Shown: piece by piece, positions 1-58,318 of the stretch
Layout: the number at the start of each line of letters is the position of its first letter
Numbering within the stretch: position 1 is the stretch's first letter
Origin: Chthoniobacter flavus
GTDB lineage: Bacteria; Verrucomicrobiota; Verrucomicrobiia; Chthoniobacterales; JACTMZ01
DNA: 58,318 nucleotides
Assembly: GCA_945871065.1 (NCBI GenBank)
Contig: CAMBUL010000006.1
Span: 1-58,318 of the forward strand
Reading direction: 5' to 3'
Made by a program: the position numbers and the translations under genes
Notes under the pieces: generated by a model
Databases searched by the model: none
Told to the model about the DNA's origin: nothing
What the model saw: only the letters and a program-made list of their open reading frames with translations

Positions 1-93
1 ATCAAAACGTCGCGCCACTTGGTCGCGGGTACTGTCTTGCCCGTCGTAGGCTTTGAGGATGCGTTGGCGTAGATCCAGCGAGAGTGTTTTCAT
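1..93 (-). mobile_element. IS630-family transposase, N-terminal fragment cut by window edge
   Basis: The minus strand reads ATG at 93-91 and stays open to the window edge, giving 31 residues that begin MKTLSLDLRQRILKAYD and continue to VARRFD. This is the typical N-terminal helix-turn-helix start of IS630/Tc1-mariner-type transposases. The DDE catalytic part would lie to the left of the window, so intactness cannot be judged. The sequence between this start and the lipocalin remnant should hold the insertion-sequence end, but I could not identify a terminal inverted repeat with confidence. Insertion here probably trimmed the neighbouring lipocalin gene. Confidence 0.7.
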
Positions 94-130
94 CACCGAA
101 CCCTGCCACCAACTTCTAACGGCTACAATA

Positions 131-565
131 TTATTTAAAATGCTCTAACATCGTAGTTCTTGGCGGCGAGGCGGGAGTGGTTGGGGGGTGCCCGACGGCG
201 GCCCAACGGTAAGCGGGATCGAGGTCGAGGACCCAGTAGTCGCCTATGAACGGCCAGAAGAAACGGACTTTGAGTTTGCTATTGTTGCTGCCGGGGAAGA
301 CCCGTGCGGTGCCTTCGACCCGGACGGGACGGCCGCCTCGCTGGCAAGTCTTGACCACACGGATGCGGCCATCGGGCCTCGGGGTATATTCGGCCTTGGT
401 GTCGGCGCAGCCGCCTTGGAACCAATTCGGGAAGGATTTCACTTCATACTAGGGGCCCGCGTAGTGCGCGAGATCGACGGAGGGAACGGTCTGCGGAGGG
501 GGCAGGGAGGTGCAGGCGGTGAGCAATCCGGCCGAAGCAAGGCAACCGGCCAGGCGAAATGTCAT
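131..565 (-). pseudogene. blc: Blc-type outer-membrane lipocalin lipoprotein, broken by nonsense codon and 3' loss
   Basis: Reading from ATG 565 gives a lipoprotein signal ending LLTAC, then VDLAHYAGP, an in-frame TAG at about 449-451, then YEVKSFPNWFQGGCAD and, further on, FFWPFIGDYWVLDLD and YRWAAVGHP. This is the full Blc lipocalin pattern. The TAG sits exactly where the family has the Trp of its GxWYE motif, so a TGG to TAG change is the simplest explanation. After VGHP the similarity ends. One frame shift at the G6 run near 184-189 and truncation near the IS630 fragment would explain that. Blc proteins bind lipids or fatty acids at the outer membrane. This copy is almost certainly non-functional unless the stop is read through. 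Confidence 0.75.
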
Positions 566-616
566 AGCCCGAGATTGGCGGGGCAGCGGGCCGCTTTCGA
601 GCAGAAACAGGGCCGC

Positions 617-2809
617 TCAGCGAGGCGGACGGTTGAGGCGCCAGCGGAGATAAAGCGCCCCGGCAAGCACGGCGCAAAGGGCGCTGATCGCCACGGTGCG
701 CCAAGGAAAAGGGGTCACGGGCAGGGTGTCGACAAAGAACCCAATGGTCGGCGCAAGCTCGCCCGATGGTCCGGTCGGAACAACGCGCCAGTAGGTGCGC
801 GTGCCACGAGGCAGGCCGTCGATGCGGGCCCTACACACCGTCAGTTCGAGTCCATTCCCCGTCACCTTCCCGATGTTGCCGTTCTTTTCCCCTCGATCGA
901 TTATTTTGAATGTGGGTGCGCCGGGGATACCGCGTTCAAGGCGGAAGCTGGAGACGCCGAGATCGTGTGCGAAAAAGATCTCGAGGAAGGCACCGAGACG
1001 CTCGGCCTTCTTGTCGACGTATACAAAGGCCGTGACCGGTCCGGTCGGAGGCGGTGGAAGGCGGTCGGGCTGTGCAGGGATACCAACGAGGGTGTTGTCG
1101 CGGATGCGGAACGGTAGGGCAACGTCGCGCTTGTCGCCGCCCTCGAGGGTGGCGACCAGACGCCATTGGTCGGCGGCGAGGTGGGACTCTGCGATGAGTT
1201 GTTGGCCGGTGGGGGCTTCGTTGGAGGGTTCCGCGGTGGGGTCAGCTCTTTCGATCGGTGTATCGAGGAATTTACGAATTAGGCCGGCCAGGCTCTGCAG
1301 CCACCTCTGCAGCCACCCGAGCGGCCCTTCGTGTGGTGCGGGCGGATGGTAATCCTGCCACAGGCCATCATTTTCCCTGCGGTGCTGGAGGGTGAAATCT
1401 TGCCAACCCGGTTTTTCAACCCAAGTAATGGCCGGACCTTCCGGGGTCGGTGTATAGCGGATGTCGATGTTGAGGACATAATTGAGGACATAATCATCTG
1501 TTTTCGGACAAATAGTTGGTGTCGGCGGAGGCGTAGGGGTGCGCGGGATTAAACGCGCGGTGACCTTCACGATGACTTCTTTTCCGAGCAGGGAGACGGT
1601 CATCTCGGTGGGAGGGGCTTGGTCCGGCTTGAGACGCAGTTCGAGCGGAATTTCCAACTCTCCTCCAGGCGGGACAGTGAAAGCGGTAGCGCCGCTGGCC
1701 GGACGGATCGATTCGGACGGAAGCAACTTGCCTTCGGCGGGCGAACCCCCGTCGTTGATTAGGATCAAGGATGCTCTGACCACAGTCCGAGGTCTGACCT
1801 CGCCGAAGTCGGGTGTCGCGACGATGCGCAGTGCGGCGGGGATGGCGGGCGCGGTGAATTCCCGCAACTCGGCATGGCCGTCACATTCGAAGCTGGCGCC
1901 GAACGGCGGGACGTATTCTTTGCGGTCGGGCGGGATGCGCAGGATGACTTCCGTGCTTTCGCCAGGTCCGAGGGTAAAGTCGGCAACGGCTTCGACGGGA
2001 CTCTCCGGGGGAAGGCCAACGGATACGGTCAGCGGTCGCTTGGACTGGTTTTTTACCACGGCAATGCCGCGGCGTGATTGATCCGGGGCGGCTGAGAATA
2101 CGGCCTCCTCCACCTCGAGGACGAGCGGTGCAATGGCCAGGCCTTTGAGGACGAGGAGGGCCGGATCGTTGGCGAAAGGTTGCAGGCGGAAAACAAATTC
2201 GCCGGTGCGTTCCGGGGCGAAAAGTAGAGGGATGCGGGTTTTCTTGCCACGGCGCAGCACAAAGCCGCCATCGTCCTCGAGGGTGAACGGTTCGGTTGGC
2301 CGGAGGAAACCGGTGATCACCCCGCCGCCCGCGTTGGCCAGTTCCACCACGCACCGCACCGGAGGATCACCCAAGGCAACCGGTCCGAAATCGAGCAGTT
2401 CCGGCGTGATGGAAAGGAGCGGCGCGGCATCGCGGATCTTGATGATGACGCGTCCGCGTCCGGTCAGTTTGGTGATCCCGGCTTTGACCTCGAAGGCAAA
2501 GGTGTCGGCGACCGAATCTTCGTCGTTGCCGTGAGTGTAGGTAATGTAAGCGGGCCCTTGGCGCTCGGGGCCATTGTATGGCTCCAGTCCCGAGAGCTTG
2601 CCGTGCTGCGGCCTGCCCAGCGGTCGGTAGGTCAGCGGGTTGAGATTGCGTTCGAATCCGCGCAGCGGAATGCGCACGCTTTCTCCCCGCGCAACCTCGA
2701 CTTCGATATTTTGGGCCTTGGGCGAGACGCGTTCCGGCTTTTTGGCCGGGCTATCCGCGCTCTGGGCTGCGAAGAAAATGGCCAGACAGGCGAAGAGGCG
2801 GGCAGTCAC
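617..2809 (-). CDS. Secreted, C-terminally membrane-anchored protein with Ig-like / choice-of-anchor-D-type domains
   Basis: 730 residues starting at GTG 2809. A short signal peptide (about 1-17) is followed by a cadherin-like Ig domain (about 30-130) with the typical PQHGKLSG and YITYTHGNDEDS elements. Several beta-rich repeats of the choice-of-anchor D/ASPM type follow, recognisable by phrases such as LLDFGPVALG and PDFGEVRPRT. A proline-rich hinge (PRTPTPPPTPT) comes next, then a less conserved region and one membrane helix near the C-terminus followed by a basic tail. The topology suggests a periplasmic or surface protein held by the C-terminal helix. No enzymatic motif was recognised, and the function is unknown. 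It is divergent from the L,D-transpeptidase homologue 56 bases away, so the two may share a control region. Confidence 0.75.
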   Translation of the reverse strand: MTARLFACLAIFFAAQSADSPAKKPERVSPKAQNIEVEVARGESVRIPLRGFERNLNPLTYRPLGRPQHGKLSGLEPYNGPERQGPAYITYTHGNDEDSVADTFAFEVKAGITKLTGRGRVIIKIRDAAPLLSITPELLDFGPVALGDPPVRCVVELANAGGGVITGFLRPTEPFTLEDDGGFVLRRGKKTRIPLLFAPERTGEFVFRLQPFANDPALLVLKGLAIAPLVLEVEEAVFSAAPDQSRRGIAVVKNQSKRPLTVSVGLPPESPVEAVADFTLGPGESTEVILRIPPDRKEYVPPFGASFECDGHAELREFTAPAIPAALRIVATPDFGEVRPRTVVRASLILINDGGSPAEGKLLPSESIRPASGATAFTVPPGGELEIPLELRLKPDQAPPTEMTVSLLGKEVIVKVTARLIPRTPTPPPTPTICPKTDDYVLNYVLNIDIRYTPTPEGPAITWVEKPGWQDFTLQHRRENDGLWQDYHPPAPHEGPLGWLQRWLQSLAGLIRKFLDTPIERADPTAEPSNEAPTGQQLIAESHLAADQWRLVATLEGGDKRDVALPFRIRDNTLVGIPAQPDRLPPPPTGPVTAFVYVDKKAERLGAFLEIFFAHDLGVSSFRLERGIPGAPTFKIIDRGEKNGNIGKVTGNGLELTVCRARIDGLPRGTRTYWRVVPTGPSGELAPTIGFFVDTLPVTPFPWRTVAISALCAVLAGALYLRWRLNRPPR

Positions 2810-2865
2810 TAGGCCACAGAAGCAAATGGGTTGGAAAAAGGCGAGGCGAACCCTATTTTCTGCCC

Positions 2866-3456
2866 ATGGGAAAAGTCTTCAGGCACGCGCTGGCAGCCGC
2901 CGTCTTGGTTGTCGCGCCCGCAGCCTCCGGGCAGGAACCATCCCATCCCGTGTTTCCGGGGCCCGTCGAGTTGATCGTCATGCAGGATCCCCCGAAGGTG
3001 GTGCCGCGTGTGTTGGACCGTGCCACTCCGGACAACACGCGGGTCGTGGTCTCTCTCGGACGGCAGCGCGCCTATCTTTACGTGGATGAGGAAGTGGCGA
3101 TCGACACTCCGGTCTCCACGGGGAAACGCCGCGGACAAACCCCGACGGGGGACTTCACGGTGCTGGAGAAAGCGACGGAGCAGAGTTCGAATTTGCACGG
3201 GGACTTTGTCGATCGTGACGGGAATGCGGTCCGCCATGGCGCGAGCACACGCATCGACGCGGCGCCGAGCGGCACGACTTTCCGCCCGGTGCCGGTGCGG
3301 TATTTTCTGCGGCTTGATGATGCCGGACTCGCCCTCCATGCCGGACGGTTGCCGGGCTATCCTTCCGCGGATCGGGCCGTGCGCTTGCCGGCGGATATTG
3401 CGCCGCTCATTTTTCAGCGCGTGAAGCAGGACACGCCGGTAAAGATCGAGGAGTAG
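2866..3456 (+). CDS. L,D-transpeptidase (YkuD) fold protein lacking the catalytic cysteine
   Basis: 196 residues with an N-terminal signal peptide (cleavage near AASG/QE). The YkuD features are present: TRVVVSLGRQRAYLYVD, STGKRRGQTPTGDFTV, and the conserved His of LALHAG (residue 158). The family's active-site block, normally SHGC followed by V/I-R-L, here reads SADRAVRLP at 167-175. The nucleophilic Cys is therefore Ala171, and the preceding His-Gly is Asp-Arg. The rest of the fold is well preserved and the frame is intact. YkuD enzymes make 3-3 peptidoglycan cross-links or attach lipoproteins to the wall. This one should be unable to do so and may bind peptidoglycan or regulate. The family is certain; the role is open. 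Confidence 0.85.
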   Translation: MGKVFRHALAAAVLVVAPAASGQEPSHPVFPGPVELIVMQDPPKVVPRVLDRATPDNTRVVVSLGRQRAYLYVDEEVAIDTPVSTGKRRGQTPTGDFTVLEKATEQSSNLHGDFVDRDGNAVRHGASTRIDAAPSGTTFRPVPVRYFLRLDDAGLALHAGRLPGYPSADRAVRLPADIAPLIFQRVKQDTPVKIEE

Positions 3457-3503
3457 GGGGAGGACGGAGAGGGATGAGCGAGGAGACTTGAGGACAGAGT
3501 AAC

Positions 3504-3530
3504 GGGTGGATCGCGCCGTCCCGGCGCGAT
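3504..3530. repeat. Palindromic element between convergent genes
   Basis: A perfect 9-base stem, ATCGCGCCG (3510-3518) and CGGCGCGAT (3522-3530), has a 3-base loop and is preceded by GGGTGG. The same core with the same flank occurs at 47951-47976, so this is a dispersed palindromic repeat. It lies between the convergent transpeptidase-like and sugar-porter genes and could help end transcription, but no T-run follows. Confidence 0.6.
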
Positions 3531-3549
3531 GAGTAGGCGCAAAACCGTT

Positions 3550-5073
3550 TCAGCGGCCGATATGCTTGAGCGGGGTGCCGGCGAGGAGTTTCTCCTCGAT
3601 CGACTCGAGGGAGACGCCTTTGGTCTCGGGCACGAGGGTGAGAAAGAAGACGATGAAGACGGCGTTGAGCGCGCCGTAGAGCAGGAAGGTGTTTCCCGGG
3701 CCGAGGGTGTTCAACATGGTGAGGAAGGTCATGCCGACAATGGCATTGGCCGTCCAATTGGTCACCGTGCTGCAGGTGATGCCGAAGTCACGTCCGGCCA
3801 GCGGGAAGATTTCCGCGCAGAGGATCCAAATGATCGGACCGGCGCTCATGGCAAAGCCGACGATGAAGACGACGAGCGCGGCAACGGCGAGGTAACTCAT
3901 GGTCAGCCCTCCGCCCGCATTGGCACCGATGCCCAGATGGAAGAGGGCACCGAGCGAGAGCATGCCCAGGCCCATGACGACGAAACCGGCGAACATCATC
4001 GGTCTGCGTCCGAGCCGGTCGACAAAAGCAATGGCGATGAAGGTGGCCAGCACATTGATCGTGCCGATGAGGACCGTACCCCACATTTGCTCGGCGGTGG
4101 TATTAAAGCCGGCTTCCTGGAGGATGCGCGGCGCGTAATACATGATGACATTGATGCCGGTGAATTGCTGGATGACCTGCAATCCGACTCCGAGAAAGAC
4201 GGCACGGCGGAAGTTGCGATTGTCACGGAAAAGGGGGAAACCCTTCTGTTCGACTTTGAGGCTCGCTTCAATTTCGGCGAATTCGCGTTCCGCCTCTGCA
4301 TCGCTGTTGGCCAGACGTCGCAGCACTTGGAGCGCTTTGGGGCCGCGTTGCTTGAGGACAAGCCAGCGCGGGCTTTCCGGCAGAAAGAGCATGCCGAGGA
4401 ACATGAGGAGGGCCGGAACGGCAATGATCCCGAGCATCCAACGCCAAGGCATGGCGAAGTAGGCATGCATGACCATTTGTCCGCGGCCACCGGCCAGGGT
4501 GCTGAGTGACTGGCTCATTTCGGCGGCAATCGGTTGGAGATTGGCGTAGGTGGAGAAGAAGGTGTCGCTGAGGAAGGCGAGCACGATGCCGATGGTGATC
4601 ATCAGCTGGTACATGGAAATAAGCGCTCCGCGCACGTTTCGCGGCGCGATTTCCGAAAGGTACAACGGGGCAACAAACGAGGCCATACCCACCGCGATGC
4701 CGAGGAAAAAGCGCGCCGCGATGAGCGCGCCGGCCGAAGGAGCCATGGAGCAGAGGATGGAACCAACAGCGAAGACAAGTGCGCTGATCAGGATGGTTCC
4801 GCGGCGACCGAGGCGGAAGGAAAAGAACCCGCTGATGAGCACGCCGAAAACCGCACCCCAGAGCAGGGAGCTGACGATTTTCTCCACCATGCGGTCATCA
4901 ACGCCGAAATCTTTTTGGATAAATTCGTTGGCCCCGGAGATGACCCCGACATCGAGACCGAAGAGAAGTCCGGCCAACGCGGCGGTGAGGCCGACGAAGT
5001 AAACGATCGGTCTGGTTTTTCCGGCAAGCGGAAGGGAGGTGGACGACGAGGATGGCGGGATGGGCGAGGACAT
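3550..5073 (-). CDS. Sugar porter (major facilitator superfamily), XylE/GalP type
   Basis: 507 residues with twelve predicted membrane helices. The sugar-porter signatures are all visible: RLGRRGTILI and DRLGRRPMM between helices 2/3 and 8/9, PESPRWLV after helix 6, QQFTGINVIMYYAP in helix 7, and VPETKGVSLESIEE after helix 12. These proteins import hexoses or pentoses, usually by proton symport. The exact sugar cannot be read from the sequence. It lies 40 bases downstream of glgC on the same strand, which suggests that uptake of a sugar and glycogen synthesis are co-transcribed. A loop insertion of about 30 residues between helices 5 and 6 (around STYANL to GGRGQM) is longer than in XylE. Confidence 0.9.
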   Translation of the reverse strand: MSSPIPPSSSSTSLPLAGKTRPIVYFVGLTAALAGLLFGLDVGVISGANEFIQKDFGVDDRMVEKIVSSLLWGAVFGVLISGFFSFRLGRRGTILISALVFAVGSILCSMAPSAGALIAARFFLGIAVGMASFVAPLYLSEIAPRNVRGALISMYQLMITIGIVLAFLSDTFFSTYANLQPIAAEMSQSLSTLAGGRGQMVMHAYFAMPWRWMLGIIAVPALLMFLGMLFLPESPRWLVLKQRGPKALQVLRRLANSDAEAEREFAEIEASLKVEQKGFPLFRDNRNFRRAVFLGVGLQVIQQFTGINVIMYYAPRILQEAGFNTTAEQMWGTVLIGTINVLATFIAIAFVDRLGRRPMMFAGFVVMGLGMLSLGALFHLGIGANAGGGLTMSYLAVAALVVFIVGFAMSAGPIIWILCAEIFPLAGRDFGITCSTVTNWTANAIVGMTFLTMLNTLGPGNTFLLYGALNAVFIVFFLTLVPETKGVSLESIEEKLLAGTPLKHIGR

Positions 5074-5113
5074 AAGGCGAGGGGGGGGTGAGGGCTATGG
5101 GTGTTGGGAGGGG

Positions 5114-6418
5114 TTAAATCCATGTGCCGTCAGGGATGACGGCATTTTTCGGAATGATGACGATGCCATCGCGAATGTAGTAGTTGCCGCCATCGTATTC
5201 GGCGGGCTTGCCGTCCGGGCTGATTACCACCCGCTCGCCGATCCGCGCATTTTTGTCGACGATGGCATCGCTGATGGTCGTGTTTCGTCCGATGCCGATA
5301 GGAGGTGCACCGGGGGGCGCGGAGGTCTGCGACTCGTAGAAATCCGCCCCCATCATGACCACATTGCGCAGCACGGCGCCGGTCTCGATGATGCTGCGGA
5401 TCCCCACCACGCAGCGTTCGAGGTTTGCATCGGTGATGATGCATCCGTCGGAGACCACGGCTCGATGGACTGTGGCGCTGTTGATTTTGCTCGCGGGGAG
5501 AAAACGCGGACGCGAGTAAATAGCCGCGTCGGGCCGGTAGAAACTGAAGGACGGCTCGACTTCGGAGAGGGCAAGATTGGCTTCGAAAAAAGAACGGATC
5601 GTCCCGATGTCCTCCCAGTAGCCTTGGAAGACGTGCGCCTGCACGCGCCGGTCGGAGATGGCAGCAGGGATGATATTTTTGCCGAAGTCATCGTGTTGGT
5701 TTTCGAGGCAGCCCGCGAGGACCGAGCGGTTGAAAAGGTAAATACCCATCGAAGCCTGGTAATAATCGCTGCCTGAGGCCAGGCCGAGTTCGGTCAGCAG
5801 CGGGCCGGGAATGCGCAGGCTGTCGAGCACGGCAGGGTCGGTCGGTTTCTCGTCGAAGCGAGTGACGCGACGCGCTTCATCGGTCTGCATGATGCCGAAT
5901 CCCGGCGCGTCCTGCCGGTTGACGGGCAAGGTTGCGATGGTCAGGTCGGCTCCGGAGGCGAGGTGGCTTTCCATCAATTCGCGGAAATCCATCTGGTAAA
6001 GTTGGTCACCGCTGAGAACGAGGTAATAGTCCCACGGTTTCTCAAGGAAATAGTTCAAGTTTTGCCGCACCGCATCGGCCGTGCCTTGGTACCAGCCGGC
6101 GCCGGTCGGGGTTTGTTGCGCGGCGAGGATTTCGACGAAGCTGCCCGCGCTGAAGATGTCGAACTTGTAGGTGCCGTTGATGTGCTGGTGGAGCGAGGCC
6201 GTATTGAACTGGGTGAGTACGTAGATGCTGCGGATGCCCGAGTTGAGGCAATTGCTGATCGGGATGTCGACCAAACGGTATTTGCCGCCGAGGGGAACGG
6301 CCGGCTTGGAACGATCTTTGGTCAGGGGAAAAAGTCGCTGGCCTGCGCCACCACCCATGATGATGCCTAGCGTCCGGGCAAGGGCAGCGCCGGTCCGGGG
6401 AGCATCTGAGTCGGCCAT
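5114..6418 (-). CDS. glgC: Glucose-1-phosphate adenylyltransferase (ADP-glucose pyrophosphorylase)
   Basis: 434 residues, the usual length. The enzyme makes ADP-glucose from glucose-1-phosphate and ATP, the committed step of bacterial glycogen synthesis. The nucleotide-binding signature GGGAGQRLFPLT (about 22-33), followed by RSKPAVPLGGKYRLVDIPIS, is diagnostic. The middle has YYLVLSGDQLYQMD (catalytic Asp region) and FGKNIIPAAI. The C-terminal part is a left-handed beta-helix with hexapeptide-like repeats (for example IGIGRNTTISDAIVDKNARIG), which is the allosteric and oligomerisation domain. It is divergent from glmS (123 bases apart), which draws on the same hexose-phosphate pool, and is followed by the sugar porter. 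Confidence 0.95.
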   Translation of the reverse strand: MADSDAPRTGAALARTLGIIMGGGAGQRLFPLTKDRSKPAVPLGGKYRLVDIPISNCLNSGIRSIYVLTQFNTASLHQHINGTYKFDIFSAGSFVEILAAQQTPTGAGWYQGTADAVRQNLNYFLEKPWDYYLVLSGDQLYQMDFRELMESHLASGADLTIATLPVNRQDAPGFGIMQTDEARRVTRFDEKPTDPAVLDSLRIPGPLLTELGLASGSDYYQASMGIYLFNRSVLAGCLENQHDDFGKNIIPAAISDRRVQAHVFQGYWEDIGTIRSFFEANLALSEVEPSFSFYRPDAAIYSRPRFLPASKINSATVHRAVVSDGCIITDANLERCVVGIRSIIETGAVLRNVVMMGADFYESQTSAPPGAPPIGIGRNTTISDAIVDKNARIGERVVISPDGKPAEYDGGNYYIRDGIVIIPKNAVIPDGTWI

Positions 6419-6541
6419 AATCCACTAATGGGTTCGCGCAAAGCGGATCGGATGTCACGCCGCGATTTGCCGTCCCCCCCTCTTGGGGTGATCCCCGCAG
6501 TTGCTACCTGCGGCGCAATGCCCCAGTATAGCAGGTCTCTT

Positions 6542-8389
6542 ATGTGCGGAATTGTCGGTTATGTTGGCCCGGCCGAGGCGGCACCCATCCTTTTGGACGG
6601 GTTGCGCCGTTTGGAATACCGCGGCTATGATTCCGCGGGGCTTGCTTTGGGCAACAACGGGGCGCTTGAGATCCGCAAAGCCGTTGGCCGCATCCAGAAC
6701 CTGGCGCAATTGGTGATCGACGAACCGGTGCACGGCAATCGCGGCATCTCCCATACCCGCTGGGCCACGCACGGCGCCGTGACTGGCGAGAACGCCCACC
6801 CGCATACCGACCAGAGCGGACGCATCGTGCTGGTGCACAATGGGGTCATCGAAAATTACCTCAAGCTCCGCGCCGAACTGGAGCGTGAGGGGCACGTTTT
6901 TCAATCCGAAACCGACACCGAGGTGCTGGCCCATCTCATCGGCAAATACGCCATCCAACTCGGCGAACCCTCGGCGGATCATCTTGTCGAGGCGGTGCGT
7001 CTGGCCCTGCGCGAGGTGCACGGGACATACGGGATTGCGGTGATGCACCGCGATGTCCCGGATCTGCTGATCGGGGCGCGGCGGGGCAGTCCGCTGGTGC
7101 TCGGGGTGGGCAAGGGCGAAAACTTTCTGGCGAGCGACCCTTTGGCTTTGGTCAACCACACGCGCGATGTCGTCTATTTGAAGGACTTTGAGATTGTCGT
7201 GCTGCGGCCCGACAATTTTCAAATCCAGTCGCTGGCTGGCGACGGCCAGGACTACGAGATCAGCAGGGTTGATTTCGAGGCGGAGGAAGTTTCCAAGGGC
7301 GACTATGCGCACTACATGCTCAAGGAAATCTACGAGCAGGCCTCGACGGTGAGGGATGCCATGCGCGGGCGCCTCTCCGCGGAGGAAGCCACGGCCAAGT
7401 TGGGCGGACTCAACATGACGCCCGCGCAATTGCGCGAAGTCGAACGTATCGTCCTCATTGGCTGCGGCACGGCCCACCATGCGGCGGTGGTCGGTGAGTA
7501 TCTGATGGAAAGCCTCGCCTGTCTGCCTACCGAAGTGGAGATCGCCAGCGAGTTCCGTTACCGCAACATGCCGATGGACAAATACACCTTGTCCTTTGTT
7601 ATCAGCCAGAGTGGCGAGACGGCCGACACCTTGGCGGCGTTGCGCGAGAGCCAGCGCAAAGGGCACCGCACGCTCGGCATTTGCAACAATGTGGCCAGCA
7701 CCATCGCGCGCGAGAGCGATGGTGGGGTTTATATGCACGCCGGTCCGGAGATCGGGGTAGCCGCGACCAAGTCGTTCACCTCGCAGGTCACCATCCTCAC
7801 TCTTTTGTCGCTCCTCATGGGCCGCATCCGGAATCTTTCGAGTTCGGATGGTCTCCGCATCATTGAGGAGATGGAAAAGCTGCCGGACAAAGTCGCCCGG
7901 GTCCTCGAGATGAACCCGCACCTTCCGGAGATCGCGGCAAAATACGAAAACGCCCACGGCATGCTCTTCATGGGCCGCCAGTTCCAATACCCGGTGGCGA
8001 TGGAGGCCGCGCTCAAACTCAAAGAGATCAGCTATATGTCCGCCTCGGGCTACCCGAGTGCGGAGCTGAAGCATGGTGTCATCGCGCTGATCAATCCCGA
8101 CATGCCGTCCGTTTTCATCGCGCCCGACGATGCCCTCTTTGAGAAAAACGCGAGCAACATTCAGGAAGTCCGCGCCCGCAAGGGCCCGGTCATCGGCGTC
8201 GGCACCGAGGGACACCGCGAACTGGCGGAGATTACCGACGACACGTTGTGGGTGCCGGCTGCGCCGGATTGGCTCATGCCAGTGCTGACCGTGATTCCCC
8301 TCCAACTGCTTTCCTACCACATCGCGGTGAATCGCGGTTGTGACGTCGACAAGCCGCGTAATCTGGCCAAGAGCGTGACGGTGGAGTGA
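6542..8389 (+). CDS. glmS: Glutamine--fructose-6-phosphate aminotransferase (isomerising)
   Basis: 615 residues from ATG 6542. This start is chosen because the protein must expose its second residue as the N-terminal nucleophile: MCGIVGYVG. The frame is open further upstream but that part is not conserved. An N-terminal class II glutaminase domain (about 1-240, with RGYDSAGLAL and GISHTRWATHG) is followed by two SIS sugar-isomerase domains (for example IGCGTAHHAAVVGEY and SQSGETADTL). The C-terminal tail DKPRNLAKSVTVE is diagnostic. It makes glucosamine-6-phosphate for peptidoglycan and LPS. No glmS ribozyme is seen upstream. Confidence 0.97.
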   Translation: MCGIVGYVGPAEAAPILLDGLRRLEYRGYDSAGLALGNNGALEIRKAVGRIQNLAQLVIDEPVHGNRGISHTRWATHGAVTGENAHPHTDQSGRIVLVHNGVIENYLKLRAELEREGHVFQSETDTEVLAHLIGKYAIQLGEPSADHLVEAVRLALREVHGTYGIAVMHRDVPDLLIGARRGSPLVLGVGKGENFLASDPLALVNHTRDVVYLKDFEIVVLRPDNFQIQSLAGDGQDYEISRVDFEAEEVSKGDYAHYMLKEIYEQASTVRDAMRGRLSAEEATAKLGGLNMTPAQLREVERIVLIGCGTAHHAAVVGEYLMESLACLPTEVEIASEFRYRNMPMDKYTLSFVISQSGETADTLAALRESQRKGHRTLGICNNVASTIARESDGGVYMHAGPEIGVAATKSFTSQVTILTLLSLLMGRIRNLSSSDGLRIIEEMEKLPDKVARVLEMNPHLPEIAAKYENAHGMLFMGRQFQYPVAMEAALKLKEISYMSASGYPSAELKHGVIALINPDMPSVFIAPDDALFEKNASNIQEVRARKGPVIGVGTEGHRELAEITDDTLWVPAAPDWLMPVLTVIPLQLLSYHIAVNRGCDVDKPRNLAKSVTVE

Positions 8390-8462
8390 TCTCTGCCGCG
8401 GGCGGTTTCTCGACAATGGATAAAGCCGCGCGGGCAAAACGCGCGCGCCGCCGACCGGGGCT

Positions 8463-10691
8463 TCACGCCGCGTCGATGATGCGATTGAACGTGGCGCTCG
8501 GGCGCATGGCGGCGGAGGCTTTGGTGTCATCCGGACGGAAATAACCGCCGAGATCGACAGCTTTGCCCTGCACGGCGGCCAACTCGTCCGTGATTTGCTT
8601 TTCGTGAGCAGCAAGTTCACCGGCCACCGAGACGAAATATTTCTGCAGCGCGAGGTCATCGGTTTGCCCGGCCAGAGCCTGGGCCCAGAAAAGCGCGAGG
8701 TAAAAATGGCTGCCGCGGTTGTCGAGGGTGCCGAGCTTGCGTCCGGGGCTTTTGTTTTCCTCGAGGAATTTCGCCGTGGCGGTGTCGAGGGTGTCGGCGA
8801 GGACTTTGGCCTGTTCGTTGCCGGTCACTTCGGCCAGGTGCTCAAAGGAGGCAGCGAGGGCGAAGAATTCGCCAAGCGAATCCCAGCGCAGGTAATTCTC
8901 TGCGGTGAATTGTTGGACGTGCTTCGGCGCGGAACCTCCGGCCCCGGTTTCGAAGAGTCCGCCCCCGTTCATCAGCGGGACGATGGACAACATCTTCGCG
9001 CTGGTGCCGACTTCGAGGATGGGGAAAAGGTCGGTCAGGTAGTCGCGCAGGACGTTGCCGGTCACCGAAATGGTGTCCTTGCCTTCTGCGATACGTTGGA
9101 GGCTGAAGCGGCAGGCTTCGAAGGGTGACAGGATGCGGAGATCGAGTCCGGAAGTGTCCTCCTCCTGCAGATAGGTCTGCACCTTGGCGATGAGCTGTGC
9201 ATCGTGGGCACGGCGTTGATCCAGCCAGAAGATGGCGGGTGCGCCACTCGCGCGGGCGCGTTTGACTGCCAACTTGACCCAATCGCGGACCGCAGGGTCC
9301 TTCGTTTGGCACGCGCGCCAGACATCACCGGCCTCCACCTTGTGTTCGGTGAGGATGCTTCCCGCCGCATCGGTCACGCGGATGGTGCCATCGCCGGGGA
9401 TTTCGAAGGTCTTGTCGTGCGAACCGTATTCTTCCGCCTTCTGCGCCATGAGCCCGACATTGGGCACGGAACCCATCTTGACCGGATCGAGCGCGCCATT
9501 GGTGCGGCAGAAATCGATGACGGCTTGGTAAACCGGGGCATAAGCGCTGTCCGGAATGACGGCCAGGGTGTCCTGCGTCTCGCCTCTGGCATTCCACATC
9601 TTGCCGCCTTCGCGGATCATGGCCGGCATCGACGCATCGACGATCACATCGCTGGGCACGTGCAGGTTGGTGATGCCTTTGTCCGAATTGACCATGGCCA
9701 GGGCGGGTCGGGCGGCGAGCGCCGCAGCCAAAGCGGCCTCGAGCCCCACTTTTTCCGCGGCGGGCAGCTGTCCCATTTTGGCCACGAGGTCACCGAGTCC
9801 GTGGTTGAAATCGACGCCGAGCGCTTCCAGCGTTGCGTTGTGCTGGCGGATGAAGTCGGCGAGAAAAACCTTCACCGCATGGCCGAAGAGCACGGGGTCG
9901 GAGACCTTCATCATGGTGGCCTTGAGATGGAGCGAGAAAAGCAGGCCGAGTTCGGCTGCGGTGGTGATTTGTTTTTCGAGAAATGCGACCAGAGCTTTGG
10001 TGCTCATGAAGGTCGCGTCGAAAACCTCTCCAGTCTCCAGCTTGATCCCCTTCTTCAGAACGACCGGAGGTCCTCCGGAGGCGGGGAGGAATTCGATGGT
10101 CGCCGTGGTGGCCGAGGGGACCGTGACGGATTGCTCATGCGAAAAGAAGTCGTTTGCCTCCATGGTGGCCACGCGGGTTTTAGAATCCGGCGACCATGCC
10201 CCCATCTTGTGCGGATGCTTGCGGGCATAGTCTTTGACCGCTTTGGGGGCCCGGCGGTCGGAGTTTCCTTCACGCAGGACGGGATTGACTGCGCTGCCCT
10301 TTAATTTGTCATACCGCGTCTTGGCCTCTTCCTCCGCGCCGGTGGCGGGTGTTTCGGGGTAATCGGGGAGGGCGAACCCCTGTGACTGCAGCTCGGTGAT
10401 CGCTGCTTTGAGCTGGGGCACCGAGGCGCTAATGTTGGGAAGTTTGATGATGTTGGCGCCGGGCTGAAGGGTCAGAGCGCCGAGCTCGGCCAAGGCATCG
10501 GCCGTCTTTTGTCCGGCCGGCAGAAGGTCGGCAAAGGACGCAAGGATGCGTCCCGCCAAAGAAATGTCGCGAAGTTCGACCCCGATCCCTGCCGGTTTGG
10601 TGAAGGCGGCAATGACCGGGAGGAAGGAGTAAGTGGCGAGCAGCGGGGCTTCGTCCGTCTTGGTGTAAATGATGGTGGGCTTGGTCGGCAT
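8463..10691 (-). CDS. icd: NADP-dependent isocitrate dehydrogenase, monomeric type
   Basis: 742 residues, the length of the monomeric IDH family rather than the ~415-residue dimeric form. The N-terminal [20 protein letters not shown] and the internal segments [33 protein letters not shown] and [19 protein letters not shown] are hallmarks, and [16 protein letters not shown] and [14 protein letters not shown] follow in the C-terminal half. It oxidises isocitrate to 2-oxoglutarate in the TCA cycle and supplies NADPH. The DUF971 gene lies upstream on the same strand, 56 bases away. Confidence 0.95.
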
Positions 10692-10747
10692 AAAATGTCC
10701 GCCATTAAAGCGCGCTGCGCGGCGGGGTCAAAGCAAAGGACGGATTT

Positions 10748-11056
10748 TCAGACGGCGGTGGGATCCAAGCGGCGGAGGTAGCCGACGGAATAGATGCCGG
10801 TGGCGTGGCCGTCGGCCCATTTGGGCTTCCAGCCGTAGCCGCCGACCATTTCGTAAGAATCCAACTCGAAGCTGGCCGGGGTGTGCTTAACCTCGGGCTT
10901 GTCGCCCCGGCCAAGGACGTCGGGTTCGCCGCAGCAGACGGCGCAGGGGCAGGCTTTGCGCACGTCTTCCCACGCGAGATAAGTTTCGTGCCCGTCGCTC
11001 CACGCGATGGCCAATTCGCGGCCGATGGTTTGCAAGGTGGTGATCTGCGGGGTCAT
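10748..11056 (-). CDS. DUF971 (GBBH-like N-terminal) domain protein
   Basis: 102 residues from ATG 11056, chosen because the open upstream extension is rich in Pro, Lys and His and shows no family similarity. The protein matches small DUF971 proteins, which share the N-terminal zinc-binding domain of gamma-butyrobetaine hydroxylase. The ligand pattern [10 protein letters not shown] is visible, with [11 protein letters not shown] before it and [11 protein letters not shown] near the end. DUF971 proteins are often linked to Fe-S cluster carriers, but the molecular role is not settled. It is probably co-transcribed with the isocitrate dehydrogenase gene that follows. Confidence 0.8.
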
Positions 11057-11135
11057 GGGGAAAGGGGGATGGAAGAATGGAGAATGATGAAGTTTGGGTA
11101 GGTAGCGTGCCGGGGAGTTTTTCTTTCTTCGCTCA

Positions 11136-11840
11136 TTATTCGGCATTGGCTTGGACTTGGGGTCGTTGGCCGAAGATGGACGAGCCGATCCGGACGAGGG
11201 TGGCGCCTTCCTCGATGGCGGGCTCGAAGTCTCCGCTCATTCCCATGGAAAGTTCGGGCAGGGCGGCACCGTGGCCGGACTGCAATTCGTCGCGCAATTC
11301 GCGCAGAGCCCGGAAGACGGGCCGGGCCGCCTCGGGGTTCTCGCTGTAGGGCGCCATGGTCATGAGCCCGCGGATGCGGAGGTGCGGCAGGGCGGCCAGC
11401 CCGGGGAAGGCCTCGCGAAGCTGGGCCGGGGTGAAACCGTGCTTCGTCTCCTCGCCGGAAACGTTGACCTCGAGGAGCCCGTCGACTTTTCGTCCGGTTT
11501 CACCGGCAATACGGTCGATCGCTCCGGCCAGTGCCTGGCTGTCGATGCTGTGGAAAAAAGAAAAGAGGGAGAGAGCTTGGCGGACTTTGTTTTTTTGCAG
11601 GTGGCCGAGGAGGTGCCATTCGAGTCCTGGAGGGCAGGCCGGGATTTTTTCCCGGGCTTCCTGCACGCGGTTCTCGCCGAAGATTCGTTGGCCGGTGGCG
11701 GCGGCGGTCTCGACGGCCTCGGCGGGGTGCGTTTTGGAGACCGCGACGAGGCGGACGCTGTCCGGTTCGCGTCCGGCGCGCCGGGCGGCGGTGGCGATCT
11801 CCTTCCGGGCGCGGGCGAGGCGGGCGGTAATGTCGGTCAT
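11136..11840 (-). CDS. yggS: Pyridoxal-phosphate homeostasis protein (YggS/PROSC family)
   Basis: 234 residues, a single-domain PLP-binding TIM barrel. The PLP lysine is K36 in [13 protein letters not shown]. Other family marks are [59 protein letters not shown], and the phosphate-binding [28 protein letters not shown]. The protein buffers and delivers PLP and affects amino-acid and keto-acid balance. Its start codon is only about 50 bases from the likely LysR start on the other strand, so the two share one short control region. Confidence 0.95.
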
Positions 11841-11890
11841 TAGATTTGCTTATGCAGCGACCGCAGGCCATAAGATTGTCTCATAGTCCC

Positions 11891-12793
11891 GTGCAGCTTC
11901 TACCTTTCAAAGTATTCCGCGATCTGGCCGAAACCGCCAGTTTTTCGCAGGCCGCGCAGCTCAACGGCATCACGCAAAGCGCGGTGAGCCAGCAGGTCAA
12001 GGCGTTGGAGAAGCGCCATGCGGTCCGGCTGATTGAGCGCGGCAAAAAAAGTTTTTCCCTCACCGCCGAGGGGGTGGTTTTTTTGGGGGCTTCGCGCGAA
12101 ATCCTTGCGGTGGTCGACGGTTTGGAAACGCGACTGCGCGAATTGAGCGAGGTGATTGCCGGCGACTTGCCGCTGGCCGCGGTGCTCAGTGTCGGACTGC
12201 ACGAGTTGCCTCCTTTCACCCGCCAATTCACGCGTCTCTATCCGCAGGTGAAAATCCGGACCGATTATCTCCGCTCCGCCGAGGTTTATGCGGCGGTGCT
12301 TTCCGGTCGGGCCGAGGCGGGGTTGGTGGCCTTCCCTGCACCCCGGCGCGGTTTGGAGTCCGAGGTTTTGTGGCGTGACCGCATGGTGATGGTTTGCGCC
12401 CCCTCGCACCGGTTGGCGCGGCGGGCGCGGGTGCCTTTGAGCGAATTGGCCGCGGAAAAATTCATCGCCTTCGCGGCCGATCTCCCGACGCGCAAAGCGC
12501 TCGACCGGGCCTTGCGTGCGGCGGGCGTGACCGTGCGCCCCGAGCGGGAGTTCGACAACATTGAGACGGTCAAGCGCACGGTCGAGATCGAGGGCGCGGT
12601 TTCCATCCTGCCCGAGGCGGCCTTGGCCAACGAGCGGCGCGCGGGCTCGCTCATTCCGGTGGAAATCGCCTCGCCGGATATGTGGCGCCCGGTCGGTGTG
12701 GTCATGAAGCGAAACCGCGCCGGCTCGCCGGCCCTGCGGCGGTTTCTCGAACTTTTGCGCGGTGCGTCCTTCCGTCCCAAGCTTGCCAAGTAG
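11891..12793 (+). CDS. LysR-family transcriptional regulator
   Basis: About 300 residues from GTG 11891. An in-frame ATG at 11846 would add 15 unconserved residues. The winged helix-turn-helix comes first (FRDLAETASFSQAAQLNGITQSAVSQQVKALEK, cited in part: ASFSQAAQ and QSAVSQQVKALE), with the usual short distance to the N-terminus. A periplasmic-binding-protein-like effector domain follows. LysR proteins usually regulate a divergent neighbour; here that would be yggS. The effector is unknown. A PLP- or amino-acid-linked signal would fit the context but is only a guess. Confidence 0.88.
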   Translation: MQLLPFKVFRDLAETASFSQAAQLNGITQSAVSQQVKALEKRHAVRLIERGKKSFSLTAEGVVFLGASREILAVVDGLETRLRELSEVIAGDLPLAAVLSVGLHELPPFTRQFTRLYPQVKIRTDYLRSAEVYAAVLSGRAEAGLVAFPAPRRGLESEVLWRDRMVMVCAPSHRLARRARVPLSELAAEKFIAFAADLPTRKALDRALRAAGVTVRPEREFDNIETVKRTVEIEGAVSILPEAALANERRAGSLIPVEIASPDMWRPVGVVMKRNRAGSPALRRFLELLRGASFRPKLAK

Positions 12794-12840
12794 CGCCTTC
12801 TGGCGGATTAGTGCAGTTTATGGTAATTGACAGATTCTGC

Positions 12841-13650
12841 ATGAGATTCACCGCGCCCCTTGCTGTTGCTGCCGGATTGTCGTTTGCCGCCTGCGCGCAG
12901 GACCGACCTGCTTCCGCCCGACACGAGCCCTCGATCAGCATCACTGCGGCCGCACCGGCCTCGACGGCACCCCGCCAGCGCCGTTCCCCGGCCAGCTACA
13001 ATGCGGTCGCCACCTCGCGTCCGTTCGTCGCGTTGACCTTTGATGACGGGCCCCACCCGGTATTGACCCCGCAACTACTCGACATCCTCCGCAACGAGGG
13101 CGTGCGTGCCACTTTTTACGTCATCGGCCGCAACGTGCAGACTTACCCGGAGATCGCTCGACGCATCGTGGCCGAGGGCCACGAGATTGCGAACCATACG
13201 TGGAGTCATCCGACCCTGACGGCCATAAGTGCCGCGCGCCTCGACAAAGAAATGACCAGCACAACGGAGATCATCCAACGCGTGACCGGCCGCCGCCCGA
13301 CCAACATGCGTCCGCCCTATGGCGCGGTGAACGAGCGTGTGCGCCAAAGCATGTTCAACGACCACGGGCTTGATGTCATCATGTGGTCGGTCGATCCGCT
13401 CGATTGGCGTCGTCCCGGCGCGGAGGTGGTCCGCCAGCGGTTGGTCGACGGGGCCAAGCCGGGAGGAATCCTGCTGGCCCACGACATTCATCCCGGAACG
13501 ATCGAGGCCATGCCCGGGACGATCCGTGATCTCAAAGCCAAGGGCTTCGGTTTTGCCACGGTGAGCCAATTGCTTGCCCTGCAAGACTCCCCCGCGGCAC
13601 CTCCTGCGCCGGCCGGGCAGGAGCAGGCGGCGGTGATCCGCTCAGAGTAG
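12841..13650 (+). CDS. Polysaccharide deacetylase (NodB/CE4), secreted lipoprotein
   Basis: 269 residues from ATG 12841. An alternative ATG lies at 12820. The N-terminus is a lipoprotein signal with lipobox SFAAC (Cys18). The NodB homology domain is complete: TFDDGPHP (catalytic and metal Asp 68/69), the metal ligands in NHTWSHPTL (His119 and His123), RPPYGAVN, MWSVDPLDW, and LLAHDIHP. CE4 enzymes remove acetyl groups from peptidoglycan GlcNAc/MurNAc or exopolysaccharide. An Ala/Pro-rich linker (about 20-58) separates the lipid anchor from the enzyme. The gene end overlaps the convergent DUF4010-type gene by 9 bases. Confidence 0.9.
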   Translation: MRFTAPLAVAAGLSFAACAQDRPASARHEPSISITAAAPASTAPRQRRSPASYNAVATSRPFVALTFDDGPHPVLTPQLLDILRNEGVRATFYVIGRNVQTYPEIARRIVAEGHEIANHTWSHPTLTAISAARLDKEMTSTTEIIQRVTGRRPTNMRPPYGAVNERVRQSMFNDHGLDVIMWSVDPLDWRRPGAEVVRQRLVDGAKPGGILLAHDIHPGTIEAMPGTIRDLKAKGFGFATVSQLLALQDSPAAPPAPAGQEQAAVIRSE

Positions 13651-14904
13651 CCATGCCGCGCCGGCGGCACAGGCCGTGGTGGCCCCGAGGACAAAGACAA
13701 CCGTCCGTCGCATGGAGGGTCCACCCAGCGCCACGGCCATGCCGGCCTTGAGCAGGGAATTGGCCCCCGCCGCGACAAGCAGCGCGCGCACGGCTTGCTC
13801 CGCGGTGACGCTGCCGCTCTTTTGCATTTGCGCCAGGGAAAGCGAGATCGCATCGAGGTCGGTCAGGCCGGAGAAAAAGCTGGCGGCGTAAAGTCCGGCC
13901 CCGCCGAAACCGGCCTGCGCCCATCGCACAAGGAGAACGACGAGCGCGTAGAGGATGGCGAATTGGAGGGCCATGCGCAGACTGAGCGGGTTGCGAACCT
14001 CGGAAGGGGGAGCGGGAACCGACCCTGACGGCCGGAGAAAGTGCCGCCAACTCCATGCGGCAAAAAGGAGGCCTGGCAGAGCCGTGAGTATCAGCCCGGG
14101 GGAGGCTCGTGCCAGGAGCGACGGGCTGACCGCTCCGACCAGCACCGCGACACGGCCGAGCATCACGGTGCAGGCCAGAACCACGGCCAGAGCGCAGACG
14201 CGCCCGGTCTCGGGCCATGCCCGGCTTTGACGGCTCATGGCCAAGGTGGTGGCCGTGCTCGAGGCGAGACCGCCGAGGAGTCCGGTCATGGCGATCCCCC
14301 GGTCCTCCCCGAAGATGCGCACCGCGACATAGCCGGCAAAGCCGAGGCCCGAAACAAGTACGACCATGAGCCAGATTTTGAAAGGATTGAAGGCGCCGTA
14401 GGGTCCGTAAGGATGGTCCGGCACGAGGGGCAAGACGATGCCGGTGACCGCGGCAAACTGCAGTGCCTGATAGACGTCGGCGCGGGAGAATTTTCGGGAG
14501 AGCCTGTGCACCCACTCTTTGGAGGCGAGAAGGACCACCATGGTGACGGTGATGACCACGGCCGCCTTGCTTTGGCCGTGCCAGACGAGGCCGCCCAGCA
14601 AGTAGGTGGCCAATCCCACGGCCCCGGTGGTCAGGCCGATGTCACGATCGTGGGCGGCCCGCCGGTAAAGAAATAGGGCGAGAAAGACATTCATGCCTGC
14701 GAAGCCGGCGAGGAAAAACCCTGCTTGGTGCTGCTCTGCGAACCAGGCACAAAGCGTGCCGAGGGCCGCCCAGAGAGCGAAGGTGCGCGCCCCGGCGAGT
14801 GTGTCGGAGGCGGGATTTTCGCGCTGGCCGCTCCATTGGCGCTCAAGGCCGAGGAGGGCGCCGAGCGAGGCGCTTACGAGAAGGGCCTTGAGCAGATCAG
14901 GCAT
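13642..14904 (-). CDS. MgtC/DUF4010 family integral membrane protein
   Basis: 420 residues with roughly a dozen hydrophobic segments. The N-terminal part (KALLVSASLGALLGLERQW, TLAGARTFALWAALGTL) matches the MgtC/SapB-like domain, and the rest matches DUF4010 (GLASSTATTLAMSRQS, FFSGLTDLDAISLSLAQM). Many bacteria carry this two-domain arrangement. Transport of a divalent cation or an envelope-stress role has been suggested for relatives, but no substrate is established. It probably starts a two-gene arrangement with the DUF983 gene 32 bases upstream. Confidence 0.8.
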   Translation of the reverse strand: MPDLLKALLVSASLGALLGLERQWSGQRENPASDTLAGARTFALWAALGTLCAWFAEQHQAGFFLAGFAGMNVFLALFLYRRAAHDRDIGLTTGAVGLATYLLGGLVWHGQSKAAVVITVTMVVLLASKEWVHRLSRKFSRADVYQALQFAAVTGIVLPLVPDHPYGPYGAFNPFKIWLMVVLVSGLGFAGYVAVRIFGEDRGIAMTGLLGGLASSTATTLAMSRQSRAWPETGRVCALAVVLACTVMLGRVAVLVGAVSPSLLARASPGLILTALPGLLFAAWSWRHFLRPSGSVPAPPSEVRNPLSLRMALQFAILYALVVLLVRWAQAGFGGAGLYAASFFSGLTDLDAISLSLAQMQKSGSVTAEQAVRALLVAAGANSLLKAGMAVALGGPSMRRTVVFVLGATTACAAGAAWLL

Positions 14905-14936
14905 GGCTCCAATTTAAGCTCCCAGCCCGCCGGAAC

Positions 14937-15446
14937 TCAAACGCCCGCATCGACCGGCAGACGCGCGCGGCGCGGGGGGCGTGAGGGCAGCCGAGGCGCT
15001 TCCACCGGTTTGTTTCCCCCGTCGTCACCGCCCTCCCTCTCATGCGGGTCGAAAAAATGGTCCCAGGCGACGAAGATGGATTTGGAGTGGCGGGCGAAGA
15101 GGAGATTGAAAACCACCACTGGGACGACCACCGCGGCGATCAGGGTCCACACCGGCCAGTCGAAGAACCATTCGAACGAGGCATAGAGGACCAATCCGAA
15201 GAGGGCGGCGATGCCGTAGTTGATCGCCCAGATGGAGAGCAGGAAATAACCCGGTTCACGGTCGTAGGCATAGCCGCAGCGCGGACAGCCATCGAGCGGA
15301 GTAAACCAATCGCGGAGGGTGCGCGTGCGGGCCACGCTGGGAAACATCGGGCTTTGGCCGCAGACGGGGCACTGCAGTACCATGGCATGCCGCAGATACG
15401 AACCCGCTTTCGTCCAATCCGACTTGCCCTTCATGGCCCATTGCAT
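14937..15446 (-). CDS. DUF983 family membrane protein with zinc-ribbon motif
   Basis: 169 residues from ATG 15446; ATG 15434 (MKGKSDW) is equally possible. Two CxxC pairs, CPVCGQSPMF and CPRCGYAYDREPGYF, precede two membrane helices (AINYGIAALFGLVLYASF and the following one), the standard layout of DUF983. A charged tail of about 40 residues ends the protein. The family has no established biochemical role; some members sit near cytochrome oxidase genes, which is not the case here. It is in tandem with the DUF4010-type gene. Confidence 0.8.
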   Translation of the reverse strand: MQWAMKGKSDWTKAGSYLRHAMVLQCPVCGQSPMFPSVARTRTLRDWFTPLDGCPRCGYAYDREPGYFLLSIWAINYGIAALFGLVLYASFEWFFDWPVWTLIAAVVVPVVVFNLLFARHSKSIFVAWDHFFDPHEREGGDDGGNKPVEAPRLPSRPPRRARLPVDAGV

Positions 15447-15523
15447 ACGCCCCAACCGGACGAAGGTCAAAGGACTTGCAGAACAAAAGAAGGCGTTGCG
15501 GCGCGAATGACGCGCGGCGTTGT

Positions 15524-16690
15524 TCAGTGCTTCAGTCCGGCAACAAAGACGGCCATGCGCTGCAGGGCGATTTTGATTTGCTCCAAGGAAGTCGCGTAGC
15601 TGCAGCGGACGAAGCCCTCGCCGTCCGCCCCGAACGCCGTGCCGGGCACCACGGCGACCTTGTGCTCCTCGAGCAGACGGAGGGAAAATTCCCGGCTGGT
15701 CAGACCCGTGGAGCGGATGTCGGCGAAGACATAAAATGCGCCGCGCGGAGTCGGGCAGGGGATGCCCATTTCGTTGAACGCGGAGACAATGTAGTTGCGC
15801 CGGAGTCCGTATTTCTCGCGCATGTGGGCGACGGCGGCATCGCCGTGCTCGAGCGCCTCGATCGCCGCATATTGGGTCATGGTGGGCGCGCAAAGGATGG
15901 CGTATTGATGGATTTTCATCATCGCCTCGATGAGCGGCGCTGGCGCGCAGGCGTAGCCGATGCGGAACCCGGTCATGGCCCAGCCTTTAGAAAGTCCATG
16001 CAGGAATACGGTCCGCTCGCGCATCCCGGGCAGCGCGGCGATCGACACATGCTCCGCACCATCGTAGGTCAGTTCAGCGTAAATTTCGTCCGAGAGGACG
16101 ATGAGGTCATGCTTCTGGCAGAGGGCGGCGATCGGCTCAAGTGCTTCACGCGGCATGGTCGCGCCGGTCGGGTTGGTCGGGAAATTGAGCAGGAGCACTT
16201 TGGTTTTCGACGTGATGCGCTTGGCCATTTCGTCGGCACGGAGTTGAAAGTTGTCCTTCCCGTGCACTGGAATGGAGACCGCTTTGCCGTGGGCTAGGGT
16301 GATGCTTGGGCCGTAGCTCACGTAGCAGGGTTCATGGAAGAGGACCTCGTCTCCGGGGTTGATCAGTGCGCGCAGGGCTATGTCGATCGCCTCGGAGACA
16401 CCCACCGAAACAAGCACTTCGGAGGGCGCGTGGTAGTCGACGTGGAATTGACGCGAGACATAGCCGGCGATGGCTTCGCGGAGTTTGGGCAGGCCGAGGT
16501 TCGAGGTGTAACCGGTGCGACCTTTCTCCAGCGAGAAGAGGGCCGCCTCGCGGATGTGCCAAGGGGTGACAAAGTCCGGTTCGCCGATGCCGAGCGAGAT
16601 GACATCGTGCATCGACTGCACGATTTCGAAGAAGTCGCGGATCCCCGAGCGGGGGATGTCGCGCACGTGCGCGGCAATTTTGTCTTCCAT
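15524..16690 (-). CDS. PLP-dependent aminotransferase, class I/II (aspartate aminotransferase fold)
   Basis: 388 residues, full length. The PLP lysine lies in FLHGLSKGWAMTGFRIGY. Other fold-type I marks are ISLGIGEPDF, GRTGYTSNLGLPKLREAI, LLLNFPTNPTGATM and VLSDEIYAELTYDG. The closest recognisable group is the PatA/AspC-like class that takes aromatic or branched amino acids or aspartate. Specificity cannot be read directly. It follows the Lrp-type gene by 12 bases, so the regulator and enzyme are co-transcribed and an amino-acid-responsive circuit is likely. Confidence 0.92.
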   Translation of the reverse strand: MEDKIAAHVRDIPRSGIRDFFEIVQSMHDVISLGIGEPDFVTPWHIREAALFSLEKGRTGYTSNLGLPKLREAIAGYVSRQFHVDYHAPSEVLVSVGVSEAIDIALRALINPGDEVLFHEPCYVSYGPSITLAHGKAVSIPVHGKDNFQLRADEMAKRITSKTKVLLLNFPTNPTGATMPREALEPIAALCQKHDLIVLSDEIYAELTYDGAEHVSIAALPGMRERTVFLHGLSKGWAMTGFRIGYACAPAPLIEAMMKIHQYAILCAPTMTQYAAIEALEHGDAAVAHMREKYGLRRNYIVSAFNEMGIPCPTPRGAFYVFADIRSTGLTSREFSLRLLEEHKVAVVPGTAFGADGEGFVRCSYATSLEQIKIALQRMAVFVAGLKH

Positions 16691-16702
16691 GGCCGGCAGA
16701 CT

Positions 16703-17182
16703 TTACGGGCTGACCGGCAAGCGGTCTTCCGGCAGGTCGGAGGTGAAGAGTGCGCCGTTTTCCTTATAGGTCTTCAGACGGAAGTGCGTTGCCGTGGAAA
16801 TAACCGACTCGATGGTGCTGAGTTTTTCCGAGACGAAGCTGGCCACTTCGCGCAGGCTGCCGCCCTCCACGACCACGAGGAGGTCGTAACCGCCGCTGAT
16901 CAGGTAGCAGCTGACGACCTGGTCGAACTTGGCAATGCGGTGGGCGATGCGATCGAAACCACCGCCGCGCTCCGGCGTAATGCGTACCTCGATGAAGGCG
17001 GTGACCGTGTTCTTGTCCAACCGCTCGCGGTCGACAATGGCCTGGTAGCCGCGGATGACCCCCTCCTTTTCGAGGGCGGCGATGCGGGCGTTGGTCTCTT
17101 CGACCGAAAGATTGAGCAGGCGCGCGAGTTCCTCGCGGGACGTGTTGGCGTCCTGTTGCAAGAGGCGGAGGAGGGTTTCCAT
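16703..17182 (-). CDS. Lrp/AsnC-family transcriptional regulator
   Basis: 159 residues. An N-terminal winged helix-turn-helix (SREELARLLNLSVEETNARIAALEKEG, cited in part: LLNLSVEETNARIAALE) is followed by GVIRGYQAIVD and a RAM/AsnC ligand-binding domain with VVSCYLISGGYDLLVVVEG. These proteins form octamers that respond to amino acids. The gene is first in a probable two-gene operon with the aminotransferase, which is its obvious candidate target. It may also control itself from the 90-base gap shared with the divergent tRNA-Thr gene. Confidence 0.9.
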   Translation of the reverse strand: METLLRLLQQDANTSREELARLLNLSVEETNARIAALEKEGVIRGYQAIVDRERLDKNTVTAFIEVRITPERGGGFDRIAHRIAKFDQVVSCYLISGGYDLLVVVEGGSLREVASFVSEKLSTIESVISTATHFRLKTYKENGALFTSDLPEDRLPVSP

Positions 17183-17233
17183 AAAATCGCGTTAATTATG
17201 GTGGCCGCGAGGTTCCGTGGCAAGAGGCGGGGC

Positions 17234-17263
17234 TTGCCAAGAAGGCCGGAAGGCCGATATTTT
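17234..17263 (+). promoter_or_regulatory. Probable housekeeping promoter of tRNA-Thr
   Basis: TTGCCA (17234-17239), an 18-base spacer and TATTTT (17258-17263) end 11 bases before the tRNA. Five of six bases match the -35 consensus and four of six the -10 consensus. Confidence 0.45.
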
Positions 17264-17274
17264 GGCCTATCCGC

Positions 17275-17350
17275 GCCGACGTAGCTCAGTTGGTAGAGCA
17301 GCTGATTCGTAATCAGCAGGTCACGGGTTCGAGTCCCGTCGTCGGCTCCA
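17275..17350 (+). tRNA. tRNA-Thr (anticodon CGT), CCA encoded
   Basis: 76 nucleotides. The acceptor stem GCCGACG pairs with CGTCGGC. D-arm GCTCAGTTGGTAGAGC, anticodon stem GCTGA/TCAGC with loop TTCGTAA (anticodon CGT, reads ACG), T-arm ACGGGTTCGAGTCCCGT, discriminator T, and CCA in the DNA are all present. The CCA end touches the stop codon of the convergent potB gene. Confidence 0.97.
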
Positions 17351-18241
17351 CTACTCTTGCTCGCTGCGGCGGAACTTGCTGCTCAGCCAGAGGCTGATGA
17401 TGAAGATGGCGAGGAGAAGGACTCCAAGGGCGGCGCCGAAGGGTTGGTTGCGGGCTCGGGTGAATTGGTTCTGGATGACCTCGCCGATGGTGGGATTGGC
17501 CCCGCCGCCCATCAGGTTGGTGATGGCGAACATGGCGATGGCGGGAACGAAGACGAGGAGGATGCCGGCGGCAATACCGGGCTGGGTGAGGGGAAGGACG
17601 ACCTTGCTGAAGACGCGGGCCGGGCGGGCCCCGAGGTCATAGGCGGCTTCGATCAGCGAACCGTCGAGCTTTTCCACGCTGGTGTAAATGGGGAGAATCA
17701 TGAAAGGGAGAAAGTTGTAAACCAGCCCGAGAATGACCGCGAAGGGCGTGTACATGAATCCGATGGGCGCGCTGGTGATCTGGAGGGTCATGAGCAGGGC
17801 GTTGAGCAGACCGTCCTGTGACAGGATGGAGATCCACGCGTAGGTGCGGATAAGAAAACTGGTCCAGAAGGGGATCATGACCAGCATGATGAGAAGCCCG
17901 CGGACGCGCTCGCTGGAGCGTCCGATGAAATAGGCGACAGGGTAGCCGAGCACCAGACAGATGGCGGTGGTGAGGAAGGCATACCAAACGGAGATGCCGA
18001 GGATTTTCAGCCATTTCCAATCGAAGGCGCGGGTGTAATTTTCGAAGGTGAAGGAATAGACGATGCGGCCGAGACCATCCCGCTCGCAGAAGCTGATGAC
18101 CAAAAGCATCAGCGTCGGGACAATGACGAAAAGGGCCAACCATCCGAGCATGGGGGTGACGGCGAACCAAGGCCCGAGTCCGGCCCGTCGCTGGGGCGAC
18201 GGGCCGGCGGCCAAAGCTGCTGCTGCGGCGGCAACGGCCAT
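17351..18241 (-). CDS. potB: Spermidine/putrescine ABC transporter permease PotB
   Basis: 296 residues with six membrane helices. The binding-protein-dependent transport motif (EAA loop) reads LIEAAYDLGARPARVFSKVVLPLTQPG, visible in part as EAAYDLGARP. The first periplasmic loop and YFIGRSSERVRG match PotB rather than PotC. An Ala-rich N-terminal extension (MAVAAAAAALAAG) is unusual, and a downstream start is possible. It is last in the order potC-potD-potB; the stop codon abuts tRNA-Thr. Confidence 0.92.
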   Translation of the reverse strand: MAVAAAAAALAAGPSPQRRAGLGPWFAVTPMLGWLALFVIVPTLMLLVISFCERDGLGRIVYSFTFENYTRAFDWKWLKILGISVWYAFLTTAICLVLGYPVAYFIGRSSERVRGLLIMLVMIPFWTSFLIRTYAWISILSQDGLLNALLMTLQITSAPIGFMYTPFAVILGLVYNFLPFMILPIYTSVEKLDGSLIEAAYDLGARPARVFSKVVLPLTQPGIAAGILLVFVPAIAMFAITNLMGGGANPTIGEVIQNQFTRARNQPFGAALGVLLLAIFIISLWLSSKFRRSEQE

Positions 18242-18248
18242 TGGGACG

Positions 18249-19286
18249 TTACTGAGCCTTGAGGGTGGTGATGAGTTCGTCGACTTTGGAGGCCTGCTCG
18301 CCGAGGTCGGTGAAGAGTTGGGCCGAAGTGACGTCGAAGCCCGGCGGATAGCTGGCCGGGTTGTTGAGTTGCTCGGGGCTGAGCAGGGCGCGGGCCTCGA
18401 GGTTCGGGTTGTAGTAGGGGAATTCGTCGGAAATCATTTTGCTGATATCCGGGCGAAGGATGAAGTTGATGAAGGCCTCGGCTTTGTCCTTGTTCTGCGA
18501 GGTCTTGGGAATGGCGAGGTTGTCGACGAACATGTGAACGCCTTCCACCGGCATGACCCATTGGAATTTGGGGTTTTCCGCGAAGAGCAGGGCCCCTTCG
18601 CCGCTCCAGACGATGCCAATGTCGGTATCACCGTTGCTCATGGCGGTCTTCGGGCTGTCGGAGTCGAAGACTTTCACTTTGCCGAGCCAGTCTTTGAGAA
18701 GCGGGGTGATGGTGGCGAGGTTTTCGTCGCTCACGTTGTTGATCGGAATGCCGGCCGTAGCCAGGCCCCAGCTGACGGTTTCGCGGGCGTCGTCAAGGAT
18801 GACGATGCGGCCGGCATGCTCGTCGGTGAAGACGTCCTTGTAGCCGACGACCGGGCCGGCAACAACCTCGGCATTGTAAACCACGCCGACGAAGCCGGCC
18901 AACCATGGGACGGAGAACTTGTTGTTCGGATCAAACGACATGTTGCGGAACTCGGGGGCGAGATTCTTCAGGTTGGGGATCTTCGCCTGGTCGAGCTCCT
19001 GCAGCAGATTCTCTTTGATCATGGCCTGCACGGTGTATTCACTCGGCTGGATGAGGTCATAGGCCCCTCCTCCGGCGAGGAGTTTGGCCAGCATTTCCTC
19101 GTTGGAAGAATAATTCTCCACCGAGACTTTGATACCGGTTTCCTTCGTGAATTTGTCGATCACGGCCTGTGGCACGTATTCGCTCCAGGAGAACAGTTTG
19201 AGGGTTTCGTCTTTTTTCCCGCAACCGGCGAGGAGCATGGCTCCGGCGCAAGCCGCGGCGATCAGTTTGGTTTTGTGTTTTGTCAT
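18249..19286 (-). CDS. potD: Spermidine/putrescine-binding lipoprotein PotD
   Basis: 345 residues. The signal ends in lipobox LLAGC (Cys22). The mature protein opens with ETLKLFSWSEYVPQAVIDKF, the classic PotD/PotF start, and includes YDLIQPSEYTVQAMI, PWLAGFVGVVYN and DIGIVWSGEGALLF. It captures polyamines for the PotB/PotC channel. It overlaps potC by four bases (ATGA) and lies seven bases before potB, so the three are translationally linked. Confidence 0.93.
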   Translation of the reverse strand: MTKHKTKLIAAACAGAMLLAGCGKKDETLKLFSWSEYVPQAVIDKFTKETGIKVSVENYSSNEEMLAKLLAGGGAYDLIQPSEYTVQAMIKENLLQELDQAKIPNLKNLAPEFRNMSFDPNNKFSVPWLAGFVGVVYNAEVVAGPVVGYKDVFTDEHAGRIVILDDARETVSWGLATAGIPINNVSDENLATITPLLKDWLGKVKVFDSDSPKTAMSNGDTDIGIVWSGEGALLFAENPKFQWVMPVEGVHMFVDNLAIPKTSQNKDKAEAFINFILRPDISKMISDEFPYYNPNLEARALLSPEQLNNPASYPPGFDVTSAQLFTDLGEQASKVDELITTLKAQ

Positions 19287-20122
19287 ATGGTTTTCTTACG
19301 GGTGAATACTTGGCTGGCGATCACGAGGACCGCAGTAGCGGCGATAAACAGCGTGCTGAGGGCGTTGAGTTGCGGATTGAGGCCCACGCGGACCATGCCG
19401 TAAACCTTGAGCGGCAAGGTTTGGGAGTCGGCTCCGCTGGTGAAGATGGTGACGATGTATTCGTCGAACGAGAGGGTGAAGGACATGAGGGCCCCTGCCA
19501 CGATGGCGGGCAAGAGATAGGGGATGATGACGAGCCAAAAGGCTTTGAGCGGGGTGGCGCCGAGGTCCATCGCGGCTTCCTCCAGCGAGGGATCGATGCC
19601 TTGCAGTCGCGCCTGCACGCCCACGAGCACAAAGGGGAAGCAGAAGGTGGTGTGGGCGATGATCAAGGTGGTGTAGCCGAGGGGGATGCCCAGCGAGACG
19701 AAAAGTACCAGGAGGCTGACGCCCATGAGGACTTCGGGCATGACCATGGGGATGAAAATGAGAAGGCCGAGGGTCTGCTGGGCGGGAAAGCGGTAGCGGT
19801 AGAGAAGCCAGGCGGCCGAAGTGCCGATGACCACGGAGAGCGCGGTGGTGGTGGTGGCGACAATGAGGCTGTTTTGGAAGGCCCGCAGCAGGACTTCATT
19901 GCCGAAGAGCATTCCGTACCACTTGGTGGTGAAGCCCGCCCAGTAGAGGTTGAGTTTCGAGTCGTTGAACGAATAAACAACAAGGAGAACGATGGGGAGA
20001 TAAAGGAAGGCAAAGACGGCAATCGTCCAGCCGCCGAAGAAGGCGCGCTGCACGGCTGGTCCCTGGGGCAGCCACCAACGCCGCCCGGGGGGCACCAAAG
20101 AGGGTGCATCCGTCATCGCCAC
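19283..20122 (-). CDS. potC: Spermidine/putrescine ABC transporter permease PotC
   Basis: 279 residues, six membrane helices. PotC marks include LYLPIVLLVVYSFNDSKLNLYWAGF, a typical PotC N-terminus, and the EAA loop LEEAAMDLGATPLKAF. FTLSFDEYIVTIFTSGAD is also characteristic. It is the first of three coupled pot genes. The ATPase gene potA, usually in this operon, is not in the window, so the ATPase must be encoded elsewhere. folD ends 47 bases upstream on the same strand. Confidence 0.93.
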   Translation of the reverse strand: MAMTDAPSLVPPGRRWWLPQGPAVQRAFFGGWTIAVFAFLYLPIVLLVVYSFNDSKLNLYWAGFTTKWYGMLFGNEVLLRAFQNSLIVATTTTALSVVIGTSAAWLLYRYRFPAQQTLGLLIFIPMVMPEVLMGVSLLVLFVSLGIPLGYTTLIIAHTTFCFPFVLVGVQARLQGIDPSLEEAAMDLGATPLKAFWLVIIPYLLPAIVAGALMSFTLSFDEYIVTIFTSGADSQTLPLKVYGMVRVGLNPQLNALSTLFIAATAVLVIASQVFTRKKTI

Positions 20123-20169
20123 GCCCCTTCAATGCGCACGGCGCGCATTGCTGGCCAGCATAAAATTCC

Positions 20170-21051
20170 TCATTCTCCGCCGGTCAGTGCGCGGCAGGCG
20201 CGCACCGTGTTGGCCATGAGCATGGCGATGGTCATCGGCCCGACGCCGCCGGGCACGGGGGTGATGGCGCGGCACTTCGGGGCCACCGCGTCGAAATCCA
20301 CGTCGCCGACCAGACGGTAACCGCGGGGATCGGCCGGATCTTCGACCCGGTTGATCCCCACATCGATGACCACGGCGCCGTCGCGGACGTGCTCCGCACC
20401 GAGGAATTTCGGGCGGCCGAGGGCGGCGACCAGGATATCCGCCTCGCGGCAAACCGCGGCGAGGTCCGCGGTGCGCGAGTGGGCTACGGTGACCGTAGCG
20501 TCCGTGCCCTTGGCCAGCAGCAGCATGGCCATGGGTTTGCCCACGATGAGGCTGCGCCCGACCACCACGGCGCGGGCTCCGCGCGTCGGGATGTCGTAGG
20601 CGCGGAGCAATTCGAGGCAGCCGAGCGGTGTGCAGGGGACGAGGGCGGAAGGATCTTCCATGGCCAGGGCGGCAACATTGAGCGGATGGAATCCGTCGAC
20701 GTCCTTGCGCGGGTCGATCGCCCGGACCACAGCCGCCTCGTCGATGTGCCGCGGGGGCGGGGACTGCACGAGGATGCCGTGGATTGCCGGATCGGCGTTG
20801 AGACCGGCGATGAGGCGGAGCAGCTCTTCCTGCGTGGTGGAGGCGGGGAGTTCGAGTTTGCGCGAATACATGCCAAGCTCGCGGCAGGTCTTGTCCTTGC
20901 TGCGGACATAGGCCCGCGAGGCGGGATGGTCGCCGAGGAGGACCACGGCGAGACCCGGCGTGATGCCCCGGGCTCGCAGCCGGGCAATTTCGTCCGCCGT
21001 CGCGGCATGACAGCGGGCGGCAATGGCTTTTCCGTCGATAAGGGTTGTCAC
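20170..21051 (-). CDS. folD: Bifunctional methylenetetrahydrofolate dehydrogenase/cyclohydrolase
   Basis: 293 residues, normal length. FolD motifs: [21 protein letters not shown] with the catalytic Lys of [39 protein letters not shown], the NADP-binding [18 protein letters not shown], and the C-terminal [15 protein letters not shown]. It interconverts methylene-, methenyl- and formyl-tetrahydrofolate and so feeds the purH step encoded nearby. It lies between the acyltransferase gene (10 bases upstream) and potC. Confidence 0.96.
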
Positions 21052-21061
21052 AGTTCCTCAG

Positions 21062-21736
21062 TTAATCGGCTCCGGCCCGCAAAACCGATTCGATTTTCCG
21101 GTGTTCGGCCAAAAATGCGGCCTCGTCTTCGGTCGCGGGCACGGACAAGAGCGGACCGAGAGTGACATCGACCCGGGAGAAGGGTTTGGGGATGGCGAAG
21201 CGGTCCCACGTGCGCAGCCGCCAGGCGCTCCGGAAAGCGGCGTGGCAGGGGAGAACGGGAAGCTGTGCCTTTTGCGCGAGGTAAGTCAGGCCGGGGCCGA
21301 GTTCGTAGCAGGGTCCGCGCGGACCATCGGGGGTGATGGCGATGTCGTATCCCGCGGCCACGCGTTCAAGCAGTTCGCGCATGGCGAGAGCGCCGCGCCG
21401 GGAACTCGAGCCGCGCACGGACCCCATGCCGAGGTGCCCGGCGACCAAGCCGAGCCACGTGCCGTCCTTGCTCGGGCTGGTCAGGACGAGAACGCCGCGG
21501 CGGCCGGCTGGATAACACCTGAGAAATGCGGCGGTGATGGCGAGGATGCGATTGTGCCAGAAGGCGCAGATGACCGGCGTGGCGGGTGGCGAAGCGAGGA
21601 AGCCATGCGGGTCGTGTATGCGGATCCGAAGGGTGGCGAAGAGAATCCGCAGCAAGGCGGCGCCTCCCGCGGCGGCAGCACGTTGGGTGGCGGGAGGACG
21701 GTCTGGGTGCGCGGACACGGATGCGGAGATTGGCAA
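21062..21736 (-). CDS. DUF374 lysophospholipid-acyltransferase-like protein
   Basis: About 224 residues from TTG 21736; GTG 21718 is an alternative, and no ATG is well placed. DUF374 marks: ICAFWHNRILAI (the His of the catalytic pair), LTSPSKDGTWLG (Asp), VRGSSSRRGALAMRELL, and ITPDGPRGPCYELGPGLTYLAQ. DUF374 proteins are related to the LpxL/PlsC acyltransferases and probably transfer acyl chains to a lipid A precursor or similar lipid. The gene is divergent from the DUF4159 gene and sits 10 bases before folD. Confidence 0.85.
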   Translation of the reverse strand: MPISASVSAHPDRPPATQRAAAAGGAALLRILFATLRIRIHDPHGFLASPPATPVICAFWHNRILAITAAFLRCYPAGRRGVLVLTSPSKDGTWLGLVAGHLGMGSVRGSSSRRGALAMRELLERVAAGYDIAITPDGPRGPCYELGPGLTYLAQKAQLPVLPCHAAFRSAWRLRTWDRFAIPKPFSRVDVTLGPLLSVPATEDEAAFLAEHRKIESVLRAGAD

Positions 21737-21810
21737 AGCGCCGCGGCTGCGCCAAGCGTCCAGTCGGGCGTTGATTTCCCCTGCCGTCCGGGGATACTGA
21801 GGTCCCGCCC

Positions 21811-23112
21811 ATGGAAGCCCCTGAGAAGAATTCCCTGCTCGACCGTCTGATCGACAAGTTCAACAACTCGCGTTTCTTCACGATCTCGTTCGTGCTGCAT
21901 GCGCTCCTGATTGTCATCTTCGGCGGGACGGTTCTTTTTGAAGCCATGCAGGAGCCGCCCGATTTCGAGGGTGGGGAGGGTGGATTTCTGGCCGTCGGCG
22001 AAGAGGTGGCGGCCCCTCCCACTGCGGCTCAGACGCAGCCGCAGGAGACCACCTTCACGGTGAGTACACCCACGGTGCAAAACACGACGGTGGCGGCCAT
22101 CACCACCACGGGGCAGAACCCGCTGAACTTTTCCATGGATGCGATCATCACGCCGTCTGCCATGGTCAAGCCGACCACGACGACCGCAGCGGCGGCCGCG
22201 CCGGCTTCCGTGGCGGGTGTCGCCGGCATGAGTGCGGCGGCGGCCGGACAAATCCGCGAGTTCACCGGCGGATGGGGCAAGGGTACGGGGAGCGGCACTG
22301 GGACGCGTCAGCGGGAGTTCGACTTCACCGCTTTCATCGCCAAATACGGCGGCGGCAACTGGGATTCCGTTTTCCGTATGGCCGGTGGCATTCCCCAGGG
22401 CGCGCTGCCCAATCTGCTCGAGTTCATGAGCAAGGAGTCGCGCGACAAGATCAAGACCAACTACAAAATGGTGGAACCGGTGCCGCTGGACAGCGACCGT
22501 ATCTTCGCGGCCAAACCGCCCTTCATTTTCTTCACCGGGTCGCGCGATTTTGTGCTCAGCGAGAAGGAGGTGGCGAACTTGCAAAAATATGTCCGCTTGG
22601 GCGGGGCCATCTGGGGCGACAGCTCTGTGCCCGGCCGCGGTTCGCGTTTTGATCTTGCCTTCCGGCGGGAGATGAAACGGGTCATGCCGGACAAGGACAA
22701 AGATTTCGAGGCCCTCTCGCCGAACGATTCCATGTTCCGCCGAGCGCCATACTTTCCCGAGGTGAAACAGCAGCCGCCGGGCCTGAATTATTATGACGAG
22801 CCGGTTTACGTGATGCGTTACTTCGGCGAGATTGCCATCATTTACACGGCGAACGACTACGGCGACATGTGGCAGTTCGGCATCAAGCAAAAGGGGCCGC
22901 GCGAATGGGAAATCAACAACGACCGCAACGAGCGGGGGGAACGTGTCGCCTTGGACTGGGGCCTCTACATCAACAGCGGGCTCTACATCCATAATGTCGA
23001 CCCCCGCCCCCCCATCGAGAGCATCCTCGATACCTACAAATTCGGCACCAATATAGTGATCCACCTGCTGACGCGATGGGAAGACAAGTTGCGCAGCGCG
23101 CCGCGGCTGTAA
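21811..23112 (+). CDS. DUF4159 domain protein with TonB-like N-terminal anchor
   Basis: 433 residues. A short cytoplasmic N-terminus is followed by one membrane helix (about 22-44, FFTISFVLHALLIVIFGGTV), the layout of TonB-type anchors. A Thr/Ala/Pro-rich linker (about 60-160) follows, then a conserved C-terminal DUF4159-type domain with FIFFTGSRDFVLSEKE, YVRLGGAIWGDSS, PVYVMRYFGEIAIIYTANDYG and a final IHLLTRWEDK. DUF4159 proteins are common in Planctomycetes and Verrucomicrobia, often beside MoxR/BatA-type genes, which are absent here. The function is unknown; it probably works in the periplasm. Confidence 0.75.
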   Translation: MEAPEKNSLLDRLIDKFNNSRFFTISFVLHALLIVIFGGTVLFEAMQEPPDFEGGEGGFLAVGEEVAAPPTAAQTQPQETTFTVSTPTVQNTTVAAITTTGQNPLNFSMDAIITPSAMVKPTTTTAAAAAPASVAGVAGMSAAAAGQIREFTGGWGKGTGSGTGTRQREFDFTAFIAKYGGGNWDSVFRMAGGIPQGALPNLLEFMSKESRDKIKTNYKMVEPVPLDSDRIFAAKPPFIFFTGSRDFVLSEKEVANLQKYVRLGGAIWGDSSVPGRGSRFDLAFRREMKRVMPDKDKDFEALSPNDSMFRRAPYFPEVKQQPPGLNYYDEPVYVMRYFGEIAIIYTANDYGDMWQFGIKQKGPREWEINNDRNERGERVALDWGLYINSGLYIHNVDPRPPIESILDTYKFGTNIVIHLLTRWEDKLRSAPRL

Positions 23113-23140
23113 GGTTGGCGGACGGCTGAAAGGTTCCGGC

Positions 23141-23779
23141 TTACGTCCCGAAGATGCGGTCGCCCGCGTCGCCCAAGCCGGGGGTGATGTAGCCACGCTC
23201 GTCGAGCGCATCGTCCAGTGCGGCTCCGTAGATGGTCATGTCCGGGTGCGCAGCCCGCAGGCGTTCGACCCCTTGGCGGGAAGCGACGATGCAAGCGCAG
23301 GTCATTTTTGGGATCCCTTCTTTTTTGAGGCGGTCGGCCGCCGCAGCAAGGCTGTTGCCGGTGGCCAGCATCGGGTCGAGGAGCAGGACATGGGCATTGC
23401 CGGCGCCGGGGGGAAGGCGGAAGTAATAGCTGACTGGCTCAAGGGTTTCCTCGTTGCGGAACATGCCGATGTGTCCGACGGCGGCTGAAGGGAACATGCG
23501 CAGGACGCCGTCGGACATGGCGAGGCCGGCTCGCAAGACGGGGACGAGGACCAGTGGTCGTGCGGCGCGGAAGCCGGGCGCGGGCCCGAGTGGGGTCTGC
23601 ACGGTGACCGGTTGCGTTTCGAAATCACGCAGTGCTTCGTAGGCCACAAGCTGGGAGAGTTCCTGGAGCAGGCGCCGGAATTCGGGCGGTGGCGTGGCCT
23701 TGTCGCGAAGGGCGGAAACCTTGAGGTCGGCCAGGGGGTGGCGCACCAGGTGGAATCCGGGGAGAGGCTGATCGGTCAT
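23141..23779 (-). CDS. upp: Uracil phosphoribosyltransferase
   Basis: 212 residues. PRPP-binding and Upp-specific marks are [60 protein letters not shown] and the C-terminal [23 protein letters not shown]. It salvages uracil to UMP. It is divergent from purH (89 bases between starts), so pyrimidine salvage and purine synthesis genes share an upstream region. Confidence 0.97.
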
Positions 23780-23868
23780 GCCGACCCACTATGGCGGTCT
23801 TCGCCCTGCACGGTCAATGCGCGTCAGGGTTGGCCCCACCGGATCGGCCTGCTAGTGTCCTTCGCTCC

Positions 23869-25392
23869 ATGAAAATCCGCCGCGCCCTTCTTTCCGTCAC
23901 CGACAAAACCGGCCTGGTCGAATTCGCCCGCGGCCTGGCCGCCGCCGGAGTGGAAATGCTTTCGACCGGTGGAACCGCCGCAGCTCTGCGCGGGGCGGGC
24001 CTGGAGGTGAAGGATGTCGCCGAGCATACCGGTTTTCCGGAAATGCTCGACGGCCGGGTCAAAACCCTGCACCCCGTGATCCATGGCGGGTTGCTCTTCC
24101 GCCGCGATCTTCCGGCCCACGAGGCACAGGCGGCGGCGCATGGCATCGCGCCGATCGATCTGGTGGTGGTCAACCTCTACGCCTTTGCAAAGACCGTCGC
24201 CCGCGACGGTGTGACGCGCGAGGAGGCGATCGAGAACATCGACATCGGCGGCCCTTCCATGCTGCGCAGCGCAGCGAAGAATCACGCGGCGGTCACGGTA
24301 GTGTGCGATCCGGGCGACTATGCGGAAGTCCTGCGCGAGATGAAGGCCAGCGGCGGGGCGACGTCGTCCGGCTTGCGGGCGCGCCTCGCGGCCAGAGTGT
24401 TCGACCTTACCGCGCGTTACGACCGGGCCATTGCCGATTATCTGGGTGGCCCATCTCCCCGCGGTTCGTCCTTCTCCTGCGCGATCCCGCTCACGGCGAG
24501 CCTCCGCTACGGTGAAAACCCGCACCAAAAAGCCGAACTCTACGGCAGGTTTTCCGACCATCTCGAGCAACTGCACGGCAAGGAACTTTCCTACAACAAC
24601 ATCCTCGATATCACGGCCGCCGTGGATCTCATCGCGGAATTCACCGAGCCGACGGTGGCCATCCTCAAACACACCAACCCGTGCGGGGTGGGGAGCGGCG
24701 GGGATCTTCTCGCCGCTTGGGACAAGGCCTTCGCGACCGATCGTCAGGCGCCGTTTGGCGGGATCATCATTGCCAACCGGCCGATGACCGAGGCGTTGGC
24801 CGGCGCGATTGCCGGCATCTTCAGCGAGGTCATCATCGCGCCGGATTTTCCGCCCGCCGCGCTGGACATCCTGCAAAAAAAGAAAAACCTGCGCCTGATG
24901 AAACTCCGGAGCTTGCCGGAGGTGGCCTCGCGCGACGTGCGTTCGGTCGTAGGTGGTCTCCTCGTGCAGGACCACGACGCGAGGGGTGAGGAGTTGGCCG
25001 GGAGCAAGTTGGCCACTCGTCGCGCCCCCACGCCGGAGGAACAGCGGGCCATGGACTTCGGATGGAAGGTGGTCAAACACGTCAAATCCAACGCCATTGT
25101 CTTTGCCGGTCCGGACCGGACGCTCGGGATCGGCGCCGGCCAGATGTCGCGGGTTGATTCGGTGCGCATCGCGGTGTGGAAAGCGGGTGAAGCGGGCTTG
25201 TCCTTGGCGGGCAGTGTGGTGGCCAGCGACGCTTTTTTCCCGTTTCCCGACGGACTGATTGCCGCCGCTGCAGCGGGCGCGACGGCGGCCGTGCAACCGG
25301 GCGGTTCGGTGCGCGATGAAGAGGTGGTCCGGGCGGCCGACGAGCGCGGCCTGGCCATGGTTCTGACCGGGAAACGCCACTTCCGGCATTAA
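23869..25392 (+). CDS. purH: Bifunctional AICAR transformylase / IMP cyclohydrolase
   Basis: 507 residues from ATG 23869 ([20 protein letters not shown]). The MGS-like IMP cyclohydrolase domain is N-terminal ([54 protein letters not shown]). The AICAR transformylase domain follows ([74 protein letters not shown]). It performs the last two steps of purine synthesis. Confidence 0.97.
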
Positions 25393-25432
25393 TTCCTCCG
25401 CATCCTGCCATGGCTTGGCTTAGATTGCGCGG

Positions 25433-27031
25433 GTGACCTACCAAGTCTTCGCCCGCAAATACCGCCCCCAGCTGTTCGAGGAAGTCCTTGGCCAGGACAC
25501 CGTGGTGCGCACCCTGCGCAATGCGATCAAGAGCGGACGCTTGGCCCATGCTTACCTCTTTGTCGGTCCGCGCGGGGTGGGCAAGACTTCGACCGCGCGC
25601 ATTTTTGCCAAGGCGCTTAATTGCGTGAAGGGGCCGACCGAGACGCCCTGCGGCCAATGTGACCCGTGCCGTGAAATCACGGCCGGCAACAGCCTCGATG
25701 TTCTCGAGATCGACGGGGCCAGCAACAACGGCGTCGAGCAGGTGCGCGAGTTGCGCGAGAATGTCCGCTTCCTGCCCACGCGCGGCCAGTTCCGTATCTA
25801 CCTGATCGACGAGGTGCACATGCTGAGCGGACCGGCCTTCAACGCCCTGCTGAAAACCCTCGAAGAGCCACCGCCGCACGTGAAATTCCTCTTCGCCACG
25901 ACCGAGGCGCACAAGTTGCCCGCCACCATCATCAGCCGTTGCCAGCGTTTCGACCTCCAGCCGATCCGCGACGAGGTGGCGGCGAAGCATTTACTGGCCA
26001 TCGCCAAGCAGGAGAAGGTGACGCTCGATCCCGCGGCCGCGGAGGTCATTGCCCGCGCTTCCGAGGGCGGCATGCGGGACGCGGAGTCGATGCTCGACCA
26101 GGTGGTTTCCTTCTGCGGGAACAAGGTGGCGGAAGAGGATGTCCTTTCCATCTTCGGTTTTGCCTCGGCCGAGGATGTGGCGTCACTCGGGGGGCACATT
26201 CTGGCGGGCGATGCCGCATCAGCGCTCAACCTCGTGGCGGCGCAAGGCGAGGCGGGCAAGGATCTGGGACGGCTCTTGGCCGATTTGGTTGCCCTGACCC
26301 GCGACCTGCTGGTCGGCGAGGTCACGGCCAAGGAATTACCGGGCCGGCGGGGCGAATTGCTGGCGCCTTTGCGCGGACGCTCCACGCCGCGCAAGCTGAC
26401 CGAGCTGCTCGAGATTCTTTCCTCGGCGGAGGCCGGCCTGCGTTTCACTCCGGACAAGAAGCTTCCCTTGGAAGTCGCGGTGATCAAGGGGATCCACCTC
26501 CTTCACACCGCGGACCTTGACGAGGTGTTGGAGGCCTTGGCCGGCTTGGGCGGTGGTGCTTCCGTGGCTCCGTCCGCCCCGCGCCTTGCGCCCCGTGCTG
26601 CGGTGCCCCAGGCCGCCGTCAAGGTGGCCGCCAAACCGGCGGCAGCTCCCGTCTCCGCTGATGCGCGCGCCACGTGGCAACGTATCGTCGGCGACATCGC
26701 CGCCAAACAACCGCTGCGCAGCGCATGGCTCGATAAAGCGGGTGAGGTGGCCGAGGAAGATGGCGTCCTGCGGGTGGTCTTCCCGAGTGATCAGGAAAAG
26801 CAGCTGAAGACACCGCCGGTCAAGGAGCAGGGCAAAATCATCGAGGAATTGTGGAAGCAGTCGACCGGTCGCGCCATCGTCTTCCGCCCCGAAGCAACGG
26901 GTGCGGTCAGTGCCCCGACCGCGCCTCCGGCCTCCACCTCGCCGACGGCTGAAAATTTTGCAAACGATGCGGGTATCGAGGCGGCCATCGAGCTGTTCGG
27001 TGCCACGCTCGAACCGGAGGAAAAATCATGA
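25433..27031 (+). CDS. dnaX: DNA polymerase III subunits gamma/tau
   Basis: 532 residues from GTG 25433. The clamp-loader ATPase has Walker A GPRGVGKTS (45-53), zinc ligands Cys64, 73, 76 and 79 in the CxxxxxxxxCxxCxxC pattern, Walker B LIDEVHML, and the sensor-1 region TTEAHKLPATIISRCQRF. An Ala/Pro-rich linker (about 380-410) leads to a C-terminal tau-like region. I saw no A6G-type slippery site, so production of gamma by frameshifting is not supported. It overlaps ybaB by four bases. Confidence 0.95.
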   Translation: MTYQVFARKYRPQLFEEVLGQDTVVRTLRNAIKSGRLAHAYLFVGPRGVGKTSTARIFAKALNCVKGPTETPCGQCDPCREITAGNSLDVLEIDGASNNGVEQVRELRENVRFLPTRGQFRIYLIDEVHMLSGPAFNALLKTLEEPPPHVKFLFATTEAHKLPATIISRCQRFDLQPIRDEVAAKHLLAIAKQEKVTLDPAAAEVIARASEGGMRDAESMLDQVVSFCGNKVAEEDVLSIFGFASAEDVASLGGHILAGDAASALNLVAAQGEAGKDLGRLLADLVALTRDLLVGEVTAKELPGRRGELLAPLRGRSTPRKLTELLEILSSAEAGLRFTPDKKLPLEVAVIKGIHLLHTADLDEVLEALAGLGGGASVAPSAPRLAPRAAVPQAAVKVAAKPAAAPVSADARATWQRIVGDIAAKQPLRSAWLDKAGEVAEEDGVLRVVFPSDQEKQLKTPPVKEQGKIIEELWKQSTGRAIVFRPEATGAVSAPTAPPASTSPTAENFANDAGIEAAIELFGATLEPEEKS

Positions 27032-27342
27032 ACATCCAGAAAATGATGAAAGAGGCGCAAAAAATGCAGGAGCGCCTGACCCAAGCCCAAACCGATCTTG
27101 CCTCGCAGGAATTGGAGGTATCGTCCGGTGGCGGCAAAGTCACGGTCAGAGCCAACGGATCGGGTGAGATCACCGCGGTGAAAATTTCCAAGGACGTGGT
27201 CGATCCCGAGGATGTGGAAATGCTCGAGGACCTCGTGCTTTCCGGCGTCCGGGAGGCGCAGGAAGCCGCGCGCAAGCTGCAAGCCGACACCATGGGTAAA
27301 GTGACCGGCGGCCTGGGCGGGCTACCTGGTTTGGGGCTCTGA
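27028..27342 (+). CDS. ybaB: YbaB/EbfC nucleoid-associated protein
   Basis: 104 residues. MNIQKMMKEAQKMQERLTQAQ, followed by VTVRANGSGEITAVKIS and DLVLSGVREAQEAARK, is the YbaB/EbfC signature. The family forms dimers that bind DNA and affect nucleoid structure or gene expression. The ATG overlaps the dnaX stop, the classical dnaX-ybaB arrangement. The gene that usually follows, recR, is absent; a REP transposase stands there instead. Confidence 0.95.
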   Translation: MNIQKMMKEAQKMQERLTQAQTDLASQELEVSSGGGKVTVRANGSGEITAVKISKDVVDPEDVEMLEDLVLSGVREAQEAARKLQADTMGKVTGGLGGLPGLGL

Positions 27343-27390
27343 TCGGGGCTCTCGGTCGCGAGGTCATTGCCCGGAGTTCCGGTTGAATTC

Positions 27391-27479
27391 CCCGCGGGTT
27401 GCGGAGTGCATCCGGCGCGTCGGGGACGCCGCGCCCTACCTGGCGTTGGTAGGGCGGGGCCTCCGGACCCGCCGCGACC
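27391..27479. repeat. REP-type repeat block upstream of the REP transposase gene
   Basis: Two units are visible: unit B (27391-27440, starting CCCGCGGGTTGCGGAG and containing GGGACGCCGCG) and unit A (27449-27479, containing GGGCGGGGCCTCCGGACC). GCCCTACC (27433-27440) and GGTAGGGC (27448-27455) form a stem. Both units recur, in the order A-B, just after the transposase gene. Confidence 0.7.
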
Positions 27480-27527
27480 GTGATCGGGCTTTCGGATGTT
27501 GTAAACTTGTCGCAAGATTGTGGGACC

Positions 27528-27968
27528 ATGTCCGGATCACGTCCGACCCGTCGCCGATTGCCCCACGATATTCCGTCGTGGATTCCGGATGGAGAGATCT
27601 ATTTTTTGACCATTTGTGCGCGTGAGCGAGGCGAATCGGTCTTGATGGAACCGGCCGGCCGGCTGGTTGAGTCGGCGGTTTTTTACCATCAAATCCAGCG
27701 CTGGTTTTTGCACCTGCTTGTCGTCATGCCCGACCATTTGCATCTTCTGGCTTCATTTCCGGCTACTCCGGGTCTGCGCACAACGGTGAGCGCGTGGAAA
27801 AGCTTCACCGCGAAACAGTCGGGTTTCCGCTGGCAAACAGACTTCTTCGAGCACCGACTACGGGCTGAGGAAAGTTTTGACGAGAAGGCGCATTACATCC
27901 GCATGAACCCGGTCCGCGCCGGTTTGTGCGAAGCGTGGCCGGACTGGCCGCACCGCTGGCCGCAGTAA
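27528..27968 (+). CDS. REP-associated tyrosine transposase (RAYT, Y1/HUH family)
   Basis: 146 residues from ATG 27528 (MSGSRPTRRRLPHD). The HUH metal-binding motif is MPDHLHLL and the catalytic Tyr is probably in HYIRMNPVRAGL. YFLTICARER near the start and WQTDFFEHRLR also match TnpA-REP. These are domesticated single-strand transposases related to IS200/IS605 that act on REP palindromes. REP blocks flank this gene on both sides, as expected for a functional or recently functional copy. It sits where recR would often follow ybaB. Confidence 0.92.
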   Translation: MSGSRPTRRRLPHDIPSWIPDGEIYFLTICARERGESVLMEPAGRLVESAVFYHQIQRWFLHLLVVMPDHLHLLASFPATPGLRTTVSAWKSFTAKQSGFRWQTDFFEHRLRAEESFDEKAHYIRMNPVRAGLCEAWPDWPHRWPQ

Positions 27969-27978
27969 TTCCCCAAGG

Positions 27979-28050
27979 TGGGGCGGGGCCTCCAGATCCG
28001 CCGCGGGTGGCGGCATGTACCCGCCGCGTCAGGGACGCCGCGCTTTACCG
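27979..28050. repeat. REP-type repeat block downstream of the REP transposase gene
   Basis: Unit A (27979-28007, with GGGCGGGGCCTCCAGATCC) runs directly into unit B (28001-28050, CCGCGGGTGGCGGCATG then CAGGGACGCCGCG). Both match the upstream block with a few changes. Confidence 0.7.
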
Positions 28051-28058
28051 GGGGGGTG

Positions 28059-28982
28059 CTACCGGCTCAATTCGAGCATGCGGCGGAGAGGCAATTCGGC
28101 GCGGGCGCGGAGATCCTCCTCTATGACAATCTGCGGCGAAAGGTCGCGCAGGCAGTCGCGCAGTTTCTCCAGCGTGTTCATTTTCATGTAACGGCAGTCG
28201 GCGCAGGCGCAGTGGTCGGTCGGACCGGGGATGAAGGTTTTTTCCGGGATCTCGCGGTGCAGCCGGTGAAGCATGCCGGATTCGGTGACGATGATGAAAG
28301 CTTGGGCCGGAGATTGCCGGCAGTAGCTGACCATTTTCTCGGTCGAGCACACTTCGTCGGCCAGAATGCGCACGGCATGCGTGCACTCGGGGTGAGCGAC
28401 AACCGGGGCGGCGGGGTATGCCGCGCGGATTTTTTCAATGCTTTGACGGGTGAATTCGACGTGGACGTAGCAGTTGCCCTGCCAGAGCGTCAGGGGACGG
28501 CCGGTTTGTTCGGTGACCCACGCACCCAGGTTTTCGTCCGGGACAAAGAGGATATTGCGGTCAGCGGGGACACTTTCGACAATTTTCACCGCGTTGCCGC
28601 TGGTGCAGATGACATCGGAAAGCGCTTTCACCCCGGCCGAGCAATTGATGTAGGCGACGACGTAAAAATTCTCCGCGGCATGCTCCTTGAGGTAAGCGGC
28701 CAGTTTGTCGGGCGGGCACGAATCGCTGAGCGAGCAGCCTGCTTCGAGGTCGGGAATGACCACCGTCTTGCCGGGGTTAACGATTTTCGCCGTCTCGCCC
28801 ATGAAATGGACCCCACAGAAAGCGATGACGTCGGCCCCGGTCTCGGCCGCCCGGTAGGCCAGGCCGAGCGAATCACCCACGTGGTCGGCCAGCTCTTGAA
28901 TTTCGGCCACCTGATAGTTGTGGGCGAGAATGACCGCGTTGCGCTCGCTTTTCAGGCGTTTGATTTCGTCGGCCAGAAACAT
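28059..28982 (-). CDS. nadA: Quinolinate synthase A
   Basis: 307 residues from ATG 28982. An upstream in-frame extension is Arg/Pro-rich and not part of the family. Marks: AVILAHNYQVAEIQELADHVGDS, VIAFCGVHFMGETAKI, VVIPDLEAGCSLSDSCP, YINCSAGVKALSDVICTSGNA, and GPTDHCACADCRYMKMNTLEKL. The conserved cysteines bind the 4Fe-4S cluster. The enzyme condenses iminoaspartate and DHAP to quinolinate in NAD synthesis. No nadB or nadC is nearby. It follows fabD by 35 bases on the same strand. Confidence 0.95.
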   Translation of the reverse strand: MFLADEIKRLKSERNAVILAHNYQVAEIQELADHVGDSLGLAYRAAETGADVIAFCGVHFMGETAKIVNPGKTVVIPDLEAGCSLSDSCPPDKLAAYLKEHAAENFYVVAYINCSAGVKALSDVICTSGNAVKIVESVPADRNILFVPDENLGAWVTEQTGRPLTLWQGNCYVHVEFTRQSIEKIRAAYPAAPVVAHPECTHAVRILADEVCSTEKMVSYCRQSPAQAFIIVTESGMLHRLHREIPEKTFIPGPTDHCACADCRYMKMNTLEKLRDCLRDLSPQIVIEEDLRARAELPLRRMLELSR

Positions 28983-29017
28983 GGGGCTACGATGACGGAA
29001 CGGGTGCGCCGGGGCAA

Positions 29018-29944
29018 TCAGAGGACGAGGCCGTCGAGGTCGGCCGGTGCGCCGATGGAACGGACCTCGGTCCCTGGGCGAATCCGTGCTATCATTCCGG
29101 CAAGTGTTGTTCCGGGACCGAGTTCGAGGAAGGTGTCGCATCCTTCGTGGTCGAGGAGACAGGTCACGCATTCTGCCCAGCGCACGCTGCCGGTGACCTG
29201 ATCGGCGAGCGAGCGGCGGATGTCGTCCGCGGTTCGCACCGGCTTGGCATCGACATTGCAGACCACGGGAAAACGCGGTTCGTGCAGCGGGGTCTGCAGG
29301 AGCACTTCGCCGAGACGTTCGTAGGCCGGTTGCATGAGTCGTGAGTGGAAGGCGCCGGCCACCTTGAGTTCCACCGCCTTGCGGATGCCGTAGTCCTTGG
29401 CCATGCCCACCGCGAGGGAGACCTTGCCGGCCTCGCCGGAGATGACAATTTGCCCCGGGGAATTGATGTTGGCCACGTCGACATCGGTGGCCGCCGCCAA
29501 GTCGCGGACGACATTTTCATCCACGCCGATCATGGCGGCCATCGCCCCTTGGGTCGCCTCGCAGGCCTCCTGCATGAATTGTCCGCGCTGGGCCACAAGG
29601 CGCAGCCCGGTCGCGAAATCGAAGGTACCGGCGGCGGCATGGGCCGTGAATTCGCCGAGGGAGAGTCCTGCGCCGCCAGCCACCGGAAAATCCCCCAGCT
29701 TCTCCCGCACCACGGCGAGGGCGGCAAGTCCGTGGACAAAGAGCGCGGGCTGGCAAATGGAAGTCTTGGTCAGCTCCTCCGCAGGACCTTCCCAGCAGAA
29801 TTTGCTCAACGGCCAGCCGAGAATTTCGTCGGCCTGACGAAAGACATCGGCAGCCACCGGGAACTCGGCAGCCAGTTCCTTCCCCATCCCCACGGCCTGC
29901 GCGCCCTGGCCGGGAAAGATGAGGGCAATTTTTCGAGTAGTCAT
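29018..29944 (-). CDS. fabD: Malonyl-CoA--acyl carrier protein transacylase
   Basis: 308 residues. It begins KIALIFPGQGAQAVGMGKEL, the universal FabD start. The nucleophile is Ser95 in GLSLGEF, where most homologues have His before the Ser (GHSLG). The catalytic His is in VAGAFHSRLMQPA. GAMAAMIGV, NSPGQIVISGEA and FLELGPGTTLAGMI are further marks. It loads malonyl groups on ACP for fatty acid synthesis. It is a lone fab gene here, unlike the usual fabH-D-G-acpP cluster. The Leu-for-His change next to the nucleophile is tolerated in other acyltransferases. Confidence 0.94.
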   Translation of the reverse strand: MTTRKIALIFPGQGAQAVGMGKELAAEFPVAADVFRQADEILGWPLSKFCWEGPAEELTKTSICQPALFVHGLAALAVVREKLGDFPVAGGAGLSLGEFTAHAAAGTFDFATGLRLVAQRGQFMQEACEATQGAMAAMIGVDENVVRDLAAATDVDVANINSPGQIVISGEAGKVSLAVGMAKDYGIRKAVELKVAGAFHSRLMQPAYERLGEVLLQTPLHEPRFPVVCNVDAKPVRTADDIRRSLADQVTGSVRWAECVTCLLDHEGCDTFLELGPGTTLAGMIARIRPGTEVRSIGAPADLDGLVL

Positions 29945-30326
29945 AAGAACTTGAATATTACTCTAACTTGGTGCGCTTAGTCGAAGTTTCTGGGGATTGG
30001 CAATACGGATAAATCAACGTTGTCCATAAACTTGGACTGGTCGGTGTAATCGGGGGAGGGTAGCGGAGATTTGGTGGAACCCCACGGGGCTGCGACAAGA
30101 TTGCGCTATTTTGCATGATGTGGATTTATGCACAGCGCTGCAGAAGTTCCTCGCGGATAGTTTGACTACTGCGGGGCATTCGTCTTTTTCTCCAGACTGC
30201 ATTCTTGCTGTTGTGCGCTGCTCTGCGGGTGCCGACTTTTCTCTGTGCTCTGTCGACAATTTCTTCTTGGAACTAGGCCTCCTTGCCGGTTGAGTTTTTG
30301 GGCTCTACTCAGTAGTTTTAAAGCCA
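29945..30326. other. Gene-free region between divergent fabD and O-antigen-ligase-like gene
   Basis: 382 bases with clearly lower GC than the surroundings and no convincing protein-coding frame; a 60-codon frame at 30111-30293 shows no start context or family pattern. It must contain the promoters of both flanking genes. I see no known RNA or riboswitch fold. The reduced GC could mark foreign DNA upstream of the polysaccharide gene or simply regulatory sequence. Confidence 0.5.
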
Positions 30327-32312
30327 GTGTTCGCCAGTATCACCAGTTGGTCGGTAGCTATTTTCCTCGCCGCTGGTGTAGGATTGACCCAAATACTGCT
30401 CGGTGGGTGGTGGTATCCTTGGCTTGCCTTGCCCGGCTACCTTCTTCTTGCTGCGGCCGCCATCATGGCCTCTCTGCGGGGCTGGAAAATTTCTGATGCC
30501 CCCGGCGCCTGGTGCTCGGGCTTGGCTCTGGCCTTTGCCGGTTATTTATTTTGGCGCCAGTCCACCAGTCTTGATCCCTACGCCGCCCGGGAGGACGCCT
30601 GGCTGCTGCTTGGGGCCCTCTGCGTTTATCTGACCGTGGCCTGGCACCTGCGCGGGTCGGGGCCGCGTTGGCTCTTGATTGGCGTGCTTCTCGCCCTTTC
30701 CATCGCCCAGGTCCTCTTGGCCGTGGCCCAATTCGCCGCGGTGCTGCCTTTCCATCCGATGGCGGATCTGGCCCGGCAGTTGCGGCTGCCGGACGGCAAG
30801 CTGGCCGTGGCCAACCTCGGACTGATCACCGGGACCCTGCACGCCCGCACGGCGCTGTCTGGCGTCCTGGAAGTGACCACTTTCCTCGCGCTGGGTCTCC
30901 TTGTCTGGGGACGTTGTGCGGTCTGGGTCAAGTTGCTCCTTCTTTGGGCCGCAGCCGCCGGCTTTGTCGGTATGATCATCTGCCTGTCGCGCTCGGCTTA
31001 TTTGGCCTTGCCAGCCGGGGTGATCGTCTTTGCCCTGGTCAGCTTCCTTGTCGTCCAGCGTGGTGTCTTGAAACACCGGCTGCTTCTGGCCGTGGGGGCT
31101 TTGGGCTTGGTCGGCCTTGCCTTGGGTCTAGGGGTGGCCACCGGCTACGAGAGCTTGTCTGTCTGGTTTCGCTTGGAAGAGCTCGCGGTGGACAAATACC
31201 GGCAGGATCTCTGGAGCATTACGGTGCCGCCCATGCTGTCGCTTGATCCGGTTTTCGGCGCAGGAGCAAACACCTTCGAGGATCTGGCCCGTCGTTACCG
31301 CGGGGTGGGGTTTACCGCGGACCCCATTCATGCCCACAGCGACTGGTTGCAATTGCTCATTGAATACGGATGGATCGGCTTGGTCCTCGGTGCGGGTTTT
31401 TTCTTTGTCCACTTTGCCGCGGGCTGGCGCAATGTGCTTCGCTTGGCGCGGGCGACGCCGGCCGACGGGCTCTTGCCGCAGAGTATGGAGTTGGGGCTGG
31501 CCACGGGATCCTTGGCTGCCTTCACCGCCATCGGCACGCACGTGGTCTTCGACTACAGCCTGCACCTTCCGGTCGTGGCGATGCTCACCGCACTGTGCGC
31601 AGGGTGGTTGGCGGCGGCGCGGCCTGGACCGGCTGATTTTGCGGGGCCGATGCCGCGATGGCTGAAGCCTCTCGGCATCCTGCCCCTCCTGCCTGGGGTT
31701 GTCCTCGCGGTTTGGGTCTGGCGCGACGCCCCGGCCGAGCGCCAAGTGCTGGCCGCGGAAAACGCCCTGGTTCCCCTCAGGGTGGATATTGTGGCGGCTT
31801 CGGCGGCCCAGGGACTGGCTACTTCCCCCCAACATCCCCGATTGCTCTGGCTATCGGGTTTGGCCACGCGGCAAAAAGCTACCGCGCTGGCCGCATCGGA
31901 TCCGCGTGAAGCGATGAACGGCCTGCTTCTGGCGGCCGACTCTTACCGCGGGGCGGTGAAGGCACGTCCCAATGATGTTTTTGCCTGGTATGAACTCGGT
32001 CGAACGTTGGACACGGCTGCCTTTGCCACGGAAACCGTCGCGGAAACCAGTGGCAATCCCGTGGAAGTCGAAGAGTTGCAATTGCAGGTGAACAAATTGC
32101 GCATCGAAGCCCTGGCGGCTCATCTCCGCTGCATCAGCCGGGATCCGGACCATGCCCGCGGTTACGAGAGTCTGGCCCGTCACTACGCCATGCAAAGGGA
32201 GCCGGAGCGGGCTCGCCGGTCGGCAGAACTCGCCACCCGTCTGGCCGGTGCACGGCAGGCCAGTTCGATGCTGGGAGTCCTTCGCGCGGCCGAGGAAAAA
32301 GAAAAGCGCTGA
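30327..32312 (+). CDS. O-antigen ligase / Wzy-like polysaccharide protein with C-terminal TPR-like region
   Basis: 661 residues from GTG 30327. About eleven to twelve membrane helices occupy residues 1-460. The large periplasmic loop and the following stretch FTADPIHAHSDWLQLLIEYGWIGLVLG match the Wzy_C/O-antigen ligase signature; IICLSRSAYLALPAGVIVF precedes it. The last 180 residues are soluble and helical with TPR-like phrases (LAAHLRCISRDPDHARGYESLARHYAMQ, cited in part). These proteins polymerise or ligate lipid-linked glycans, or in some cases glycosylate proteins. No other glycan cluster adjoins it. Confidence 0.8.
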   Translation: MFASITSWSVAIFLAAGVGLTQILLGGWWYPWLALPGYLLLAAAAIMASLRGWKISDAPGAWCSGLALAFAGYLFWRQSTSLDPYAAREDAWLLLGALCVYLTVAWHLRGSGPRWLLIGVLLALSIAQVLLAVAQFAAVLPFHPMADLARQLRLPDGKLAVANLGLITGTLHARTALSGVLEVTTFLALGLLVWGRCAVWVKLLLLWAAAAGFVGMIICLSRSAYLALPAGVIVFALVSFLVVQRGVLKHRLLLAVGALGLVGLALGLGVATGYESLSVWFRLEELAVDKYRQDLWSITVPPMLSLDPVFGAGANTFEDLARRYRGVGFTADPIHAHSDWLQLLIEYGWIGLVLGAGFFFVHFAAGWRNVLRLARATPADGLLPQSMELGLATGSLAAFTAIGTHVVFDYSLHLPVVAMLTALCAGWLAAARPGPADFAGPMPRWLKPLGILPLLPGVVLAVWVWRDAPAERQVLAAENALVPLRVDIVAASAAQGLATSPQHPRLLWLSGLATRQKATALAASDPREAMNGLLLAADSYRGAVKARPNDVFAWYELGRTLDTAAFATETVAETSGNPVEVEELQLQVNKLRIEALAAHLRCISRDPDHARGYESLARHYAMQREPERARRSAELATRLAGARQASSMLGVLRAAEEKEKR

Positions 32313-32472
32313 TACCAAGGGCCCATCGCCTTGGGACTTTGTCCTTCGGCCCCGGGGTAGGGTCGGACCTCCGGGCCCGACCGCGAACCTTCTCTGGGCT
32401 TCGACACGGCCGGTCTGGAGGCCCCAGCCCTACCACTCGATCCATAGTCGAAAAGCAAAAGGACGTTGGTAT
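32312..32472. repeat. Inverted pair of REP-like units between genes
   Basis: One unit A-like copy runs forward (32356-32389, GGGTAGGGTCGGACCTCCGG) and another runs in reverse (32411-32434, reverse complement GGTAGGGCTGGGGCCTCCAG). The outer ends ATACCAA (32312-32318) and TTGGTAT (32466-32472) also pair. The similarity to the transposase-flanking units suggests mobilisation by the same RAYT system. Confidence 0.6.
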
Positions 32473-32495
32473 GGGATCTCCGGCCAAAAGGTCGG

Positions 32496-33650
32496 TCACA
32501 ACGCCTGACCGGCGGCGTGCGCGCTGGCCCAAGCCCACTGGAAGTTGTAGCCACCGAGCCAGCCGGTCACATCGACGACTTCGCCGATAAAGAAAAGACC
32601 CGGCACGGCGCGGGCTTCCATGGTTTTGGAGGAAAGTTCGCGCGTATCCACGCCTCCGAGGGTGACTTCCGCTTTGGGATAGCCCTCGGTGCCGGAGAAT
32701 TCGACCGGCCAATGGTGGAGGAGGCCCTGCACATGGAGCCGCTCCGCGGCGGTCCACTGGGACACGGGCTTGGGCGGGGTATGACGGGCACACCATGCTT
32801 CGGCGAATCGTTTGGGCCACACCGCCGACAACTGGGCCAGTGCTGTGCCCCGGCCTGCGGCAGGAAGATCATCGCCGGTCGGCAGAAGATCGAAAGCCAG
32901 GCTTTCGCCTTCGCGCCAGTAGTTCGAGATTTGCAAGACAGCGGGTCCGCTCAGTCCGCGATGGGTGATCAGCATTGCTTCTTCGAAGACCGCTTTCTTG
33001 TGTCGGACACGGACGGGCAGGGAAACGCCGCTGAGCGGGCCGAGTTGGCTTTTGTCGTGGCCCACGAAGGCCAGGGGCACGAGCCCGGGACGGATTTCGG
33101 TCAGTTTCAGCCCAAATTGTTTTGCGATGCGGTAGCCGAGGTCGCTTGCCCCGAGCTTGGGAAAGGAGAGACCTCCAGTGGCAACCACGAGCGCATCGCA
33201 GGTCAGGGTGGTGGGGCCGGTGCGCAGATGGAAGCGGTCGGGTTTGTCGACCTCGCCGACGTGGGCACCGCAACGGATTTCCGCCCCGGCCCGGCCGCAT
33301 TCGTCGAGCAGGAGCGCGATGATTTCCCGCGAGCTCGTGTTGCAAAAGAGTTGCCCGAGCTTCTTCTCATGCCAGCGAATACCATGCCGTTCGACCAGCG
33401 CGAGAAAATCGGCCGGGGTGTAGCGGGCCAGCGCGGAGCGGCAAAATTCCGGGTTGGATGAGAGATAGTTGTCCGGTCCGGCCCGCAGGTTGGTGAAATT
33501 GCAGCGCCCGCCGCCGGAGATGGCGATTTTTTTGCCGGGCCGTTCGCTGTGCTCGAGGACAAGGACACGGCGTCCGTTTTGCGCGGCGGTCAGGGCACAA
33601 AACAGCCCCGCGGCTCCGGCGCCGAGGACAATGACATCACGGTGCTCCAT
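32496..33650 (-). CDS. BaiN/HI0933-like NAD(P)/FAD-dependent oxidoreductase
   Basis: 384 residues. It starts with a dinucleotide-binding fold, VIVLGAGAAGLFCALTAAQ, and continues with the family-specific RPGKKIAISGGGRCNFTN and CDALVVATGGLSFPKLGASDLGYRIA. The C-terminal block GGVDTRELSSKTMEAR, FIGEVVDVTGWLGGYNFQWAWASAHAAG completes the match (cited in parts). Members bind FAD. Some act on steroid or flavin substrates, but most are uncharacterised. It is flanked by the REP-like repeat and is divergent from the SET gene. Confidence 0.92.
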   Translation of the reverse strand: MEHRDVIVLGAGAAGLFCALTAAQNGRRVLVLEHSERPGKKIAISGGGRCNFTNLRAGPDNYLSSNPEFCRSALARYTPADFLALVERHGIRWHEKKLGQLFCNTSSREIIALLLDECGRAGAEIRCGAHVGEVDKPDRFHLRTGPTTLTCDALVVATGGLSFPKLGASDLGYRIAKQFGLKLTEIRPGLVPLAFVGHDKSQLGPLSGVSLPVRVRHKKAVFEEAMLITHRGLSGPAVLQISNYWREGESLAFDLLPTGDDLPAAGRGTALAQLSAVWPKRFAEAWCARHTPPKPVSQWTAAERLHVQGLLHHWPVEFSGTEGYPKAEVTLGGVDTRELSSKTMEARAVPGLFFIGEVVDVTGWLGGYNFQWAWASAHAAGQAL

Positions 33651-33744
33651 CCTCCGGTCATCTTGGGCGAGATGCGGGGCAGTGACGATGTCTTTGATGC
33701 TGCTTGGTCGGCGCGATGGCTTGTGCTAGGAACTCCGTCCGACC

Positions 33745-34287
33745 ATGCCAAAAAAAGCCGCCAAGAAAAAACCGCAGCCGACCCGCAGCGAATGGGCTGC
33801 GGTCCGGGGATCGCAAATCCACGGCCGCGGGATGTTTGCCAAGAAGATCATTCCGAAGGGGACGCGGGTCATCGAGTACACCGGCGAGCGGATCACCAAA
33901 GCCGAGGGGTGGCGCCGCGAGTTGGCGCGCCAGGAGAGGGCCGAGCGCGGCGCCGACGGGTGCATCTACATTTTCGAGCTGAACACCAAGGTCGACATCG
34001 ACGGCAGTGTGCGGTGGAACACGGCGCGCTATATTAATCATTCTTGCGAGCCCAATTGCGAGTCGCAGGTCGTGCGCGGCCGTGTCTGGATCGTGGCCAT
34101 CCGCGAAATTCGTCCGGGCGACGAGTTGAGTTACGACTACTACTACGATTACGAGCACTATCATGAGCACCCTTGCCGCTGTGGAGCGAAGAGCTGTGCC
34201 GGTTACATTGTCAAAGCACCCCTGCGCTGGCGGGTGCGCCATGCCGCACGGAAGGGCAAAAAAAAGGGCCCGCGCCTGGCGTCCTAG
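33745..34287 (+). CDS. SET-domain protein-lysine methyltransferase
   Basis: 180 residues. The SET core is complete: SQIHGRGMFAKKIIPKGTRVIEYTGE, RYINHSCEPNCES (98-105 hold the knot motif), IREIRPGDELSYDYYYDYEHY, and a post-SET zinc motif with Cys144, 146 and 151 (CRCGAKSC). These motifs are closer to eukaryotic histone methyltransferases than to most bacterial proteins. Both ends are Lys-rich (MPKKAAKKKPQ and RKGKKKGPR), suggesting nucleic-acid or chromatin-like contact. SET proteins of chlamydiae, in the same superphylum, methylate histone-like proteins. The target here is unknown. The stop codon overlaps that of the convergent TlpA-like gene. Confidence 0.92.
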   Translation: MPKKAAKKKPQPTRSEWAAVRGSQIHGRGMFAKKIIPKGTRVIEYTGERITKAEGWRRELARQERAERGADGCIYIFELNTKVDIDGSVRWNTARYINHSCEPNCESQVVRGRVWIVAIREIRPGDELSYDYYYDYEHYHEHPCRCGAKSCAGYIVKAPLRWRVRHAARKGKKKGPRLAS

Positions 34288-35336
34288 TCTTTGGCGGCCA
34301 GCGCGGCGCTGACGGCCTCTTCAAGACGTCCGCGCGGCGAGGCGTCGACCAGTTTTCCCTCGCGGTCGAGGAGCCACATGGTCGGCACGGTCTGGATGCC
34401 GAAGCGCTTGGCCAGCTCGTTCTCCCAGCCCTTGCCGTCGAAAAACTGCGGCCAGGTCATTTTGTTCTCGGTGGTAAATTTTTCGAAAGCGGCTTTGTTT
34501 TCGTCGAGGGAGATGCCGACGATTTCAAAGCCCTGCTCGCGGAATTTTTCATAGGTGGCGACCAGTTCGGGAACTTCCTCGACACAGGGCGGACACCACG
34601 TGGCCCAGAAGTCGAGGAGCACGACCTTGCCGCGCAGGCTGGTGAGGTCGAAAGGCGAGCCATCGGCGGCAGTGAAGGTGAGATCGACCGGCTTGTCCCG
34701 CAGGGCCATCAACTCGAGAGCGGCTTTGGCCGCGCCGGATAGCTCGGGGTCGTCGTCCTTGGTGAGATCGGTGAAGATGGCCCGTGCGCGGTCGGGTTCG
34801 TAAATTTCGAGCGCTTGGGCTTTGGTCATGCGCAGGACAGGCAAGCGGGCGTCCTCGGGATGGGTCTCGATGAATTTGTCGATCGCCTGGGACAGCGAAC
34901 GGGCGGCCTTTTCCGAACGTTCGCGGTCGAAGTCGACGGAGGCGAGTTGTAGGAGAACCAGACCGGCGTCGGCCCGGATGCTCTCGGGAGCTTCCTTGTC
35001 GTCGGCGATCGATTCCAGTTCCGCCGCCTGTCCGGTCATATCCGGTTCACGTTCCTGCACCATGGCGAGCGAGTTGACGATTTGCATGACGGCCATCCGC
35101 GCTTCCCAACGGTTCGGGCTTTGCGGGTGATCCCGGAGGAATTCTTGAAAGTGCTCCAGTTGCTCGCCGAGTCGGGCCGAGAGCATGGTTCCCCCCGCTA
35201 CCTGGTCGTTTTCGGGCAGACCTTCGGTCAGACGGGCTGCTTCGTTCTGCAGGTTTTCCCACGCGGTATTTTCGTCAGCCAGCGCTGGCATGCCGCAGGC
35301 GATGAGAAGCAGAGCGGGGTAGAGCAGATTTTTCAT
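34284..35336 (-). CDS. TlpA-like periplasmic thioredoxin-fold protein with helical N-terminal region
   Basis: 350 residues. A signal peptide (about 1-20) is followed by a helical, TPR-like region (about 25-205) and a TlpA/ResA-type thioredoxin domain. The redox centre is WCPPC at 247-251 in LLDFWATWCPPC, with the cis-Pro in QTVPTMWLLD. Such proteins reduce or protect disulfides in the periplasm, for example during cytochrome c assembly. It is the last of four genes transcribed on the minus strand with the GT9, lipoprotein and coiled-coil genes, and overlaps the GT9 gene by four bases. Confidence 0.88.
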   Translation of the reverse strand: MKNLLYPALLLIACGMPALADENTAWENLQNEAARLTEGLPENDQVAGGTMLSARLGEQLEHFQEFLRDHPQSPNRWEARMAVMQIVNSLAMVQEREPDMTGQAAELESIADDKEAPESIRADAGLVLLQLASVDFDRERSEKAARSLSQAIDKFIETHPEDARLPVLRMTKAQALEIYEPDRARAIFTDLTKDDDPELSGAAKAALELMALRDKPVDLTFTAADGSPFDLTSLRGKVVLLDFWATWCPPCVEEVPELVATYEKFREQGFEIVGISLDENKAAFEKFTTENKMTWPQFFDGKGWENELAKRFGIQTVPTMWLLDREGKLVDASPRGRLEEAVSAALAAKD

Positions 35337-36295
35337 GGCTTCTCATTCTCCGGCGACTCCTGGCCGGTGGCAAGCCGGGGGCCCTCCCGGAATCGGGTCA
35401 GCGCGCCAAGGACAGTGGCGACCGGCAAGTTCGGAAGATTGCCCTCCGGGGCACGCAAAACACGGACATGCTCATGAGGTGGTGCCCAGACGCTGGGATT
35501 GCTTGGTCCGAAGAGCAGCAGGCTGGGGACGCCCGCCGCTGCGGCAAGGTGGCTAATCCCCGTGTCGTGGCCGAGGTAGAGCCGGGCTCCAGCCAGCCGT
35601 CTGGCCAACTCGGGCAACGGGAGATTCTCCCAGAGGACAATACGGGACGCGGCCAGCCCGCGCAGGGCACTAACGGCCGCAGCATCGGCTTCGCCTCCGA
35701 TGATCGCCAACTTCACCTCGGGATTGGCGGCGAGCAGTTTTCCGGCCAACTGGCGCCACTTTTCCACCGGCCAGTTTTTTGCCGCACTGCCGGATCCGGG
35801 GTGCAAGGCAACGGTCAGGGCCTCGTGTACTGCCGGCTCGAGGGCGAGTCGGGTGGCGCGGCCGGCCAGAGGGAGGCCAAGAGCGGTGAGGGGCGCGGCG
35901 AGCTGGTCGATGGCGTGCGACGATTCGCCCGGACGATGCGGGCCGGTTACCACGCGGCTTGCCCCGGCATTTTGCAGGTTCTCGGCAAAGATCCCGTCGG
36001 GATCGTAGAGGTAGCTGAGGATGAGGTCGAACGATGCGAAATATCCGCGGAGGCCCGGGTCGAGCACGCTGCCCCGGGTGAAGAAGCCGGCCAGCGGACC
36101 GTATTCGATCGAGCGGAAGGCATCGATCAGGCCGGACGTTTCGGCCAGCGCGGCGATCCCCGGATACGCGAGCACCTCAAGACGCGAGTCGGGCGCGGCT
36201 TCCCGCAAGGCGTTGAGCACCGGAAAGGTGAGGATAAAATCACCGAGGGCACCGCCGCGGATGACCAGTGCACGCTGGAACGGGGCCGAGACCAC
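35333..36295 (-). CDS. Glycosyltransferase family 9 (heptosyltransferase-like)
   Basis: 320 residues. It begins RALVIRGGALGDFILTFPVLNALR, the GT9 N-terminus, and the C-terminal half has VALHPGSGSAAKNWPVEKW and LYLGHDTGISHLAAAAGVPSLLLFGPSNPSVWAP, the nucleotide-sugar site with the GHDTGxSHLAAA pattern (cited in parts). GT9 enzymes add heptose or related sugars to LPS core. The acceptor and donor are not known here. It is coupled to the TlpA-like gene by a four-base overlap. Confidence 0.92.
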   Translation of the reverse strand: MVSAPFQRALVIRGGALGDFILTFPVLNALREAAPDSRLEVLAYPGIAALAETSGLIDAFRSIEYGPLAGFFTRGSVLDPGLRGYFASFDLILSYLYDPDGIFAENLQNAGASRVVTGPHRPGESSHAIDQLAAPLTALGLPLAGRATRLALEPAVHEALTVALHPGSGSAAKNWPVEKWRQLAGKLLAANPEVKLAIIGGEADAAAVSALRGLAASRIVLWENLPLPELARRLAGARLYLGHDTGISHLAAAAGVPSLLLFGPSNPSVWAPPHEHVRVLRAPEGNLPNLPVATVLGALTRFREGPRLATGQESPENEKP

Positions 36296-36304
36296 CGGTT
36301 GAGC

Positions 36305-36490
36305 TCAGTATCCGCGCATGGCGGACATTTGACCGCCGAGAACGCCCCCGCCTTCCCAACTGGCCGGACGGTTCCACGGGATGGTGCTCACGCCGGGGCG
36401 GGAGGTGGCGGTGTCTTGTGTGCTGGCGCAGCCGGCAAGTCCGGCAAGGCAGCACGCAGCCAGGAGGGCGGCGAGAAAGAGGCGTGTCAT
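36305..36490 (-). CDS. Small lipoprotein
   Basis: 61 residues. The signal ends LAGLAGC, a strong lipobox with Cys21, leaving a mature peptide of about 40 residues ending GGVLGGQMSAMRGY. No family was recognised. It sits 7 bases after the coiled-coil gene and 9 before the GT9 gene, so it is a real operon member despite its size. A structural envelope role is plausible. Confidence 0.75.
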   Translation of the reverse strand: MTRLFLAALLAACCLAGLAGCASTQDTATSRPGVSTIPWNRPASWEGGGVLGGQMSAMRGY

Positions 36491-36497
36491 ACCCGGA

Positions 36498-37292
36498 TCA
36501 ATCGCGCTGGGCCTGGTAAATAACCCGGTCGCCGGGCATGACCGAAAGGCCGCGCGGAACGGTACGAACTAGGATATCCGCGATCGACGTGGATGGTTCA
36601 ACCGAAGTGACACGGATTTTTCCAAGGTATTGACCGTCGCGTTGCACGAGCATTTCGGCATTGGAGACCACACCCTGTCGGTCACCGAGGCTGAGGACAA
36701 CGAAGTTCCAGGCTTGGTTTACGGCAAGGATGGTTCCGGAGAGCCCTTGCCGCATCTGCGATTTTTGCCGGCCGTCGTCCTTGCGCCGGAGCTCCGCCAC
36801 TTGCGTGCTCAGGCTGGTGTTTTGGTCCTGTAACTGCTGGTTGACGGTTTCCAATTCGAGCATGCGCGCCTCCCCGCCGGCCGTGTCCACATTATCTCCC
36901 GCGGCCTCGGGCGCCGGGGCTTGCTGCTCGGCTTCAGCCAACTTCGTCTCCAATTCCCCGATTTTGGCGTCTTTGGCTTGGCCGTCCGATTCCAAGTCCT
37001 CGGCTTGTTTCCGGGCGGCGATGAGCTCTTCCTTGATTTTAGCTAGTTCCCCGCGGGCTTCGCCCAGTTCCGCAGAAAGCTTGTCTTTGTCGCTCCCAAG
37101 TGTCGTCACTTCCTCTTTGTTCTTTTCGAGCTCTCCTTGGACGGTCAGGAGTTGCGTGCTGGTCGAGGCGAGTTGCCCTTGGGAGCTTTCCAAATCCAAG
37201 CGGGTGGTGGTCAGCGTGCCGCGGTTGAGGAATCCTAAAACTGCCGCCACGAGAGACAACAGGATGCAGGTAAGGAGCAGGGGCTTGGTCAT
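36498..37292 (-). CDS. Membrane-anchored coiled-coil protein
   Basis: 264 residues from ATG 37292; the upstream open extension lacks similarity and has no signal. One N-terminal helix (LLLTCILLSLVAAVLGFL) is followed by a long heptad region (about 25-165, for example LEKNKEEVTTLGSDKDKLSAEL, cited in part) broken by an Ala/Pro/Glu segment. The C-terminal ~85 residues form a compact domain: GLSGTILAVNQAWNFVVLSLG, VVSNAEMLVQRDGQYLGKIRVTSVEPSTSIADIL (in part). That beta-rich end is seen in other verrucomicrobial proteins with this layout. A periplasmic scaffold role is inferred. It is the first gene of the envelope operon. Confidence 0.75.
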   Translation of the reverse strand: MTKPLLLTCILLSLVAAVLGFLNRGTLTTTRLDLESSQGQLASTSTQLLTVQGELEKNKEEVTTLGSDKDKLSAELGEARGELAKIKEELIAARKQAEDLESDGQAKDAKIGELETKLAEAEQQAPAPEAAGDNVDTAGGEARMLELETVNQQLQDQNTSLSTQVAELRRKDDGRQKSQMRQGLSGTILAVNQAWNFVVLSLGDRQGVVSNAEMLVQRDGQYLGKIRVTSVEPSTSIADILVRTVPRGLSVMPGDRVIYQAQRD

Positions 37293-37406
37293 GGGGACTG
37301 AAAAGTGGGCGGTGGGGCATTCCTCTATAGGTGCGGCGAAAGGCTCAGACAAGAATTTTGTCCCGTGATCTTTTTTTGTTGGGGGACTCATCGCTCATCG
37401 AGCGGG

Positions 37407-37435
37407 TTGTCTCCCAACCCAAGAGGGCATACAGT
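37407..37435 (+). promoter_or_regulatory. Possible promoter of the SRP RNA
   Basis: TTGTCT (37407-37412), a 17-base spacer and TACAGT (37430-37435) place the start at about 37442, where the RNA helix begins. Confidence 0.4.
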
Positions 37436-37441
37436 CCTCTT

Positions 37442-37538
37442 GACGCCGGGGGCCGTGGAGGTCCGACTGACGAACCCCGCCAGGGCAGGAATGCAGCAAC
37501 GGCACTCTGCTCGACCCTGCCGCGGTCTTCCGGCGTCC
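37442..37538 (+). ncRNA. ffs: Signal recognition particle RNA (4.5S type)
   Basis: The conserved apical hairpin is GCCAGGGCAGGAATGCAGCA with the GGAA tetraloop at 37488-37491, the Ffh-binding part of domain IV. The long stem closes with GACGCCGG (37442-37449) paired to CCGGCGTC (37530-37537). The length of about 97 bases fits the bacterial small form. Ends are estimated from pairing. It is the RNA scaffold for co-translational membrane targeting. Confidence 0.85.
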
Positions 37539-37605
37539 TTCCCCGGACGTGCGGGCTTAATAGGCTTGCTTGACGGGGGTATTTCCGGTGCCTTGCCCTT
37601 CGTCA

Positions 37606-38550
37606 ATGTCCCATCGCCGCGAATTTCCTGCCTTTGGCAAAATTCTCGCCTTCCTGGCCGTTGTCTTTCTGGCCGGTTGTCTCGTGGCGCCTCCGATTTT
37701 TTGGGCCGGGCAGGCGCTCGAGGCGGTCGGGATCACGGATTGGCTGGCCAAATTTCCTTTTCATCGCGTTCTTTCGCGCTGCCTGCAGGTCAGCGCCTTG
37801 GTCCTGCTGGTTCCAGCTTTGCGCTGGATCGGCCTGCAGCGGCCCTCGGATCTGCATCTCAGCCGAAACCCCAGATCGGTTTCCGATCTTGCGGCCGGTC
37901 TGGCGCTCTCCGTCACCTTGGTCGCGGCGGTGGCGTTGCTCTGCTTACTCGCCGGCTGGTCCGAAGCACGTCCGGGAGCTCTTTGGTCAGGACTCCTGCG
38001 CATTGTGCCCACGGCTGCGGTGGTTTCTGTCGTGGAGGAAATCGTTTTTCGAGGGGTGGTGCTCGGGATCCTTCTTTGGTCGCTGCCGCGCACGGTGGCT
38101 CTCGCTTGGACTACCGTCCTGTTTGTTGTCGTCCACTTCATCAAGCCGGCCAAGTCAGCCATTGCCGCTGATGCGGTGCATTGGTGGACGGGTTTCGCCG
38201 AGGCCCTGCGTTTTGCCGACGGTCTGCCGGCGGCCGGAGTTTTATTTTTCGGGGCGGCCAGCCTTTTTGCGGCCGGGTGGATTCTGGGCTCGGCGGCGGT
38301 GGCGACCCGTTCGCTGTGGCTCCCCATCGGGTTGCATGCCGGCTGGGTCTTTGCCCAACAAACCTCGAACCTTCTTCTCCAAACCACCGCGTCTGGTCCC
38401 TCCGGGTGGCTCCCGTGGGTCGGCCCGAGCCTGGTCAGCGGGGCGGTGCCGACCGGGCTGTTGCCCTTGGCCGCATTGCTCGTCACCGGTCTGCTGGTCA
38501 AATTCTACCTCCGCCATGTTTTCCGCCCGGTGGCTTCGTGCCTGGACTGA
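37606..38550 (+). CDS. CPBP-family intramembrane glutamic endopeptidase
   Basis: 314 residues from ATG 37606 (MSHRREFPAFG); a TTG at 37570 in the same frame is less likely. About eight membrane helices. The catalytic pair is in VVEEIVFRGVVLG (EExxFRG at 144-150), followed by the conserved His motif in LFVVVHFIKP and the third motif LWLPIGLHAGWVF. CPBP (Abi/Rce1-like) proteases cleave prenylated or membrane-bound substrates. The substrate is unknown. The 3' end overlaps comF by 35 bases in another frame, so the two are coupled. Confidence 0.9.
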   Translation: MSHRREFPAFGKILAFLAVVFLAGCLVAPPIFWAGQALEAVGITDWLAKFPFHRVLSRCLQVSALVLLVPALRWIGLQRPSDLHLSRNPRSVSDLAAGLALSVTLVAAVALLCLLAGWSEARPGALWSGLLRIVPTAAVVSVVEEIVFRGVVLGILLWSLPRTVALAWTTVLFVVVHFIKPAKSAIAADAVHWWTGFAEALRFADGLPAAGVLFFGAASLFAAGWILGSAAVATRSLWLPIGLHAGWVFAQQTSNLLLQTTASGPSGWLPWVGPSLVSGAVPTGLLPLAALLVTGLLVKFYLRHVFRPVASCLD

Positions 38551-39250
38551 AGCGGCCTCCGGGCTGATTTATCCGCCGCACTGCGCCGTTTGTGGCGAGG
38601 CAATGGGTCCGCTTGCGGCAGGGCTTTGCCGCCGCTGCCGGCGGGCCCGTCAGCGTTTGGGTGGATCGCGGTGCTCGGTCTGCGGACAGCCTTACAGCGG
38701 TGCGATCACGGCGGACTTCCGTTGTCTGAACTGCGGCGACCGCGACTTGTCCTTTGATTTCGCCACCGCCGCTTACCGTAGCCGCGGCGTGGTCCGCGAC
38801 CTCATTCATCAGTTCAAATACAATCGTCGCACGCACCTCCGGCCCTTGCTGGCCCGGATGTTGGTCGAGGGGTTCCGCGACCCGCGCCTTCAAGGCAAGA
38901 TGCCGTCCGCCCTTGTGCCCGTCCCACTTCACCCAACGCGGCAGCGGGAGCGTGAATTCAACCAAGCCGAAGTGCTGGCCAGACTGGCCGGGTCACGTCT
39001 CGGTCTGCCGGTGGATGATTGTCTGCAGCGAATACGTTACACATTGACCCAAACCCATTTTCATCGCGACGAGAGGTTTGAGAATCTGGAAGGCGCTTTC
39101 GCCCTGCGGAGTGGCGCGGATGTGGCCGGACGGGATCTGGTTTTGGTCGACGACGTCCTGACCACGGGTTCCACGGCTGACGCTTGCGCGCGGGTCCTGC
39201 GCGAGGCGGGGGCTTCCTCGGTGGTTGTCATCACGGTCGCCCGCGGATAG
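38516..39250 (+). CDS. comF: ComF-family phosphoribosyltransferase-like protein
   Basis: 244 residues from ATG 38516. An N-terminal zinc finger (CAVCGEAMGPLAAGLCRRC and CSVCGQPYSG...CLNCG) is followed by a phosphoribosyltransferase fold with LIHQFKYNRRTHL, LVPVPLHPTRQREREFNQAEVLA and the PRPP loop LVLVDDVLTTGSTADAC (motifs cited separately). ComF helps move incoming single-stranded DNA into the cytoplasm during natural transformation. Other com genes are not in view, so its use here is inferred. Confidence 0.92.
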   Translation: MFSARWLRAWTEAASGLIYPPHCAVCGEAMGPLAAGLCRRCRRARQRLGGSRCSVCGQPYSGAITADFRCLNCGDRDLSFDFATAAYRSRGVVRDLIHQFKYNRRTHLRPLLARMLVEGFRDPRLQGKMPSALVPVPLHPTRQREREFNQAEVLARLAGSRLGLPVDDCLQRIRYTLTQTHFHRDERFENLEGAFALRSGADVAGRDLVLVDDVLTTGSTADACARVLREAGASSVVVITVARG

Positions 39251-39259
39251 GAAGAAGCG

Positions 39260-40105
39260 ATGGGAATTTTCCAAAAACCGGCCCTCAAGATCCGGTCGAA
39301 AATCAAGAGCAATGTCCCCGAGGGTCTCTGGACCAAGTGCCCGTCCTGCGGGGAGGTCATCACCCAGACCGAACTGCAACAAAATCTCCAAGTGTGCCCC
39401 CGCTGCCAGCATCACATGACGCTGGGGGCGCGCGACCGGATCGAGAGTCTGGCCGACGAGGGCTCGTTCCAGGAACACGATGCGGAAATGCTTTCGGTCG
39501 ATTCGCTCAAGTTCCGCGGTGTCGCCACCTACCAGGACCGCCTCGAGACCTACCGGAAAAAGACCGGACTCAAGGACGCCGTGATCACCGGAGACGCCAC
39601 CATCGGGGGATGCCCGGTTGGAATCGCCGTGATGGATTTCAATTTTATCGCCGCCACCATGGGGTCCGTGGTCGGCGAGAAGATCACGCGGACGATCGAG
39701 CGGGCGACCAAAAATCGGTGGCCTGTCATCATTGTTTCCGCCTCCGGCGGCGCACGTATGTACGAGGGAATGCTCAGTCTTATGCAAATGGCCAAAACCA
39801 GCGGCGCGTTGGCGCGCCACGCCGAGGCCAAGCTTCCTTACATTTCCGTGCTGACCAATCCCACCACCGCCGGCGTCATGGCCAGCTACGCCTCGCTCGG
39901 GGACATCATCATGGCCGAGCCGAAGTGCATGATCGGCTTCGCCGGTCCGCGGGTCATTCGCGAGACCACGCACCAAGAACTGCCCAAGGGTTTCCAGACC
40001 GCCGAGTTCCTTCAGGACCACGGGCTGGTCGATATGATTGTCGCAAGGCAGCGATTGCGGGACACGCTTTCCCAACTGCTCAATTTCTTCGATCGCAAGA
40101 AGTGA
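39260..40105 (+). CDS. accD: Acetyl-CoA carboxylase carboxyltransferase subunit beta
   Basis: 281 residues. The N-terminal four-cysteine zinc ribbon (CPSCGEVI and CPRCQHHM) is followed by the crotonase-like carboxyltransferase core with FIAATMGSVVGEKI, VSASGGARMYEGMLSLMQMAK, SVLTNPTTAGVMASYA and IGFAGPRVIRET. It works with AccA to make malonyl-CoA for fatty acid synthesis. The TGA stop overlaps the GTG start of folC (GTGA), the well-known accD-folC coupling. Confidence 0.97.
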   Translation: MGIFQKPALKIRSKIKSNVPEGLWTKCPSCGEVITQTELQQNLQVCPRCQHHMTLGARDRIESLADEGSFQEHDAEMLSVDSLKFRGVATYQDRLETYRKKTGLKDAVITGDATIGGCPVGIAVMDFNFIAATMGSVVGEKITRTIERATKNRWPVIIVSASGGARMYEGMLSLMQMAKTSGALARHAEAKLPYISVLTNPTTAGVMASYASLGDIIMAEPKCMIGFAGPRVIRETTHQELPKGFQTAEFLQDHGLVDMIVARQRLRDTLSQLLNFFDRKK

Positions 40106-41313
40106 ACTACCGCGACACGCTCGCGTGGCTTTTCGGAAAGCAAACTTTCGGCATTAAGCTGGGGTTGGAAAACACCCAACGTTTGCTCGCCGCCTGCGGT
40201 CAGCCGCAGGAGAAATTGCGTTTTCTACACGTGGCCGGAACGAACGGCAAAGGCAGCACCTGTGTCTTGATGGACTCCATCCTGCGCGCGGCTGGCCACC
40301 GCACCGCCCTTTATACGTCCCCGCATCTGGTCGACTTTCGCGAACGCATCCGGGTGGACGGGCAGATGATCCCGGAATCCTCCGTAGCGGAAGGGCTCAC
40401 TCTGCTCCGCGATGCATCGGATGGCTGGGAGGAACTCCCGACTTTTTTCGAGTTGGCCACCGTCCTCGCTGCATGGTGGTTTGCCAGGGAAGCTGCGGAA
40501 TTCGTCGTCTGGGAGACCGGCATGGGCGGGCGAATGGATGCCACCAATGCGGTTACCCCGGAGGTTTCGGTCATCACCCCGATTGGCATGGATCACCAAA
40601 TGTGGCTCGGCAAAACCCTCAAAGAAATCGCCGGTGAAAAGGCGGGTATCATCAAGGCCGGCATCCCCGCGGTCTCGGCTCCGCAAGATGCTGAAGCCGC
40701 GGACGCACTCGTGGCCAAGGCGGCGGCGGCCCCAACGATGATAACTTTTGTCGAGCGACCATGGACCAATGGCCCGCTCGGTTTGGCCGGCTTCCATCAG
40801 CGATGGAACGCTGCTTTAGCCTGCGAAGCTTTGCGCGCGGCTGGTCTTGTGGTTAAAAAAACAACCGAACAGGAAGGTTTGCGGAATCTTGTTTGGCCGG
40901 CGCGGTTCCAGCGGGTCGGACCGGACCTCGTGATCGATGGAGCGCACAATCCGGAAGCCGTGACGGCTCTCGTTGCCACTTGGCGCGAGGTTTTCGGCGG
41001 GACGAAGGCGCGTCTGATCTTCGGTGCTCTGCGGGACAAGGATGCTGCCCTCATCCTGCGCTTGCTCGGGTCTGTCGCGGACGAGGTCGTGCTGGTTCCC
41101 GCGCCGGGTCCGCGCGGTGCTCCGACCGCTGAACTGCGTCCGCTTGCTCAAGCGGCGGGATTCCGCACCGTGACCGAGGCAGAGGTGCCCGTTGCTCTTA
41201 TCTCGGCTCGGAGCCAGCATGGCCCCGTGCTTGTGGCGGGATCTCTTTTTCTGGCCGGCGAAGTCCTGGCTTTGCTTGAGGGAGCGGCGAAACCTTTGTC
41301 CTCGGCGCAGTGA
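40102..41313 (+). CDS. folC: Folylpolyglutamate synthase / dihydrofolate synthase
   Basis: 403 residues from GTG 40102, the only start near the conserved N-terminus (NYRDTLAWLFGKQTFGIKLGLENT, cited in part). The Mur-ligase ATP loop is GTNGKGSTCVLMDSIL; other marks are YTSPHLVDFRERI, WETGMGGRMDATNAV, ISVITPIGMDHQMWLG-type IGMDHQ, and VIDGAHNPEAVTAL. It adds glutamate to folates. Whether it also has dihydrofolate synthase activity cannot be told from the sequence. Confidence 0.95.
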   Translation: MNYRDTLAWLFGKQTFGIKLGLENTQRLLAACGQPQEKLRFLHVAGTNGKGSTCVLMDSILRAAGHRTALYTSPHLVDFRERIRVDGQMIPESSVAEGLTLLRDASDGWEELPTFFELATVLAAWWFAREAAEFVVWETGMGGRMDATNAVTPEVSVITPIGMDHQMWLGKTLKEIAGEKAGIIKAGIPAVSAPQDAEAADALVAKAAAAPTMITFVERPWTNGPLGLAGFHQRWNAALACEALRAAGLVVKKTTEQEGLRNLVWPARFQRVGPDLVIDGAHNPEAVTALVATWREVFGGTKARLIFGALRDKDAALILRLLGSVADEVVLVPAPGPRGAPTAELRPLAQAAGFRTVTEAEVPVALISARSQHGPVLVAGSLFLAGEVLALLEGAAKPLSSAQ

Positions 41314-41327
41314 CCCCCGCGCGTGCT

Positions 41328-41972
41328 CTAGCGCAAGGCCTCGATCTCGGCAGCGCGGTCCGGCGCCCGAAAGACCGAAGTGCCCGCAACCAGGACATCG
41401 GCTCCGACCTCGCGGCACTGGCGGGCTGTGCCGACATTAATCCCGCCGTCCACCGTGATACGGAAATGCAAGTGGTGCTTTCTGCGCAGTTCATCCGCGG
41501 CACGAATTTTCGGCAGCATGTCCTCCATGAACGGCTGGCCGCCGAAACCCGGTTCAACGGTCATGATGAGGAGGAGGTCAAATTGTCCGAGGTAGGGATC
41601 GATTGAGCCGATCGGCGTGTGTGGATTGATGGCCAGTCCCGCCTTTTTGCCCGCCGTGCGGATCCGGGCGAGTGTCTCGGGCACATCGGCTTCGGCTTCA
41701 AGGTGGATATCCACGGAATGCGCCACCGGAAGGTAGCGGTCGAGGTAGCGGTCCGGATTGGTGATCATGAGATGGACATCCAGAGGCAGGTCCGTGTGGC
41801 GCGACGCCGCCTCGACAAAAGCCGAACCGAACGAGATGTTGTCTACAAAATGACCGTCCATCACATCGCAGTGGATCCAGTCCGCCCCCGCGCGGGTCAC
41901 CTCGGCTACTTCTTCGCCAAGTCGCGCGAAGTCACAGGCCAGGATGGACGGGGCAACGATAACTTTCACCAT
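41328..41972 (-). CDS. rpe: Ribulose-phosphate 3-epimerase
   Basis: 214 residues. Marks: APSILACDFARLGEEV, ADWIHCDVMDGHFVDNISFG (metal-binding His and Asp), LDVHLMITNPDRYL, LLIMTVEPGFGGQPFMEDML and ITVDGGINVGTA. It interconverts ribulose-5-phosphate and xylulose-5-phosphate in the pentose phosphate or Calvin pathway. Its ATG is only 11 bases from the divergent tadA ATG, so each promoter must lie inside the other gene or the gap is read by leaderless transcripts. Confidence 0.97.
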   Translation of the reverse strand: MVKVIVAPSILACDFARLGEEVAEVTRAGADWIHCDVMDGHFVDNISFGSAFVEAASRHTDLPLDVHLMITNPDRYLDRYLPVAHSVDIHLEAEADVPETLARIRTAGKKAGLAINPHTPIGSIDPYLGQFDLLLIMTVEPGFGGQPFMEDMLPKIRAADELRRKHHLHFRITVDGGINVGTARQCREVGADVLVAGTSVFRAPDRAAEIEALR

Positions 41973-41983
41973 CTGAGTCTACG

Positions 41984-42481
41984 ATGAGCGCGGACGAAAT
42001 CCAAGGTTTCGACTGGCAGCCGGATGTCTTCTACATGCAGTCCGCCTTGCGCTGTGCCCACAAAGCGGCCGTGGTTGACGAGGTCCCCATCGGGGCGGTC
42101 ATTGTGCGAAATGGCGAGGTCATCGCCCGCGCTTGGAATCAGGTTGAGATGTTGAAGGATGCCACGGCCCATGCCGAGATGCTGGCCATTACTCAGGCCG
42201 AGGCGGCGGTGGGTGATTGGCGGCTCAACCAATGCGACCTCTACGTGACCAAGGAACCCTGTCCGATGTGCGCCGGGGCCATCGTTCTCGCACGCCTGCG
42301 CCGGGTCGTCTTCGGGTGCTCCGATTCCAAAGGGGGGGCGGCCGGGGGCTGGATCAACCTGTTGCAAAGCGACGTGCTGAATCACCGGTGCGAGGTCACC
42401 AGCGGCGTCCTCGGGGAGGAGTCCGCCGCGCTGCTGCGTCAGTTCTTCGGCAAAAAGCGTGCGCCGATTTCGGAAAGCTGA
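41984..42481 (+). CDS. tadA: tRNA-specific adenosine deaminase
   Basis: 165 residues. The zinc site is HAEMLAI with PCPMCAGAIV, the deaminase pair; ALRCAHKAAVVDEVPIGAVIV and VVFGCSDSKGGAAG agree with TadA. It converts A34 to inosine in tRNA-Arg(ACG). The 3' end overlaps the convergent AroQ gene by 43 bases. Confidence 0.95.
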   Translation: MSADEIQGFDWQPDVFYMQSALRCAHKAAVVDEVPIGAVIVRNGEVIARAWNQVEMLKDATAHAEMLAITQAEAAVGDWRLNQCDLYVTKEPCPMCAGAIVLARLRRVVFGCSDSKGGAAGGWINLLQSDVLNHRCEVTSGVLGEESAALLRQFFGKKRAPISES

Positions 42482-42909
42482 TCGAGGCTCAGGGGGCGCG
42501 CGCCGCGGGTCATGGCGTGGATTTGCCTTTGATTGATCTCGTCGAGTTGCGGACGCAGGTAAGTGCCGAGGTCATCCGCGGGATGCTCCGGGGGCGCGGC
42601 GAGATCCTTCCGCCATGCCTCGATCCAGGCCCATTGGACGCGGCGCGAGGCCTCCATTTCGGCGGCAAAGAAGCGACGGACGGTATCCGGGGCCAGTCCC
42701 TGCCTCTGGCCCTCGGCCATCATGGTTTGCAGGATGGCGGTTTCGCGCTGCGGATCGTAGACCGGCAGGTCGGCGGAGTGCTTGGCCCATGCGATGTCGC
42801 GGGACATGCCGAGCCGCAGCCCGGCCAGTGAAGCCAACTCCCCTTGCGGCGACACGCATCCGGCGAGCAAGGCAGGCGCCAGGCCGAGGAGGAGGAGCTT
42901 CCGGTTCAT
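42439..42909 (-). CDS. Secreted chorismate mutase lipoprotein (AroQ gamma type)
   Basis: 156 residues with lipobox LLAGC (Cys18). The all-helical AroQ pattern is visible: Arg32, then Lys43 in AWAKHSADLPVYDPQRE with Arg55 at the expected spacing, and then GLAPDTVRRFFAAEMEAS. The later segment AWRKDLAAPPEHPADDL and LDEINQR resemble the extended secreted forms such as mycobacterial Rv1885c. Secreted mutases turn chorismate to prephenate outside the cytoplasm, a puzzling place for it. It shares one base (TGATG) with the upstream alcohol dehydrogenase gene, so the two are coupled. Confidence 0.78.
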   Translation of the reverse strand: MNRKLLLLGLAPALLAGCVSPQGELASLAGLRLGMSRDIAWAKHSADLPVYDPQRETAILQTMMAEGQRQGLAPDTVRRFFAAEMEASRRVQWAWIEAWRKDLAAPPEHPADDLGTYLRPQLDEINQRQIHAMTRGARPLSLDQLSEIGARFLPKN

Positions 42910-43922
42910 CAGAAATCGTTTTTCAGTACGATGCGGTAGCGTGCTTGGCCGGACTCGAGGCGGGCCAGTGCTTCATTCACCTGCGACATGCCGAAGTTTT
43001 CGGTCACGGCGGCGATGCCATGGCGGGCGCAGAAGTCGAGCATCTGGGCCGTGGTGGCCGGACTTCCGAGGGGCGAAGCGGAAACCGATCTCTGCCCCAT
43101 GAGCAGCGGGAACACGCCGATGTCGAGCGGTTCGAGCACGGCGCCGACAAAATGCAGCCGGCCGCGTGGGGCCAGCGTGGCGATGTAAGCGTTCCAATCG
43201 AGCGGCACGTTGACCGTGACCATGATGAAGTCGAGCGAGCGAGCGAGGGGCTTGAGTTGGGCCGGATCCCTCGAATTGACCACATGGTGTGCGCCGAGTT
43301 TGCGCAGCTCGTCTTTTTTGTCTTCGGACGAGGTGAAGGCGAAGACTTCGCAGCCCCATTTGTTGAGGAATTGTACGGCCAGGTGACCGAGCCCGCCCAC
43401 CCCAACCACCCCGACGCGGTCGGTCGGTCGCACACCGCACTGCACGATCGGATTGAAGACAGTGATGCCCCCGCAAAAAAGCGGGCCGGCTTTGGACGCA
43501 TCGACTCCGTCCGGGATCGGCACGGCCCACGCCCAATGGGCCCGCACGCGCTCGGCAAAGCCGCCCGGGCGGCCGATGATCGTGTCCTCGCCGTTCGGGC
43601 AGAGGTTCTGGTCGCCGCGCAGGCAGTCCGGGCAACTCATGCAGCTGCCGGAGAACCAACCAAGCCCGACGCGGTCGCCGGTTTTGACTTTTTTCACCTT
43701 GTCGCCTGTGGCGACGATGCGACCGGCAACTTCATGGCCCGGGATCAGGGGGAATTGGGCGTTGCCCCAGCTGTTGTGGATGACTGAAAGATCGGAATGG
43801 CAGATCCCGCAGTAATCGACGGCGATTTCGACCTGCTCGTCGCCGAGTGGACCCGGATCGAATTCGAAGGGTTCCAGGGCGGCTCCGGCAGCTGTGGCGG
43901 CGTAAGCTTTGATCTTGCTCAT
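42909..43922 (-). CDS. NAD(P)-dependent zinc alcohol dehydrogenase (YahK/cinnamyl type)
   Basis: 337 residues. Catalytic zinc ligands are in DYCGICHSDLSVIH and PGHEVAGRIV; the structural zinc ligands are in GSCMSCPDCLRGDQNLC. The Rossmann loop is VGVVGVGGLGHLAVQFLNKWG. The closest recognisable group is the YahK/Adh cinnamyl-alcohol type that reduces many aldehydes with NADPH. The substrate is not known. It follows queA by 41 bases on the same strand and is coupled to the AroQ gene. Confidence 0.93.
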   Translation of the reverse strand: MSKIKAYAATAAGAALEPFEFDPGPLGDEQVEIAVDYCGICHSDLSVIHNSWGNAQFPLIPGHEVAGRIVATGDKVKKVKTGDRVGLGWFSGSCMSCPDCLRGDQNLCPNGEDTIIGRPGGFAERVRAHWAWAVPIPDGVDASKAGPLFCGGITVFNPIVQCGVRPTDRVGVVGVGGLGHLAVQFLNKWGCEVFAFTSSEDKKDELRKLGAHHVVNSRDPAQLKPLARSLDFIMVTVNVPLDWNAYIATLAPRGRLHFVGAVLEPLDIGVFPLLMGQRSVSASPLGSPATTAQMLDFCARHGIAAVTENFGMSQVNEALARLESGQARYRIVLKNDF

Positions 43923-43963
43923 CCTTGTCCTCTACCTGCCCGTCCCGGTTTTGGCGAGACTGG

Positions 43964-44941
43964 TCAGAGGATCAACATGCAATCGCCGTAGCTGAAGAAG
44001 CGGTATCCCCGGCCGATCGCCTCGGCGTAGGCCCGGCCGATCAATTCCTTGCCGGCCAAAGCGCAGACCAGAACAAAGAGTGTCGATTTGGGCAGATGGA
44101 AATTGGTCAGCAGGGCGTTGGTGCGGACAAAAGGAAAACCGGGTTTGATGAAAATTTCGGTGCGTCCCTTTCCCGGTTGCACGGGCCCGGGCGGTAATGA
44201 CTCCAGGACGCGCAAGCTGGTCGTGCCGACCGCGATGATGCGCCCGGCGCGGTTGATTTCCTCCGCGCCTTCGGGCGATACAACAAAGTTTTCGCCGTGC
44301 ATACGATGCGTTTCGAGGTTGTCCCCACGCACCGGCAGGAACGTTCCCGGCCCGACGTGCAAGGTGACAAACGTATGCGGCAACTTGGCCAGGATTTCCG
44401 GGGTGAAATGCAATCCGGCCGTGGGCGCCGCGACCGAACCGGATTCGCGCGCGTAAACCGTCTGGTAACGCACGCGGTCTTCCGCATCATCTTCGCGGCC
44501 GAGGTAGGGCGGAATCGGCATGTGCCCGAGCTTTTCCAGATCCGGCTCGGTATCGAACCGCACGATGCGCGTGCCGTCCGCTTCGTCGATCGATTCGATG
44601 TGCGCGGTCGTCCCGGCAATGGCGAAATGGGCGCCGGTTCGTGTGCGTTTGCCCGGACGCGCAAAGGCACGCCAACGGGCCGGGCCAAGCTGATCGAAAA
44701 GCAGCAATTCAACACGTCCGTCGTCGGTGACCAACCGAGCCGGAATAACCCGCGAGTTGTTGAGCACGAGCATGTCGCCCGGACGGATAAATTCCGGCAG
44801 GTCACGGAACGCCCGGTGGGTCACGGTGCCCGCGGTTCGGTCCACCACCATCATTCGCGAGGCGGCGCGGTCCGGCAACGGGCGCACGGCCACCAACTCA
44901 CGCGGCAGGGCAAAATCGTAGTCGGAGAGCGGCGAACTCAC
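43964..44941 (-). CDS. queA: S-adenosylmethionine:tRNA ribosyltransferase-isomerase
   Basis: 325 residues from GTG 44941; the frame is open further upstream but only the part from SSPLSDYDFALPRELVAVRPL (in part) on is conserved. Marks: DRAASRMMVVDR, LVLNNSRVIPARL, GSVAAPTAGLHFTPEIL, HVGPGTFLPVR and GTTSLRVLESL. It builds the epoxyqueuosine ring in tRNA. The start codon overlaps the stop of the large fusion gene (GTGA). Confidence 0.96.
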   Translation of the reverse strand: MSSPLSDYDFALPRELVAVRPLPDRAASRMMVVDRTAGTVTHRAFRDLPEFIRPGDMLVLNNSRVIPARLVTDDGRVELLLFDQLGPARWRAFARPGKRTRTGAHFAIAGTTAHIESIDEADGTRIVRFDTEPDLEKLGHMPIPPYLGREDDAEDRVRYQTVYARESGSVAAPTAGLHFTPEILAKLPHTFVTLHVGPGTFLPVRGDNLETHRMHGENFVVSPEGAEEINRAGRIIAVGTTSLRVLESLPPGPVQPGKGRTEIFIKPGFPFVRTNALLTNFHLPKSTLFVLVCALAGKELIGRAYAEAIGRGYRFFSYGDCMLIL

Positions 44942-47493
44942 GCGTCGCTTTTGGCCTTCACGGGCAGCAGCCCCGCGTGGCGTGCTGCCACGGCCAGCAA
45001 ATCGGCCACCCGGCGCTTGAGCCGGCGAGCGCGGACGAGGAGGAAGAGAACGAACAGGCCGTAAGCCGCGCCGGACCACCACGGGATGCCATGGCCGAGG
45101 AATTGCTGGTAGGCCAGCACGGAAAGAAGGAGGAAGTTAGCGAGGAAGTTTGCTCCACCCGCTCTCAAGCGGAGGCTGCCGCGGGTGAGGCACTTTGGTC
45201 CACCATGGTATTCGGTCACGGTGCGCAGCCGCACCAGCCACCAGAAGCTCCCGTAGATTTGCACATCCCAATTGTTCCACCCCGTATCGAGCGAGTAGCT
45301 CCAGCCCTCATCCTCGAGCAAACGCGTTGTTTCGGCCAGCAACCGTTCGCGGCCGTGACCTTCCTCGTTCCAAAATTCGAAATGGGTCGTGCCCCCCGCG
45401 CTGTGGCGCGAGGCGAGTTCCTGCTCGGGTGTGCGGATGACGCGTTCCGGCGTGCGTTTGTATTTCAGCCACGTGAAGTAGCGGCTCCAGCCGCGCACCA
45501 GCGGTTGGGTGAAGGCGAGGAAGGCGACAAGCAACCGCGCCCGCACCGAGTCGAATTGCGGCTCGAGCCGGGCATGCAGCATGTAGGAAAGAGCAACCAA
45601 AAAAGTTCCTCCGAACATCAAGTAAGGCACGATGCGCAGGTCGGGAAATCCGATGGAAAGAATGAAGACCATGACGGTTAGCAAAACCCACTCGAGGCTG
45701 GCCAGATAGTTCGCCACCTCGGAACGCGGGGTCGGATAGATGCTCTGGAAGAGGCCTTCGCCGAAAACGCCGTGGTAGATGAGTGGACGATTGATCAGCC
45801 AGGTGAAGCGCGGGGCTCCGTAAATCTGGCCCTTCCATTTCGCCGTCCCGGTCGGGCCGAAAAAGATGAGGTGTTTGAAGCGCAACATCGATTCCGCCTC
45901 GCCGTATCCTTCCTGCTGCTTGCGGAAGGCGCCGAGGGTGAAACGGCGGTAGTGCCAGACAATGGCGGCCGGACTGAACGCGATGACTTGGCCGCTCTGC
46001 TGGAGCCGCCAACAAAAATCCACATCGTCACCCGCCTTGCGGTAGTCGGGGTCGAAGCCACCGACCGCATCGAAGGCCCACCGGTGGAAGGCCATGTTGC
46101 AACCCGGAATGTGCTCGGCCACCACATCGGTGAGCAGTACATGGCTTGGTCCGCCCGGGGCCGCCGCCACGCAGGCCTGGATCCAATCCTGGGCGGGCGG
46201 AGAAATGTTCGGTCCGCCGACCCCGGCGTAGTCACCCGAGATCAGGGTACCCATCAAGTAGTAAAGCCAATCCGGGTCCGCCATGCAGTCGCTGTCCGTG
46301 TAAGCAATGACCTCGCCGGTCGCCGCGGCGGCACCCGCGTTGCGCGCGTAGCTCAAGCCCATGTTTTTCTGAAGGATACTCTGGAAATCAGGACGGGTTT
46401 TCCACCCGATAAGCCGCCCTTCGCGCGCCTTGTTCCACGCGGCGACAATTTCCTGCGTGTTGTCCGTCGATCCGTCGTCGACCAAGACGATTTCGTAGTC
46501 CGGATAGTCGACGTGGTCGAGCGCCTCAAGACAATCGCCGAGGGTCTTGCCGCCATTGTAGGAGCAGACCACAACGGAGACGCGCGGGTATTTTTCCAAC
46601 GGCACGCGCTCGGCCAACGGCTTGTCTCCGGCGAAGAGGGCTTTGACTCGGGCGTAGGCTTTCTTCGGCTTCCGCTCGCGCGTGACCAGACCGAAGGCCC
46701 AATCGGTGATTTCCTGGCCACCGCGGAACCATTCGTCGGTCCACGCGTAAATGATCGTTCCGGCCAACCCGCCGCGCACTACGCTCTCGATGTGCCAGGA
46801 GATCATTTCCGCCTGCTCGTCTTCGCTGTGGCGGATGGTATCCATGCCGAATTCCCCGAGCATGAGCGGACGGTCCTCCGCGAGGTTTTGCAGGCGCGCG
46901 AGGTAGCGATCGAAGTCCTCCTGACGGTGCAGGTAGACGTTGAAGGTGAAAAAGTCGGCGTTCTGCGGCAGCAGGTATTCGGTCGGAGGAAAGCTGGCGT
47001 AAGAATAAAGCACCTCGGGGTCCACGCGCTTGGCCAGGAAGATGAGGTGCTCGACGAATTCGGTCACGCGACCCGGGCCCAGCCAACGCACCATATGGCT
47101 GGGGATTTCATTGCCCACGAGATAGCCGAAAACGGCGGGATGCCCGCGGTTCGTTTTGACCGCATCAACCACCGCTTTTTCGATCTCGCGGCGCGTTTTG
47201 CGTTGGTTGAGGAATTCGACGTGTTCGGCCCAGGGAATGGAAATGAGGCAACGAATGCCGTGCTCCGCGCAGGCGTCGAGGAACCAGCGCGGCGGCACAT
47301 AATAGACGCGCACGAGATTGAGCCCGGCCTCGTGCATCATGGCGAGGTCGGCCTTTGCTTTGTCCGGTGCGCCGAAGTGTTCGCCCCCGGCGTCGGGGGC
47401 GAACGGACCATAGGTCGTGCCCTTGACGAAAAACTTGCGGTCGCCTTCGCGGAAGAATTTGGCTCTGACCCGGACGGGTGCGGTGAAGCTCAC
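44938..47493 (-). CDS. Fusion of a glycoside-hydrolase-like TIM barrel with a family 2 glycosyltransferase
   Basis: 851 residues. Residues 1-295 form a GH2/GH5-type barrel: FVKGTTYGPF, LNLVRVYYVPPRWFLDAC, the NE pair in YLVGNEIPSH (Glu129, acid/base) and LMLGEFGMD (Glu214, nucleophile). From 304 a GT-A domain begins, VSVVVCSYNGGKTLGDCL, with LVDDGSTDN, DxD at Asp400-Asp402 (YTDSDCMADPDW), and GAGDDVDFC-like KAGDDVDFCWRLQQSG. Two membrane helices (about 610-650) and more near the C-terminus anchor it. It is probably an inner-membrane enzyme that makes or trims a surface glycan. It is the first gene of a run with queA. Confidence 0.85.
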   Translation of the reverse strand: MSFTAPVRVRAKFFREGDRKFFVKGTTYGPFAPDAGGEHFGAPDKAKADLAMMHEAGLNLVRVYYVPPRWFLDACAEHGIRCLISIPWAEHVEFLNQRKTRREIEKAVVDAVKTNRGHPAVFGYLVGNEIPSHMVRWLGPGRVTEFVEHLIFLAKRVDPEVLYSYASFPPTEYLLPQNADFFTFNVYLHRQEDFDRYLARLQNLAEDRPLMLGEFGMDTIRHSEDEQAEMISWHIESVVRGGLAGTIIYAWTDEWFRGGQEITDWAFGLVTRERKPKKAYARVKALFAGDKPLAERVPLEKYPRVSVVVCSYNGGKTLGDCLEALDHVDYPDYEIVLVDDGSTDNTQEIVAAWNKAREGRLIGWKTRPDFQSILQKNMGLSYARNAGAAAATGEVIAYTDSDCMADPDWLYYLMGTLISGDYAGVGGPNISPPAQDWIQACVAAAPGGPSHVLLTDVVAEHIPGCNMAFHRWAFDAVGGFDPDYRKAGDDVDFCWRLQQSGQVIAFSPAAIVWHYRRFTLGAFRKQQEGYGEAESMLRFKHLIFFGPTGTAKWKGQIYGAPRFTWLINRPLIYHGVFGEGLFQSIYPTPRSEVANYLASLEWVLLTVMVFILSIGFPDLRIVPYLMFGGTFLVALSYMLHARLEPQFDSVRARLLVAFLAFTQPLVRGWSRYFTWLKYKRTPERVIRTPEQELASRHSAGGTTHFEFWNEEGHGRERLLAETTRLLEDEGWSYSLDTGWNNWDVQIYGSFWWLVRLRTVTEYHGGPKCLTRGSLRLRAGGANFLANFLLLSVLAYQQFLGHGIPWWSGAAYGLFVLFLLVRARRLKRRVADLLAVAARHAGLLPVKAKSDA

Positions 47494-47582
47494 GCCGTTT
47501 CAGCTAGGCCAAGCGAAGGCCCTTGTCGAGAGGATCACGGCATTGACCATGTCCGGGCCGCAGGTCAGGGTTTGGGCAATTC

Positions 47583-47876
47583 ATGAACATTGCCATCGCG
47601 CTGGCCCAATTCATCATGCTCGCCCTCGCCACCATGGCGGCGCACATCTTGGTTAATTCGGAGTCCGTGGCCTCGCCTCCGGTGACCCTGTCGGACACGG
47701 TCGCCACTTTCATCGCGAACCAAGGCCTCTGGTTTCTTCTCATTCCGGCTATTTGGCTTTGTTTTGCCGGTTGGTGCGAAAAAAGCAAGGGCGCCTGGTC
47801 CGGCCTCGCCCAGCCCATCGGCGCAGGAATCGCTTTTGCCATCCTCGCGATGATCGTGCTGGTGCTCATGTTTTGA
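47583..47876 (+). CDS. Small integral membrane protein, unknown
   Basis: 97 residues with three hydrophobic segments: MNIAIALAQFIMLALATMAAH, then LWFLLIPAIWLCFAGW, and GIAFAILAMIVLVLMF at the end. No known family recognised. The high share of membrane residues and the clean ATG support translation. It lies alone between the divergent fusion gene and the convergent anti-sigma gene. Confidence 0.6.
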   Translation: MNIAIALAQFIMLALATMAAHILVNSESVASPPVTLSDTVATFIANQGLWFLLIPAIWLCFAGWCEKSKGAWSGLAQPIGAGIAFAILAMIVLVLMF

Positions 47877-47950
47877 GAGGAAGCGATGCGGACAGAATCG
47901 GTCCGCGAGGGAACATGCTCACGTCCGCATGATGGTGGTGGTGCAAAATA

Positions 47951-48017
47951 GGTGGATCGCGCCGTACCGGCGCGATGGCTCTGACACTTTATCGCGATAA
48001 GGACATCGCGATCCACC
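47951..48017. repeat. Compound palindromic repeat, likely bidirectional terminator region
   Basis: ATCGCGCCG (47956-47964) and CGGCGCGAT (47968-47976) form a 9-base stem, as at 3510-3530. TCGCGAT/ATCGCGA (47992-47998, 48005-48011) form a second hairpin, and GGTGGATCGCG pairs at long range with CGCGATCCACC (48007-48017). A run of six T follows at 48025-48030. It lies between convergent genes. Confidence 0.65.
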
Positions 48018-48032
48018 GGCCATCTTTTTTCT

Positions 48033-48749
48033 TCAGCCCTGCAACGCGCTGATCAGCACGGCGGGTGAAGTCGGCGCTGGGGAGCTGCTTCCCACCGGCT
48101 CAATGGTCACCGCAAATCCCTGCATTGAGCTCATGTTATCCCCGGGTTGAACGAAACTCCGGGCCAACCCACCTTCGCGCACAGCCAGCGCACCGCAGGC
48201 ATGAACCGCGCCATCCCCGTCCACCGCCCAAACATGATAAGAGTGCGTCGCCGGGAGGACGGGAAGCCCGCCCGCTTGCACATACCATCCGCGCTGACCG
48301 CTGTCCCAGAGCACATGCGCTTTCGCATTGGCGTAATCACCATATCCCTCGAGCACGATTTGCAGGTTTTCCGGGTCGGGACGCGCATCGCGCACGACGA
48401 CCGATTCTTTTTGCCGGGTGGTGGCCGAAGCGCCCGCCAGCACGAGGAGCACGACGGCAGCAGCAGCAGCCCACGCGGCAAACCCAAAAGGCCGAACCGC
48501 TTCGGTCACTGTTTTGTCGGAGGCTTGGCCGCCGAAGACCCGGTCCATGACGCGTTGCCGCAAGGCGGGTGGTGCGGTGGCCGCCGGAGCAAGCAAGGAT
48601 AACTGGGCCGCGGCGTCGGCCAACTCATCGCGCAGGCGCAAAGCCGACGGGTTTTCCCCGCGCACCCGTTCCCAAGTGACGAGGTCTTCGCCTTCGAGCG
48701 CACTGAGCGCATCGAGTGCGGCTAACTCTTCGATTTGGTCGCGGGTCAT
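48033..48749 (-). CDS. Anti-sigma factor (RskA type)
   Basis: 238 residues. An N-terminal cytoplasmic helical part (EELAALDALSALEGEDLVTWE, cited in part) with leucine-rich sigma-binding features is followed by a membrane helix (FAAWAAAAAVVLLVLAGASA) and a periplasmic RskA domain containing HVLWDSGQRGWYVQAGGLP and HSYHVWAVDGDGAVHACG. It should hold the upstream ECF sigma factor inactive until an envelope signal. The start overlaps the sigma stop (ATGA). Confidence 0.88.
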   Translation of the reverse strand: MTRDQIEELAALDALSALEGEDLVTWERVRGENPSALRLRDELADAAAQLSLLAPAATAPPALRQRVMDRVFGGQASDKTVTEAVRPFGFAAWAAAAAVVLLVLAGASATTRQKESVVVRDARPDPENLQIVLEGYGDYANAKAHVLWDSGQRGWYVQAGGLPVLPATHSYHVWAVDGDGAVHACGALAVREGGLARSFVQPGDNMSSMQGFAVTIEPVGSSSPAPTSPAVLISALQG

Positions 48750-49327
48750 GGTTTTTCTCCGAGAAGTTCTTTCAATTTCATGAGTCCGCGTCGGGCGCGG
48801 GCCTTGACTGTTCCGAGCGGTTCGCCCAGCCGATCGGCAATCTCGCTTTGGGTGAGACCACCGAAGAAGGCCAAATCAATGACTTTGCGCTGTTCGGGCG
48901 ACAGGCGGGCCACCGCATCCCGCAAAATCTGGGTCCTCTCACTCGCATCTACCCCAGATAACGCCTCCCTGATCCCCGTGGATTCATCGGCGACCGTCTC
49001 CTTCTCAAAATCGTCCCGCAGGCGGGTGCGGCGTTGGATGGCCCGGATGCGGTCGATCGAGCGGTTGCGGGTCATGGTGAGGGCCCAAGTGAGCGGCTTG
49101 CCCTTGGCCGGATCATAGAGCTTCGCCTTGTCCCAGATCTGGATGAAGACGTCCTGCACCACATCCTGCGCGTCGGCGTCTTCCTTGAGAAACTTCATCG
49201 CCGTGGCGTAGAGGATGTTCGAATAGCGGGTGTAAAGCTGCTCAAAGGCCGCCCGTTCCCGTTTGGTGATCCGCGCCAGCAAGTCCAATTCGACGGTGCG
49301 ATCGTCTGGTTCGGGTGCGGTGGTCAT
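48746..49327 (-). CDS. ECF RNA polymerase sigma factor
   Basis: 193 residues from ATG 49327 ([14 protein letters not shown]). Sigma region 2 is in [26 protein letters not shown] (in part) and region 4 has [31 protein letters not shown] (in part). It is paired with an RskA-type anti-sigma factor, so the pair resembles the SigK/RskA group. It overlaps hemL (ATGA) and the anti-sigma gene (ATGA). Its regulon is unknown, but it may activate its own operon, which would tie haem precursor synthesis to envelope signals. Confidence 0.93.
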
Positions 49328-50613
49328 GCGGCGTGGTGCAGTGCCCGGGTGATCACCTCGACCGTGCGGACGATATCCTCGTCCGTGTGCGCCGTGCTGA
49401 TGAATCCCGTCTCGAACTGCGAGGGGGGAAAATACACGCCATGGTCCAGACAGTAATGGAAAAATTTCGCAAATCGCACGGTGTCCGATTTCTTCGCATC
49501 GTCCAAATTGTTCACCGGGCCTTCGGTAAAGAAGAGACAGAACATGCTCCCCAGGCGTTGCAAGGTGACCGGGTAACCTGCAGCGCGGATGGGCGCCTCC
49601 AGTCCCGACTGCAGCGCGGCGCCGAGTTGTTCGAGCCGGCTCCATGCCTCGGTCCGCTCCAACTCCCGCATCTGGGCCAACCCGGCCGCCAGGGCCAGGG
49701 GATTTCCCGCGAGCGTGCCCGCCTGGTAAACGGGACCATCCGGGGCGAGGTGGTCCATGACGTCGGCCCGCCCGCCGAAGGCCCCGACCGGCAAACCGCC
49801 GCCGATCACTTTACCCAGCGCGGTGAGGTCCGGAACGACCCCGCACAACTCCTGCACTCCACCGCGTGCCACGCGGAATCCGGTCATGACTTCATCGAAA
49901 ATCAAAAGAGCCTCGTGCGCCCTGCAAAGTTCGCGCAGCCGCGGCAAAAATCCGGGCAGCGGGTGGATCAACCCCGCATTGGCCGGCACGGGTTCCACAA
50001 TAACGCCGGCGATTTCCGCGCCCGCGCGGGCGAAAATTTCTTCCAGTGCTGCCGCATCGTTGAAAGGCAGGGTGATGGTCAGCTCCGCCAAGGCCCTCGG
50101 CACGCCCGCGCTGTCCGGCTGCCCCAGGGTCAGGGCGCCGCTGCCGGCCCGCACGAGCAAGGAATCGACATGACCGTGGTAGCAGCCTTCGAATTTGACG
50201 ATTTTGTCCCGTCCGGTGAATCCGCGGGCCAGCCGCAGACAGGACATGGTGGCCTCCGTCCCGCTGTTGACCATGCGGACTTTTTCGATCGACGGCAGAC
50301 GCGCCGTGATGAATTCCGCCATCTCGACTTCCAGCGGGTGGGGAAGGCCGTAGCTCAATCCGCGCACGGCCGCCTCGCGCACCGCGTCGATCACGATCCT
50401 CGGTGCGTGGCCGAGAATGGCCGGACCCCACGTGCCCACGTAGTCGATGTATTCGTGGCCGTCGACATCGTGCAGGTGCGAACCCTCGGCCCGCTCGACA
50501 AAAAAGGGTTCGCCGCCCACCCCGCGGAATGCGCGGACCGGCGAATTGACCCCGCCGGGGATGCGGACGCGGGCCGCGGCGAAAAGTTCTTGGGAGCGAG
50601 GGCGTGCGGACAT
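49324..50613 (-). CDS. hemL: Glutamate-1-semialdehyde 2,1-aminomutase
   Basis: 429 residues from ATG 50613; a GTG at 50628 is a less likely start. Marks: [72 protein letters not shown] (in part), [13 protein letters not shown], and the PLP lysine in [19 protein letters not shown]. It makes 5-aminolevulinate in the C5 route to tetrapyrroles. It lies 15 bases after the PfkB-type kinase gene and is coupled to the sigma factor gene. Confidence 0.96.
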
Positions 50614-50628
50614 CCGATGGGGTCGCAC

Positions 50629-51738
50629 TTAAAGCGTGCGCAGGAAGCTGACCACGTCCTCGACGGTCGGACTTTTGGCCGTGCGCACGTAAAAACCGGA
50701 GGTGGCCACGCCGATTTGCAGGCTGACATCAAGCGGCGCCCCGAGAAGGCGTCCGATGCAGAAGCCCGCGTTGAAATGGTCGCCGGCGCCCGTGGTGATC
50801 TTGGGTTTATCGATGAAAGGCCCTGCGACCGCTGCGCTGCCCGTGGCATCGGCCGCCGCGGCGAACGAGACCGGGTGGATAACCACGGTTTCGACGCCGA
50901 GCTTTTCGCGGATCCGGGCCGCGTGGGCCGCCACGGCTTCGTGTGCTTCCTCGCAGGGTGGGAAGCCGAGCACCTCGCCGATCTGGCGCCCTTCCTGCAG
51001 GTTGAGTCCGAGAATGACCTTGGCATGTTTCTGGAATTTCGCGATCAGATCGACCGCCTTAGCGATATCATCGGGCGTGCGTTTGGCCGGGTCGGCCAAG
51101 TCGAAGAAAATCCAGCGCGGGCCGGTGACCAGCGGCATCACTTTGTTGAGCAGTTCCTCGAAAATGCGCGTCATGCCGGTGAGCATGGTCCAATTGACCA
51201 GCGCGATGAGGGCGGAGTCGTTGAAGAGCGTGACCAACTTCTCCAGCGGAAGATGCTCGAGGAGATTTTCCCAATTCACTTCGCGCAGGCTGAGGTGCTG
51301 GCCGAACATCAGTTTGCCATCGTCGAACTCGATCGCGTCGGTGTAACCCGGTTCGGCCAGTGAGATCACCTTGGCGCGCGCCGCGAAATCGGCGAAGACC
51401 GGATGGATATTTGGCGCCCCGAGATTGCCGACATAAGTGACCGGTGTGCCGTAAGCATCGAGGGCGTTGGCCATGATCGGGCCGTTGCCGCCGAGTTTGA
51501 GCAACTGCGGGACCATCTCGAAATTCGCGCTCAAGCCCGCCGCCGAGGTGATTTTGCGGCCGAATTCAGCCATGCTTTCCATCCGCGTGTATTGCTCCGC
51601 GCTCTCGCGGGTCGCCACCACGTGGAGGATGCTGTCCACAAAACCATCGAGGCCGACCAGACTGCGCGATTCCGGCAGGACGTCCGCGCGGGAGGACAAA
51701 AGATCGGCCGCTGCGGCGGCCAGTGAGGAGTTGCTCAT
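50629..51738 (-). CDS. PfkB-family (ribokinase-like) carbohydrate kinase
   Basis: 369 residues from ATG 51738; ATG 51753 is also possible. The family's catalytic and phosphate-binding motif is ITTGAGDHFNAGFCIG near the C-terminus. N-terminal LVGLDGFVDSILHVV and LKLGGNGPIMANALDAYG, the substrate-binding half, also fit. The sugar or nucleoside substrate cannot be told. It is the first gene of the kinase-hemL-sigma-anti-sigma operon. Confidence 0.85.
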   Translation of the reverse strand: MSNSSLAAAAADLLSSRADVLPESRSLVGLDGFVDSILHVVATRESAEQYTRMESMAEFGRKITSAAGLSANFEMVPQLLKLGGNGPIMANALDAYGTPVTYVGNLGAPNIHPVFADFAARAKVISLAEPGYTDAIEFDDGKLMFGQHLSLREVNWENLLEHLPLEKLVTLFNDSALIALVNWTMLTGMTRIFEELLNKVMPLVTGPRWIFFDLADPAKRTPDDIAKAVDLIAKFQKHAKVILGLNLQEGRQIGEVLGFPPCEEAHEAVAAHAARIREKLGVETVVIHPVSFAAAADATGSAAVAGPFIDKPKITTGAGDHFNAGFCIGRLLGAPLDVSLQIGVATSGFYVRTAKSPTVEDVVSFLRTL

Positions 51739-51848
51739 GGGACCGGACAGCATAAAACCGCTGGTCGGGCCAACGCACGCGATTTCCGTTTCCGTAAAAA
51801 GAGCTTTCGCCCTGCCGCCCGCTGCGCTTTATTTATAGGTTCCTCAAA

Positions 51849-51925
51849 GGAGCCTTAGCTCAATTGGTTAGAGCGCTGCCCTGTCACGGCAGAGGTTGCG
51901 GGTTCGAGTCCCGTAGGCTCCGCCA
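51849..51925 (+). tRNA. tRNA-Asp (anticodon GTC), CCA encoded; probable integration site
   Basis: 77 nucleotides. GGAGCCT pairs with AGGCTCC, D-arm GCTCAATTGGTTAGAGC, anticodon stem CTGCC/GGCAG with loop CTGTCAC (anticodon GTC), T-arm GCGGGTTCGAGTCCCGT, discriminator G, CCA. The tyrosine integrase gene begins 95 bases after the tRNA 3' end and points away, the usual setting of a tRNA-targeted element. No second copy of the tRNA 3' end was found inside the window. Confidence 0.97.
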
Positions 51926-52020
51926 TCGCATGTCACGCGAGGGCAGGTAGTTGTGGCGGAAATGGCGGTTTGGTTTCATGCAAAATTTCATACCAACCGT
52001 TGACACCACCGCGATGCCAT

Positions 52021-53208
52021 ATGCATCGCGTCCACGTCGTAGGCCACGGATCGTCTGAGGTCAGGATCTATCCTTTGCGCCGCAAACGCTCGCGCTACCG
52101 CTCCTACCAAGTGCGCTGGTATGAGCTGGGTGAGAAGCAGACCAAGACACTGGCCGACCCCCAGAAGGCCAAAGCTTACGCCCAGCAGGTCCATATTTCG
52201 CTGCTCAACGGCGCCCGTGCATCGGAGATTACGCCTCTGGACATCAGTGTCCTGCGGGACGCGGAGTCCATCGCGGCAAAGTTCGGAGTTTCCCTGCCGT
52301 TTGCCATTCGTGAATGGGCCGATACGCGGCAGGCACTGCTCGGCACGCCCATGGTCCCCAAGGCGAGTTGCATGGCACAATTGCTCAAGGAGCTGACCAC
52401 GGTCAATGCGCAGGCTGCAGCCAAGGAATACATCAGGCTGAAGGAAGAGTCGGGGTTGTCATCCCGCCACATCCAGACGGTGCGGCAGCTGTTGACCGGT
52501 TTCGGCCGGAGTTTCGCCGCAGAACAATTGCACGAAATTCCCGTGCAGGCACTGCGGCGATTCATTGACGGGATCAGGGGCAGTGCCCGGACGAAGAACA
52601 ACTTCATCACGTGCTTGCGGACGTTCTTCCTCTGGGCGCAGAAACAGTCCTATCTGCGGCAGGACCGGCCGACCGCGGCAGCTGGTCTGGACAAGAAGCG
52701 CGAGGCTTATGTGGCTCCGCAGATTTTCACGCCGGAGGAAATGCGCCAGCTGTTGGGAAGTTCCGAGGCGGACATGGTTCCTTATCTTGCCATCGCCGCT
52801 TTTGCGGGGCTTCGCAGCTCCGAGATCGGTCGCTTGGATTGGTCGGCGGTGGATTTCGCCTCCGGTTACATCAAGGTTTCTGGGGAGATAACCAAAACGC
52901 AGCAGCGGCGTCTTGTCCCGATCCTCCCGAACCTTCGTGCGTGGCTCTTGCCGCACCTGAAGGGATCCGGCGGCGTGACCTTTGCCACTTACCGCAAGGC
53001 GCTCACGAGGTGTGGTCGCGCGGCGGGCGTTGCCTGGAAGTCGAACGCCTTGCGACACAGTTTTGGAAGCTACCGGCTGGCCGAAGTGCAGGATGCCGCC
53101 AAGGTCAGTCTGGAAATGGGCAACTCCCCGCAGATGCTCTTCAAGCACTACCGTGAGCTCGTCACTCCGGCACAGGCGCACGAGTGGTTTTCGATTTTCC
53201 CGCCGTGA
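52021..53208 (+). CDS. Tyrosine-type site-specific integrase
   Basis: 395 residues from ATG 52021; a TTG at 51970 would add 17 residues. An N-terminal arm-type DNA-binding region (RKRSRYRSYQVRWYELGEKQ) is followed by a SAM-like core-binding domain (about 115-215) and the catalytic domain. Active-site residues: Arg in FAGLRSSEIGRLDW, His and Arg in NALRHSFGSYR, and Tyr in MLFKHYRELVT. It would integrate and excise the element at tRNA-Asp. The 3' end overlaps a convergent regulator gene by 47 bases. Confidence 0.92.
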   Translation: MHRVHVVGHGSSEVRIYPLRRKRSRYRSYQVRWYELGEKQTKTLADPQKAKAYAQQVHISLLNGARASEITPLDISVLRDAESIAAKFGVSLPFAIREWADTRQALLGTPMVPKASCMAQLLKELTTVNAQAAAKEYIRLKEESGLSSRHIQTVRQLLTGFGRSFAAEQLHEIPVQALRRFIDGIRGSARTKNNFITCLRTFFLWAQKQSYLRQDRPTAAAGLDKKREAYVAPQIFTPEEMRQLLGSSEADMVPYLAIAAFAGLRSSEIGRLDWSAVDFASGYIKVSGEITKTQQRRLVPILPNLRAWLLPHLKGSGGVTFATYRKALTRCGRAAGVAWKSNALRHSFGSYRLAEVQDAAKVSLEMGNSPQMLFKHYRELVTPAQAHEWFSIFPP

Positions 53209-53710
53209 CCGGCTGCGATGGTGTGGTGCGCTTGGCTTGGCCCTTGGGTTGCGGCGTTGGCGCCGGCGCGCCCATCGCTTTGGCGATCGTTTCGTGGCAT
53301 TTGGTCAGTCCCGCAATTGCGGGGCCCAGGCATCGCAGCAGGGTATCGTATTCCTGGCGAGTCGGCTCCGGTCCGCCTTCCAGAACCTCGAGTATTCTTT
53401 CGTCAATCTCCTCCAGCAGGCAGGTGATTTCCCAAAGTGCCACCCCGCGATCTCCCACCACCGCGGCCGTGCTGCGGCTGTAGTATTTTCGAACGATAAA
53501 ACACGAATCCCTCATGTGATCGCTGCTGCGACGTGTTCGCATCAATCGCATCCAGCGGACCATCTTCGGCGTGCACTCGTAGCGGTATTGGCCGCCTGCG
53601 GTCAGGATTCGCTCTCCCGGAAGGGCGTTCTTCTGGGCCAAACGGGCGATGTGCATGCGCGAGTATCCGCTGCGCCGGGCGATTTCCGGACAGGTCAGTA
53701 GTTTCGGCAT
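53162..53710 (-). CDS. MerR/excisionase-like helix-turn-helix protein
   Basis: 182 residues. The N-terminus LLTCPEIARRSGYSRMHIARLAQKNALPGE (in part) is a winged-helix of the MerR/excisionase kind, with the wing near GGQYRYECTP. The middle is helical and the last 40 residues are a Pro/Lys/Thr-rich tail. It is convergent with, and overlaps, the integrase gene, so their transcripts interfere. Likely a DNA-binding regulator or directionality factor; the exact role is not known. Confidence 0.6.
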   Translation of the reverse strand: MPKLLTCPEIARRSGYSRMHIARLAQKNALPGERILTAGGQYRYECTPKMVRWMRLMRTRRSSDHMRDSCFIVRKYYSRSTAAVVGDRGVALWEITCLLEEIDERILEVLEGGPEPTRQEYDTLLRCLGPAIAGLTKCHETIAKAMGAPAPTPQPKGQAKRTTPSQPVTAGKSKTTRAPVPE

Positions 53711-53764
53711 AACAGTCTAAAAACGTCACATGTAACATTGCAGAGTTGACACGGCAACAGGTGC

Positions 53765-53977
53765 GTGAACTACACGCATTCCACTCAACATCTCGTCAAA
53801 AAAAAGCAACTTGCCTCCCTTCTGGGAGTTTCTCCCCGAACGGTCGACCAATGGGTCCATCGGCGGTGGATTTCCGTCATTGCCCCGACGGCCCGTCTGC
53901 ACCTCTTTGATCCCGCGGAAGTCCGCGAGGCGCTCAAGAGCCGCTTCGGGATCAAAGCACAGGAGGTGCGGAAGTGA
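53765..53977 (+). CDS. Small excisionase-like helix-turn-helix protein
   Basis: 70 residues from GTG 53765. LVKKKQLASLLGVSPRTVDQWVHRRWISVI is the winged-helix pattern of Xis/MerR-like proteins (in part), with LHLFDPAEVREAL as the wing end. The gene starts a chain of five genes that overlap by four to seven bases. It may be the excision factor or the copy-number regulator. It overlaps the next start by GTGA. Confidence 0.7.
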   Translation: MNYTHSTQHLVKKKQLASLLGVSPRTVDQWVHRRWISVIAPTARLHLFDPAEVREALKSRFGIKAQEVRK

Positions 53978-54411
53978 GGGACCACGCCTTTTTTGAAAAT
54001 GGCCAGCGGATCGGGGTCGAGTTTCGGCACCCGATTGATGAATTTGAGCCGGAGCCGGAGGTGGACGGATATTCCGTAGATCTCTACGGGCTGGTCGAGA
54101 AAGTGGCTTGCAGCTTTCTCACCGGCGATCCGAATATCAATCGCGTTGCCTGGAAATTCCTGCTCGGCAAGCAGTCCTGTTCCATGCGCGACTATGCCCG
54201 CCGCGCGGGTTGCTCGGTGGCGGCGATCTCCAAGCAGATCAACCGGATAGCCCGGCTCTTTGCCATGCCGCTGCACAATCCGCATCTGCGCGTGGCCAGG
54301 CGGGAGATCACCAGAGTCTCATGGAGAAAGCGAAGGCAACGGGCCGGTGGCTGCCGGCCCGCTGCCCGGGAGCTTGTAGGGGAATCCACCGATCAAGGAG
54401 GTCGCCCATGA
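53974..54411 (+). CDS. Hypothetical protein with predicted helix-turn-helix
   Basis: 145 residues from GTG 53974. No known family. An acidic N-terminal half (PIDEFEPEPEVDGYSVDLYG) precedes a likely helix-turn-helix, MRDYARRAGCSVAAISKQINRIARLF (in part), and a basic Arg/Gly-rich C-terminus. The start overlaps the previous stop and the stop overlaps the next start. A DNA-binding role in the replication module is inferred from position. Confidence 0.6.
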   Translation: MRDHAFFENGQRIGVEFRHPIDEFEPEPEVDGYSVDLYGLVEKVACSFLTGDPNINRVAWKFLLGKQSCSMRDYARRAGCSVAAISKQINRIARLFAMPLHNPHLRVARREITRVSWRKRRQRAGGCRPAARELVGESTDQGGRP

Positions 54412-54740
54412 GGAAGCTCCGTGTCAACGATTCGTCGCAGCCGGTGCTGCGGGTGTGCCGTGATAGGTGCCGCGTGCGAGCGGAAGCCGAACTACTCGGG
54501 GAAATGGAAACCATCCTCGAGGAGCTTCGCCAAGGTCCTCCTCCGTTCTCGGTTTCGTTGCGCGAGCCGGGGCGCTTTGTCTCCTTCGTCCTTCTGCCCG
54601 ACGAAGCGGAGAGCGACGGGTGCCAATGGGTGATGATCACCGCCGAGCCCGAGACCCAAGGAGCCGCGGATAGCGTTCTCGCCGCCTCCCAAGCCTGCAT
54701 ACGCGACCATTTGCGTGCGAGGGGAAAGGGGGGGCGATGA
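54408..54740 (+). CDS. Hypothetical protein
   Basis: 110 residues from ATG 54408, preceded by a strong AAGGAGG ribosome site at 54395-54401. Basic N-terminus (MRKLRVNDSSQPVLRVCRDRCR) and a central beta-rich part (FSVSLREPGRFVSFVLLPDE); no recognised family. It is fully overlapped in the chain (ATGA at both ends), which is good evidence that it is translated. Confidence 0.6.
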   Translation: MRKLRVNDSSQPVLRVCRDRCRVRAEAELLGEMETILEELRQGPPPFSVSLREPGRFVSFVLLPDEAESDGCQWVMITAEPETQGAADSVLAASQACIRDHLRARGKGGR

Positions 54741-55660
54741 TGCCCGGCGCGCCGCGGCTTGTCCGCGAACTGCTGGGCGCTTGCCCCACGGCGGGAAACG
54801 GCGTCCACGCCTGGATATTCCAGTGTGCCCTTGCGCTGCGCCGTGCCGGCTACAGCGAGGGCGAGATGGCGGAAATGATCGAAGGAGCCGCGGTCAACTG
54901 CGGCCGCGCACTGGAAGCGCATGAGATTCCCGACGCCATCAAAAACTCGGGTTCAAGGTCGGCACCGTCGGGCACTTCGGCGCGCGGAGGGGGCATGCCA
55001 CCCCCGCGCGCCGCCCGCTGGCCGGCTGCGGCGAGCGGCCGTATCCAAGAGATCATCCGGAGTCGCGAGGCACGGAGTCTCTACGACCTCTGGGAGGCCT
55101 CGCCGGTCCGTCTCGAAGATCATGCTGCCGAACATCTGATCGACAGACTTTTTCCCGGCAATCCCCTGCTGTGTTGCGGTCGCTCCCACGGCCAGTGCGA
55201 AACCACTCCCCGGGAGGAGTGGCGCGGGCAGTTGCGCAAGCTCCAATTCATCGTTCCCAACCCGATGGCTGCCCTTCGAGGCACACGCAAGTCCGACGGG
55301 CAGCCTTCACCGCGGGCCCTGGACAACACCGGCCCGCGGCGCTTCTTGGTCATCGAATTCGACGACAATCTTGGCGAGGACTCGCAAGCAGCCCGGTTGT
55401 GGCACCTCAATTCCCTCAGCCCCCTGGTGCTTGCCGTCCATAGCGGAGGCAAGTCGTTGCACGGATGGTTTTGCACGGTCGGCGACGCCGAATCCGCTTG
55501 GCTCAAGTTCATGCGCTACGCGGTCAGTCTCGGGGCTGATCCTGCCACGTGGACTCGTTGCCAATTTGTCCGGCTTCCCGACGGAATGCGCCGTCCCAAA
55601 GACAAGGCTCCCATCCGCCAGGTCGTCTACTTTTTCAACCCGGAGGCGCTGCCATGTTGA
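54737..55660 (+). CDS. Primase-polymerase-like protein (AEP type, tentative)
   Basis: 307 residues. An N-terminal helical region (about 1-75) and a Gly/Pro/Ala linker (about 73-100) precede the likely catalytic part. Acidic motif FLVIEFDDN (203-211), HSGGKSLHGW (235-244) and RLPDGMRR (279-286) match, in order and spacing, the hhhDhD, sxH and R motifs of archaeo-eukaryotic primases. A Cys/His-rich stretch CCGRSHGQC (146-154) may bind zinc. It is coupled to the helicase gene by a seven-base overlap, as primase and helicase often are in plasmids. The assignment rests on motifs only. Confidence 0.5.
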   Translation: MMPGAPRLVRELLGACPTAGNGVHAWIFQCALALRRAGYSEGEMAEMIEGAAVNCGRALEAHEIPDAIKNSGSRSAPSGTSARGGGMPPPRAARWPAAASGRIQEIIRSREARSLYDLWEASPVRLEDHAAEHLIDRLFPGNPLLCCGRSHGQCETTPREEWRGQLRKLQFIVPNPMAALRGTRKSDGQPSPRALDNTGPRRFLVIEFDDNLGEDSQAARLWHLNSLSPLVLAVHSGGKSLHGWFCTVGDAESAWLKFMRYAVSLGADPATWTRCQFVRLPDGMRRPKDKAPIRQVVYFFNPEALPC

Positions 55661-56913
55661 ACGAAGCCGCAATTCCAGAGCCTGCGGACTCCGCTCCACC
55701 GGTCGCTTCGCCCGAGATGCTCGACTTCTACGCGATTCCCCTGCCTCCGGAGCAAGATCCCGATGAATTGATCAAGCATCGCTTTCTGTGCCGCGGTGGC
55801 GCCCTGCTCCTCGTCGGTCAGAGCGGTATCGGCAAAAGTTCTTTCACCATCCAGTGTGCCGTTCTTTGGAGCTTGGGGCGTGAGGCTTTCGGTTTGGTGC
55901 CGGTCGGCCCTCTGCGGATCTTGATCGTCCAAGCGGAAAATGATCCGGGCGACATGGCCGAGTTCCGGGATGGCGTCCTCAAGGGGCTCGACCTCAAGGA
56001 TGAAGACTGCAAGGGCAGCGTCATCAAGACAGTCTGTGAGGACAGTCGCACGGGCGCCGCCTTCTGCAGTGATGTGCTCCAACCTCTCCTCGAGCGGGAG
56101 CAATTCGATCTGGTGATTGTCGACCCTGCTTTGGCTTACCTGGGAGGCGACGCTAATCAGCAAAAAGACGTTTCGATGTTTCTCCGGAACTGCCTCAATC
56201 CCGTTCTGCATCGCGCCCGCTGCGGTTTGGTCCTGGTCCACCACACCAACAAGCCGCCCCAGTATCAAAGAAATCAGGAGTGGCAAGCCAACGACTATGC
56301 GTATGCCGGATCAGGGTCTGCCGATTGGGCGAACTGGGCGAGGGCAGTCCTCGTGATCCGCACGCTGGGATCTTTTGATTACTTCGAGCTGCGGGCCGGC
56401 AAGCGCGGAAAACGACTCCGGTGGAAAGATAAGAGCGGAAAGGCCTCAGCTTTCACCAAGCATATCGGCCACTCTCAGACGGGTATCTGTTGGCGCGAGG
56501 TGCCCGATGAGGAGATTCTCTCCGCGCCGGGCATCGTCGACAAAGCGAACTCGAGACTCGGGCCCAAGCCGCCTCCGGTGGACGATTTCATGGCGCTCTT
56601 CCCGCACGATTACAAAAATGACCCGTCCGAGGCCCTGCTATCCGCAGGTCAGATCCAGATCGCCTTCCGTCAGCGGGGGTGGTCCAAGAATCATTACAGC
56701 GGGATGTGCGATAACGCCGTCGCGCAGGGAATTCTGGCGCAAACGTCCGGCGGGGGGAAAGGGGGAAAAGTGCTGAGGGGCCGGCCCGACATGGTCGAAG
56801 CCTACCTTCGCAATAAACAGGAGAAAGGCACCATCCTCGAAAATGTGCCCATTGCCAAACCGCCGAAAAAAAAGAAACGGACCCGGAAATCGAAGTTGTC
56901 CAAGTCATCCTAA
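55654..56913 (+). CDS. RepA-like hexameric replicative helicase (AAA/RecA fold)
   Basis: 419 residues from ATG 55654, with a GGAGG site at 55641-55645. Walker A is GQSGIGKSS (55-63), Walker B LVIVDPAL (153-160), and the sensor motif LVLVHHTNK (192-200) follows. This pattern is that of RSF1010 RepA/AAA_25-type helicases. A C-terminal winged-helix-like region (about 330-390) and a Lys/Arg tail (KKKKRTRKSK) suggest DNA contact. It probably unwinds the element's origin, which lies directly downstream. Confidence 0.82.
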   Translation: MLNEAAIPEPADSAPPVASPEMLDFYAIPLPPEQDPDELIKHRFLCRGGALLLVGQSGIGKSSFTIQCAVLWSLGREAFGLVPVGPLRILIVQAENDPGDMAEFRDGVLKGLDLKDEDCKGSVIKTVCEDSRTGAAFCSDVLQPLLEREQFDLVIVDPALAYLGGDANQQKDVSMFLRNCLNPVLHRARCGLVLVHHTNKPPQYQRNQEWQANDYAYAGSGSADWANWARAVLVIRTLGSFDYFELRAGKRGKRLRWKDKSGKASAFTKHIGHSQTGICWREVPDEEILSAPGIVDKANSRLGPKPPPVDDFMALFPHDYKNDPSEALLSAGQIQIAFRQRGWSKNHYSGMCDNAVAQGILAQTSGGGKGGKVLRGRPDMVEAYLRNKQEKGTILENVPIAKPPKKKKRTRKSKLSKSS

Positions 56914-57046
56914 CTCATCCCCGGGACGACTTCGCGCAACTGCACGAGCAACTTGTCGAAGTTATCCTAGCGCCTATAGGGCGCGGATAACTTCAAAGAG
57001 ACAAGTTAGCTCGGCTGGAAAACCCGACTACTCGGGGAAGTTGTCC
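56892..57046. repeat. Iteron-like repeat cluster with nested inverted repeat, candidate replication origin
   Basis: Six near-copies of the 10-mer GAAGTTRTCC occur: 56892-56901 (+), 56901-56910 (+, CAAGTCATCC), 56924-56933 (-, with C), 56958-56967 (+), 56985-56994 (-) and 57037-57046 (+). Around the central pair, AACTTGTC (56950-56957) and GACAAGTT (57000-57007) give a second, outer pair of arms, and GCGCC/GGCGC close the inner loop. The first copy lies inside the helicase gene's 3' end. This is the arrangement of an iteron origin or a set of Rep binding sites. Confidence 0.6.
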
Positions 57047-57360
57047 GCTATTCAGAAAGTGACCTTTCCAAAGGCGCATCGTCACGGGACTGCTCCAGTC
57101 ACTCAGCCATGACAGGCAGGAGGCCATTACGCATGTTCCAGAATTTACGAGAAGCGTTTATCATGCCGCACCGATAAATTCCCCAGCCGGTAATCCGATC
57201 GATCGACTTGGCTTCCTACGGGCGTAATGAATGGCCGGAGATGAACACAAGTTGCTTGCAACTATACTCTTGCGGATATTTCTAGCGAAATTCGGCGCTC
57301 AACTGACCCGGGCGTGCGCCTGACCCTCATCGCAAGCTGTACCCGATCAGGTTGCGCCGT
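57047..57360. other. Gene-free stretch downstream of the repeat cluster
   Basis: About 314 bases with no plausible coding frame, part of it AT-richer than the genes around it (for example 57230-57290). It may be the DNA-unwinding side of the origin or the control region of the element. I see no further repeats of the 10-mer and no recognisable RNA. Confidence 0.4.
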
Positions 57361-57573
57361 CTACTTCCTGCCCTTGTCCAGCGTTGCCACCAAGGCCCGT
57401 AGCCCAAACCCCCTCGGCATATTCCGGGCGATCTCCCAGTTCTGCAGCGTGCGCACAGAAATGCCCAAGTGCTTGGCCGCATCTTCCTGCGTGAACCTGC
57501 GTCTCTCGCGGTAGTCCCTGAGGAGCTTAGCGAATTTCTTCCGTGTCACGATGCCACTACGCGATACGCGCAT
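57361..57573 (-). CDS. XRE-family (Cro/CI-like) repressor
   Basis: 70 residues. RERRRFTQEDAAKHLGISVRTLQNWEIARNMPRG (in part) is a clear helix-turn-helix of the XRE type: FTQEDAAKHLGISVRTLQNW. It occupies nearly the whole protein. It is divergent from the MgsA-C-like gene and transcribed towards the repeat cluster, a position typical of a lysogeny or copy-number control gene. Confidence 0.8.
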   Translation of the reverse strand: MRVSRSGIVTRKKFAKLLRDYRERRRFTQEDAAKHLGISVRTLQNWEIARNMPRGFGLRALVATLDKGRK

Positions 57574-57712
57574 CGGCGAGTCAAGGTCGCACCCTCAATG
57601 CACCCCCAAGGAAATTAGGTTCTGTGCCTTCAACGCGATACCCTTTTGAGATGCGAAAAATGGTGGAAAAAACTGATGGATTCGGTGCGACTCCTGCGAG
57701 AGGCCAAAGGGG

Positions 57713-58309
57713 ATGCAAAAATTCACACCAGACATGTTCGGACTCACGGGGCACGGCATGAGACTTAGAACGATTAGAGGCTACGATTTCGGCGAGGTCA
57801 GCTCGGCCATGCAGAAAGCGATCCGGCGCGGTGAAACTCCATACGCCGGTTACTGGGCCTTGGAGCTGTGGGCCAGTGGCTTTGGCCACTACGTGTGGAA
57901 ACGGCTCCTCACCGTGTCGGCCGAGGATTGCTGGGGCATCATCACCAAGGAGGTCAAAGCGCTGCATGAGTCGTACGCGATGATCAACGCGAACCTTTCC
58001 GGTCGCCGTGCCCGTGGCCGCATCTTCATTTCCAAAGCGGTGATCCTGCTTTGCGCGGCCAAGAAGAGCCGCGATGCCGACCACTTGCAGAACTTCGTTT
58101 ACGACGAAATGCGCGGCATTGATCCGGATACGCTGGCCGATGAACTGCGCAGCGCGCCGGAATACGTGTCGGTTCCCGACTATGCCTTCGATTGCCACAC
58201 GCGCCGCGGCAAGTCGATGGGTAAGACCAAAGCGGACTTCTTCAAGGCCGAGCAGGCGGCGCTGGTGCCGCTGGAGCAAGGGCTCTTTGATCATCTGGTT
58301 GCTGGGTAG
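57713..58309 (+). CDS. Stand-alone protein resembling the C-terminal domain of MgsA/RarA
   Basis: 198 residues from ATG 57713 with a GGGG site just ahead. The segment SSAMQKAIRRGETPYAGYWALELWASGFGHYVWKRLL (in part: AMQKAIRRGETPYAGYWALE) and VSAEDCWG, followed by FISKAVILLCAAKKSRDADHL, parallels the clamp-loader-like C-terminal domain of the MgsA/RarA ATPase (its ALYWLARM, ASEDIGL and YLALAPKSN blocks). The AAA+ ATPase part is missing. A small tail (KAEQAALVPLEQGLFDHLVAG, in part) ends just before the window edge. It may act on single-stranded DNA during element replication. Confidence 0.55.
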   Translation: MQKFTPDMFGLTGHGMRLRTIRGYDFGEVSSAMQKAIRRGETPYAGYWALELWASGFGHYVWKRLLTVSAEDCWGIITKEVKALHESYAMINANLSGRRARGRIFISKAVILLCAAKKSRDADHLQNFVYDEMRGIDPDTLADELRSAPEYVSVPDYAFDCHTRRGKSMGKTKADFFKAEQAALVPLEQGLFDHLVAG

Positions 58310-58318
58310 CTGAGAACT

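Follow-up and report, generated by a model that had tools for sequence, protein, structure and literature searches.

Phage satellites have been described mainly from Proteobacteria and Firmicutes. Among plasmids, the IncQ (RSF1010-type) RepA-RepB'-RepC replicon has a separate primase and a RecA-type helicase beside iterons. The phage-inducible chromosomal minimalist islands (PICMI) of Vibrionaceae have a size of 6.1 kb (PMC10803314). For PICIs, damaged tRNA fragments at attR have been reported, as have nearly identical integrases that use different targets (PMC6092414, PMC10111431). A full-text literature search for phage satellites in Chthoniobacter, or under words beginning with Verrucomicrobi, gave no description. 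The window analyzed here was the entire 58,318-nt contig CAMBUL010000006.1 of assembly GCA_945871065.1, Chthoniobacter flavus (Chthoniobacterales; Verrucomicrobiota), a draft genome of an uncultured Verrucomicrobiota bacterium in 120 contigs. With somewhat more confidence than doubt, positions 51926-57182 were read as a small integrative replicon with phage-satellite architecture, situated at the tRNA-Asp of this Chthoniobacterales genome. The element probably belongs to a little-known family hitch-hiking on phages, because whole relatives with end repeats occupy other tRNA genes in related bacteria.

The integration target is an intact tRNA-Asp (gtc) at 51849-51925 on the plus strand, predicted by ARAGORN, and the integration core probably lies in its T-arm/3' end. 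As the first-pass annotation had reported, an integrase adjoins this complete tRNA. The tyrosine integrase (395 aa, plus strand, 52021-53208, ATG at 52021) matched PF00589 (E=5.5e-11) and phrog_1 (E=3e-25). Its residues R265, R345 and Y377 are present, and the His of the HxxR motif is replaced by Asn. The left end of the element, 51926-52020, lies between the tRNA and the integrase start. It is identical in a related genome (G004:C1), where a tRNA-Asp is followed by a remnant of this left end, while the chromosomal flank left of the tRNA is only 84% identical. A location on contig C36 (position 22295) was considered as right flank and rejected, as it is merely an intact copy of the gene that is fused by its C-terminal end to the remnant in G004. 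Three further genomes (G007, G008 and G009) carry the orthologous tRNA-Asp without the block and thus represent empty sites. The block is not fixed in all relatives; its position varies.

The extent of the unit was derived from an IMG/VR copy (L010), 84% identical to it. The mobile unit is probably 5.3 kb long and its probable right end was placed at 57182, because homology to L010 stops there, against the 3' half of a tRNA-Met. Beyond this point L010 continues with the tRNA-Met half and native flank, matching the tRNA-Met of the window's own genome on contig C54 at 47 of 55 positions (reached in 0 of 500 shuffles). The two integrases are 91% identical, with a tRNA-Asp site in the window and a tRNA-Met site in L010, and this was counted against the satellite-like reading. 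The IMG/VR contig G011 was set aside as proof of a prophage, since the structural genes on it are those of a Mu-like phage (MuA phrog_310, MuB phrog_296) that starts beyond the tRNA-Met half.

Five genes in a row, all on the plus strand, were found to be translationally coupled, with the overlaps GTGA, ATGA, ATGA and ATGTTGA in that order. This agrees with the earlier description of five overlapping genes, the last two for a primase-like protein and a RepA-like helicase. The first gene encodes an excisionase/AlpA-like HTH protein of 70 aa (53765-53977; TIGR01764 E=1.8e-4; HTH_17 21.3 bits, under the cut-off of 27). A second possible excisionase-like ORF of 182 aa lies on the minus strand at 53162-53710, with an N-terminal excisionase/MerR-type HTH (TIGR01764 and phrog_66, both E=0.01). 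It overlaps the integrase end, shows single-base indels relative to L010, and is less certain as a gene. Small excisionase-like HTH proteins were thus recovered as annotated, both with TIGR01764 matches under the curated cut-off. In a search for defence genes the 182-aa protein gave a weak HTH match, and there was no other hit. The second operon gene, orf145 (53974-54411; weak HTH, HTH_30 E=0.011; GTGA overlap), has a homologue in L010 alone among the loci compared and is a candidate regulator or iteron-binding initiator. It is followed by orf110 (54408-54740), of unknown function, with ATGA overlaps on both sides. Compared with L010, the integrase and the five coupled genes are under purifying selection, with dN/dS values of 0.05-0.29 (integrase 0.05, excisionase-like gene 0.11, orf145 0.29, orf110 0.21, helicase 0.15).

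The fourth gene (54737-55660) encodes a 307-aa protein assigned to the archaeo-eukaryotic-type (AEP) primases by motifs and fold. No Pfam match above cut-off was obtained. The primase motifs E207-x-D209, S240-x-H242, D268 and R279-x-P281 were invariant in an alignment of 20 sequences, and the nine best PDB fold matches of an AlphaFold2 model (pLDDT 86) were all AEP proteins, including LigD polymerase (4mky, E=8e-4), RepB' (3h20), S-2L PrimPol (6zp9) and CAPP (7p9j). The last gene (55654-56913) encodes a RecA/RepA-like replicative ATPase, a helicase of 419 aa, identified by AAA_25 (E=1.6e-21) and alignment, with the Walker A motif GQSGIGKS. Comparison of helicase and primase with the PDB by sequence alone gave no useful matches.

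A cluster of six AAGTYRTCC repeats, four direct and two inverted, was observed within 154 bp at 56893-57046. This count was reached in 0 of 200 shuffles, so that the iteron-like repeats noted previously exceed chance. Four of the five exact AAGTTRTCC copies in the whole 58 kb fall inside the cluster. All six positions are kept in L010, with mismatches at 2 of 54 positions inside the repeats versus 32 of 248 outside (p=0.035). The motif was looked for in five related loci (G002, L117, L024, L205 and L206) and not found, and is therefore specific to the window/L010 lineage. The cluster is a candidate origin or operator.

Eight complete relatives of 6.0-13.7 kb were found, each flanked by perfect direct repeats of tRNA ends. 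Four belong to the same genus and occupy tRNA-Phe (28-nt repeat, 7.8 kb), tRNA-Gly (27 nt, 6.0 kb, and 31 nt, 6.9 kb) and tRNA-Arg (30 nt, 8.3 kb). The others, from elsewhere in Verrucomicrobiota/Lentisphaerota, occupy tRNA-Leu (60 nt, 8.75 kb), tRNA-Cys (49 nt, 7.7 kb), tRNA-Thr (48 nt, 6.8 kb) and tRNA-Tyr (66 nt, 13.7 kb). The 52 proteins of five complete relatives were compared with the full Pfam list: integrase and AAA_25 were each matched five times and HTH_17/excisionase four times, and large terminase, portal, capsid, relaxase and type IV secretion genes were absent. Two complete elements of the genus encode small-terminase-like proteins, matching phrog_57 over almost the whole length. 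Three other relatives (L296-L298) have integrase and primase in common with the unit and a second gene without P-loop, a point counted against the satellite-like reading. The relative with the 66-nt tRNA-Tyr repeats resides in Oligosphaera ethanolica DSM 24202, a cultured strain (NZ_JAUSVL010000001.1, about 110.4-124.2 kb).

To the right of the unit lies junction DNA of unknown origin (57183-57346) without a recognisable tRNA-Asp 3' end; alignment of tRNA-Asp to 57050-57360 scored at shuffle level. The second tRNA-Asp 3' end that the annotation had hoped to locate was absent from the own assembly when up to 3 of 24 nt were allowed to mismatch. Alignment of tRNA-Asp to C75:1412-1815 scored only weakly above shuffles (10 of 500 reached the score) and was set aside. 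The missing repeat at the right end was counted against the satellite-like reading, as was the lack of a packaging gene in the unit itself. The XRE repressor (70 aa, minus strand, 57361-57573; PF13560 E=4.5e-10) and the MgsA_C-like phage protein (198 aa, plus strand, 57713-58309; PF12002 E=0.0016; phrog_16866 E=4e-62) are both present as annotated. Their assignment to the replicon did not hold: on sequence comparison, 57347-58318 is a separate, multicopy, phage-derived insertion from a local tailed-phage group. A 95.7% identical copy lies on contig C54 and further copies on C100 and C49; the DNA is 95% identical to the tailed-phage contig L208, to which the MgsA_C-like protein shows 99.5% amino acid identity. 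XRE copies occur on C54, C49 and C68, and adjoin terminase genes in G002, G005, G007 and L117. A start-associated leader repeat upstream of MgsA_C (57654-57717, plus strand) occurs 22 times in phage-related loci, nearly always directly ahead of a start codon.

The contig ends 9 bases past the MgsA_C-like gene. Since its final 149 bases are identical to the end of C54 and the window is the whole contig, the window stops at an assembly repeat. The annotation had seen no capsid or conjugation genes. Within 51926-57182 this was borne out, with no large terminase, portal or capsid and no relaxase or type IV secretion genes among the unit's genes; for the window, which ends in a repeat, missing capsid genes prove nothing alone. 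The chromosome past the tRNA-Asp is carried by contig C75, after two more genes of the local tailed-phage group.

Apart from L010, the nearest relatives carry the integrase, primase and helicase genes as parts of tailed-phage genomes. The phage contigs L117 and L206 show the order XRE-ParB-TAGT-int-xis-orf-prim-hel-MgsA_C, in L117 beside terminase and portal, at 48-50% identity for primase, 52-56% for helicase and 72-73% for MgsA_C. In G002:C9, gpA terminase, portal and tail-like genes accompany a primase-helicase pair of 58-61% identity. These loci, together with the identity to L208 of 95% right of 57347 and 92% at C75:2-1412, speak for the main rival explanation, that the locus forms the arm for integration and early replication in a tailed temperate (or decayed) prophage with its late genes beyond the contig end or lost. 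This was considered unlikely. In L208 the terminase side lies left of XRE, a place occupied by the helicase in the window. On C75 the chromosome follows to the right of amidoligase-GATase. L208 has 2.9 kb between MgsA_C and amidoligase, so late genes need not be invoked to fill the unseen gap. The gpA terminase and portal (phrog_21) families were absent from the whole own assembly, a 120-contig draft in which the stretch from 58318 to C75 is unassembled; late-region DNA of G002 was not found there either, and L010 stops directly past the iterons, at the tRNA half. The block in L117/L206 was also considered as a helper-embedded satellite and rejected as not a clean insertion: TAGT is cut at residue ~129, its C-terminal part is absent behind the block, and flanking repeats are absent. 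An integrating plasmid, self-replicating and moving by transformation or other means independently of phages, would agree with the RepB' fold match, the IncQ-like RepA-type helicase and iterons and the 5.3-kb unit lacking a packaging gene, but is improbable given that no partition, relaxase or copy-control genes were seen in the unit, that relatives carry small-terminase-like proteins or reside in phages, and that a set of integrase, excisionase and primase genes with no structural genes beside it is characteristic of satellites (PMC10803314, PMC6092414).

From the first-pass proposal of an integrative plasmid or phage/plasmid satellite, an integrating replicon that lacks a capsid of its own was retained, on the strength of the repeat-flanked relatives and the empty tRNA-Asp sites; the second tRNA-Asp end and the foreign XRE/MgsA_C genes were not. 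In a satellite-like integrative replicon, the Xis-like protein would switch the integrase to excision, and the excised circle would replicate from the iterons, to which a small protein of the operon, possibly orf145, would bind. The element's RecA-like helicase and AEP primase would serve replication while a host polymerase synthesises, in a mode akin to the IncQ RepA/RepB'/iteron replicon or PICI pri-rep-ori. Element DNA would leave the cell in helper-phage particles and insert into a tRNA gene of the next host. The helper would most likely come from the local tailed-phage group, whose XRE, MgsA_C, amidoligase and GATase genes adjoin the element. Only tentatively, a new satellite family of Verrucomicrobiota/Lentisphaerota is proposed that may ride the local tailed-phage group. 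Its members would combine tRNA integrase and excisionase with a stand-alone AEP primase, often joined by a separately encoded RecA-like helicase and in some cases by a small terminase; the window copy would lie beside captured helper regulatory and accessory genes. Were these elements satellites, a major environmental phylum would have a satellite lineage of its own with a minimal, modular replication set, and the cultured host of one relative makes excision, replication and packaging directly testable.

Like PICMI, the unit is tiny, with one integration site, an integrase, a small AlpA/excisionase-like HTH protein, small unknown genes, a primase and no capsid genes. PICMI differ in their DUF3987/DUF5906 primase and their fis site, whereas the unit adjoins tRNA-Asp and has an AEP-fold primase, a separate RecA-like helicase and iterons. 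Any helper and any packaging of the unit are hypothetical. Gram-negative PICIs (PMC6092414) and helper-embedded PICIs (PMC10111431) similarly have int, a regulator, a primase-replication module with iterons and no structural genes, many at tRNA genes. They are larger (~12-15 kb), carry Pri-Rep and have a helper that is proven, whereas the 5.3-kb unit has split primase and helicase and comes from another phylum. Of the PICI set of integrase, replication module and master regulator in conserved order, the unit has integrase, primase, helicase and iterons, its AlpA/Xis-like proteins scoring under curated cut-offs. The PICI origin consists of two iteron sets around an AT-rich stretch, and no such distinct stretch between two sets was recognised at the iteron cluster here. 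The IncQ replicon also combines a separate primase and RecA-type helicase near iterons; the unit differs in its iterons, in lacking a recognised RepC homologue and in its integration at a tRNA with integrase and excisionase. The early region of the Verrucomicrobiota tailed phage IMGVR_UViG_3300021605_000013 (L117) shares the order int-xis-orf-prim-hel and homologous integrase, primase and helicase, but in the phage the same side also bears terminase, portal, ParB and XRE, whereas the unit ends past the iterons. The genes, the iterons and the repeat-flanked relatives are observed, and excision, replication and packaging are inferred.

The integrative unit was located at the right end of contig C6, which is entirely covered by the window and belongs to a draft assembly of 2.53 Mb (120 contigs, estimated completeness 95%). 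The final 149 bases of C6 were identical to the end of contig C54, which puts the contig break within a repeat of the assembly. An intact tRNA-Asp (51849-51925) is the left boundary of the unit. It is followed downstream by an integrase gene (PF00589, ATG at 52021), and a 182-aa HTH protein is encoded on the reverse strand. The remaining genes form the run xis70-orf145-orf110-primase-helicase, where neighbours overlap by GTGA, ATGA, ATGA and ATGTTGA. The IMG/VR copy of the element, L010 (IMGVR_UViG_3300036770_008707), showed 84% DNA identity across 52021-57182. All six forward genes were intact in L010, with dN/dS values from integrase through helicase of 0.05, 0.11, 0.29, 0.21, 0.09 and 0.15, which argues that they are kept by selection and are not decaying. 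The 182-aa reverse gene, in which the two copies differ by single-base indels, is a less certain gene.

The 307-aa primase gave at most a sub-threshold PriCT match in Pfam and PHROGs. Alignment of 20 relatives revealed invariant E-x-D, S-x-H, D and R-x-P residues, which at the sequence level is the catalytic pattern of archaeo-eukaryotic primases (AEP). The nine best PDB matches of the predicted structure (pLDDT 86) were all AEP enzymes, with E-values of 8e-4 to 0.03 and low TM-scores of about 0.3. The helicase carries the Walker A motif GQSGIGKS and an AAA_25 domain. Six AAGTYRTCC motifs within 154 bp overlap the last helicase codons and follow directly behind, a count reached by none of 200 shuffles, and all six positions are conserved in L010. 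The first-pass annotation had described an integrase at a complete tRNA-Asp, five overlapping genes ending in a primase-like protein and a helicase, and iteron-like repeats, and all three descriptions were borne out.

Homology between the window and L010 stops at 57182. At the equivalent position L010 passes at once into the 3' half of a tRNA-Met and its native downstream flank, matching the tRNA-Met on C54 at 47 of 55 bases (0/500 shuffles). Judged by sequence, this junction is what attR would be expected to look like, and it gives a unit length of about 5.3 kb. A search of 57183-57346 found no tRNA-Asp fragment. Beyond the tRNA-Met half a Mu-like prophage was observed (L010:5200-14840 and L021), with genes for MuA, MuB, terminase, portal, major head and tape measure.

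Same-genus relatives are Chthoniobacterales (records JACSRX010000035.1 and JAGYIO010000003.1). A DJ-1/PfpI gene lies directly behind tRNA-Asp in G008 and G009, and PEP-CTERM genes followed by DJ-1 in G007. G004 has a tRNA-Asp with a matching left end (all but 3 of about 230 bases agree, counting from the start of the tRNA) and an opposite flank only 84% identical, which looks like a recent insertion at the same tRNA, truncated later. At this locus (L025:15211-15460, on G004:C1) the tRNA-Asp, the left end of the element and roughly 20 codons of the integrase run into the C-terminal end of another gene, intact on our contig C36; either a deletion left this scar or the assembly is chimeric here.

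The XRE and MgsA_C genes (57347-58318), placed within the replicon by the first-pass annotation, were removed from it. They are 95.7% identical to C54:14974-15945, with more copies on C100 and C49, and 95% identical in DNA to phage contig L208 (IMGVR_UViG_3300028581_000575; MgsA_C 99.5% in protein). The C54 copy lies about 180 bp behind the tRNA-Met; the C49 copy spans 149-723, and MgsA_C stands alone at C100:151-857. Named by homology to relative genome G002, the L208 order is portal, endolysin-like, TerL, TerS-like, XRE, ParB, TAGT glycosyltransferase, HTH, MgsA_C, HTH, DNA ligase, amidoligase and GATase. Unlike in the phages, ParB and TAGT are absent between XRE and MgsA_C in our genome's copies, where the sequence ahead of MgsA_C picks up right behind the TAGT stop. 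Contig C75 carries the chromosome expected after tRNA-Asp. It opens with 1.4 kb that hold amidoligase and GATase, arranged and oriented as in L208 and 92% identical to it. Judged by synteny, what was inserted at tRNA-Asp would comprise the 5.3-kb unit, XRE-MgsA_C, an unassembled gap and amidoligase-GATase, about 11 kb in total; the gap between MgsA_C and the C75 amidoligase would correspond to 2.9 kb in L208.

A 63-nt leader repeat, with 22 copies among these phages and their remnants, was observed directly before the start codons of several genes unrelated to one another: MgsA_C, amidoligase, and genes for proteins of 78 aa and 336 aa. Sites include window 57654-57717, L208:5944, 7996 and 9383, L210:7784, 9356, 11161 and 15568, L023:13514 and 15044, and L078, L079, L080, L081, L082, L083, L209 and L211. 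Cluster K mycobacteriophages (PMC3203893) have start-associated sequences with a similar placement but a different sequence. The tailed-phage group L208, L209, L210 and L023 also carries ParB-like, TET-associated glycosyltransferase, amidoligase, GGACT cyclotransferase, glutamine-amidotransferase-like and DNA ligase genes, a set possibly serving DNA base modification.

Complete same-genus elements bounded by perfect repeats were found in G004 (L024:9525-17376, tRNA-Phe, 28 nt, 7.8 kb), G005 (L296:9683-15712, tRNA-Gly, 27 nt, 6.0 kb), G007 (L297:7423-14361, tRNA-Gly, 31 nt, 6.9 kb) and G009 (L298:151-8494, tRNA-Arg, 30 nt, 8.3 kb). L024 also has the 20-nt repeat TGTTAGGCCATTGTTAGGCC near both ends. 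Further complete elements, also between perfect tRNA-end repeats, lie outside the genus at tRNA-Leu (L091, 60 nt, 8.75 kb; primase 47% and helicase 51% to the window), tRNA-Cys (L105), tRNA-Thr (L106) and tRNA-Tyr (L110:4412-18188, 66-nt repeats, complete, 13.7 kb). The last resides in a cultured strain, Oligosphaera ethanolica DSM 24202, and is a good test system. Among 52 proteins from L024, L091, L105, L106 and L110, the Pfam families were just integrase, AAA_25, primase-related, HTH, Sel1 and transposase, and PHROGs gave the same result among the matches listed (25 of 47 families). A small-terminase-like protein was present at nearly whole length in two of the four same-genus elements (G004 and G009). 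The elements of G005, G007 and G009 have integrase and primase and a second gene without a P-loop, so the helicase is exchangeable. The same primase-helicase pair is used by the tailed phages L117 and G002:C9 and thus forms a module common to phages and small elements. A second element of this kind was observed in our genome at tRNA-Lys (L299, C42:19186-23600), with Xis-like, primase (27% identity) and RecA-like helicase genes; the contig ends before an integrase.

As the main rival explanation, the unit could be one arm of a (decayed) prophage, since phages of this group share its gene order. The gpA terminase and portal phrog_21 were not found in the 120 contigs of the 95% complete assembly. 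As read from its genes, the unit holds what leaving, self-copying and tRNA entry need, and nothing for a particle or a conjugation bridge. A satellite-like replicon is the best reading; the first-pass proposal of an integrative plasmid or phage/plasmid satellite is partly supported, without its XRE/MgsA_C part. For replication the unit would use a mechanism like that of the primase-helicase-iteron sets in IncQ plasmids and PICIs, the Xis-like protein would control excision, orf145 may bind the iterons, and a helper would do the packaging.

For PICIs, lost or damaged attR tRNA fragments and near-identical integrases with different targets have been reported (PMC10111431). The comparable observations here are that no tRNA-Asp fragment was found to the right of the unit and that its integrase and the 91%-identical one of L010 sit at different tRNAs. 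The unit differs from PICMI in primase family and integration site, and from a typical PICI in size, and its helper is putative. By these definitions it is neither a PICMI nor a typical PICI, and it is read as a variant of that kind of element.
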